In this document: positions 1 to 32,270 of the stretch, piece after piece
How the letters are laid out: each line of letters opens with the position of its first letter
Numbering within the stretch: the stretch's first letter is position 1
Source: Candidatus Acetothermia bacterium
GTDB lineage: Bacteria; Bipolaricaulota; Bipolaricaulia; RBG-16-55-9; JANLFV01
Reading direction: 5' to 3'
NCBI GenBank assembly: GCA_024653345.1
Contig: JANLFV010000015.1
Location: 1-32,270, forward strand
Length of the DNA stretch: 32,270 nucleotides
Notes under the pieces: model-generated
What the model saw: only the letters and a program-made list of their open reading frames with translations
What the model was told of the DNA's origin: nothing
Databases searched by the model: none
Translations under genes and position numbers: made by a program

Positions 1-2
1 CT

Positions 3-176
3 CTTGCAGTTACAGATCGTCCAGCCGAAGAGGTCGTCCGGCGCTACTACCAGGGTTGCCGAGGCCTGGGGGACCAAGCTCCCAGGCCCGAGGCGCTGCG
101 GAACCTCAAGTTCAGGCTCGATGCGGGGGAGAACTCTCAGGTTCTGCACGGCGAGGTGCTCATCACAGCCCGCTAA
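3..176 (+). CDS. C-terminal end of an unknown protein (partial)
   Basis: Reading from base 3 gives 57 open codons to a TAA at 174-176, with the G/C-rich third positions typical of the real genes in this window. The other two plus-strand frames give low-complexity Ser/Arg/Gly/Pro-rich text that does not look like protein. The gene enters from the left edge, so only its tail is visible. The tail begins with a Glu/Arg/Tyr-rich stretch (EEVVRRYYQG) and ends in HGEVLITAR. I do not recognise a family. The frame choice rests on composition and on the natural-looking sequence. Confidence 0.55.
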   Translation, partial: LAVTDRPAEEVVRRYYQGCRGLGDQAPRPEALRNLKFRLDAGENSQVLHGEVLITAR

Positions 177-365
177 CGGTTCCCGAAGGCTTGAGTTGGT
201 ACTGTCGAGATGATGCGCCATTGACTGAGGCAACCAATAACGCCTCAGCTCAGTGAAGACGAAAAGCCCGGCTCGACCCCAAGCCGCGCGAGCCCTTGGA
301 GCAGCAAGCCGATACGTTCAGCGGCGTCACCGCCTTCACCGACACGTGCTAAGCCGGATTCGGCC
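177..365. other. Intergenic spacer, no gene recognised
   Basis: The spacer separates the partial gene from the end of the convergent CoA-transferase operon. It holds a 7-bp inverted repeat, CTGAGGC and GCCTCAG, at 225-231 and 242-248 with a 10-nt loop. No T-run follows, so this is at best a weak terminator or an RNA hairpin. No coding signal or RNA gene was recognised. Confidence 0.4.
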
Positions 366-1133
366 TTAGATATACAGCCTGTGCGGGTCGATCTCCTCCC
401 GGAGAGCTGCAAGCTCTTCTCGGGTCGGGGGCTCGTTCTGGCCGACCTTCTTGGGGATGATCAGCTCGAAGCCGGTGTTCTCGACCACCTGCTCGACCGT
501 CACGCCGGGGTTGACCGCGAGGAGCTTCATCCGCTTGGTCTTATCGTCATACCCTAGCAGGGCGAGGTCGGAGACGACCCGGTAGGGCCCGGTCCCGGCG
601 GGGAGGCCGGCCCGCTCGCGCGCGCCCGGGCCGTCCAGATAGCCCGGAGTAGTCAAGAAATCGACCTTCTCCACGAACCGGCGCTTGTCGTGCTTCATGA
701 TCGCGATCGTCCGCCAGCAGAGGCTCCCCACATCGTTCGCCCCGCCGGAGCCGGGGAGCCTCACCTTCGGGCGGTCGTGGTCCCCGATGACGGTGCTGTT
801 CAGGTTCCCGTAGGGGTCGATCTGGGCCCCGCCGAGGAAGCCATACTCGATCAAGCCCCTGGTCGCGGTCTCCATCACATCGCAGATCCCCGCGGCCATC
901 AGCGCCTTGTGGAAGGTCCGGATATCCCCGACCCCGAGGGGGAGGTCCTCGAGCGAGGCCCCGATCCCGCCGAACTCGAAGATCGGGACCAAGTTCGGGG
1001 CATAGAGCCGCTTGGCTAGGGCGGCAGCCAGCATCGGGATCCCCGTCCCGATGAAGGCCCCCGTCCCGTCCTCCATCAGCCTGGCGGCGACGCAGATCAT
1101 CAATTCAGTCGAGCTGTAGGCTCTCTCGGCCAT
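366..1133 (-). CDS. CoA-transferase subunit B (glutaconate/3-oxoacid CoA-transferase family)
   Basis: This 255-residue protein is the beta half of a family I CoA-transferase that moves CoA between carboxylic acids through a glutamyl-CoA thioester. The motif EFGGIG at residues 53-58 matches the E-x-G-x-I-G signature of GctB-like subunits, which puts the catalytic glutamate at E53. A GSGGAND motif near residue 130, typical of these subunits, is also present. The ATG has a good ribosome site (GGAGGTGAG) and lies 4 nt after the alpha-subunit stop, so the pair is co-translated. The substrate cannot be read from sequence: glutaconate, 3-oxoacids and ring-cleavage intermediates are all used in this family. 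Confidence 0.85.
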   Translation of the reverse strand: MAERAYSSTELMICVAARLMEDGTGAFIGTGIPMLAAALAKRLYAPNLVPIFEFGGIGASLEDLPLGVGDIRTFHKALMAAGICDVMETATRGLIEYGFLGGAQIDPYGNLNSTVIGDHDRPKVRLPGSGGANDVGSLCWRTIAIMKHDKRRFVEKVDFLTTPGYLDGPGARERAGLPAGTGPYRVVSDLALLGYDDKTKRMKLLAVNPGVTVEQVVENTGFELIIPKKVGQNEPPTREELAALREEIDPHRLYI

Positions 1134-1137
1134 CGGC

Positions 1138-2109
1138 TCACCTCCCCTTGACCTTCCGCCCGAGTTCGGCCAGGCGCTCCTCGCCGATCAATTGGAGATA
1201 CTCCTGATGGTCCTTGATGTCGTAGACATACTTCTTCAGATAGGCCCGGGTCCCCTCCTCGGTCTTGGCCGCCTCGAGGAACTCCTTCAAATGCTCCGCG
1301 TCGCGATCATACATGTAGGCCATATCGCCGGGGTGGGAGCCGAATGGGGCGTGGACCACGGCATCTACCAGGAAGTAGGGTATGACCGTCCGCTCGGGGT
1401 AGCGGCGGATCTCCTCGGTCGGGATGATCTCCTCCGCGGAGATGATCAGCCTCTTCGAGGCCCTGGCCATCTCGATGGCGAACCCGCTGATCCCGTCGAT
1501 CTGGCAGTTCCCGTAGCGGTCGGCCCGGTGGACATGGATGATCCCGACATCGAGGATCAGGGCCGGGAGGAGCGTGAGCTTGAGCCCGGTGAAGGGGCAC
1601 CTTGCGGCCTTGGCGGCGCTATACCTGAAGGTATCGGTCCCGAGCATCGAGCGGACCGGGATGAACGGGACTCCGAGCGCGGCGGCCTTGAACCTCCAGG
1701 CCATCGCGGCGTTGGACCACTCGACGATCTTCACCTTCCCGCCCTCGGCCGCCCGCCGGAGGATGTCCGAGAGCCCGTAGACCTCGTAGCCGATGTAGGT
1801 GAGGTCGAGCTTCTCCACCAGCCCGGCCGCGATCAGCAGGTCCAGCTCGTTCAGCCCCTGGCCGGCGAGCCGGAGCCTCTTCTTGCCCTGGCGGACGATC
1901 TCCCGTGAGATCGACATCGGGCAGCGGACGGTCCCATAGAGCTCGAACCCGATGTAATCGCCGTCATGGACGAACCGCTCCACCGCCTCATGCTCGGACA
2001 TGAGCTTGTCCTTCAAGGCCATGGACTTATTCTCCCGGAGCCAGCGGCGGAAGCCCTCGACATCCGGCGGCTGGATCAGCTCGCCTCGGCCCTCCTCCAA
2101 GACCTCCAT
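1138..2109 (-). CDS. CoA-transferase subunit A (glutaconate/3-oxoacid CoA-transferase family)
   Basis: This 323-residue protein is the alpha partner of the downstream B subunit. It has the N-terminal block typical of the GctA-type alpha subunit (VHDGDYIGFELYG, SISREIVRQGKKRLRL) and a later block around HVHRADRYGNCQIDG. I start it at the ATG at 2109, which has GGAGG at a normal distance. An in-frame TTG at 2130 would add seven residues and overlaps the ribosome-site region. The gene follows pheT by 67 nt on the same strand and may be read from the pheST transcript, because no clear terminator or strong promoter lies between them. The acid substrates are unknown. Confidence 0.85.
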   Translation of the reverse strand: MEVLEEGRGELIQPPDVEGFRRWLRENKSMALKDKLMSEHEAVERFVHDGDYIGFELYGTVRCPMSISREIVRQGKKRLRLAGQGLNELDLLIAAGLVEKLDLTYIGYEVYGLSDILRRAAEGGKVKIVEWSNAAMAWRFKAAALGVPFIPVRSMLGTDTFRYSAAKAARCPFTGLKLTLLPALILDVGIIHVHRADRYGNCQIDGISGFAIEMARASKRLIISAEEIIPTEEIRRYPERTVIPYFLVDAVVHAPFGSHPGDMAYMYDRDAEHLKEFLEAAKTEEGTRAYLKKYVYDIKDHQEYLQLIGEERLAELGRKVKGR

Positions 2110-2176
2110 GGTGCTCACCTCCACAGGCAAAGATAGTCTAGCCTCCCTGGCTCCTTCTGGGCAAGTGGGCCTTGCT

Positions 2177-4675
2177 TTACTTCCTCAGCTCGGCTCCCAG
2201 CTCCTCGGCCAGCCGGGCCTCGATCTGTAAGCGGAGCCGGTCGGCCTCCTCGTCGGTGAGGGTCCGATCCTCGGCCTGGAGCCGGAGGCGGAAGGCCAGG
2301 CTCTTCTTCCCCTTTGGGATCGGCGGCCCTTGGTAAAGGTCGAAGAGGACCAGCTCCCGGAGGAGCTCGCCGCCCGCGGCCTTGATGGCCTGGGCCACCC
2401 TCTCGGCGGGGATGGCTTCATCGACCACGATCGCTAGGTCCCGCAGGACCGCGGGGAACTGCGGGAGGGGGCGGTAGCGCCCGACCGGTGTGGCCCGCGC
2501 GAGCGCGAGGATGGCCTCCAGGTCCAGCTCGGCCGCCAGGACCGGCCACTCCAGCTCGAGCTCGAAGGCCTCCTTCACCCGGGGGTGGAGCTCCCCGAGG
2601 AGGCCGACCTCCTCTCCTCCGATCAGGAGCTTGGCCGTCCGACCGGGATGGAAGCTCGGGTGCGGCCGGCTCGGCCGCTCGAAGCGGCCCTCGAGCCCGA
2701 GCCCCCGGAGGAGCTCCTCGATGATCCCCTTCAGGTCGAAGAAGCTCATCGCCCGTGGCTTCACATGCCAGGAGAGCCTCTCCCGCGGCCCGGCGAGGGC
2801 TATTCCCAGCCTGCGGGGCTCGCGCGGCCTCTGGCCCTTCCCGGCGGGCAAGTAGACCCGCCCGAGCTCGAAGATCGCCACCCGCTCGCGGTGCTTCAGG
2901 TTCTCCGCGACCGTCTCCAGCAGCCCCGGGAGGAGCAACCGGCGGAGGACCGACCGCTCTCGAGAGAGGGGATTGGCGATGTGGAGGTAGTCCTCGGGGC
3001 TGGAGTTCGGGTCGAGCTTGGCCCCGGCCTCGGGGCTCGTGAGGGAGTAGGTGATCACCTCGGAGAGGCCGCAGCTGACCAAGATCTCCCGGACTTGCTC
3101 CTCCAGTTCCAGCGTGCGGTCGCGATGCTGCGGCGGCAGGGGCTCGGCCATCAGGGTGGCGGGGATCTTATCGTAGCCGATGAGCCTTGCCACCTCCTCC
3201 ACGAGGTCGGCGGGGCAGGAGACATCGAGCCGGTGCCAGGGGACCTTCACCCGGATCGCCTCCCCCTGGGGATGGCAAGCGAACTCCAGCCGCTCCAAGA
3301 GCGCGATGATCTCATCCCGGGGGACCGCCAGCCCGAGGAGCCGCTCGACCTCGCGGGGGTCGAGTTCCAGCTCGACCTCCTTTTGCTTCACCGGGTAGAC
3401 ATCGACGATCCCGGAGGCGATCTCTCCGCCGGCCAGCTCCCGCATCAACTGGGCCGCCCGCTTGAGGGCCAGAGGGGCCAGCTCGGGCGGGACGCCCCTC
3501 CCGAACCGGGCCGCGGCCTCGCTCATCAATCTTAGGGCCTGGGCCGTCCGGCGGTTGTTGGTGCTGGAGAAGCTGGCCGACTCGATCAGGACATCCGCGG
3601 TCGAGGCGGTCACCTCGGTCTCCAGCCCGCCCATCACACCGGCGAGGGCGATCGGCCCCTCAGGGTCGGCGATGAGGAGCATCTCCTCTGTGAGCGCGCG
3701 CTCGACCCCGTCGAGCGTCACTATCCTCTCACCCGGCCGGGCCCGCCGGACGATGATCCTCTTCCCGGGACCATCAGGGCTGTGGAGCCGGCGGTAGTCG
3801 AAGGCGTGCAGAGGCTGGCCCCACTCGAGCATCACATAGTTGGTGATGTCGACGATGTTGTTGATCGGGCGCATCCCGGCCAGAGTGAGCCGCCTTCTCA
3901 TCCAGAAGGGGGAGGGGCCGACCTTCACCCCCCGGACCAGCGCGGCGGTATACCTTGCGCAGAGGTCGGGGTCCCAAATTTCCACTTCGACCTGACCGGA
4001 GATCCCCGGCCCGGTGGGGTGCCACTCGACCTCGGGGGTCTTGAACCTCTGCCCCGTGAGGGCGGCCACCTCCCTTGCCACGCCGATGATCGGGAAGCAC
4101 CGCGCGAGGTTCGGGGTGAGGTCAAGCTCGAGGACCACATCCTGCAAGAGCTCGGAGAGCGGTGTCCCGACCTTTAAGTCTTGCTCGAGTATCAGGACCC
4201 CACTGTGGTCGTCCGAGAGCCCTAGCTCCTTCTCCGAGCAGAGGACCACCTCGGAGCGGACCCCGCGGATGGCCGCGGCCTTGACCTTGACGGGCTTCGG
4301 CTCAGGACCATAGGCGTCGATGATCCTCGCCCCCGGCTCGGCCACGGCTACCTTCTGACCATGGTCGCCGACCCGGATATTGGGCGCGCCGGTGACCGAC
4401 TCCCTCGGCCCGCGGCCATAATCGACCACAGCGATGACCAGCTTATCAGCGTTCGGATGGGGCTTGACCTCCAGGACCTCCCCGATGTAGATCCCCTCCC
4501 AGTCGAGGGTGGCCCGGCCGCCTTCTTCATGCCCTCCTTCTCGGGCCCGAGCCGCAAGCCCGAGATACTCGATCTTGGCCACCTCCAGCCCCGCCAGGGT
4601 CAGCCGCTCCGCCAGCTCCTCGATATCCTCGGGGAGATCGACATACTCCCTCAGCCAGCTTAGGGGAACCCTCAT
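2177..4675 (-). CDS. pheT: Phenylalanine--tRNA ligase beta subunit
   Basis: This 832-residue protein is the beta subunit of the alpha2-beta2 cytosolic phenylalanyl-tRNA synthetase, and its length is normal. It begins MRVPLSWLREYV. In order it has an EMAP-type tRNA-binding fold (KPHPNADKLVI), the B3/B4 editing region (MRPINNIVDITNYVMLEWGQ, HAFD), a B5 region and a C-terminal anticodon-binding ferredoxin-fold domain (residues about 735-832, starting YRPLPQFPAVLRDLAIV). The start codon overlaps the pheS stop by 4 nt (ATGA), so translation is coupled. A longer open frame runs upstream through pheS but is only its shadow. Confidence 0.97.
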   Translation of the reverse strand: MRVPLSWLREYVDLPEDIEELAERLTLAGLEVAKIEYLGLAARAREGGHEEGGRATLDWEGIYIGEVLEVKPHPNADKLVIAVVDYGRGPRESVTGAPNIRVGDHGQKVAVAEPGARIIDAYGPEPKPVKVKAAAIRGVRSEVVLCSEKELGLSDDHSGVLILEQDLKVGTPLSELLQDVVLELDLTPNLARCFPIIGVAREVAALTGQRFKTPEVEWHPTGPGISGQVEVEIWDPDLCARYTAALVRGVKVGPSPFWMRRRLTLAGMRPINNIVDITNYVMLEWGQPLHAFDYRRLHSPDGPGKRIIVRRARPGERIVTLDGVERALTEEMLLIADPEGPIALAGVMGGLETEVTASTADVLIESASFSSTNNRRTAQALRLMSEAAARFGRGVPPELAPLALKRAAQLMRELAGGEIASGIVDVYPVKQKEVELELDPREVERLLGLAVPRDEIIALLERLEFACHPQGEAIRVKVPWHRLDVSCPADLVEEVARLIGYDKIPATLMAEPLPPQHRDRTLELEEQVREILVSCGLSEVITYSLTSPEAGAKLDPNSSPEDYLHIANPLSRERSVLRRLLLPGLLETVAENLKHRERVAIFELGRVYLPAGKGQRPREPRRLGIALAGPRERLSWHVKPRAMSFFDLKGIIEELLRGLGLEGRFERPSRPHPSFHPGRTAKLLIGGEEVGLLGELHPRVKEAFELELEWPVLAAELDLEAILALARATPVGRYRPLPQFPAVLRDLAIVVDEAIPAERVAQAIKAAGGELLRELVLFDLYQGPPIPKGKKSLAFRLRLQAEDRTLTDEEADRLRLQIEARLAEELGAELRK

Positions 4676-5730
4676 CTTGGCCCTCCTGAGAACTGCTCCA
4701 GGAACCGCAGGTCGTTCGCGAAGAAGAGCCGGATGTCGTCGATGTTGTATTTCAGCATTAATATCCGCTCCGGCCCCATCCCGAAGGCGAAGCCCGTGAA
4801 CTCTTGGGGGTCGTAGCCCCCATTCCGCAGGACTTGGGGATGGACCATCCCTGCCCCGAGGATCTCGACCCAGCCGGTGTGTTTGCAGACCCGGCAGCCC
4901 CGCCCGCCGCAGAGGATGCAGTCCATGTCCATCTCCAGGCTCGGCTCGGTGAAGGGGAAGTAGCTCGCGCGGAAGCGGAATCTTCTTCCCTCGCCGAACA
5001 TCTGGTGGGCGAACTCGGTGAGGACCCCCTTGAGGTCGGCCATCGTGATCTTCCTCCCGATCGCCAGCCCCTCGACCTGGTGGAACATCATCTCCGAGCG
5101 GGCCGTCACCTGCTCGTAGCGGTAGCACTTCCCGGGGAGGATCGCCCGGATCGGCTCGGGGGCGAATTTGCGCATCACATGGATCTGCCCGGGCGAGGTA
5201 TGGGTCCGCAGAAGGAGCCCCGGCTCGACCAGGTAGAAGGTGCTCCACATGTCCCTTGCGGGGTGGTCCGGGGGGATGTTCAGCAACTGGAAGTTATGCT
5301 CGTCGGTCTCGATCTCCGGGCTCTCGAAGACCTGGAACCCCATCCCCGAGAAGATCCTGTAGATCTCGCGCAGGACCTGCGTCGAGGGGTGGAGCCTCCC
5401 TAAGGCCACCGGCCTCCCCGGGAGGGTCACATCGACCGCCTCCTCCTGGAGCCTCCTCTCGATCGTCTCAGCCTTGAGGGCCGCGAGCCGCTGCTCCAGC
5501 GCCTCTTGGAACTGATCTTTCAGGGTATTGATCAACTTGCCCGCCTCGGGGCGGGCCTCCGGTGGGAGTTGGGGCAAGAGCTGAAATAGCTCCGTGATCT
5601 TGCCCTTTCGCCCCAGCAGGGCCACGCGGACTGCCTCGCACTCTTCGAGAGAGCCGGCTTGTTCCAAGCGCTCCCGGCCCTCTTCCGCGAGGGCCTTCAC
5701 TTGCTGCTCGAGCTCTTCAATCTGGACCAT
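4672..5730 (-). CDS. pheS: Phenylalanine--tRNA ligase alpha subunit
   Basis: This 352-residue protein is the catalytic subunit of phenylalanyl-tRNA synthetase. It has an N-terminal coiled-coil arm that binds tRNA, then the class II core: HPARDMWSTFYL, LLRTHTSPGQ, YRYEQVTARSEMMFHQVEGL, the zinc-like CxxC pairs CILCGGRGCRVC, and a final GMGPERILML. In the HPAR motif the usual D-T after the spacer is S-T. I start at MVQIEELEQQ (5730), which fits the family. An in-frame ATG at 5784 would add 18 atypical residues. The gene lies behind a leader peptide and hairpin that suggest control by tRNA-Phe charging. Confidence 0.96.
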   Translation of the reverse strand: MVQIEELEQQVKALAEEGRERLEQAGSLEECEAVRVALLGRKGKITELFQLLPQLPPEARPEAGKLINTLKDQFQEALEQRLAALKAETIERRLQEEAVDVTLPGRPVALGRLHPSTQVLREIYRIFSGMGFQVFESPEIETDEHNFQLLNIPPDHPARDMWSTFYLVEPGLLLRTHTSPGQIHVMRKFAPEPIRAILPGKCYRYEQVTARSEMMFHQVEGLAIGRKITMADLKGVLTEFAHQMFGEGRRFRFRASYFPFTEPSLEMDMDCILCGGRGCRVCKHTGWVEILGAGMVHPQVLRNGGYDPQEFTGFAFGMGPERILMLKYNIDDIRLFFANDLRFLEQFSGGPR

Positions 5731-5820
5731 GGTGGACCTTTCTACAGAAGATTCCTGGCTGTGCCAAATGGAACTCTCGACCACGAACTCCGTCAGGATT
5801 GCAATTGGGAAGAGGAATTC

Positions 5821-5840
5821 TTGCCCCCCTCAGGGGGCAA
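5821..5840 (-). promoter_or_regulatory. Leader hairpin, candidate pheST attenuator
   Basis: An 8-bp perfect stem (TTGCCCCC with GGGGGCAA) around a 4-nt loop sits in the pheS leader. Its 5' arm covers the third Phe codon and the Ala and Pro codons of the leader peptide, and the leader stop TGA begins the loop. A ribosome at the Phe codons or at the stop would therefore block the hairpin. The downstream tract is only moderately pyrimidine-rich, without a clean U-run, so intrinsic termination is plausible but not certain. Confidence 0.6.
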
Positions 5841-5892
5841 AGAAGAACCGCAGACCGGTCGATCCGAGCAGCTTCGCTCTACTCTTCGGCAT
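5830..5892 (-). CDS. Phe-rich leader peptide of pheST (PheM-like)
   Basis: A 20-codon open frame begins with ATG at 5892, about 4 nt after the predicted transcript start. It ends with three consecutive Phe codons (TTC TTC TTT), Ala and Pro before TGA. The peptide starts MPKSRAKLLG and ends RFFFAP. In Escherichia coli, pheST is controlled by transcription attenuation through the Phe-rich PheM leader, and the arrangement here is the same: promoter, short Phe-run peptide, GC-rich hairpin overlapping the stop, then pheS. The near-leaderless start is unusual. Translation is inferred. Confidence 0.65.
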   Translation of the reverse strand: MPKSRAKLLGSTGLRFFFAP

Positions 5893-5902
5893 CTCAAACG
5901 TT

Positions 5903-5931
5903 AGCATAGCATGCCGCCGTCGGGATGTCAA
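5903..5931 (-). promoter_or_regulatory. Sigma-70-type promoter of the pheST leader
   Basis: Read on the minus strand: TTGACA at 5931-5926, a 17-nt spacer, and TATGCT at 5908-5903, with an extended -10 TGC just before it. The predicted transcript start is near 5896, almost at the leader ATG. Confidence 0.8.
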
Positions 5932-5958
5932 TCTCCCCCGTGAGCGGTTTTGACATCC
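5923..5958. promoter_or_regulatory. 9-bp inverted repeat joining two divergent -35 boxes
   Basis: GGATGTCAA at 5923-5931 and TTGACATCC at 5950-5958 are perfect inverted copies 18 nt apart. Each arm contains the -35 hexamer of one divergent promoter, pheS leftward and the Tat-signal protein rightward. The extra GGA/TCC match outside the hexamers makes the symmetry better than two TTGACA boxes alone would give. A regulator bound here could block both promoters, but the match may also be coincidence. Confidence 0.5.
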
Positions 5959-5978
5959 TGGAAGGCCAGACCTACACT
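5950..5978 (+). promoter_or_regulatory. Sigma-70-type promoter of the Tat-signal protein
   Basis: TTGACA at 5950-5955, a 17-nt spacer and TACACT at 5973-5978 give a predicted start near 5985. The transcript would then begin almost directly with the GGGAGGTGA ribosome site of the short leader frame. Confidence 0.7.
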
Positions 5979-5996
5979 CACCTCGGGAGGTGAGAT

Positions 5997-6032
5997 ATGG
6001 CGCACACGAGCTCCAGCTCAACAATCCCTTGA
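5997..6032 (+). CDS. Short upstream open frame (11 codons, Ser-rich)
   Basis: ATG at 5997 follows GGGAGGTGA (5985-5993) with ideal spacing, a better ribosome site than that of the main gene. It encodes MAHTSSSSTIP and stops with TGA at 6030, 18 nt before the Tat protein start. It may be a leader peptide or a coupling device. The four Ser codons are mixed AGC/TCC/TCA, so this is not an obvious codon-specific attenuator. Confidence 0.4.
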   Translation: MAHTSSSSTIP

Positions 6033-6050
6033 GGAATGGAGGTAGAAGAG

Positions 6051-6527
6051 ATGGCCCATGAGCAGGGGCATGGCCCCAAAGCGGACAGGCGGAAGTTCCT
6101 CCAGTATCTGGGACTGGGCGGGCTGGCAGGCCTAGTGGCAGCGTTGACCAGGTCCGGCCATGCCAAGGCCTCCCCGGAGGAGACGATCCAGGCGACCCGA
6201 CTGGCAGCCTATTACAATACGACCTCGGACTGGATGGCTTGGGTGAGCGTCTCGAATGACGGGTCGGAGCCTCAGCAGGTGAGCGTGGAAGTCTACAATC
6301 TGGCCGGGCTGCTGGTTTATCAAACGAGCGCCACACTCAGCCCCTTCCAGACCTCCGGGATCGCCCTGGAGACCCTCGGCGAGGTCAAGGGTAAGCAGGG
6401 GCTTGTGGTGGTGATCCCTGAGGAGAACAAGCGAGTGGCCGCGTTCCTCCTGCAGAGGCGGGCGAGCCAGCCGGACTACACAGCCGGGATGATCGCGCTC
6501 AGCCCGACCTCGTTCGTCTCCAGCTAG
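6051..6527 (+). CDS. Small Tat-signal exported protein of unknown function
   Basis: The 158-residue product carries a twin-arginine signal: DRRKFL at residues 12-17, a Gly/Leu-rich hydrophobic stretch, and a likely cleavage after AKA near residue 40. The mature part, about 118 residues, is beta-rich with no cysteine (YYNTTSDWMAWVSVSN, QQVSVEVYNLAGLLVYQ) and looks like an all-beta adhesive or capping fold; I do not recognise the family. I start at MAHEQG because GGAGGTAG lies at the right distance. The ATG 15 nt upstream has GAGGA almost touching it. Folded-state export would use the Tat system, for which tatA is present at about 20 kb. It ends at a strong terminator. Confidence 0.7.
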   Translation: MAHEQGHGPKADRRKFLQYLGLGGLAGLVAALTRSGHAKASPEETIQATRLAAYYNTTSDWMAWVSVSNDGSEPQQVSVEVYNLAGLLVYQTSATLSPFQTSGIALETLGEVKGKQGLVVVIPEENKRVAAFLLQRRASQPDYTAGMIALSPTSFVSS

Positions 6528-6535
6528 TGATCCGT

Positions 6536-6583
6536 GCGTGGCCACCAGGGGGGATGGCTCTCGGCGGCCACGCTCTTCCTCTT
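6536..6583 (+). terminator. Rho-independent-type terminator
   Basis: GCGTGGCC at 6536-6543 pairs perfectly with GGCCACGC at 6566-6573, followed by a pyrimidine tract TCTTCCTCTT. It lies 9 nt after the Tat protein stop and before the convergent yidD stop. Confidence 0.6.
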
Positions 6584-6604
6584 GGACCAGTGAGGCCGAG
6601 CGCC

Positions 6605-6835
6605 TCAGGGGACAGGGTCATAGCCCCCCCTGCTCAAGGGATGGCAGCGGAGGAACCGCTTGATGGCTAGAAGGCTTCCCCGGCAAGGGCCATGCTTCAG
6701 GATCGCCTGCCGCGCATACTCCGAGCAGGAGGGGAAGAACCGGCAGCTGTGCGGGAGAAGAGGGGAGATCGCCGCTTGATAGATGACAAGCGGCAGGACG
6801 AAGAGCCGACGGCCCAATCTGGACGCCCAGCTCAT
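6605..6835 (-). CDS. yidD: Membrane protein insertion efficiency factor YidD
   Basis: This 76-residue protein matches YidD throughout: an N-terminal hydrophobic amphipathic segment ([17 protein letters not shown]), the signature [11 protein letters not shown], then [16 protein letters not shown] and GGYDPVP at the end. YidD assists YidC in inserting membrane proteins. In most bacteria it sits between rnpA and yidC. Here neither neighbour is present; it follows a tiny ribbon-helix-helix gene by 28 nt and shares its promoter. The start chosen is the ATG at 6835; there is no strong ribosome site. Confidence 0.93.
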
Positions 6836-6863
6836 TACCGGAGACTGCCGGGCTTCCCCGGCC

Positions 6864-7022
6864 CTAGGCCTTCTTCTCCTCGCGCTTCAGGTATTCGAGG
6901 ATCGCTTGGACGACGAGGTAATTGACCGAGCGGTCCTGTTTCCTGGCGAGTTCCGCCAGCCGCTCGAGGGGCCGCTCCTTCAGCTTCTCCCGAGGGACAT
7001 AGATACCGAGCTTATCACGCAT
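6864..7022 (-). CDS. 52-residue ribbon-helix-helix (CopG/Arc-like) protein
   Basis: The ATG at 7022 lies behind GGAAGGAGAG and a perfect -10 box. The product begins [20 protein letters not shown] and continues with a helix-turn-helix-like pattern, [20 protein letters not shown], and a basic tail. A short beta strand followed by two helices, with the R-S-V-N-Y-L turn, is the ribbon-helix-helix plan of small DNA-binding repressors or antitoxins. No toxin partner is adjacent; the next gene is yidD. It could regulate its own promoter or be an orphan antitoxin. Confidence 0.75.
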
Positions 7023-7045
7023 CGCGCTCTCCTTCCTAAGAGTTA

Positions 7046-7074
7046 ATTATAGTCTAGAGTCAGTCAGGGTGCAA
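7046..7074 (-). promoter_or_regulatory. Sigma-70-type promoter of the RHH-yidD unit
   Basis: On the minus strand, TTGCAC at 7074-7069, a 17-nt spacer and a consensus TATAAT at 7051-7046. The predicted start near 7039 leaves a short 5' leader with the GGAAGGAG ribosome site. Confidence 0.75.
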
Positions 7075-7140
7075 GGGCCGGTGAGCCAACAACGGCGGCC
7101 TCAACTTTGCAGCTCGGCCTGGAAGGGGTAGAGTTCGTCG

Positions 7141-8025
7141 ATGGCTGAGAGGGTCTTTCTCACCGGCGGGACGGGGCTCCTCGGGCGGAACCTCATCCCT
7201 GCCCTGATCGCGCGAGGCTACCGGGTCCGGGCCCTGGTCCGACCTTCCTCCGACCTTAAGGGCTTGGAGGGCCTGGGCTGCGAGCCTGCCGTTGGCGACC
7301 TTCGGTGCCCGGCAACCTTCGCAGGAGCGCTCGCGGGCGCGAGGAGCTTGATCCACCTCGCGTCGACCGTCGAGGGGAGCCGCGAGGAACTTCTCCAGAC
7401 GAATTGGCGCGGGACTGCCGGGCTCGTCCGGGCCGCTCCGGCCGCGGGGGTGGAGCGGATCCTCCATCTGAGCAGCCTCGGGGCCCGGCCGGAGCCGCGC
7501 TTCCCATACGCATATTCCGCCTGGCTGGCCGAGGAGGAGGTCCGCAAGAGTGGCCTGCGGTATGTCATCTTCCGTCCCTCGATCCTCGTCGGCCCCGGTG
7601 ACCCTTTCACTACGGGGCTGATGAGGATGGCCCGGAGTTGGCCGGTCATGGCCCTCCCGAGGAGCCGGACCCTCTTCCAGCCGCTGTGGCTCGGCGACAT
7701 GGTCAGCTGTGTCCTCCACGCCCTTGAGGATGAGGACCTCTGGGGCAGGACCGTTGCCCTCGGCGGGCCCGAGATCCTCACCCTAGAAGAGATAGCCCGG
7801 CTGATCATGGGTGTGCTTGCGATCAGCAAGCCGATCATCCGCCTTCCCCGGCGGCCTCTGCGCGCGCTCTTCCGCTCGCTGCGGCGGTTAGGCTTCCGTC
7901 TTCCCTATGCCGAAGGCCACTTCATCGGCGCAGACAACCTCGCCGGGCCGGGGGCGGTCGAGGCCGCGTGCGGCTTCTTCCCCAGGGCTCTGGCGGAAGT
8001 GCTCCAGTTGCAGAGCGAGGCTTAA
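7141..8025 (+). CDS. NAD(P)-binding atypical SDR (NDUFA9-like epimerase family)
   Basis: This 294-residue protein has an N-terminal Rossmann fold with TGGTGLLG at residues 8-15, R-x-x-R-P in the second strand region, and VFRP-like FRPSILVGPGD after the active-site helix. This pattern fits the atypical SDRs related to complex I subunit NDUFA9 and to sugar-nucleotide epimerases. Where classical members carry YxxSK, it reads YAYSA (residues 123-127), so the catalytic lysine is missing. The protein may bind the dinucleotide structurally. It is followed by the S1-domain gene after 31 nt. Confidence 0.75.
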   Translation: MAERVFLTGGTGLLGRNLIPALIARGYRVRALVRPSSDLKGLEGLGCEPAVGDLRCPATFAGALAGARSLIHLASTVEGSREELLQTNWRGTAGLVRAAPAAGVERILHLSSLGARPEPRFPYAYSAWLAEEEVRKSGLRYVIFRPSILVGPGDPFTTGLMRMARSWPVMALPRSRTLFQPLWLGDMVSCVLHALEDEDLWGRTVALGGPEILTLEEIARLIMGVLAISKPIIRLPRRPLRALFRSLRRLGFRLPYAEGHFIGADNLAGPGAVEAACGFFPRALAEVLQLQSEA

Positions 8026-8056
8026 GTCCAGTATCCTTAGGCCGCCAAGGTGATCG

Positions 8057-8518
8057 ATGATGGACTTTAGCATCGGCCAGATCCTGCAGGGCGAGGTAGT
8101 GGCCATCAAGCCTTACGGGGCCTTTGTCCGGCTCGCCAACGGCGGGATCGGGATGATCCACATCTCCGAGATCGCGACTGAGTATGTGAGCGACATCAAC
8201 AGCTACCTCGCGGTGGGCGAGGAGGTCACGGTCAAGGTGATTGGGGAGAACGCCGAGGGGAAGCCGAACCTCTCCTTGAAGCGTGTGACCAAGGAAGAGC
8301 TGGAGGAGGCCCGCTTCTCCCGCGAGGTCGAGGAGGCCCGGCTGGCGCTAGAGAGGAAGAACGACGAGATCCTGGCCCGGCTGAAGCGCTTGAAGCGGCC
8401 GAAGGTTCCCCAGCGGGAGGAGACCCTCCGGAACTGGATCGCCGAGGCCCAGCACCGCCTAGAGCAGGCCCGCAGGGAGGCGGACCGTCGCAGCCCCGCC
8501 AGGGGAGGGCGTAGGTGA
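8057..8518 (+). CDS. S1-domain RNA-binding protein
   Basis: This 153-residue protein has one S1 OB-fold at residues about 4-77 (GQILQGEVVAIKPYGAFVRL, IHISEIA, VGEEVTVKVIGENAEGKPNLSLK), then a long charged coiled-coil tail. It resembles small YugI/GSP13-type S1 proteins that associate with ribosomes or RNA; the target is unknown. Two consecutive ATGs at 8057 and 8060 are both possible starts. The stop overlaps the porG GTG by 4 nt, which places it as first gene of the oxidoreductase operon or coupled to it. Confidence 0.85.
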   Translation: MMDFSIGQILQGEVVAIKPYGAFVRLANGGIGMIHISEIATEYVSDINSYLAVGEEVTVKVIGENAEGKPNLSLKRVTKEELEEARFSREVEEARLALERKNDEILARLKRLKRPKVPQREETLRNWIAEAQHRLEQARREADRRSPARGGRR

Positions 8519-9084
8519 GCGGCGAGCTGGTCGAGATCCGCTTCCACGGCCGCGGGGGCCAAGGGGCGGTCGTGGCCTCCCAGATCCTGGCCGCGGCCCT
8601 CTTCAAGGAGGGGAAGTTCGCCCAGGCCTTCCCCGCCTTCGGGGTCGAGCGGCGAGGCGCGCCCGTGGCCGCCTTCATCCGGGTCTCCGACCGCCCGATC
8701 CTCTTGCGATGCGAGATCTACCATCCCGACCACCTGGTGGTCCTCGACCCGACCTTGATCTATGCGGTCGATGTGACCGCCGGGCTCAAAGCTGGCGGCT
8801 GGGTCCTCATTAACAGCGACCGCTCGCCCGGGGAATTCCGCCTCCCCGCAAGGTTCAAGGTCGCGACCGTCGACGCCAACCGGATCGCCGTCGAGCACCA
8901 CCTGGGGAACCCCACGAACCCCATCATCAATACCGCCATCTTGGGGGCCTTCGCCCGGATCACCGGCCTGGTGGGGCTGGAGTCGCTCCTGGAGGCCGTC
9001 CGCGAGGCGGTCCCCCTCCAGAAGGAGGAGAATGCCGCGGCCACGAAGAAGGCCTACGAGGAGGCCCGAGCCGGTGAGCACTAA
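8515..9084 (+). CDS. porG: 2-oxoacid:ferredoxin oxidoreductase gamma subunit
   Basis: This 189-residue protein with a GTG start fits the gamma subunit of pyruvate/2-oxoacid:ferredoxin oxidoreductases. It has the N-terminal FHGRGGQGAV motif, then AFPAFGVERRGAPVAAF and a C-terminal PNPIINTAILGAFARI-like segment (here TNPIINTAILGAFARI). The complex oxidatively decarboxylates a 2-oxoacid to acyl-CoA, CO2 and reduced ferredoxin, and is reversible. The gamma subunit is first of four genes that overlap or touch. Whether the substrate is pyruvate or another oxoacid is not decided by this subunit. Confidence 0.9.
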   Translation: MSGELVEIRFHGRGGQGAVVASQILAAALFKEGKFAQAFPAFGVERRGAPVAAFIRVSDRPILLRCEIYHPDHLVVLDPTLIYAVDVTAGLKAGGWVLINSDRSPGEFRLPARFKVATVDANRIAVEHHLGNPTNPIINTAILGAFARITGLVGLESLLEAVREAVPLQKEENAAATKKAYEEARAGEH

Positions 9085-10780
9085 AGCTAAAGCCAAGGAG
9101 CTCGCCCCCGACCGCGTGGTCGCCTTCGCCTCGGAGCGGGAGATGCCCCCGCTGGCCGTCTCCTTGGGGACAAGCCTGGCGAACAAGACCGGGAGCTGGC
9201 GCTACCTCCGGCCGGTCTATGAGGAGAAGGAGCCGCCTTGCAACCACGCCTGCCCGGCGGGGAACGACATCCGGGGGTTCATCGCTCTGATCTTGAAGGG
9301 GAAGCTCGCCGAGGCTCGGGAGCTCCTGTGCGAGACGAACCCCTTCCCCGCGATCACCGGTAGGGTCTGCCACCACCCCTGCGAGCTGGAGTGCAACCGC
9401 CAAAAGCTCGATGAGCCCCTCAGCATCCGGGCCCTGGAGCGCTTGGCCGGGGATGAGGGCTACAATGGCAAGGGCCTTCGGCCCCCTCGGAGGAGGCATA
9501 AGGAGCGGATCGCGATCGTCGGGAGCGGGCCGGCCGGGCTTTCCTGCGCCTACTTCCTCGCCCGGAAAGGCTATCAAGTGGCGATCTTCGAGGCCGAGCG
9601 GAAGCCCGGAGGGATGCTCCGCTGGGGAATCCCGGAGTATCGCCTCCCGAAGGCCGTCCTCGAGCGCGAGCTGGCCCTGCTGAGGGATTTAGGGATCGAG
9701 TTCAAGGCCGGTCTCCGGGTCGGGCAGGATCTCCGGCTCGAGGAACTCCAAGCCGGCTATGACACAATCTTTCTGGCCGTGGGGGCCACGGCAGGGGTGG
9801 AGCTCGAGCTCCCCGGAGGAGAGGCCGCGGGGGTCCTCCACGGCCTGGAGTTCCTGAAGAGGGTCAACTTCGGGGAGAGGGTCGAGCTGGGCGAGAGGGT
9901 GGCGGTGATCGGCGGGGGGAACACGGCGATGGACGCCGCGCGGGTGGCCCTCCGGCTGGGTGCTAAGCCTGTGGTGGTCTACCGCCGGACGCGGGCGGAG
10001 ATGCCCGCGATCCCCGAGGAGGTCGAGGCCGCGCTCGAGGAAGGGGTCGAGTTCACCTTCCTCGCCGCGCCGATCGAGGTCCTGACGGCTAATGGGCAGC
10101 TCAAGGGGGCGCGATTCATCAAGATGGAGCTCGGCCCGCCCGATGAGACAGGGAGGCGGCGCCCGATGCCGATCAAAGGCTCGGAGTTCAAGCTGGAGCT
10201 GGATAACCTGATCCTCGCGGTCGGCGAGCGGCCGGACCTCTCCTTCTTGCCCGAGGGGGTCAAGCTGAGGGAGGGGAGGGTCAACGACCCCGTCCTGGTC
10301 GAGGCCTTGAGGGCCCCGATCTTCGCCGGCGGGGATGCCGCTACCGGTGCGGGGACCGTGGTGGAGGCCATCGCCTCCGGGCGGAGGGGGGCCGAGGCGA
10401 TCGACCGCCATCTCCGCGGGCTCCCCGAGCCTGAGCCCGAGAGAGAGCCGGTCCTCGTCCCCTTCGAGAGGATCAATCTAGACTACTTCGAGCCCCGGCC
10501 GCGGGCCCAGGGCCGGGCCCTCGCGGTCCCCGAGAGGGTCACCAACTTCGAGGAGATCGAGCTCGGCCTCTCCCTCGAGCAGGGCCAGCTCGAGGCGGAG
10601 CGGTGCTTCTCCTGCGGCGGCTGCAACCAGTGCGATAACTGCATCACCTACTGCCCCGATGTGGCCATCTCCCGGCATGACGATCAGTATGAGGTCGATT
10701 ACGACTACTGCAAGGGTTGCGGGATCTGCGCCCAGGAGTGCCCCCGCTGGGTGATCTCGCTCGTCGAGGAGGAGAAGTGA
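9074..10780 (+). CDS. Oxidoreductase delta subunit fused to a GltD-like flavoprotein
   Basis: This 568-residue protein occupies the place of the ferredoxin-like delta subunit. Order: Cys-rich N-terminal Fe-S region (C56, C60, C99, C103, C107) as in glutamate synthase small subunit; FAD Rossmann motif IVGSGPAGLSCAY near 148-160; a second Rossmann motif VAVIGGGNTAMDAAR for NAD(P)H; a Gly-Asp-rich FAD end (FAGGDAATGAGTVVEAI); and a C-terminal two-cluster ferredoxin (CNQCDNCITYCP and CKGCGICAQECP). It would pass electrons between NAD(P)H and the oxidoreductase. I start at GTG 9074, which has GAGGAGG upstream and overlaps porG by 11 nt. Similar GltD-type fusions exist in other anaerobes as far as I know. 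Confidence 0.88.
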   Translation: MSTKAKAKELAPDRVVAFASEREMPPLAVSLGTSLANKTGSWRYLRPVYEEKEPPCNHACPAGNDIRGFIALILKGKLAEARELLCETNPFPAITGRVCHHPCELECNRQKLDEPLSIRALERLAGDEGYNGKGLRPPRRRHKERIAIVGSGPAGLSCAYFLARKGYQVAIFEAERKPGGMLRWGIPEYRLPKAVLERELALLRDLGIEFKAGLRVGQDLRLEELQAGYDTIFLAVGATAGVELELPGGEAAGVLHGLEFLKRVNFGERVELGERVAVIGGGNTAMDAARVALRLGAKPVVVYRRTRAEMPAIPEEVEAALEEGVEFTFLAAPIEVLTANGQLKGARFIKMELGPPDETGRRRPMPIKGSEFKLELDNLILAVGERPDLSFLPEGVKLREGRVNDPVLVEALRAPIFAGGDAATGAGTVVEAIASGRRGAEAIDRHLRGLPEPEPEREPVLVPFERINLDYFEPRPRAQGRALAVPERVTNFEEIELGLSLEQGQLEAERCFSCGGCNQCDNCITYCPDVAISRHDDQYEVDYDYCKGCGICAQECPRWVISLVEEEK

Positions 10781-11973
10781 TGGCGACCGAGGTGGAACTG
10801 AAGGCCGGGATCCCGTCGGGGAAGAAGGTGATCACCGGGAATTATGCCGTCTCCTACGGCGCGGCCCTCGCCCGGGCCCAGGTGATCGCGGCCTACCCGA
10901 TCACACCCCAGACGCAGATCGTGGAGCTTCTGGCCGACTTCTGCGCCGAGGGGGCACTTCGTGCCAACTTTATCAAGGTCGAGTCCGAGCACTCGGCGAT
11001 GGCGGCCTGCATCGGGGCCGCGGCCGTGGGGGCAAGGGCCTTCACTGCCACCTCGGCCCAAGGGCTGGCGCTGATGCACGAGATGCTCCACTGGGCCGCG
11101 GGCGCGAGGCTCCCGATCGTCATGGCCAATGTCAACCGGGCGATGGGTCCACCTTGGTCGATCTGGACCGACCAGAACGACTCGCTCTCCCAGCGGGACA
11201 CCGGCTGGATGCAGTTCTACTGCGAGTCGAACCAGGAGGCACTCGACACCGTGATCCAGGCCTACAAGGTCGCGGAGAAGGTCCTTCTGCCGGCGATGCT
11301 GGTCTTAGACGCCTTCTTCCTCTCGCACACCAGCGAGCCGGTCGAGATCCCCGAGCAGGGGCTGGTCGACCGCTACCTTCCCCCATATAATCCGGAGTTC
11401 AAGCTCGACATCACCGACCCCCGGGCCTTCGGGGGGATCACCATGCCGAGCGAATACTTCGAGCTCCGCTACAAGATGCAAAAGGCGATGGAGGAAGCCC
11501 TCGAGGTCGCCAAGGCCGCGGACCTGGAGTTTAAGGAGCTCTTCGGGAGGGGCTATGGGCTGGTAGAACCCTACAGACTCGAGGATGCAGAACTGGCCCT
11601 CGTGACCTCGGGGACGGTCACCTCGACCGCCAGGCTCGTGATCGACGAGCTCCGGGCCAAAGGGGAAAGAGTGGGCCTCCTCAAGGTCCGCCTCTTCCGC
11701 CCTTTCCCTACAGCTTTGGTCCGGGAGCATCTCTTGAAGGTCCCCAAGATCGCGGTGATCGACCGGAACATCAGCTTCGGCCATGGGGGGATCTTCGCCC
11801 AGGAGATCAAGTCCGCGCTTTATAATGCCGAGCCGCGGCGGCCGCTCTTCGGCTTTGTGGCCGGCCTGGGCGGGAGGGACATCACCCCTGAACTGATCGA
11901 GGAGATCATTGCCTACGCCCTGGCCCACGACCGGCCGGAGGAGGAGATCATCTGGATGGGGGTGAAGCGATGA
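10780..11973 (+). CDS. porA: 2-oxoacid:ferredoxin oxidoreductase alpha subunit
   Basis: This 397-residue protein is the alpha subunit. Visible landmarks are ISYGAALARAQVIAAYPITPQTQIVE-type N-terminal sequence (AAYPITPQTQ), SEHSAMAACIGAAAVGARAFTATSAQGLALMHE, the central PWSIWTDQNDSL loop, and the C-terminal transketolase-like domain with VTSGTVTSTARLVIDELRAKGERVGLLKVRLFRPFP. The PWSIW and PITPQT forms match pyruvate-type enzymes better than 2-oxoglutarate enzymes, but this is not decisive. ATG 10780 overlaps the preceding TGA by one base. The stop overlaps porB by 4 nt. Confidence 0.92.
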   Translation: MATEVELKAGIPSGKKVITGNYAVSYGAALARAQVIAAYPITPQTQIVELLADFCAEGALRANFIKVESEHSAMAACIGAAAVGARAFTATSAQGLALMHEMLHWAAGARLPIVMANVNRAMGPPWSIWTDQNDSLSQRDTGWMQFYCESNQEALDTVIQAYKVAEKVLLPAMLVLDAFFLSHTSEPVEIPEQGLVDRYLPPYNPEFKLDITDPRAFGGITMPSEYFELRYKMQKAMEEALEVAKAADLEFKELFGRGYGLVEPYRLEDAELALVTSGTVTSTARLVIDELRAKGERVGLLKVRLFRPFPTALVREHLLKVPKIAVIDRNISFGHGGIFAQEIKSALYNAEPRRPLFGFVAGLGGRDITPELIEEIIAYALAHDRPEEEIIWMGVKR

Positions 11974-12887
11974 TCGAGATTAAACAGAGCAGCCCATATC
12001 CCCTGCGGGGGGTTCTTCCGACCGATGAGCTGATGCTCTCGGGCCATCTGGCCTGCCAGGGCTGTGGCGCGGCCCTGGTGATGCGCTATGCCCTGAAGGC
12101 CCTGGGTGAGCGGACGATCGCCGTGATCCCCGCCTGCTGCTGGACGATCATCGCCGGGGCCTTCCCCTATTCGGCCCTGAGGGTCCCCCTCTTCCACACC
12201 GCCTTCGAGACCGCCGCCTCCGCCGCGGCGGGGATCAAGGCCGGACTGGAGGTCCTCGGGAAGGGCGACATTACAGTCCTGGCCTGGGCCGGGGACGGCG
12301 GGACCTTCGACATCGGCTTGCAGGCCCTCTCGGGCGCGGCGGAGAGGAACGACGATATCATCTATGTCTGCTACGACAATGAGGCCTACATGAACACCGG
12401 GATCCAGCGGTCGAGCGCCACCCCCTGGCGGGCCTGGACCACCACGACCCCCACGCGCCACCCCAAGGACGAGCCGAAGAAGGATATGATGGCGATCATG
12501 GCCGCCCACCGGATCCCCTACGCCGCCACGGCCTCTCCGGCCTACCCCGAGGACCTGGTCCGGAAGATGCAAAAGGCCAAGGCGATCCGCGGGACGAAGT
12601 TCATCCATATTATTTCACCCTGCCCGCCGGGGTGGAAGTCGGCCTCCGAGCTCTCGGTCAAGCTCGCCAGGCTGGCGGTCCAGACCAAGATCTTCCCGCT
12701 GTATGAGGTCGAGAACGGGCTCAAATGGAGGATCACCCTCGAGCCGAAGGGCCTCCCCGTGGAGGAGTATCTGAAGCTCCAGGGCCGGTTCAGGCACCTC
12801 TCCCCCGAGGAGATCAGGAAGATCCAAGAGACGGTCGATGCGGAGTGGGCGAGATTGGTGGCGAAGGCGAAGGCCGAGGCTTCTTGA
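11970..12887 (+). CDS. porB: 2-oxoacid:ferredoxin oxidoreductase beta subunit
   Basis: This 305-residue thiamine-diphosphate-binding subunit carries the CQGCGAAL Fe-S/TPP motif near residue 29, a Cys pair ACCWT around 56, AGDGGTFDIGLQALSGAAERNDDIIYVCYDNEAYMNTG for TPP/Mg, and TTTTPTRHPKDEPKKDM. Those four Cys-type positions would hold a [4Fe-4S] cluster in PorB. With the gamma, GltD-ferredoxin and alpha subunits it makes a complete enzyme. It is followed by panB after 13 nt, an unusual partnership that hints at a link to 2-oxoisovalerate. Confidence 0.92.
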   Translation: MIEIKQSSPYPLRGVLPTDELMLSGHLACQGCGAALVMRYALKALGERTIAVIPACCWTIIAGAFPYSALRVPLFHTAFETAASAAAGIKAGLEVLGKGDITVLAWAGDGGTFDIGLQALSGAAERNDDIIYVCYDNEAYMNTGIQRSSATPWRAWTTTTPTRHPKDEPKKDMMAIMAAHRIPYAATASPAYPEDLVRKMQKAKAIRGTKFIHIISPCPPGWKSASELSVKLARLAVQTKIFPLYEVENGLKWRITLEPKGLPVEEYLKLQGRFRHLSPEEIRKIQETVDAEWARLVAKAKAEAS

Positions 12888-12900
12888 GATAGGAGGCGAG

Positions 12901-13755
12901 ATGGCTGAAGTGAAGCGACTGACGATTCCAGACCTCTATGCGATGCGCGAGCGGGGGGAGAAGATCACCTTCCTCACGGCCTATGATTATCCCATGGCCC
13001 TCCTGGAGGACCGGGCGGGGGTCGACCTGATTTTAGTGGGGGACTCGGTGGCCATGACGGTCTTGGGCTACGACACGACCCTCCCGATGACGATGGACGA
13101 GATGATCCTCTTCACCAAGGCCGTCCGGAGGGCGGCGAAGCGGGCCTTCGTGATCGGCGACCTCCCTTACATGTCCTATCAGGCCTCGAACGAGGAGGCG
13201 GTCCACAACGCCGGGAGGTTCATGGCCGAGTGCGGGACCGACGCGGTCAAGCTCGAGGGCGGCCGGAGGATGGCCGAGCGGGTCGAGGCGATCGTCCGGG
13301 CCGGAATACCGGTGATGGGCCACATCGGGCTCACACCGCAGTCCTACACCCAGCTCGGCGGCTACCGCGCCCAGGGGCGGGACGCCGCGACGGCCAGGGC
13401 CCTGATCGATGACGCCTTAGCCCTCCAGGAGGCTGGGGCCTTTGCCATCCTCCTCGAGTGCATCCCCGCTAAGGTAGCCGAGATCATCTATGATAAGCTC
13501 GAGATCCTGGTCCTGAGCCTCGGTTCCGGCCCGAAGGCCGACGGCCAGATGATGATCGTCCACGACATGCTCGGGCTGTTCGAGCGGTTCACCCCTAAGT
13601 TCGTCAAGCGGTATGTGAACCTGAGCGAGCAGATCCTCGGGGCCTTCAAGGCCTTCATCGAGGACACCAAGCAGGGCCGCTTCCCCCAGCCCGAGCACCT
13701 CTACAACATCCCCGAGGAGGAGTTCAAGCGGCTCCAGGAGCTACTGAAGAGATGA
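12901..13755 (+). CDS. panB: 3-methyl-2-oxobutanoate hydroxymethyltransferase
   Basis: This 284-residue enzyme of pantothenate synthesis adds a hydroxymethyl group from methylene-tetrahydrofolate to 2-oxoisovalerate. It shows the PanB TIM-barrel landmarks TAYDYPMALLEDRAGVDLILVGDS, YDTTLPMTMDEM, AVKLEGG, MGHIGLTPQSYTQLGGY and, near the end, SLGSGPKADGQMMIVHDMLGL in place of the usual GIGSG. The active-site Asp/Glu residues of VGDS and LEGG are kept. I start at ATG 12901 behind GGAGGCGAG. It is the last gene of the oxidoreductase operon, without panC or panD in view. Confidence 0.93.
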   Translation: MAEVKRLTIPDLYAMRERGEKITFLTAYDYPMALLEDRAGVDLILVGDSVAMTVLGYDTTLPMTMDEMILFTKAVRRAAKRAFVIGDLPYMSYQASNEEAVHNAGRFMAECGTDAVKLEGGRRMAERVEAIVRAGIPVMGHIGLTPQSYTQLGGYRAQGRDAATARALIDDALALQEAGAFAILLECIPAKVAEIIYDKLEILVLSLGSGPKADGQMMIVHDMLGLFERFTPKFVKRYVNLSEQILGAFKAFIEDTKQGRFPQPEHLYNIPEEEFKRLQELLKR

Positions 13756-13758
13756 GAG

Positions 13759-13815
13759 CCGCCTTCTTCCCCGGTGGGAGAAGGGCGGGATGAGGGGGCT
13801 CATCGCCCTCTTTCG
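13759..13815 (+). terminator. Double hairpin after panB, probable terminator
   Basis: Two adjacent hairpins follow the stop: ccgcc...ggcgg (13759-13788, with TTCT/AGAA inside) and GATGAG with CTCATC (13789-13804) around GGGG. A short pyrimidine stretch follows (CCCTCTTTCGTT). The U-run is weak. Confidence 0.4.
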
Positions 13816-13878
13816 TTGAGGAGCATTTCAAGATCCGCCGGGAGTTAGGTCTCCCGGGGCCTCAAACTCGAGGATGAG

Positions 13879-14454
13879 ATGAGCAATTGGCGCGTGGCCG
13901 CTGCTGAAGTGCTCTACTCCGGAAGGCTCCTCAGGCTGGAGTTGCTCAGGCTCGCCGAGCCCTCGGGGCAGATCCACGAGCGGGAGGTCGTCCGCCACCC
14001 CGGGGCGGTGGCGATCGTCTCTCTCTTGGGCGAGAGGGTCCTGCTGGTGCGGCAGTATCGCGCTCCCGTCGGGAAGGAGCTCTGGGAGCTCCCCGCGGGG
14101 ACCCTGGAGCCGGGGGAGTCCCCTCTGGAGTGCGCCAAGCGCGAGTTGGAGGAGGAGACCGGCTACCTTGCCCGGGAGTGGCGGAAGCTCGCGGAGTTCT
14201 ACACCACCCCTGGGTTCTGCGACGAGCGGATGGTCCTCTTCCTCGCGAAGGGGCTCGAGCCCGCGGCCGGCCGGAAGCCCGCGGAGGATGAATCAATCGA
14301 GCTGCGGGAGTTCACCCTGGCCGAAGTCGAGCGGCTGCTCCGCCGGGGCGAGCTGGAGGACGCCAAGACCATCGTCGGCTTGCTTCTCCTCATTTCACCC
14401 CATGGACTCAGCACTGCCACCGTCCCTGATATCAGAATCTTGACAACCCTTTGA
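13879..14454 (+). CDS. Nudix hydrolase, ADP-ribose pyrophosphatase type
   Basis: This 191-residue protein has a complete Nudix box at residues 74-96 (G-x5-E-x7-REL-xEE-xGY), preceded by VLLVRQYRAPVGKELWELPAG, the hallmark of ADP-sugar pyrophosphatases. They hydrolyse ADP-ribose to AMP and ribose phosphate. About 20 residues after the final helix (ending LLLLI) are unlike the family and run to a TGA close to the next promoter. The ATG at 13879 follows GAGGATGAG. Confidence 0.88.
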   Translation: MSNWRVAAAEVLYSGRLLRLELLRLAEPSGQIHEREVVRHPGAVAIVSLLGERVLLVRQYRAPVGKELWELPAGTLEPGESPLECAKRELEEETGYLAREWRKLAEFYTTPGFCDERMVLFLAKGLEPAAGRKPAEDESIELREFTLAEVERLLRRGELEDAKTIVGLLLLISPHGLSTATVPDIRILTTL

Positions 14455-14468
14455 ATCTGTGGTATAAG
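14440..14468 (+). promoter_or_regulatory. Sigma-70-type promoter of the PPC/BACON protein
   Basis: TTGACA at 14440-14445, a 17-nt spacer and TATAAG at 14463-14468, with an extended -10 TGG before it. The -35 box lies inside the last codons of the Nudix gene. About 100 nt of leader follow before the CTG start; I recognise no riboswitch in it. Confidence 0.8.
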
Positions 14469-14581
14469 TGAGTGGCTACTCAAGGGCAATGCCCGCGGCT
14501 TAGCAGACAGGCCAGAAGGAGGTCGTTACGAAAACGAGAAACAAAACCAAGCTAATTTACTAATCAAAGGAGGGGGGAAAG

Positions 14582-15580
14582 CTGAAGCTCCTATGTTTAC
14601 GATGGATCTTTGTGCTCCTTGTCTTAGCGTTGACTCTTGGCTTGCTTGTGCCCGCCCTGGCCCAAGCAGGAGGAGCAGTTAGCAAGGTTAAGAATGAGGC
14701 CGTAAGCGATAGCGCATCAAGCACACTCACTCAGAAGAAACTCGGCCATCTTCTTCAGTCGAGGGAGGACGCCTTTACCAATCCTCAGAAGCGACTGACC
14801 TCTCATCCGCTCCTCATTCCCACCGGAATCCACGATCCTGACCTAAAGCCAAGCGCCCTCGCGGTCTTAGCTTACACCCAGCAAGTGACCACTTCGCCGA
14901 TCTCCTTTGAGCAGACAGTGACGGGGCGGATCCCGGCCTCTTCCGAGTGGGGCGGCTACCTCTACGAGACCCAGTATGTCCTGGAGGTCCCCTCCAGGGT
15001 GAGCTCCTTCTGGGTGGAGCTCCACGGCGGCCCGGGGGACATCGACCTCTTCATGCGCCGCGGCTCGGCCGTGACCCCGACCGATCCGCCGCACTGCTGG
15101 ACGGATGCGACGGAATATGACTGGCGCTCGACGACCGATGGCCCGGACGAGGAGATCCGGGTGAGCAACCCCTCCCCGGGGCGGTATTACATCGCCGTCT
15201 GCAACTGGGCCGACACCCCCCAGCCCTTCCAGCTCACCCCTTATCGAGAGACTCAGCCTCCACCACCTCCTCTGCTGAGCGTCAGCCCGACGAGCCTGAG
15301 CTTCAGCGCCCAGGAGGGCGGGCCGAACCCCTCTTCCCAGCCGGTGACGGTGAGGAACACCGGCGGCGGGACGCTCAACTGGAGCGGGAGCTCCAGCGTC
15401 GGCTGGCTCAGCCTCAGCCCGACCAGCGGGAGCCTGAGCGCTGGGGGTAGCCAGCAGGTCTCCGTCTCGGTGAACATCAGCGGGATGAGCGCCGGGACCT
15501 ACACCGGGAACATCACCTTCTCCGCCCCAGGAGCACAGAACAGCCCCCAGACAGTCCTCGTGACTATCGGCTGTTGTTAG
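14582..15580 (+). CDS. Secreted protein with PPC-like and BACON-like domains, probable CTG start
   Basis: This 332-residue product starts with (M)KLLCLRWIF and a hydrophobic core ending PALAQAGG, a full Sec signal peptide. The AAAGGAGG at 14566-14573 is 8 nt before CTG at 14582. The first in-frame ATG/GTG/TTG is GTG at 14612, which would lose the basic n-region and has no ribosome site. After a linker come a pre-peptidase C-terminal-like domain (TGRIPASSEWGGYLYETQYVLEV..., GPGDIDLFMR, SPGRYYIAVCN) and a BACON/Ig-like domain (LSVSPTSLSFSAQEGG..., NTGGGTLNW, GTYTGNITFSAPG). The C-terminus ends in Cys-Cys. It looks like an exported binding or adhesion protein with no enzymatic domain. Its stop overlaps the murF stop. 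Confidence 0.75.
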   Translation: MKLLCLRWIFVLLVLALTLGLLVPALAQAGGAVSKVKNEAVSDSASSTLTQKKLGHLLQSREDAFTNPQKRLTSHPLLIPTGIHDPDLKPSALAVLAYTQQVTTSPISFEQTVTGRIPASSEWGGYLYETQYVLEVPSRVSSFWVELHGGPGDIDLFMRRGSAVTPTDPPHCWTDATEYDWRSTTDGPDEEIRVSNPSPGRYYIAVCNWADTPQPFQLTPYRETQPPPPPLLSVSPTSLSFSAQEGGPNPSSQPVTVRNTGGGTLNWSGSSSVGWLSLSPTSGSLSAGGSQQVSVSVNISGMSAGTYTGNITFSAPGAQNSPQTVLVTIGCC

Positions 15581-16956
15581 AGGCTCGGGGAAAGACCATC
15601 GACGAACCTGTCCAATCCCATCGCCCGCGAGCCCTTGACTAGGATCAGGTTCTGCCCCTCCTCGAGGCGGGCGAGGAGGGCCTCCCTGAGCTCATCGAGG
15701 CTATGCGTGAGCACGACCCTCTCACCCCAGCCCCGCTCGAGGAGGGCCTTCCCCGTCTCCGCGGCCAGCTCCCCGACGGTGAAGACGAGCTCGACATCTG
15801 CTCGGATGATGGCCTCCGCCAGCTCCCGATGGGCCTCGACCGCTCGGTCGCCCAGCTCGAGCATATCCCCTAGGACGAGGATCTTGCGGTGGGAGGCCTT
15901 GAGCCTTGAGAGCGCGCGGAGGGCCTCCTTTACCGCTGTGGGATTGGCATTATAAGAGTCGTCGAGGACCAGCCCGACCCTGGACCGGCGGAGCTCCATC
16001 CGGTGGGGGACGGGCCGGAACTCGACCACGGCCCGTTGGGCATCGTCAGGTGAGGCCCCGAGCTCGAGGGCCGCGGCTGCTGCGGCCAGGATGTTGTAGG
16101 CATTGAGCCGTCCGAGGAGGCGGCTTCTGATCGGGAAGCTCCCCTGGGGCGTCTCCAAGGTGAGCCGGAGGCCCTCGAGGCTCGTATCGTCCACCTCGGA
16201 GGCCCTGTATTCCGCCTCTGCTTCGAGCCCGAACCCGACCGTTCGCACCCGCGCGGGCGGCCTCCGGGCCTGCAAGTATGCAGAGTCGCGGTTCACAACC
16301 GCCAATCCATCCCGGGGGAGGCGGGCGATCAGGGCCCACTTGTTCTCGGCCAGCTCCTCGATGGACTGGAAGAAGCCGAGATGGGCCTCCCCGATGGCCG
16401 TGATGATCCCGACCATCGGCTCGAGGAGCTCGGCCAGCCGCCCGATGTCTCCAGGCCGCTGGAGCCCGAGCTCGAAGACCCCGACCTCGGCCTCCTTTGG
16501 CATCGCGAGGAGCGCGAGCGGGAGGCCGTATTCTGTGTTATAGTTCCCTGGTGAGCGGTAGGCCCGGAAGCGCCTTGAGAGGATGGAAAAGAGCAGCTCC
16601 TTGGTCGTGGTCTTCCCCGAGGAGCCGGTGACCCCCACGATCGGGATCCGGAAGGACCGGCGATAGGCCCGCGCCAGGGCCTGCAGGGCCGCGAGGGTAT
16701 CTTCGACTTCGATGAGGTTGAAGAGGCCGGGGGCCTCGACCCTGCGGGAGATGATCGCCCCGCTCGCCCCCCTCTGGAAGGCTTCCTCTAAGAAGAGGTG
16801 CCCGTCGGTCCGCTCCCCCTTGAGGGCGACGAAGATCTCTCCGGGCTTGATCGTCCGGGAGTCGATGGAGAAGCCGCTAATGGTTGCGGGATGAGGCCGC
16901 TGGAGTTGCCCCCTCGTGACCTGCACGATCCAGTCGAGCTCAGCTCGGCCAGTCAC
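15577..16956 (-). CDS. murF: UDP-MurNAc-tripeptide--D-alanyl-D-alanine ligase
   Basis: This 459-residue Mur ligase adds D-Ala-D-Ala to the cytoplasmic peptidoglycan precursor using ATP. It has the N-terminal UDP-binding ISGFSIDSRTIKPGEIFVALKGERTDGH, the Walker A VTGSSGKTTTKE (residues about 109-120), central EAHLGFFQS and a C-terminal DSYNANPTAVKEAL. I start at the GTG at 16956, giving an N-terminus of family length; it overlaps the S55 peptidase gene by 17 nt. MurF is usually in the dcw cluster; here it stands alone at the end of the tatA-sucC operon. Confirming the start would need N-terminal data. Confidence 0.93.
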   Translation of the reverse strand: MTGRAELDWIVQVTRGQLQRPHPATISGFSIDSRTIKPGEIFVALKGERTDGHLFLEEAFQRGASGAIISRRVEAPGLFNLIEVEDTLAALQALARAYRRSFRIPIVGVTGSSGKTTTKELLFSILSRRFRAYRSPGNYNTEYGLPLALLAMPKEAEVGVFELGLQRPGDIGRLAELLEPMVGIITAIGEAHLGFFQSIEELAENKWALIARLPRDGLAVVNRDSAYLQARRPPARVRTVGFGLEAEAEYRASEVDDTSLEGLRLTLETPQGSFPIRSRLLGRLNAYNILAAAAAALELGASPDDAQRAVVEFRPVPHRMELRRSRVGLVLDDSYNANPTAVKEALRALSRLKASHRKILVLGDMLELGDRAVEAHRELAEAIIRADVELVFTVGELAAETGKALLERGWGERVVLTHSLDELREALLARLEEGQNLILVKGSRAMGLDRFVDGLSPSL

Positions 16957-18844
16957 ATTGAGACGGGTCCTTGCACTTCCCCTGCTCTTCCTGCTCCTCC
17001 GGAGGCCGGTCCTCCGGCCCCGGTTGAGGCTCCTCCTCGGGCTGCTCCGGCTGCTCGATCTTGATCTCCTTGTATTCCTCGCCGACCACGACCCAGCGCT
17101 CGAGCCGCTGCACACTGCTCGGCCGGATCCCCTCTTCTTCCTCCCTCTTCTCCTTGCTCTTCTGAGACACTCCTAGTAGCTCGACCGTGAGCTGGTTGTT
17201 GCTCCCCAGCTCTTCGATCGCTTGGATCAGCTCTTCCAGGCTCGCGAACTTCGGCCCTTCCTCATCCTTCTCCTTGTCGGAAGAACGCGGCCCGCCGAAG
17301 GCGTGGAGGGTGAGGCTCTCGCCTTCCACATCTTCAGGGATCGTAATGCTCCCGTGGAACTCCTTAGCCTCCTCGCGAAAGGGCTTGACGGTGACAGTGT
17401 AGTTCAGCTCCTCGCCGGGGCGATAGCTCTCCTTGTCGGTCTCCAGCTCGATGATCTCGTAGGCCCGGACCTCCTCATCGACCGTGATCTCCACATCGAG
17501 CCGGTCGAGCTGCGGGTCAACGAAGTCATTCCACGCAAGAAGGTAGGCCACCTCGGCGATCTGCATCGGGGCGGTGACGGCGATGTCGCTGAAGCTGTAG
17601 AAGGTGTCCTGTCGCTCGACCCTCTCCCCCAGGCCCCTCCCGCGGAAGCTGTAGTCGACCTCGAGCGTTCCCGGCCCGATCCGGTTGATCGTGGTGTCGA
17701 TCGAGTTCAAGATCGCGGAGAAGACCAGGGATGGCAGGAGGTCGGGGTCTGAGATGACATCGACCTCGAAATCGCTCTGGGCTCCCTTCGTCCCATCCCG
17801 GACGGTGATCCTGAGCGCGACGCTCTCGGGCTGGACTCCCACTGCCCCCGCGATCCCCTGGGAACGGTCCTCGAGGACCGCGCCGAGCCTCGCGCCGGGG
17901 ACACCGAACTTGAAGGGGGTCATCAGGCTCTGGACCGTGTCCAGGACCTTGATCCTGGTGAGGAACATCTCCGTCTCGCCCCGGAGGAGGAAGGGATGGC
18001 CGAAGCTCAAGAGCAGGTTCCCCTCGCGGTAGGTGAGCGTTCCGAACGAGCCGATGCTCACATCCCCCACGGCCAGCATCGCCCCGACGGCCTCCCCCGG
18101 CTCGAGGCTTCCCTCATCGCTATCGGCTATGGCACTCGGCACCCCCAGATCAAAGAAGGTCAGGTCGAACCTCCGGCCTAGGCCGAGCTCCAGGCTGGGG
18201 AGGAAGCCCTTCTCCAACTTCCCCAAGCGGAGAAGCGCCCGCTCGCCTTCCTTGAGGAGCGTGCTATCCACGCCTTCCTTGAGCCAGGCTGAGGACCTCC
18301 CCTTGAGGCCCGAGATCCAGACGGGGGTCGAGGCTTGGCGGAACTCGATCCCGTCCACCACGACTGTAGCTGCGCTCGCCAGCGGCTCGGCAGGCTGAGC
18401 GGCAAGCCGCTCCCGGAGCGGCTCGAGGAGCTGGAGCATCGTCCCGATCGGGCGGACGAGCGCGATCGGCTCGGAGGAGACATCGAAGGAGGCCGCGCCC
18501 CAGATGGCCCCGATGAGCTTCCCGTTCACATAGATCGGGCTCCCGCTCATCCCGGCCGCGATCCCGCCGGAGCGCTCGATCGCCTCCCCGCTCGCCCGGA
18601 TCAGGATGTGGTCGTCCAGCTCGCCGGGGTTATCGACCACATCGACGATCCTGACCTTGAAGGTCGAGATCTTCCCCCCGCTCACGACCGTCTTCCCGAT
18701 CCCCTCCATCCCCGGGCGGAGCTCGGCGAGGGACATGAACGGGCCAGCTCCCGGCCGCTGTTCGGTCGTGCCGGGGGCAATGGAAAGGACGAGGAGCCCC
18801 AAGAGGGCCGAGAGGAGCGCGAGAGCGATTCCCTTTCCCATCAT
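16940..18844 (-). CDS. SpoIVB-type S55 peptidase domain protein, exported
   Basis: The 634-residue protein opens with a signal peptide (MMGKGIALALLSALLGLLVL). The S55 core follows: GMEGIGKTVVSGGKI near 45, FKVRIVDVV, and the nucleophile motif GMSGSP at 98-103 (likely S100). A second landmark, SFGHPFL, near residue 275 carries the candidate catalytic histidine. Such His-after-Ser order is known from non-sporulating members of the family. The C-terminal third is acidic and Glu/Pro-rich, ending QCDWPS. In Bacillus, SpoIVB acts in sporulation signalling, but no sporulation gene is present here, so the role is unknown. Two ATGs, 18844 and 18841, fit the ribosome site. Confidence 0.85.
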   Translation of the reverse strand: MMGKGIALALLSALLGLLVLSIAPGTTEQRPGAGPFMSLAELRPGMEGIGKTVVSGGKISTFKVRIVDVVDNPGELDDHILIRASGEAIERSGGIAAGMSGSPIYVNGKLIGAIWGAASFDVSSEPIALVRPIGTMLQLLEPLRERLAAQPAEPLASAATVVVDGIEFRQASTPVWISGLKGRSSAWLKEGVDSTLLKEGERALLRLGKLEKGFLPSLELGLGRRFDLTFFDLGVPSAIADSDEGSLEPGEAVGAMLAVGDVSIGSFGTLTYREGNLLLSFGHPFLLRGETEMFLTRIKVLDTVQSLMTPFKFGVPGARLGAVLEDRSQGIAGAVGVQPESVALRITVRDGTKGAQSDFEVDVISDPDLLPSLVFSAILNSIDTTINRIGPGTLEVDYSFRGRGLGERVERQDTFYSFSDIAVTAPMQIAEVAYLLAWNDFVDPQLDRLDVEITVDEEVRAYEIIELETDKESYRPGEELNYTVTVKPFREEAKEFHGSITIPEDVEGESLTLHAFGGPRSSDKEKDEEGPKFASLEELIQAIEELGSNNQLTVELLGVSQKSKEKREEEEGIRPSSVQRLERWVVVGEEYKEIKIEQPEQPEEEPQPGPEDRPPEEQEEQGKCKDPSQCDWPS

Positions 18845-18871
18845 TCTCCCCTCTCTAGCATAGGGCCAGGC

Positions 18872-20002
18872 TCAGCGGACGAGCTCGACGATCCGCCGGG
18901 CTCCCTCCTCCATCTCGCGGACTGGGGAGATCCCCTGGGCCTCGAGGATCGCCCGCCCCTCCTCCTCGTTGGTCCCCGTGAGGCGGACCACGAGGGGGAG
19001 CTTGGCTTGGAGCTTCTTCCAGGCCTCCACGAGTCCGCGGGCCACCTCGTCGCAGCGGGTGATCCCTCCGAAGATGTTGAGGAAGAGTCCCTCGACCTGG
19101 GGGTCGGAGAGCACGATCTCTAATGCCTTCTCGATCTGGGCGGCCCGGGCCCCCCCGCCGATGTCCAGGAAGTTCGCCGGCTTGCCTCCCAGGGCCGCGA
19201 CGAGGTCGAGCGTGGCCATCACCAGGCCCGCGCCGTTCCCGATGATCCCGATGTTCCCGTCGAGCTTGACATAGTTCAAGCCGGCCTCGCGCGCCGCCCG
19301 CTCCTGGGGGCTCTCCGACCCCGCGTCCCGCCAGGAGGCCAGCTCCCCCAGGCGCGGGAGGGCATCGTCATCGATGATGAACTTCGCGTCGACCGCTACC
19401 AGCTCCCCTGCCGGGGTGAGCGCCAGGGGGTTGATCTCCACCAGGTTGGCCTGATACTGGGTGAAGGCCTGATAGAGCTTGTTGAAGAGCGAGGCGAACT
19501 GGCTCTGGAGCCCCTTGTCGATCCCGGCCCGCAGGAGGAGATTCCTGATCTGGTAAGGGTGCGGCCCCTCCAGGGGATGGACATGGAAGCGGAAGATCGC
19601 CTCCGGCCTGGCCTTGGCCACCTCCTCGATCTCCATCCCTCCGGCTGGGGAGAAGATCATCACCGGCATTCGCTTCGCCCGGTCCAGGGTGATCCCGAGG
19701 TAGAACTCCTGCGCGATCTCGGCCGCCCTGGCCACGAGGAGCTTCTCCACCCGCTCGCCCTTGATCACCATTCCCAAGATCCTGGCCGCCTGGGCACGCG
19801 TCTCCTCCGGGCTGGCCGCGAGCTTCACGCCCCCGGCCTTCCCCCGCCCGCCGACCAGCACCTGGGCCTTGATCACCACGGGGAAGCCGAGCGCGCGGGC
19901 GATCGCCTCGGCCTCCTCGGGGCTTGTGGCCACACGGCCCTCATTGACGGCGATCCCGACCCGCTTGAACAGCTCCTTGCCCTGATACTCCTGCAGCTTC
20001 AC
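18872..20002 (-). CDS. sucC: Succinyl-CoA synthetase beta subunit
   Basis: This 376-residue protein has the ATP-grasp fold of ADP/GDP-forming succinyl-CoA synthetase: MKLQEYQGKELFKRVGI, QVLVGGRGKAGGVKLA, LVEINPLALTP, and the C-terminal FLDIGGGARAAQIEKALEIVLSDPQVEGLFLNIFGGITRCDEVARG. It is normal in length. Its partner sucD is not adjacent; instead tatA lies 10 nt upstream and the S55 peptidase 27 nt downstream. A different SucC-like protein is at 27.2-28.5 kb, so this copy probably serves the ordinary succinate step with a sucD elsewhere. Confidence 0.93.
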   Translation of the reverse strand: MKLQEYQGKELFKRVGIAVNEGRVATSPEEAEAIARALGFPVVIKAQVLVGGRGKAGGVKLAASPEETRAQAARILGMVIKGERVEKLLVARAAEIAQEFYLGITLDRAKRMPVMIFSPAGGMEIEEVAKARPEAIFRFHVHPLEGPHPYQIRNLLLRAGIDKGLQSQFASLFNKLYQAFTQYQANLVEINPLALTPAGELVAVDAKFIIDDDALPRLGELASWRDAGSESPQERAAREAGLNYVKLDGNIGIIGNGAGLVMATLDLVAALGGKPANFLDIGGGARAAQIEKALEIVLSDPQVEGLFLNIFGGITRCDEVARGLVEAWKKLQAKLPLVVRLTGTNEEEGRAILEAQGISPVREMEEGARRIVELVR

Positions 20003-20012
20003 GGGCTAGCCC

Positions 20013-20249
20013 TCACTTCTTCCGCAGAACATTCGGCTGGGGTTCGACATCCTTGAGCTCCTCTACATCCTTGATCTCCTCGATCTTCTCCTCCTGCTCC
20101 AGATCCCGCCGGATCTTGTGCGCCTCGTCCCTGAAGGCCCGGACGCCCTTCCCCAGCGAGCGGGCGATCTCGGGGAGCTTGTTCGCCCCGAAGATGAGGA
20201 GCACGATCGCCAGGATCAGGATCAGCTCCATCGGCCCGATGTTGCCCAT
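20013..20249 (-). CDS. tatA: Sec-independent protein translocase TatA/E
   Basis: This 78-residue protein has one transmembrane helix (ELILILAIVLLIFGANKLPEIARSLGKG, split here by the conserved FG-x-KLPE hinge) followed by an amphipathic helix and an acidic tail. TatA forms the pore of the twin-arginine export system with TatC, which is not in the window. I start at the ATG at 20249 behind GGAGG; an in-frame TTG at 20255 is too close to the ribosome site. It heads the tatA-sucC-S55-murF operon and could serve the Tat-signal protein at 6 kb. Confidence 0.95.
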   Translation of the reverse strand: MGNIGPMELILILAIVLLIFGANKLPEIARSLGKGVRAFRDEAHKIRRDLEQEEKIEEIKDVEELKDVEPQPNVLRKK

Positions 20250-20281
20250 GCTCAATCCCCTCCTTCCTCTATCACCGGCTC

Positions 20282-20290
20282 ATCATAGCA
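20282..20290 (-). promoter_or_regulatory. Extended -10 promoter of the tatA operon
   Basis: On the minus strand TGC followed by TATGAT (20287-20282) makes an extended -10. No convincing -35 hexamer is 17 nt upstream. The predicted start near 20275 lies close to the tatA ribosome site. Confidence 0.55.
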
Positions 20291-20358
20291 CAAACCCCGC
20301 CGGCCTGCACCTCCGCTTGGCAGCGGGGCAGCTCAAGAGGGCCTTCCCCGCCCGGATC

Positions 20359-20367
20359 TGCTACAAT
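20359..20367 (+). promoter_or_regulatory. Extended -10 promoter of the secreted protease
   Basis: TGC followed by TACAAT at 20362-20367 lies 22 nt before the protease ATG; the -35 region is poor. It is divergent from the tatA promoter with about 75 nt between the two -10 boxes. Confidence 0.5.
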
Positions 20368-20388
20368 CACGGGTCAGTTGGAGGTGAC

Positions 20389-21414
20389 ATGGCACGCAAG
20401 TTGATCCTTGTCTTGACACTGGTGCTCTTGGCGCTGGCCGGCGGTCTGGAGGCTAGCCAGTTCGACTTCTCTCAGCTACTGGGGCAGATCTCGCCAGCGG
20501 TTGTGAAGGTGATCGTGAGCTACGACCGCGAGGGGCGGACTTGGGCCGAGGCGAGCGGCTTCATCCTCGACCCGCAGGGGAGGGTGATCACCGCCTGCCA
20601 CGCGGTGATCGGGGCCTTCGGGATCAGGGTCTCGCTTCGGGACGGCTCGAGCTACCCCGCCTCGGTCGAGCGGTGCTGGCCCGACGACCTCGAGGCCAAG
20701 CTCTTCGATGTGGCCCTCCTCCGCCTCGAGGGGGTCTCGACCTACCTCCCGCAGAATTGGCTGGGGGACTCCGGCTCGGTCTACCTCGGGGAGACCGTCT
20801 TCATCCTCGGCTACCCCGGCCCCTACGGGGAGTTCAACGTCGCTCAGGGGCAGATCACCGCCCGCCTCCCACGCCAATACATCACCATGGACGAGAGGGT
20901 CTACCGGCTGGGCTACATCTTCGAGCTGGCGCTCGACGATAGGGGCTACATCGACGACATCTTGGGGGCGCTCGACCTAGAGGCGGCCAGCCCGACCCTG
21001 GCGGAGCTCGCGCGCTTGGTCCGCCCGGGGATGCTCTTGATCGGGTTCGAGGAGCCTGGACTGGACAGGGCCTTCTGCGGAACGGTCGCGGAGGTGAGGA
21101 GCGATTCCGTCGGACTCGAGGAAGTGAATTGCTCCACCCTCTTCTCCGTCGACCGGGTGGTGAAGACCGGCCGGCGGGCCCAGCTCGACAGGGAGGTAGA
21201 GTTCCTCCGGACCGACGCCCCGATGAACGCCGGCTCGAGCGGCGGGCCGCTCTTCAACCTCTCGGGCCAGGTGATCGGGATCGCCAGCTGGGGGCGGACG
21301 GTGGAGCTGGAAGTCGACGCCACCGGCTCGCTCGCCGGAGTTACGGCCTGGCAGGGGGCGAACTTCGTCGTCCCCAGCGCAGTGATCGCGGCTCTCGTGG
21401 CCTCCTCTCCCTAA
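20389..21414 (+). CDS. Secreted trypsin-like serine protease
   Basis: This 341-residue protein has a Sec signal peptide (residues 1-about 22) and a chymotrypsin-fold catalytic triad: H71 in ITACHAV, D107 in KLFDVALLRL and S284 in NAGSSGGPLF. Relative to DegP/HtrA proteases it lacks a PDZ domain and carries about 110 residues between the Asp and Ser strands (about 160-275). This insert includes a Cys pair (C230, C248). It may be an exported or periplasmic housekeeping protease with a regulatory insert. The ATG follows GGAGGTGAC with ideal spacing. Its neighbour downstream has its own promoter. Confidence 0.88.
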   Translation: MARKLILVLTLVLLALAGGLEASQFDFSQLLGQISPAVVKVIVSYDREGRTWAEASGFILDPQGRVITACHAVIGAFGIRVSLRDGSSYPASVERCWPDDLEAKLFDVALLRLEGVSTYLPQNWLGDSGSVYLGETVFILGYPGPYGEFNVAQGQITARLPRQYITMDERVYRLGYIFELALDDRGYIDDILGALDLEAASPTLAELARLVRPGMLLIGFEEPGLDRAFCGTVAEVRSDSVGLEEVNCSTLFSVDRVVKTGRRAQLDREVEFLRTDAPMNAGSSGGPLFNLSGQVIGIASWGRTVELEVDATGSLAGVTAWQGANFVVPSAVIAALVASSP

Positions 21415-21447
21415 CAGGCCAGCCGGCTGGGTAGTCGAGGGCGGATG

Positions 21448-21456
21448 TGGTAAGAT
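21448..21456 (+). promoter_or_regulatory. Extended -10 promoter of the exported unknown protein
   Basis: TGG followed by TAAGAT at 21451-21456 lies 36 nt before the ATG. A -35 hexamer is not clear. Confidence 0.45.
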
Positions 21457-21492
21457 GAGGGACGAATCTGGCTCCCTAGGAGGATGATCTCT

Positions 21493-22359
21493 ATGCGAAC
21501 TGCACAGGTGCTCCGGTCAATTCGGGGTTGGGCGGCGCTTCTGCTGGCCTTGGCCCTCCTCATCGGTGTCGGCTACGGCCAGACCCAGCAGGCCCCGGTC
21601 CAGGCGGTCGTCGAGATAAGCAACCAGAGCTGCAGGGGCGGGGTCCAGATCGTCCAGTTCACCTTCCTGCGGGACTCCACCCCCTTTGCGATCAAGATCT
21701 TTGCGCCCGCGATCGGGATCGCTGTCGGTGAGACGAAGACCTTCACCTTCGAGCTCACGGAGAAGCCGACGGCGGTGAACATCCGGGGGACGATCTCGCT
21801 CCAGCAGGCGCTCGATGTCACCGCGCCAGTGGGCACAACGCAATACACCTGCGGGCTGATCAAGCTTTCCATCCCCGGGGAGGAGGCCGCGACTGAGGGG
21901 CCGCAGCTCCCGCCCCAGTTGAGCGGGATCGCCCCGGGAATCACCCCACAGCAGGCGCTCGCGCAGTTGCAGGCCAACGGGTTCACGCTGGCGGTCCAGG
22001 GGAGCGAGGCCGAGCCGAAGATCAGCGACGCCTCGGACCCCTTGATCATCGGGGCCCTCGGGCCGGCGGTCCTGACGGGTGCAGGCTACTGGGTCTCCGC
22101 GCCGGGGCAGCTCCGGGCTGCGGTCTTGACTGATCAGCCGGCCACGAACATGGTCCTCCTCGTGATCAGCAACGCCTTGGGATTCTGCTTCTCCATTACC
22201 CCGCTCGGGGGCGGGGTGGCGCTCTTCTGCGACCGTCCGGCGGCCTTCGCCCCAGCGACGACCTTCGGCGGCGGGCCGGTCCCCGGGACGGTCTTCCTCG
22301 TCCTGATCCTGAAGATCGGCGGGCCGACCATGCCATTCGTCCTCTCGCTTTCGGCCTAG
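21493..22359 (+). CDS. Exported protein of unknown function
   Basis: This 288-residue protein has an N-terminal signal peptide (RSIRGWAALLLALALLIGVGYGQ). The mature part has beta-rich regions with VEISNQSCRGGVQIVQFTFLRDS, a Pro/Gly linker around residues 135-150 (EGPQLPPQLSGIAPGI), and a C-terminal half that ends in two hydrophobic strands (TVFLVLILKIGG, FVLSLSA). Cysteines at SCRGG, YTCGL, GFCF and FCDR may form disulfides. I recognise no family. I start at ATG 21493 because AGGAGG lies 9 nt before it; the in-frame ATG at 21484 sits directly on that site. It ends at a strong bidirectional terminator. Confidence 0.6.
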   Translation: MRTAQVLRSIRGWAALLLALALLIGVGYGQTQQAPVQAVVEISNQSCRGGVQIVQFTFLRDSTPFAIKIFAPAIGIAVGETKTFTFELTEKPTAVNIRGTISLQQALDVTAPVGTTQYTCGLIKLSIPGEEAATEGPQLPPQLSGIAPGITPQQALAQLQANGFTLAVQGSEAEPKISDASDPLIIGALGPAVLTGAGYWVSAPGQLRAAVLTDQPATNMVLLVISNALGFCFSITPLGGGVALFCDRPAAFAPATTFGGGPVPGTVFLVLILKIGGPTMPFVLSLSA

Positions 22360-22366
22360 TCTGATG

Positions 22367-22405
22367 GAAGGGGCGCGGCCCAAAAAATCGCGCCCCTTCT
22401 ATTTT
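22367..22405 (+). terminator. Strong intrinsic terminator between convergent genes
   Basis: GAAGGGGCGCG at 22367-22377 pairs perfectly (11 bp) with CGCGCCCCTTC at 22389-22399 around an 11-nt A-rich loop, followed by TATTTT. It ends the plus-strand gene and abuts the metK stop. Confidence 0.85.
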
Positions 22406-23559
22406 CACTTCAGCTTGAGGGCCGCGCGCAGCTCCTCGGCCTTGTCCGTCCGCTCCCAGGGCAAATCGAGGTCCGTCCGCCCGAAGTGGCCGTAGGCCGA
22501 GAGGGCTTTGTAGATCGGCCTCCTCAAATCCAGTTGCGCGATGATCGCCCCCGGGCAGGGGTCGAAGACCTTTGCGCCCGCCTCTTCCAAGCGCTCGTCG
22601 GGGACGGCGCCGCTCCCGAAGGTGTTGATGGTGAGCGCGACCGGCCGGGGCTCGCCGATGGCGTAGGCGATCTGGACCTCGCACTCCTCGGCCAAGCCGG
22701 CGGCCACGATGTTCTTGGCGATGTAGCGGGCAATGCAGGAGCCGGAGCGATCGACCTTCGTGGGGTCCTTCCCCGAGAGGGCCCCGCCCCCGTGGCTCCC
22801 GTAGCCGCCGTAGGTGTCGACCTCGATCTTCCGCCCGGTCATACCGGTGTCCCCCGGCGGGCCGCCGATGACGAACCGCCCGGAGGGGTTGATCAAGACC
22901 TTGGTCCGCTGATCGAGCCACTCCCCCAGGGCCGGCTCGACCACCTCCTTCAAGATCCCGGCCCTTAGCTCCTCGAGCTTAACCTCGGGGTCATGCTGGG
23001 CCGATAGGACAACGGTATGGGCGCGGCGGGGCCGGCCGTTCTCATACTCGACAGTCACCTGGGCCTTCCCGTCGGGGCGCAAGAAGGGGAGCCGCCCCTC
23101 CTTCCTCGCCTTGGCCAGTCCCCGGGTGAGCCGGTGGGCGAGCATTATTGGAAGAGGCATCAGCTCCGGCGTCTCTCGGCAGGCGTAGCCGTAGATGATC
23201 CCGCTGTCCCCGGCCCCGAGCTCCTCTTTCACCACCGCTTGAGCAATGTCCGGGGACTGCTCGTGGACGGCGACGAGGACGGCCACATCGCTGTAGCAGA
23301 AGCCGTATTCCGGGCGGTCGTAGCCGATCTCGCGGATCGTCTCCCTTGCCAAGCTGGCGATGTCCACTTTAGCTTTGGGGTCAGCGCTGATCTCCCCGCC
23401 CACGAGGACCAGCCCGGTGGTGACGAAGGTCTCGCAGGCCACCCTCGCGAAGGGGTCCTGGGCCAGGAAGGCGTCCAGGACGGCGTCGGAGATCCGGTCC
23501 GCGACCTTATCGGGGTGGCCTTCGGTCGCCGACTCCGAGGTGAAGAGCCGCCTGCTCAA
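22405..23559 (-). CDS. metK: S-adenosylmethionine synthetase
   Basis: This 384-residue protein makes S-adenosylmethionine from methionine and ATP. It starts [20 protein letters not shown] (the GHPDK phosphate loop). The AGDQG hexapeptide reads GAGDSG. It has [17 protein letters not shown] and [22 protein letters not shown]. The start codon is TTG at 23559: the frame upstream is closed by a stop six codons before, and GGAAGGGA is at a suitable distance. The gene has its own promoter and its stop reaches the shared terminator. Confidence 0.95.
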
Positions 23560-23595
23560 GTTTGATCCCTTCCGTTACGCAACTTTGATTGCTGC

Positions 23596-23624
23596 AATAT
23601 AGCAGATCGCCCTCTCCCCGTCAA
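23596..23624 (-). promoter_or_regulatory. Sigma-70-type promoter of metK
   Basis: On the minus strand TTGACG at 23624-23619, a 17-nt spacer and TATATT at 23601-23596 with an extended TGC. The leader is only about 30 nt, so there is no room for a SAM riboswitch. Confidence 0.8.
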
Positions 23625-23683
23625 TCATAATCTCGGCGGTAATGATGTGGCGAGTGAACCAGGGGACCGAAGGGCTCTAGCTA

Positions 23684-25060
23684 TCAGGGGCGCTCGCGCA
23701 TCAGCAGCGGCACATACTCGCGGATGTCGGGGAACTCCTCGAGCGCGAGGGTGGCCTGGATTAACTTCTCCTGGCGGGCCCGCGATAGGGCCCTCTCGGA
23801 GTTGGCCCGGAACTTCGTGAGCAACTCCTCATCCGATAGGGGCCGCTCCGGCTCGCCCTTGGCGAAGTCCTCCTCCCTCCGGAAGCTCCGACCATCCTGC
23901 ATGGTGATGGTCACGACCGCCCGCTTCACCCTCGGGAAGAGCCGGTCGATCTCGGGGTCGGCCACGACCCTGATCTTGGGGAGGAGCTCCCAAACCAAGG
24001 GGTCTTTTAAAGCTTTCTCTTCAAAGTCCGAGGGGAGGACATTCCCCTTGGCGATCGCCACGGCGATGCAGTAAGGCAGCGAATGATCGGCCGTCTCCTT
24101 GGTCGTGGGGCGGTATTTGCTCGGATCGGAGAGGATGTCCGCCCCGCGGGTGGTGGTCTGGATGAGGACCTCTTTCACCTCGTGGGGCTCGATTCTGTGC
24201 TCATGCGCCAGCTCGAGCGCGGCCGTGATCGGCTGGTGGGTGAGGGCCTCGGTGGGGAAGGCCTTGTAGCCGCACTCTGTAATCATAAACCTGTCGCCGA
24301 GGCCATCGAGGAGGGCCTGAGGGTCCCATTTGACATTCGAGATAACCTGGAAGAGCCCCTCCTTCCCCTCGAAGACCTCCTCCGGGCCGGTGTAGCCCTC
24401 CGCGGCGAGCATGGCCGCCCTCACGCCGGCCTCGACGGCCAGCGGGTCGGCGGTGTTCTTCATGTTCGTGAGCCGGCTGGCCACGACCCCTCCCAGGGTG
24501 AAGTGGCTCGAGCCGCTGATCCCCACGGCCGTGACCAACTGCTCCTCGTCCAAGCCGAGCATTCGCCCGGCCACGACCGGGCTCACGAACTGCGTCAAGC
24601 TCGCGTGATGCCAGCCGACTTCCCTGATCCCCGGGTGGGCCGCGAGGCACATCCTCATCTCGAGCTCATAGGCCAGGACGATCCCCACGATCAGCTCCTT
24701 CCCCGAGAGGCCCCTGAACTCGGCCGGGGCGAGCGCAGCGGGAATGATATCCGAGGGGTGGGAGGGGTCCTGCTTCCAGTAGATGTCGTTGTAATCGAGC
24801 GCCCGGATCAGGAGGGAGTTCATGAGCGCGGCGTTGGGGAGGTTTGTCTTCGCCCCATAGCCGATGATGGTCGCCTGCCGCCGCCCGCCGAGCGCGCGGA
24901 TGTAGCGGTAGGCCGCCCGCATGTCCGGTAGCTCGAGGGCCGCGAGGGCGCACCCGAGGCTATCGAGCAAGAACCGCTTGGCCTCGCGGCGCGCGGGCTC
25001 GGGGATCGCCTCATACTCTAGCTTGAGGGCGAACTTCGCTAGCTCCCGGCTCAGGCTCAT
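23684..25060 (-). CDS. MmgE/PrpD family dehydratase
   Basis: This 458-residue protein matches the MmgE/PrpD family, which includes 2-methylcitrate dehydratase and cis-aconitate decarboxylase. Landmarks are FLLDSLGCALAALELP, DYNDIYWKQDPSHPSDIIPAALAPAEFRG, EVGWHHASL and, near 285, YKAFPTEALTHQPITAAL, with the Asp/His/Lys residues clustered around the active site. The start is ATG at 25060, 5 nt after the stop of the upstream fused ligase-lyase gene, so translation is likely coupled. In a citrate or 2-methylcitrate context it would dehydrate the tricarboxylate; the actual substrate is unproven. Confidence 0.88.
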   Translation of the reverse strand: MSLSRELAKFALKLEYEAIPEPARREAKRFLLDSLGCALAALELPDMRAAYRYIRALGGRRQATIIGYGAKTNLPNAALMNSLLIRALDYNDIYWKQDPSHPSDIIPAALAPAEFRGLSGKELIVGIVLAYELEMRMCLAAHPGIREVGWHHASLTQFVSPVVAGRMLGLDEEQLVTAVGISGSSHFTLGGVVASRLTNMKNTADPLAVEAGVRAAMLAAEGYTGPEEVFEGKEGLFQVISNVKWDPQALLDGLGDRFMITECGYKAFPTEALTHQPITAALELAHEHRIEPHEVKEVLIQTTTRGADILSDPSKYRPTTKETADHSLPYCIAVAIAKGNVLPSDFEEKALKDPLVWELLPKIRVVADPEIDRLFPRVKRAVVTITMQDGRSFRREEDFAKGEPERPLSDEELLTKFRANSERALSRARQEKLIQATLALEEFPDIREYVPLLMRERP

Positions 25061-25065
25061 CCTGG

Positions 25066-27210
25066 TTATGGCACCTTCCGCTCTGGCGGGCCCTTGTAGA
25101 CCGCCTGCTCGAAGTTGATCCTCCGCATCTCCGGCTGGGAGGCCACCTCCTCGAAGTAGTGGGCCGAGAGGCCCGCGACCCTCCCCCAGATGAAGAGGGC
25201 TTTCGCAATAAGCGGATCGAGCCCGAGGTCGGCCACGATCGCCCCGATCACCCCGTCCACATTGATCGGGAGGTCCAGCCCCCGGACCTGGCGGAAGGCC
25301 CGGGTCACGACCTTCGAGGCCGCGACATTCTCGCCGGCCACGCCGGCCGCCGCGGCGAGCCGCCAGAGGGCGTCCCTCCGCGGGTCCTGGGTGTGAATCC
25401 GGTGGCCCAGGCCCTCGATCCGCCGCCCGGCCTTGATGTATTCCGCGATCAGCCCCTTCGCGGCCTCCTCCAGCTCCAGGCCATCCCGCCTCGAGCGGGC
25501 CACGCACTCCTTGAAGAACTGGGCGGCCTTGGCCCCGGCACCCCCGTGGACATCGGTGATCGCCCCGACCCCGGCGGCTACGGCCACCTCGTAGGCCGCC
25601 CTGGTCGAGGCCAAGATGAGCGTGGCCTGGGCCGAGGGTGGCGTGACCCCGTGATCGACCGAGGCCACGGCCATCGCCTCGATCAGCCTCGCCCGCTCGG
25701 GGTCGAGCCTCATCTCGCCCGTGATCGTCCGGTAGATCGCCTCGGTGAAGCTCGCTTCATTGGAGAGGCCCTCGAGGGCCGGTGCGGTCCCGAGGATGGC
25801 CGAAAGATACCGTCCGACCCGGCCCAGGGCGAAGGCGGTCTTCAAGGCCGGGCCTCGCGCGCCCTCCTGAGGGAAGGAAGCGAGGTGCTCGTCCAGGAGG
25901 AGGGCCCGCGCGAGGGCCTTGGAGAGGTCCTCCTCGCCGAGCCTCCGGATGGCCGGGCCTGGGGCCTTGATCCCCTCCAAGGCCGCGGCCTCGAGCTCCT
26001 CGAGGGCCTTCGCGGAGGGCAGCTCGCCCCGGAGGAGGAGATGGGCCACTTCTAGGAGGCTCTTCCGCCCGATGAGCTGCTGCAAGGGGTAGCCGGAGAT
26101 GAGGATGTTATTCGGCTCGATCTTCGTGATCAGGGTCCCCCAGCTCGGGGGCTTGGGCTTGGCCTCCCAGATGGTCCGCATCTTCTCGTAGTAGCGGCCG
26201 GTATCGAAGTATCTCCGCTTGAGCTTGCCCTTGACGGCCTCGATCAGGTCATACTGGGAGTTCACGACTGTGACGCCGGCCCGCTCGAGGGCCTCCTTCT
26301 TGGAGTGGAAGGTCCCGTAGGCCTGGCCGGGTGCGACGATCGCGCCCGCGTGGCCCATGGTCTTCCCCGCGGGGGCGTGCGCTCCGGAGATGAGGGCCAC
26401 CAGCGGCTTGGGGTAGCGCTCCTTGTGTTCTAGAATATCTTCCGCCAGCCGCTCCTCCTGGATCCCCCCGATCTCGCCGGCGATCACGACCAGGTCGGTA
26501 TGGGGGTGGCTCATCGCCAGCGGGACCAGGTCGACGAAGGTCGAGCCTATAGCCGCGTCCCCGCCGATCCCGATCACCCCGTTCTGGGCGATCCCCGCGC
26601 TCGCCAGCGCATCCGAGAGGTGGTAGAGGATCGCCCCGCTCCTTGAGATGATCGTCACCCCCTTCGGGCCGAGCCGCCCCGGCGAGGGCTCTTCAGGGTA
26701 GAAGACATCGGGGAGCATCCCGATCTTCACCCGCTCGGGGGGGAAGATCGCCCCCGGCGAGTTCCCGCCGATCAGGATCGTCCTATTCTTCCTGGCCGCG
26801 ACGATGATGTCCCGCATGTCGCGCAGTGGGATCCCCTCGGTGATGAGGGCGATGAAGGGTATCCCGGCCTCGATCGCCTCGATGGTGGCCTCCTTGGCGG
26901 TGGCGTAGTGGCGCCAGACGCTGGCCGCGGCGATGTGGGGGTGCTCCTCCAGGCACTCGGCCACGGTGTCGTAGACCGGGATCGTCTCGTGGACCCGCGT
27001 CCCGCCCCGGCCGGGCGCGACCGCGGCCTTGACCAGAGTCCCGAACTCCTGCATCAGCCCGGCATGGCGGGTCCCCTGGGCCCCGAGCCCGATCACGATC
27101 GTCTCGATCTCGCCAGTCTCCTTGATGTGCCGAGCCAAATCCGGCCGGACCTGGCCGATCAGGTGGCAGAGGAGCCCCTCGCCCGCTTGGATTCGCTCCA
27201 TCACCATCAT
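25066..27210 (-). CDS. SucD-citrate synthase fusion (ATP-citrate lyase large-subunit-like)
   Basis: This 714-residue protein combines two halves. Residues about 30-340 are succinyl-CoA-synthetase alpha-like: GLGAQGTRHAGL, LITEGIP, and GHAGAI at 286-291, where H287 would be phosphorylated. Residues about 355-705 are citrate-synthase-like: VDHGVTPPSA (H520), DVHGGAGA (H555) and GLGHRIHTQDPR (H603, D609). That is the architecture of the citryl-CoA lyase half of ATP-citrate lyase, about 100 residues longer than the roughly 608-residue Chlorobium AclA. The beta-like partner is directly upstream with a 4-nt overlap. Starts at the first, second and fourth codons (ATG, ATG, ATG) are possible; the second fits GGAGG best. 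Confidence 0.87.
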   Translation of the reverse strand: MMVMERIQAGEGLLCHLIGQVRPDLARHIKETGEIETIVIGLGAQGTRHAGLMQEFGTLVKAAVAPGRGGTRVHETIPVYDTVAECLEEHPHIAAASVWRHYATAKEATIEAIEAGIPFIALITEGIPLRDMRDIIVAARKNRTILIGGNSPGAIFPPERVKIGMLPDVFYPEEPSPGRLGPKGVTIISRSGAILYHLSDALASAGIAQNGVIGIGGDAAIGSTFVDLVPLAMSHPHTDLVVIAGEIGGIQEERLAEDILEHKERYPKPLVALISGAHAPAGKTMGHAGAIVAPGQAYGTFHSKKEALERAGVTVVNSQYDLIEAVKGKLKRRYFDTGRYYEKMRTIWEAKPKPPSWGTLITKIEPNNILISGYPLQQLIGRKSLLEVAHLLLRGELPSAKALEELEAAALEGIKAPGPAIRRLGEEDLSKALARALLLDEHLASFPQEGARGPALKTAFALGRVGRYLSAILGTAPALEGLSNEASFTEAIYRTITGEMRLDPERARLIEAMAVASVDHGVTPPSAQATLILASTRAAYEVAVAAGVGAITDVHGGAGAKAAQFFKECVARSRRDGLELEEAAKGLIAEYIKAGRRIEGLGHRIHTQDPRRDALWRLAAAAGVAGENVAASKVVTRAFRQVRGLDLPINVDGVIGAIVADLGLDPLIAKALFIWGRVAGLSAHYFEEVASQPEMRRINFEQAVYKGPPERKVP

Positions 27211-28481
27211 TCCCTCCTTGAGGCCAGGGCCCGGCTCAGGCCCTCCTTGATCACCTCGGCCATGATCTTCTGGTTCCCCACGATGATCTCCATCTCCTTC
27301 AGGGCCTCGGGGGTCTCCTCCTTGGCCTTCTCCAGGTAGTCCCGCGCGCTGGGGAGGTCGGTCCCGACCATCCTCCCGTAGACGGGGACGACCCGCTTCC
27401 CCTGGGCATGGCGCTCTCTCAGGGCCTGGACGAGCCCGCGGATGAAGATGTCGCAGCTCGAGATCCCCCCGAACCTCGAGGTGATGATCAGGTCCACCCG
27501 CGGGTCGTCCATCAAGAGGTGGAACATCTCGGCCATCTGCTCCTGGGTCGGCCCCCCGCCGGAGTCCATGAAGTTGAAGGGCACGACCTTGCCGCCGAAG
27601 AACCGCTCACCGATGTTGGCCACCTCGTCGATCGAGAAGATCCCGTAGCCCGCCCCGCCGGGGACGAGCCCGACATAGATCTTTCCCGGCTCCTTCGGCT
27701 CATCCGGGGGGAGGAGGTCCACATACTTGAACCCGGCCGCCTGGGCCCGGCGCTCGTTCGGGGTCGGCTCGGCCACATCGTGCCGCCTCCCGGAGATGCC
27801 GAGCCCCTCGAGGAGCTTGGCCTGGCGGAAGAGGGCGTTATCGTCCAGGACGATCTTGGCGTCCGCGGCGATCGGCCCCTCGGGCGTGAGGAGGAGGGGG
27901 TTGATCTCGCAGACCTTGGCGTCGATGGCCTGGTAGAGGCTGTAGAGCCTAGAGATGATGCCCGCTAGCTCCCTCGCGAGAGCAGCGTTCCCCAGGTCCC
28001 TCGCGAGCTTCTCTGCCAGCTCTTGGGCCTGGCCTGGGCCGAGCTCGGGCTCGTTCTCTATAAGCTCGAGCCTGTGGATCGCCTCCGGGCGGGCGCGCGC
28101 GACCTCCTCGATGTCGACCCCTCCGGAGGCGCTCACGAGCACGACATTGTTGAAGGTCGCGGGGTCCATCGTCGCGCCGATGTAGCATGCCGCCCGCCCT
28201 TCCAGGGCCTCCTCGAGGAGGATCGCCTCGACGGGATAGCCGTTGATCCGGAGGCCGAAGATCTCTTTGGCCTGCTCTTCGGCCTCCCTGAGATTTTCGG
28301 CCCGCTTGATCCCGCCGGCCTTCCCCCGCCCGCCGACGAGGACCTGGGCCTTCAGCATCGCCGGGTAGCCCACGGCAAGGCTCTCCAGTTCCTCGGAAGA
28401 GTGGATCACCCCATACTGCTCGGGGACGGGAATCCCTCTCTTCTGGAAGATCCTCTTCGCCTCGTGCTCGTAGAGCCTCAC
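27207..28481 (-). CDS. SucC-like ATP-grasp subunit of the citrate lyase-like enzyme
   Basis: This 424-residue protein has the succinyl-CoA synthetase beta fold: MRLYEHEAKRIFQKRGI, QVLVGGRGKAGGIKRA, KVCEINPLLLTPEGP and, near 320-360, FMDSGGGPTQEQMAEMFHLL, followed by DLIITSRFGGISSCDIFIRGLVQ. It is longer than SucC and has an insert DVAEPTPNERRAQAAGFKYVDLLPPDE. It matches the AclB-type beta subunit of two-subunit ATP-citrate lyases. Its start overlaps the HD gene by 4 nt and its stop overlaps the SucD-citrate synthase gene by 3-4 nt, so the three are one translation unit. Confidence 0.87.
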   Translation of the reverse strand: MRLYEHEAKRIFQKRGIPVPEQYGVIHSSEELESLAVGYPAMLKAQVLVGGRGKAGGIKRAENLREAEEQAKEIFGLRINGYPVEAILLEEALEGRAACYIGATMDPATFNNVVLVSASGGVDIEEVARARPEAIHRLELIENEPELGPGQAQELAEKLARDLGNAALARELAGIISRLYSLYQAIDAKVCEINPLLLTPEGPIAADAKIVLDDNALFRQAKLLEGLGISGRRHDVAEPTPNERRAQAAGFKYVDLLPPDEPKEPGKIYVGLVPGGAGYGIFSIDEVANIGERFFGGKVVPFNFMDSGGGPTQEQMAEMFHLLMDDPRVDLIITSRFGGISSCDIFIRGLVQALRERHAQGKRVVPVYGRMVGTDLPSARDYLEKAKEETPEALKEMEIIVGNQKIMAEVIKEGLSRALASRRE

Positions 28482-28996
28482 TTGGCCTCCTTGCCCTTGG
28501 CGATCTCGAAGTCGATGAAGTCGCAGTGATGGATCAGAATGGCCTCCGGCGTCCTCTTCAGCTTCTCCCCTTCCTCGGAGTGGGCGAGGATAATGTGGGC
28601 TACCTCCAGGGGTAACCCGGCCTCGAGGGCCAGGGCGAAGCCGGAGACGGGGTGGCGGACGAGCTCCCCGGCCCGGGCCTTCCGGAAGGCTCCGCCCTGA
28701 TGTTCGTATTCCAGCAGCTTCCCGACATCGTGGAGCAACCCGCCGGCGATGACATGGTCCAGATTCAGATCAGCTCTCTCTCTTGCGGCGGCCAGGGCCA
28801 TCCGCGTCACTCTTCGCGTGTGCTCCACCAGGGATACTTTCGTGGGTGTGAGCAGTGTGAAGGGGATCTGTTCCAGCTCGGCGGCCTGCCAGCCCCCTCG
28901 CTCGAGCGCCAGCTCCCAAGCCCGTAGGACGCCCTCGCGGAGCTTGGGCTCGCGGATCTCTTTCAGCTCGGGGAGTAGTCTCTCCAGTCCTTCCAT
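28478..28996 (-). CDS. HD-domain metal-dependent phosphohydrolase-like protein
   Basis: This 172-residue protein has an HD domain: H59 in VEHTRRV, H89-D90 in GGLLHDVGK, H115 in LVRHPVSGF and H139 in IILAHSEEG, then H157 and D159. These residues can coordinate one or two metals. The usual HD-protein activities are hydrolysis of phosphoesters or nucleotides, but the target is not readable. It is the first gene of the citrate lyase-like operon with a 4-nt overlap to the next, which makes a metabolic or signalling role in that operon likely. The ribosome site is distant (AGGAGGG about 14 nt before the ATG). Confidence 0.82.
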   Translation of the reverse strand: MEGLERLLPELKEIREPKLREGVLRAWELALERGGWQAAELEQIPFTLLTPTKVSLVEHTRRVTRMALAAARERADLNLDHVIAGGLLHDVGKLLEYEHQGGAFRKARAGELVRHPVSGFALALEAGLPLEVAHIILAHSEEGEKLKRTPEAILIHHCDFIDFEIAKGKEAK

Positions 28997-29089
28997 CTTA
29001 TGGCTGAGCCCTCCTGTTTGGGGGCCAGATAAGGATACGCGTAAGGTTGCCGGCCTGCAAGTTGAAGGTCTCTTTTGGGACCGCGTTCA

Positions 29090-29118
29090 ATCATACAAGG
29101 GTCGTCAAGGGGTGCCAA
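29090..29118 (-). promoter_or_regulatory. Sigma-70-type promoter of the citrate lyase-like operon
   Basis: On the minus strand TTGGCA at 29118-29113, a 17-nt spacer and TATGAT at 29095-29090. The predicted start near 29083 gives a leader of about 87 nt with two small hairpins (GGTC/GACC and TTGC/GCAA). The -35 box is 4 nt from the divergent toxin-antitoxin promoter. Confidence 0.7.
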
Positions 29119-29122
29119 CTTC

Positions 29123-29151
29123 TTGACTTTTGTATTACTCCGTAATATACT
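29123..29151 (+). promoter_or_regulatory. Promoter of the toxin-antitoxin remnant with an internal operator
   Basis: TTGACT at 29123-29128, a 17-nt spacer and TATACT at 29146-29151. Between them TATTAC (29133-29138) and GTAATA (29142-29147) form a 6-bp inverted repeat with a 3-nt centre, a likely autoregulatory operator for the antitoxin. The predicted start is near the remnant toxin ATG. Confidence 0.75.
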
Positions 29152-29156
29152 GGAGC

Positions 29157-29323
29157 ATGCGCCTGGAGCCTCCGCTCGTTTGGGAGCAGCCTGTCGTGAG
29201 AAAGCTCCTCGAGAAGCACCAGGTGGAGCCTGGATGGGTGGGGGCAAGGCCAAGCCGATCACGGCTTATGAGATGACCGAGAAGCAACGGTGCTACTATC
29301 AGCGCGTGAAAGGAGGGAACTAG
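29157..29323 (+). pseudogene. Internally deleted and frame-shifted BrnT-like toxin remnant
   Basis: From ATG 29157 one frame gives MRLEPPLVWEQPVVRKLLEK then HQVEPGWV, which resembles the N-terminus of BrnT-type toxins (W-D/E ... K-H-x-V-x-P). That frame stops after 39 residues. A second frame, entered farther on, gives GKAKPITAYEMTEKQRCYYQ before the TAG at 29321, which resembles the C-terminal SARDMDRKERRLYGRK-type end of the same family. The central 35-40 residues, including catalytic parts, are missing, and the two ends are in different frames. The antitoxin ATG follows the stop directly, as in an intact brnTA pair. Confidence 0.7.
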
Positions 29324-29611
29324 ATGAGCAGAGCGACTACGCAGAAACCCAAGAAGAGGCTGCCGGACATGAGCAGCTGGAGCGACGAGCGGATCGCTCA
29401 GTTCTGGGAGACCCACGACTCTACAGAGTGCTTGGACCAGATGGGAGACGTAGAGGTTGAGCTGGATGTCCCGGAGGACTTCCGAGTGATCTCGCTGCGG
29501 CTGGGGGCAGAGGATATCGAGCGGGCGAAGCGGCTGGCACGGCAGAAGGGCGTGCCATACACCGTGTTGCTCAGGATGTGGATCAAGGAGAAGCTGGCGG
29601 AGGGCGAGTGA
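29324..29611 (+). CDS. BrnA/CopG-family antitoxin (orphaned)
   Basis: This 95-residue protein has the CopG-type antitoxin signature: an N-terminal basic region, the acidic WxTHD segment (QFWETHDSTECLDQ), a beta strand and helix pair (DFRVISLRLGAEDIERAKRL), and ARQKGVPYTVLLRMWIKEKL. Such proteins neutralise BrnT-like RNases and repress their own promoter by binding inverted repeats. AAAGGAGG lies at 29310-29317. The toxin upstream is broken, so the protein is probably now a free DNA-binding regulator. Its target may include the promoter 4 nt away that drives the citrate lyase-like operon. Confidence 0.8.
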   Translation: MSRATTQKPKKRLPDMSSWSDERIAQFWETHDSTECLDQMGDVEVELDVPEDFRVISLRLGAEDIERAKRLARQKGVPYTVLLRMWIKEKLAEGE

Positions 29612-29767
29612 GAAGCACGCCAGGTCTCACAATGGCGGCAGCGGTTCACATAGGCCAATTGCCATGACCCTGCTCCTGACCACGTCTCCAGCGAAAGCAC
29701 AGGTGGTGATGGCGTGCCAGTGTGGTAGATGCCATTACAAGCCTCTTACCTGTCAGGGGGCCACTCG
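29612..29767. other. Spacer between convergent antitoxin and hicA
   Basis: No gene or RNA is recognised. The open frames here are short and their composition is unlike the neighbouring proteins. Confidence 0.4.
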
Positions 29768-30025
29768 TTACCCCTTGAGGAGCCCGAGACGCTTCAGATC
29801 CGCCTCGTTCCACTGAGCTTGTTTCTCGATCATGCTCTGCAGAGTGCCTATCTTGAAGGTCTGACCGGGATGATGGAAGGTTACAGTAACTCTGCGGCCG
29901 TCGGGATGGATATAGCGATGATGCGATCCACGTTGGCGCTTGCGCTTAAATCCATCTCGCTCCAGGATCTTAACCAATTCGCTGGCTGTGAGGCTGCGGA
30001 GCTTGCCATAGTCGATCGTGCTCAT
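29768..30025 (-). CDS. hicA: HicA-type mRNA interferase toxin
   Basis: This 85-residue protein has the HicA/YcfA dsRNA-binding-like fold: LVKILERDGFKRKRQRGSHH, then RYIHPDGRRVTVTFHHPGQTFKIGTLQSMIE. The GSHH motif carries the candidate catalytic histidine at residue 35 or 36. HicA cleaves mRNA and is blocked by HicB. The start overlaps the hicB stop by 4 nt. The toxin is the second gene, whereas many hicAB loci place the toxin first. Confidence 0.85.
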   Translation of the reverse strand: MSTIDYGKLRSLTASELVKILERDGFKRKRQRGSHHRYIHPDGRRVTVTFHHPGQTFKIGTLQSMIEKQAQWNEADLKRLGLLKG

Positions 30026-30291
30026 ACGGTGACACTGACGGCAGGCTCATCGAGGACTCTAACCTCGTGCTCTGGCCCTGTGGGGATTGGCCTGCCCTCC
30101 TCCAGGAACTCCTCGAGGATCATCTCCAGGACTTCCTGGATGTTCTTGAGGGCCTCTTCCTTGGTCGCACCCCAGGTTGAGGCACCTTGCGTTTCAAGGA
30201 GTGGCACATAGGCTCGCCAGACCGCTGCACTTTCGAGTTCATTGGGCCAGCGATCTTCTTCAAGGACCACGCGGAAGATATAGGTTTTCAT
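30022..30291 (-). CDS. hicB: HicB-type antitoxin
   Basis: This 89-residue protein starts MKTYIFRVVLEEDRWPNELE and has the HicB pattern: a beta-sheet partial RNase-H fold with SAAVWRAYVPLLETQGASTWGATKEEALKNIQEVLEMILEEF. It ends in the short strand VRVLDEPAVSVTV. No separate DNA-binding C-terminal domain is obvious. I start at ATG 30291 (ribosome site GTAGGG); a longer open frame upstream includes the promoter and operator and is not coding. It precedes hicA and shares its transcript. Confidence 0.82.
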   Translation of the reverse strand: MKTYIFRVVLEEDRWPNELESAAVWRAYVPLLETQGASTWGATKEEALKNIQEVLEMILEEFLEEGRPIPTGPEHEVRVLDEPAVSVTV

Positions 30292-30303
30292 CCCTACTAT
30301 CAC

Positions 30304-30322
30304 CGAGCTTTCCCAGAGCTCG
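30304..30322 (-). promoter_or_regulatory. Inverted repeat at the hicBA start site, candidate HicB operator
   Basis: CGAGCT (30304-30309) and AGCTCG (30317-30322) are perfect inverted copies 7 nt apart. The repeat overlaps the predicted start site (near 30321) of hicBA and precedes the hicB ATG. Confidence 0.55.
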
Positions 30323-30327
30323 CATAA

Positions 30328-30356
30328 AAGATATAACTGCTCAAGAGAACTGTCAA
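30328..30356 (-). promoter_or_regulatory. Promoter of hicBA
   Basis: On the minus strand TTGACA at 30356-30351, a 17-nt spacer and TATCTT at 30333-30328. Confidence 0.6.
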
Positions 30357-30460
30357 GGCCGCTGGAGGGAACGAGAACCCCGGGGCCTTCCAGCCCCAGA
30401 GCTCGTCGATTCCATCCTTTGAGTAATGTGCACACGTGTCAACGTGAGCACCTGCGCACG

Positions 30461-32185
30461 TTATCTTAGGATTACCAGCTTGCGCACCTCGCTTACATAC
30501 AGTTCTCCATTGAGGCCTCGCACTCTGACTACATAGAGATAGACCCCGTTGGCCACGGCTCGGCCTTGATTGTTCAACAGGTTCCAGCTCAGCTCATGGC
30601 CTGAGACGAAGCCAGAATCGAAGATCTCTTGCCCAGCGAGAGAGAAGACCTGAACATTCATATCTCTAATGCCCTGGCCGTCAGCAACGAATCGGGCTAA
30701 CCCATGACCATCCAGAGGGACTGAGGAGACAAGCATTCGCTCCACAGCCAAAGCCTCACGGGTCTGCCCCTTGGCTGGGCCTTCAGTGGAGGCAGATGAT
30801 ACCGGCTGCTGACTGATCCAAAGCTGTATTAGTTCCAATATCTCGCTATCGCTGATCGTCTTGCCACCCGTGCCAGGGACCTCTGCGCCGCTAATCCAGA
30901 AGTTGATCGCCCATAGGATGTCCTCATCCTCGATTAGTGCTGAGTTCCCAGAGTGCTGAGCGACTGCGACCTTGACGGAGAGACCTCCAGTTGAAGTGAT
31001 GCAGGCTTCCTCCGAAGGCAGCGAAGCGCCATGCTCGTTGAAGGCGAGCACCCGGTAGCAGTAAGTTCCTTCACCTGGGGCAGCATGGTTGTAACGCTCT
31101 GTATCAGCTGATAGACCGGTGGCAATGTAAGTGAATGTGCCTCCCTGCTCACGGCGTTCTACTGCGTAGCCCGTCTCGTTAACAGCGTTATCCTGCCAAG
31201 TGAGGTTGACATTGCCGTCACCAGGGGCGGCCAGAAGACTTGAGGGAGCAGTGGGGATCTTCTCCGGCTCGGGGAAAGGAGGGATTATGTCTTCTGGGAC
31301 CGCCAATGAAGCAGTATAAGACGACCGATTTGGCAGACTCTGTCGGATATTAGCAGCTGTGGCGCCAGATGAGATAGCCAGGACCGGCTTGCAGTCGCTA
31401 TTTACTGCGACGAGATAGCCATGGTAAGGGTAGAGTGGCTCATCTTCCGAAAGTTCGCGAAACTTATGGAGCTCATCGACCCCGAAGATTGTTTCACGCC
31501 CTGAAAGCTGATACTTAGAGTGACAGGTCCCTCGAACATCTTGCCAAGTGGTCTTGTTCAACACCGAGAACAGGTTCCAGCCACTCTTGAAGTCGTGCGA
31601 TTCCCCTGCGGGAGTCGGGTCAAGCTGGAGATCACAATCAGCTTCGACGCTTACGAAGTAACCTCTTGTGGGATCTAGGTCTGTCGTCGTGCTGATCTCC
31701 ACCCAATCCTTAGTGGAAGGGTCATACCACCACAGGGCAGCCTTAGGGGTCTCCGCCGTTCCAGATGGCGCAAGAGAACCAATCTCGCAAGTGCCCTTGA
31801 CGGCCTTCCAGCTTTGAGAGCGATAGGTTGAGATCAGATTCACACCTTTCAGGAGTTCGATTTCACCCTCGGTTTTAGTCCTGGAAAAGAACCTTACTTC
31901 TTTCACTCTAGCGAAAACTATATTGGCAGCTATGGCAGGCGCAAGGTAGTTTACTAGTGGCTGGAAAGCATCAACACCAGCCCAGAGGAACTCTTCTTGC
32001 AGCCTACGGGGCTTATACTTCAACCTAATGGTTCTAGTTTCGTGACGGAGGTTTATGTCAGCAATCTTAAAACCTAGCTTCATGAATGTTGCAAGATACT
32101 CAGCAGCAGTCTCGAATTTCAAATCTGCCGGCAGGAAGCCTCTAAGAACAGGTGCTACAACCTCCAGCAAGAGCTGCTTCGTCAT
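30461..32185 (-). CDS. Multidomain secreted-type protein with FN3 and dockerin-like modules, 5' end probably lost to an IS
   Basis: A 574-codon frame starts at ATG 32185 but stays open upstream to 32216, where an IS end begins, and the product has no signal peptide, so the original N-terminus is probably cut off. Residues 112-188 and 199-269 form two tandem copies of one module (GVNLIS/GWNLFS ... KGTC/RGTC ... GYFVSVEADC/GYLVAVNSDC). Then come an FN3 domain (312-398), a dockerin-like pair of helices (EDEDILWAINFWISG ... VPGTGGKTISDSEILELIQLWI, 419-457) and a FlgD/T9SS-like C-terminal strand domain (508-574). Codon use is lower in GC than in neighbouring genes. Confidence 0.75.
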   Translation of the reverse strand: MTKQLLLEVVAPVLRGFLPADLKFETAAEYLATFMKLGFKIADINLRHETRTIRLKYKPRRLQEEFLWAGVDAFQPLVNYLAPAIAANIVFARVKEVRFFSRTKTEGEIELLKGVNLISTYRSQSWKAVKGTCEIGSLAPSGTAETPKAALWWYDPSTKDWVEISTTTDLDPTRGYFVSVEADCDLQLDPTPAGESHDFKSGWNLFSVLNKTTWQDVRGTCHSKYQLSGRETIFGVDELHKFRELSEDEPLYPYHGYLVAVNSDCKPVLAISSGATAANIRQSLPNRSSYTASLAVPEDIIPPFPEPEKIPTAPSSLLAAPGDGNVNLTWQDNAVNETGYAVERREQGGTFTYIATGLSADTERYNHAAPGEGTYCYRVLAFNEHGASLPSEEACITSTGGLSVKVAVAQHSGNSALIEDEDILWAINFWISGAEVPGTGGKTISDSEILELIQLWISQQPVSSASTEGPAKGQTREALAVERMLVSSVPLDGHGLARFVADGQGIRDMNVQVFSLAGQEIFDSGFVSGHELSWNLLNNQGRAVANGVYLYVVRVRGLNGELYVSEVRKLVILR

Positions 32186-32215
32186 GTTTTCTGTGAAAGA
32201 GCTGATAGGGATACA

Positions 32216-32270
32216 TGAAGTGGACCCCTGGAGTTGGACAGATTTTGGCCTCTGGCTAGGGAGGTGGCAG
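32216..32270. mobile_element. Terminal part of a probable IS3-family element, continuing beyond the window
   Basis: The sequence from 32216 starts TGAAGTGGACCCC and continues GGAGTTGGACA (ending at 32240). This resembles the terminal inverted repeats of IS150-group IS3 elements (TG...CA ends with GTGxACCCC). Only 55 nt are visible, so the transposase and the other end cannot be checked. It lies 31 nt before the 574-residue gene's ATG. Confidence 0.5.

Follow-up and report, generated by a model that had tools for sequence, protein, structure and literature searches.

A putative minimal leader-peptide attenuator of pheST in an Acetothermia bacterium and its relatives

In E. coli, the leader peptide gene pheM lies in the thrS-infC-rpmI-rplT-pheM-pheST region, and its function involves alternative RNA structures and a downstream terminator. 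Attenuation of pheST by a leader peptide is classical for the gamma-proteobacteria, and a survey of the Actinobacteria from 2005 found no such element for the phenylalanine genes there (PMC1262725). A regulatory codon run that overlaps a single candidate terminator hairpin is described for the actinobacterial ilvB leaders, which sense branched-chain amino acids and possess poly-U tails (PMC1262725). Their mechanism is disputed in Streptomyces, and an anti-terminator/terminator attenuation is now proposed for ilvB1 of M. tuberculosis (PMC13236596). In mycobacteria, leaderless polycysteine ORFs are described as cysteine-responsive attenuators in the work of Canestrari et al. 2020, as cited in PMC13236596, and the mycobacterial cys leaders are reported to be devoid of a conserved terminator hairpin (PMC1262725). 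A further type of sensor is found in Chloroflexota, in which pheS can be preceded by a T-box (RF00230), an RNA of around 200 nt that binds tRNA directly and does not contain a leader peptide.

The window analysed here is a stretch of 32,270 nucleotides from a Candidatus Acetothermia bacterium (contig JANLFV010000015.1). It encodes PheRS alpha (pheS, 4672..5730, minus strand; TIGR00468, 315 bits, over the cut-off) and PheRS beta (pheT, 2177..4675, minus strand; TIGR00472, 703 bits), and the start of pheT overlaps the stop codon of pheS. Upstream of pheS, the minus strand carries a promoter-like sequence, P1 (5903..5931), which consists of TTGACA (5931-5926), a spacer of 17 nt and TATGCT (5908-5903), the latter being preceded by TG and thereby forming an extended -10 element. 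Only two sigma-70-like matches are present in 900 nt, one of which is P1, while shuffled sequences give 0.1. The start site of P1 is predicted to be a G at position 5895, 3 nt 5' of the ATG of a short ORF (5830..5892, minus strand), which begins with ATG at 5892, 10 nt past the -10 box, and would thus be near-leaderless. The ORF comprises 20 codons, encodes MPKSRAKLLGSTGLRFFFAP and ends with TGA at 5832-5830; re-reading of the sequence gave precisely the frame proposed in a first-pass annotation of this DNA, with TTC TTC TTT, Ala, Pro and stop at its end. The three putatively regulatory Phe codons occupy positions 5839..5847.

A hairpin, TTTGCCCCC-TGAG-GGGGGCAAG (5820..5841, minus strand), begins with the last of these Phe codons, and its loop opens with the stop codon, which agrees with the overlap noted in the first-pass annotation. 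It contains 8 base pairs and a 4-nt loop, has a predicted energy of -15.5 kcal/mol at 37 °C and a predicted pairing probability of 1.0 in the context of the leader. Taken as a whole, the leader has an ordinary folding energy (z -0.39); what stands out is the local hairpin, together with its conservation, and not a global structure. The hairpin is followed by a pyrimidine-rich tail, AATTCCTCTTCCCA (5806..5819, minus strand), and by the remaining spacer to pheS (5731..5805, minus strand), which contains a Shine-Dalgarno-like AGAAAGG near 5740; the stop codon in the hairpin loop lies 99 nt from the pheS start. A weak second promoter, TTGGCA...TAGAAA, is possibly present in this spacer.

Like the pheM-pheST arrangement of E. 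coli, the locus has, immediately before pheST, a leader peptide that contains a Phe run and for which a response to charged tRNAPhe would be expected. However, the element described here has its own promoter and a near-leaderless ORF, and it forms one hairpin containing the last Phe codon and the stop codon, with no predicted antiterminator. The earlier designation as PheM-type attenuation holds only as an analogy; the antiterminator/terminator pair of E. coli has no counterpart in the leaders compared below, all six of which are dominated by a single hairpin. The element can be called analogous to pheM; with leaders this short, homology is not demonstrable. As far as the cited account of the mycobacterial polycysteine ORFs goes, these share with the element the short ORF, predicted to be near-leaderless here, and the run of codons for the sensed residue in front of an operon; they differ in that they sense cysteine, precede biosynthetic operons and belong to another phylum. 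The ilvB leaders resemble the element in the overlap of regulatory codons and hairpin, but not in the poly-U tail and the amino acids sensed.

The upstream region of pheS was compared among relatives, of which 52 of 60 genomes had a pheS match; regions were read at 30 loci and at additional related pheS loci. The element was found upstream of pheS in six genomes, namely that of the window (G000) and five others, which belong to three families of one order, f1 (the family of the window), f3 and f5, and whose PheS proteins are around 56 to 88% identical to that of the window. Promoter-like sequence, ORF, Phe codons and hairpin are conserved in all of them. The leaders of the five relatives are MQATETMAMLFFFAP in G001, a genome of the same genus, MTSQKLSSGICERTYRLARSFLPFFAP in G008, MALRVLTRKEQRWSAQSFLPFFAP in G012, MQHLKYLVLSSTAQGFGETHFFFAP in G003 and MKWLKASPLRMVAHHFLFAPSGV in G005. 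All six share the promoter geometry, an ATG located 9 to 10 nt past the -10 box, a purine 3 nt before the ATG, an open frame that runs into the Phe codons, and, shortly before Ala-Pro, at least two Phe codons. The shared spacing and the purine make a common transcription start 3 nt before the AUG the natural prediction, which would place the 5' end at or near the start codon in each genome. The core common to all six consists of TTTGCCCC, a loop of 3 to 6 nt and GGGGYA, and the distance from the start of the element to that of pheS is kept at 94 to 121 nt although the spacer sequence diverges. The N-terminal residues of the leaders show no visible similarity between families, whereas the Phe-rich Phe-Ala-Pro end is retained. 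The length difference between the leaders of G000 and G001, 15 nt, preserves the reading frame; the Phe end is intact and the 3' end nearly unchanged. The Phe run and the hairpin are the most conserved part of the region across six genomes and three families and do not vary freely. Apart from one change of G-C to G-U, the stem pairs are invariant, and with so little variation no independent support can come from covariation. No element is present upstream of pheS in G006 (f3) and G002 (f2), and it is thus dispensable in some lineages; as G006 seems, when read by eye, to share the upstream gene of G012, its lack of the leader is probably due to a loss. A TACAAT box lies around 25 nt before pheS in the loci L004, L006 and L007 (G008, G012 and G003; family f3) and farther upstream of pheS in G006. 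The box near pheS may constitute a second, unregulated promoter between the attenuator and pheS, and in view of it a transcription start downstream of 5830, the second refuting condition of the first-pass annotation, is conceivable.

To estimate how often such an arrangement arises by chance, a 225.5-kb sample of the same genome was searched on both strands. Thirteen short ORFs lie 8 to 11 nt past a promoter-like site in this sample. Of these, the pheS leader scores highest for its promoter and is the only one that combines a repeated-codon end with a GC hairpin. A covariance model of the six sites gave E values below 0.001 at these six sites only, all upstream of pheS, among 100 genomes of the phylum. 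Weak matches in G024, G058 and G086 (E above 0.004) were rejected, as they lie in coding-like sequence on other contigs, away from pheS. Since this first model included the window, family f1 was left out of a second one. In each of the two genomes of the genus, the top match of this second model was the pheS site, with E values of 0.0018 in G000 and 8e-7 in G001, the next-best matches having E values of 0.33 and 0.67, respectively. The element was not found in 47 genomes with a related pheS, mostly Chloroflexota, nor in around 300 further Chloroflexota, the latter being a weak negative as few candidates were scored per genome. Nothing relevant was matched in Rfam by the window at gathering thresholds or by the leader at a relaxed threshold, and no convincing case of a similar leader was seen at trpS/tyrS, HMGL-like or chorismate-binding genes of the same genomes; the HMGL-like and chorismate-binding families have no matches in G000 and G001. 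A full-text search covering part of the literature retrieved no report of the element in this lineage. Taken together, the conserved leader is well supported and its function as an attenuator is moderately supported.

A short ORF with Phe codons before pheST, as expected for leader-peptide attenuators in general, is seen in the sequences of six genomes, and a Phe-responsive attenuation is strongly suggested. The element is most likely a case of leader-peptide attenuation in a new layout with sensing of Phe-tRNAPhe, a reading that is supported by its conservation in the lineage, and it probably acts as a ribosome-mediated attenuator of pheST with a minimal design that senses charged tRNAPhe. 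We infer the start site, translation, stalling, termination and the direction of the response as follows. Transcription from P1 would start around 3 nt before the leader AUG, so that a ribosome could translate immediately and close behind the RNA polymerase. When Phe-tRNA is sufficient, the ribosome would complete the 20-codon peptide and depart, the hairpin would form just behind the polymerase and stop, or help to stop, transcription before pheS, thereby keeping pheST off. When Phe-tRNA is scarce, the ribosome would stall on the Phe codons and physically mask the 5' arm of the hairpin; the hairpin would then not form and pheST would be transcribed. The stalled ribosome would thereby replace the antiterminator, rendering an alternative RNA hairpin unnecessary.

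This scheme can be followed on the geometry of the leaders. According to the established toeprint geometry, a ribosome covers 15 nt downstream of the first base of the P-site. With this cover, a ribosome held up at the conserved Phe codons by a lack of Phe-tRNA is modelled to mask between 5 nt and all of the 5' arm, and the stall position would thus decide on hairpin formation, as in other leader-peptide attenuators. For transcripts that end 45 nt past the element's start, the predicted hairpin probability is at least 0.98 for all six leaders, and no competing antiterminator structure is predicted in any of them. In the same model, the hairpin is likewise covered in full when the ribosome sits at the stop codon, and repression would therefore need a quick release of the ribosome or a pause of the polymerase.

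The Phe-Ala-Pro-stop end could also be taken for an arrest peptide similar to TnaC, with a Pro at the stop codon and a ligand-dependent stall at termination in place of a counter of codons. Such a peptide would account for Ala-Pro being immediately before the stop codon in five of the six leaders. However, Ala-Pro is equally explained by GCC CCC, which is also the 5' arm of the hairpin; furthermore, the G005 leader runs on as FAPSGV before its stop codon and retains the hairpin, and there is little sense in free Phe as an inducer of its own synthetase. We consider an arrest peptide highly improbable.

Of the general features of an attenuator, the terminator would be represented by the hairpin, the U-tract of which is poor. 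The remark in the first-pass annotation that a clean U-run is missing is correct, given the T-poor tail in the window, of which the stretch AATTCCTCTT is the same in G001. The six leaders contain 2 to 5 T within 9 nt after the stem, with G012 being the best (TTTTCCATC) and G005 the worst, with only 2. Because of these weak U-tracts, intrinsic termination is doubtful, at least in G005. It is therefore conceivable that the leader senses Phe-tRNA in the same manner and that the hairpin acts as a pause or Rho-assisted signal: once the ribosome has left, Rho would terminate transcription within the untranslated, pyrimidine-rich spacer of around 90 nt, which stalling at the Phe codons would prevent. 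Consistent with this, five of the six genomes have a Rho match over the cut-off and G001 has a partial one, and the maintained distance of 94 to 121 nt between element and pheS in spite of the divergent spacer would fit as well. However, a stalled ribosome would mask the hairpin only and not the spacer, and it is not obvious how Rho would be kept off. Moreover, a hairpin-level survey of the genome sample revealed that other strong hairpins of this GC-rich genome have likewise pyrimidine-rich, T-poor tails, for instance CCTTCCTATTCTG. A tail of this type is not unusual among candidate terminators here, and the absent U-run thus neither excludes nor supports termination at 5820-5806. We regard the involvement of Rho or a pause as unlikely. 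Several near-identical GC hairpins, such as GCCCCGAGGCTCACTGAGCCTCGGGGC, were also seen within one 20-kb stretch of the same genome (L128, the first 20 kb of contig C9); they are possibly repeated terminators or a repeat family.

The poor U-tracts and the location of the leader, which is predicted to form the very 5' end of the transcript, would also suit a post-transcriptional mode of action, in which a stalled ribosome shields the 5' end of the mRNA or alters the folding around the pheS start, thereby controlling translation or mRNA stability. The leaderless polycysteine ORFs of mycobacteria offer a precedent, as far as they are portrayed in the citing work (Canestrari 2020, cited in PMC13236596). 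Yet the global folding of the leader is ordinary, as stated above, and the spacer, as the required pairing partner of the pheS start, lacks conservation across families; control after transcription is accordingly improbable.

In a PheS tree, the families f1, f2, f3 and f5 of this order are located at the base of the Chloroflexota PheS clade, and the PheS proteins of f4 and of the other members of the class that were sampled are placed away from them. The simplest reading is a likely transfer of the PheRS gene, in one direction or the other. Among named records, the nearest is a Candidatus Acetothermia MAG, whose PheS shares 88% identity with that of the window. The Chloroflexota PheS proteins are around 56 to 64% identical in the loci tested, and 12 of the tested Chloroflexota loci carry a T-box upstream of pheS; neither the window nor any of L002-L008 matched RF00230 in the same searches. 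T-box and element would serve the same gene and respond to the same signal, the scarcity of charged tRNAPhe; however, they differ in the means of sensing, and the T-box is absent from the carriers of the element. It is tempting to speculate that the element is a one-hairpin switch with a leaderless AUG, in which the ribosome is the antiterminator and the hairpin may act without a U-tract, and that it replaced the T-box in sensing tRNAPhe for pheST as some Bipolaricaulota/Acetothermia-related lineages gained a Chloroflexota-type PheRS, or afterwards. This wider scenario is conceivable but rather doubtful. As the closest outside relatives often use a pheS T-box, the locus would offer a case of one tRNA sensor exchanged for another. 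With an attenuator at this locus, a deep-branching uncultured lineage would join those in which a leader peptide controls pheST, in perhaps the simplest layout, a promoter, around 20 codons and one hairpin, and with around 90 nt the element is small enough for direct in vitro work. Prephenate dehydratase has no match in G000 (92% complete) or G001 and is matched in G008, G012, G005 and G006. Based on this one enzyme family, the Phe supply of G000 and G001 is probably external; with Phe probably taken up by G000, charging of tRNAPhe would be a sensible signal.

Opposite P1, a divergent promoter is seen on the plus strand (TTGACA 5950 to TACACT 5978). An inverted repeat, GGATGTCAA ... TTGACATCC (5923-5958), spans the -35 boxes of both promoters and is also kept in G001; it could be a shared operator. 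No NCBIfam family matches the divergent gene (6036-6527, plus strand), which has an apparent twin-arginine-like signal, DRRKFLQYLGLGGLAG, and a start similar to that of this gene is also seen upstream of pheS in G001.
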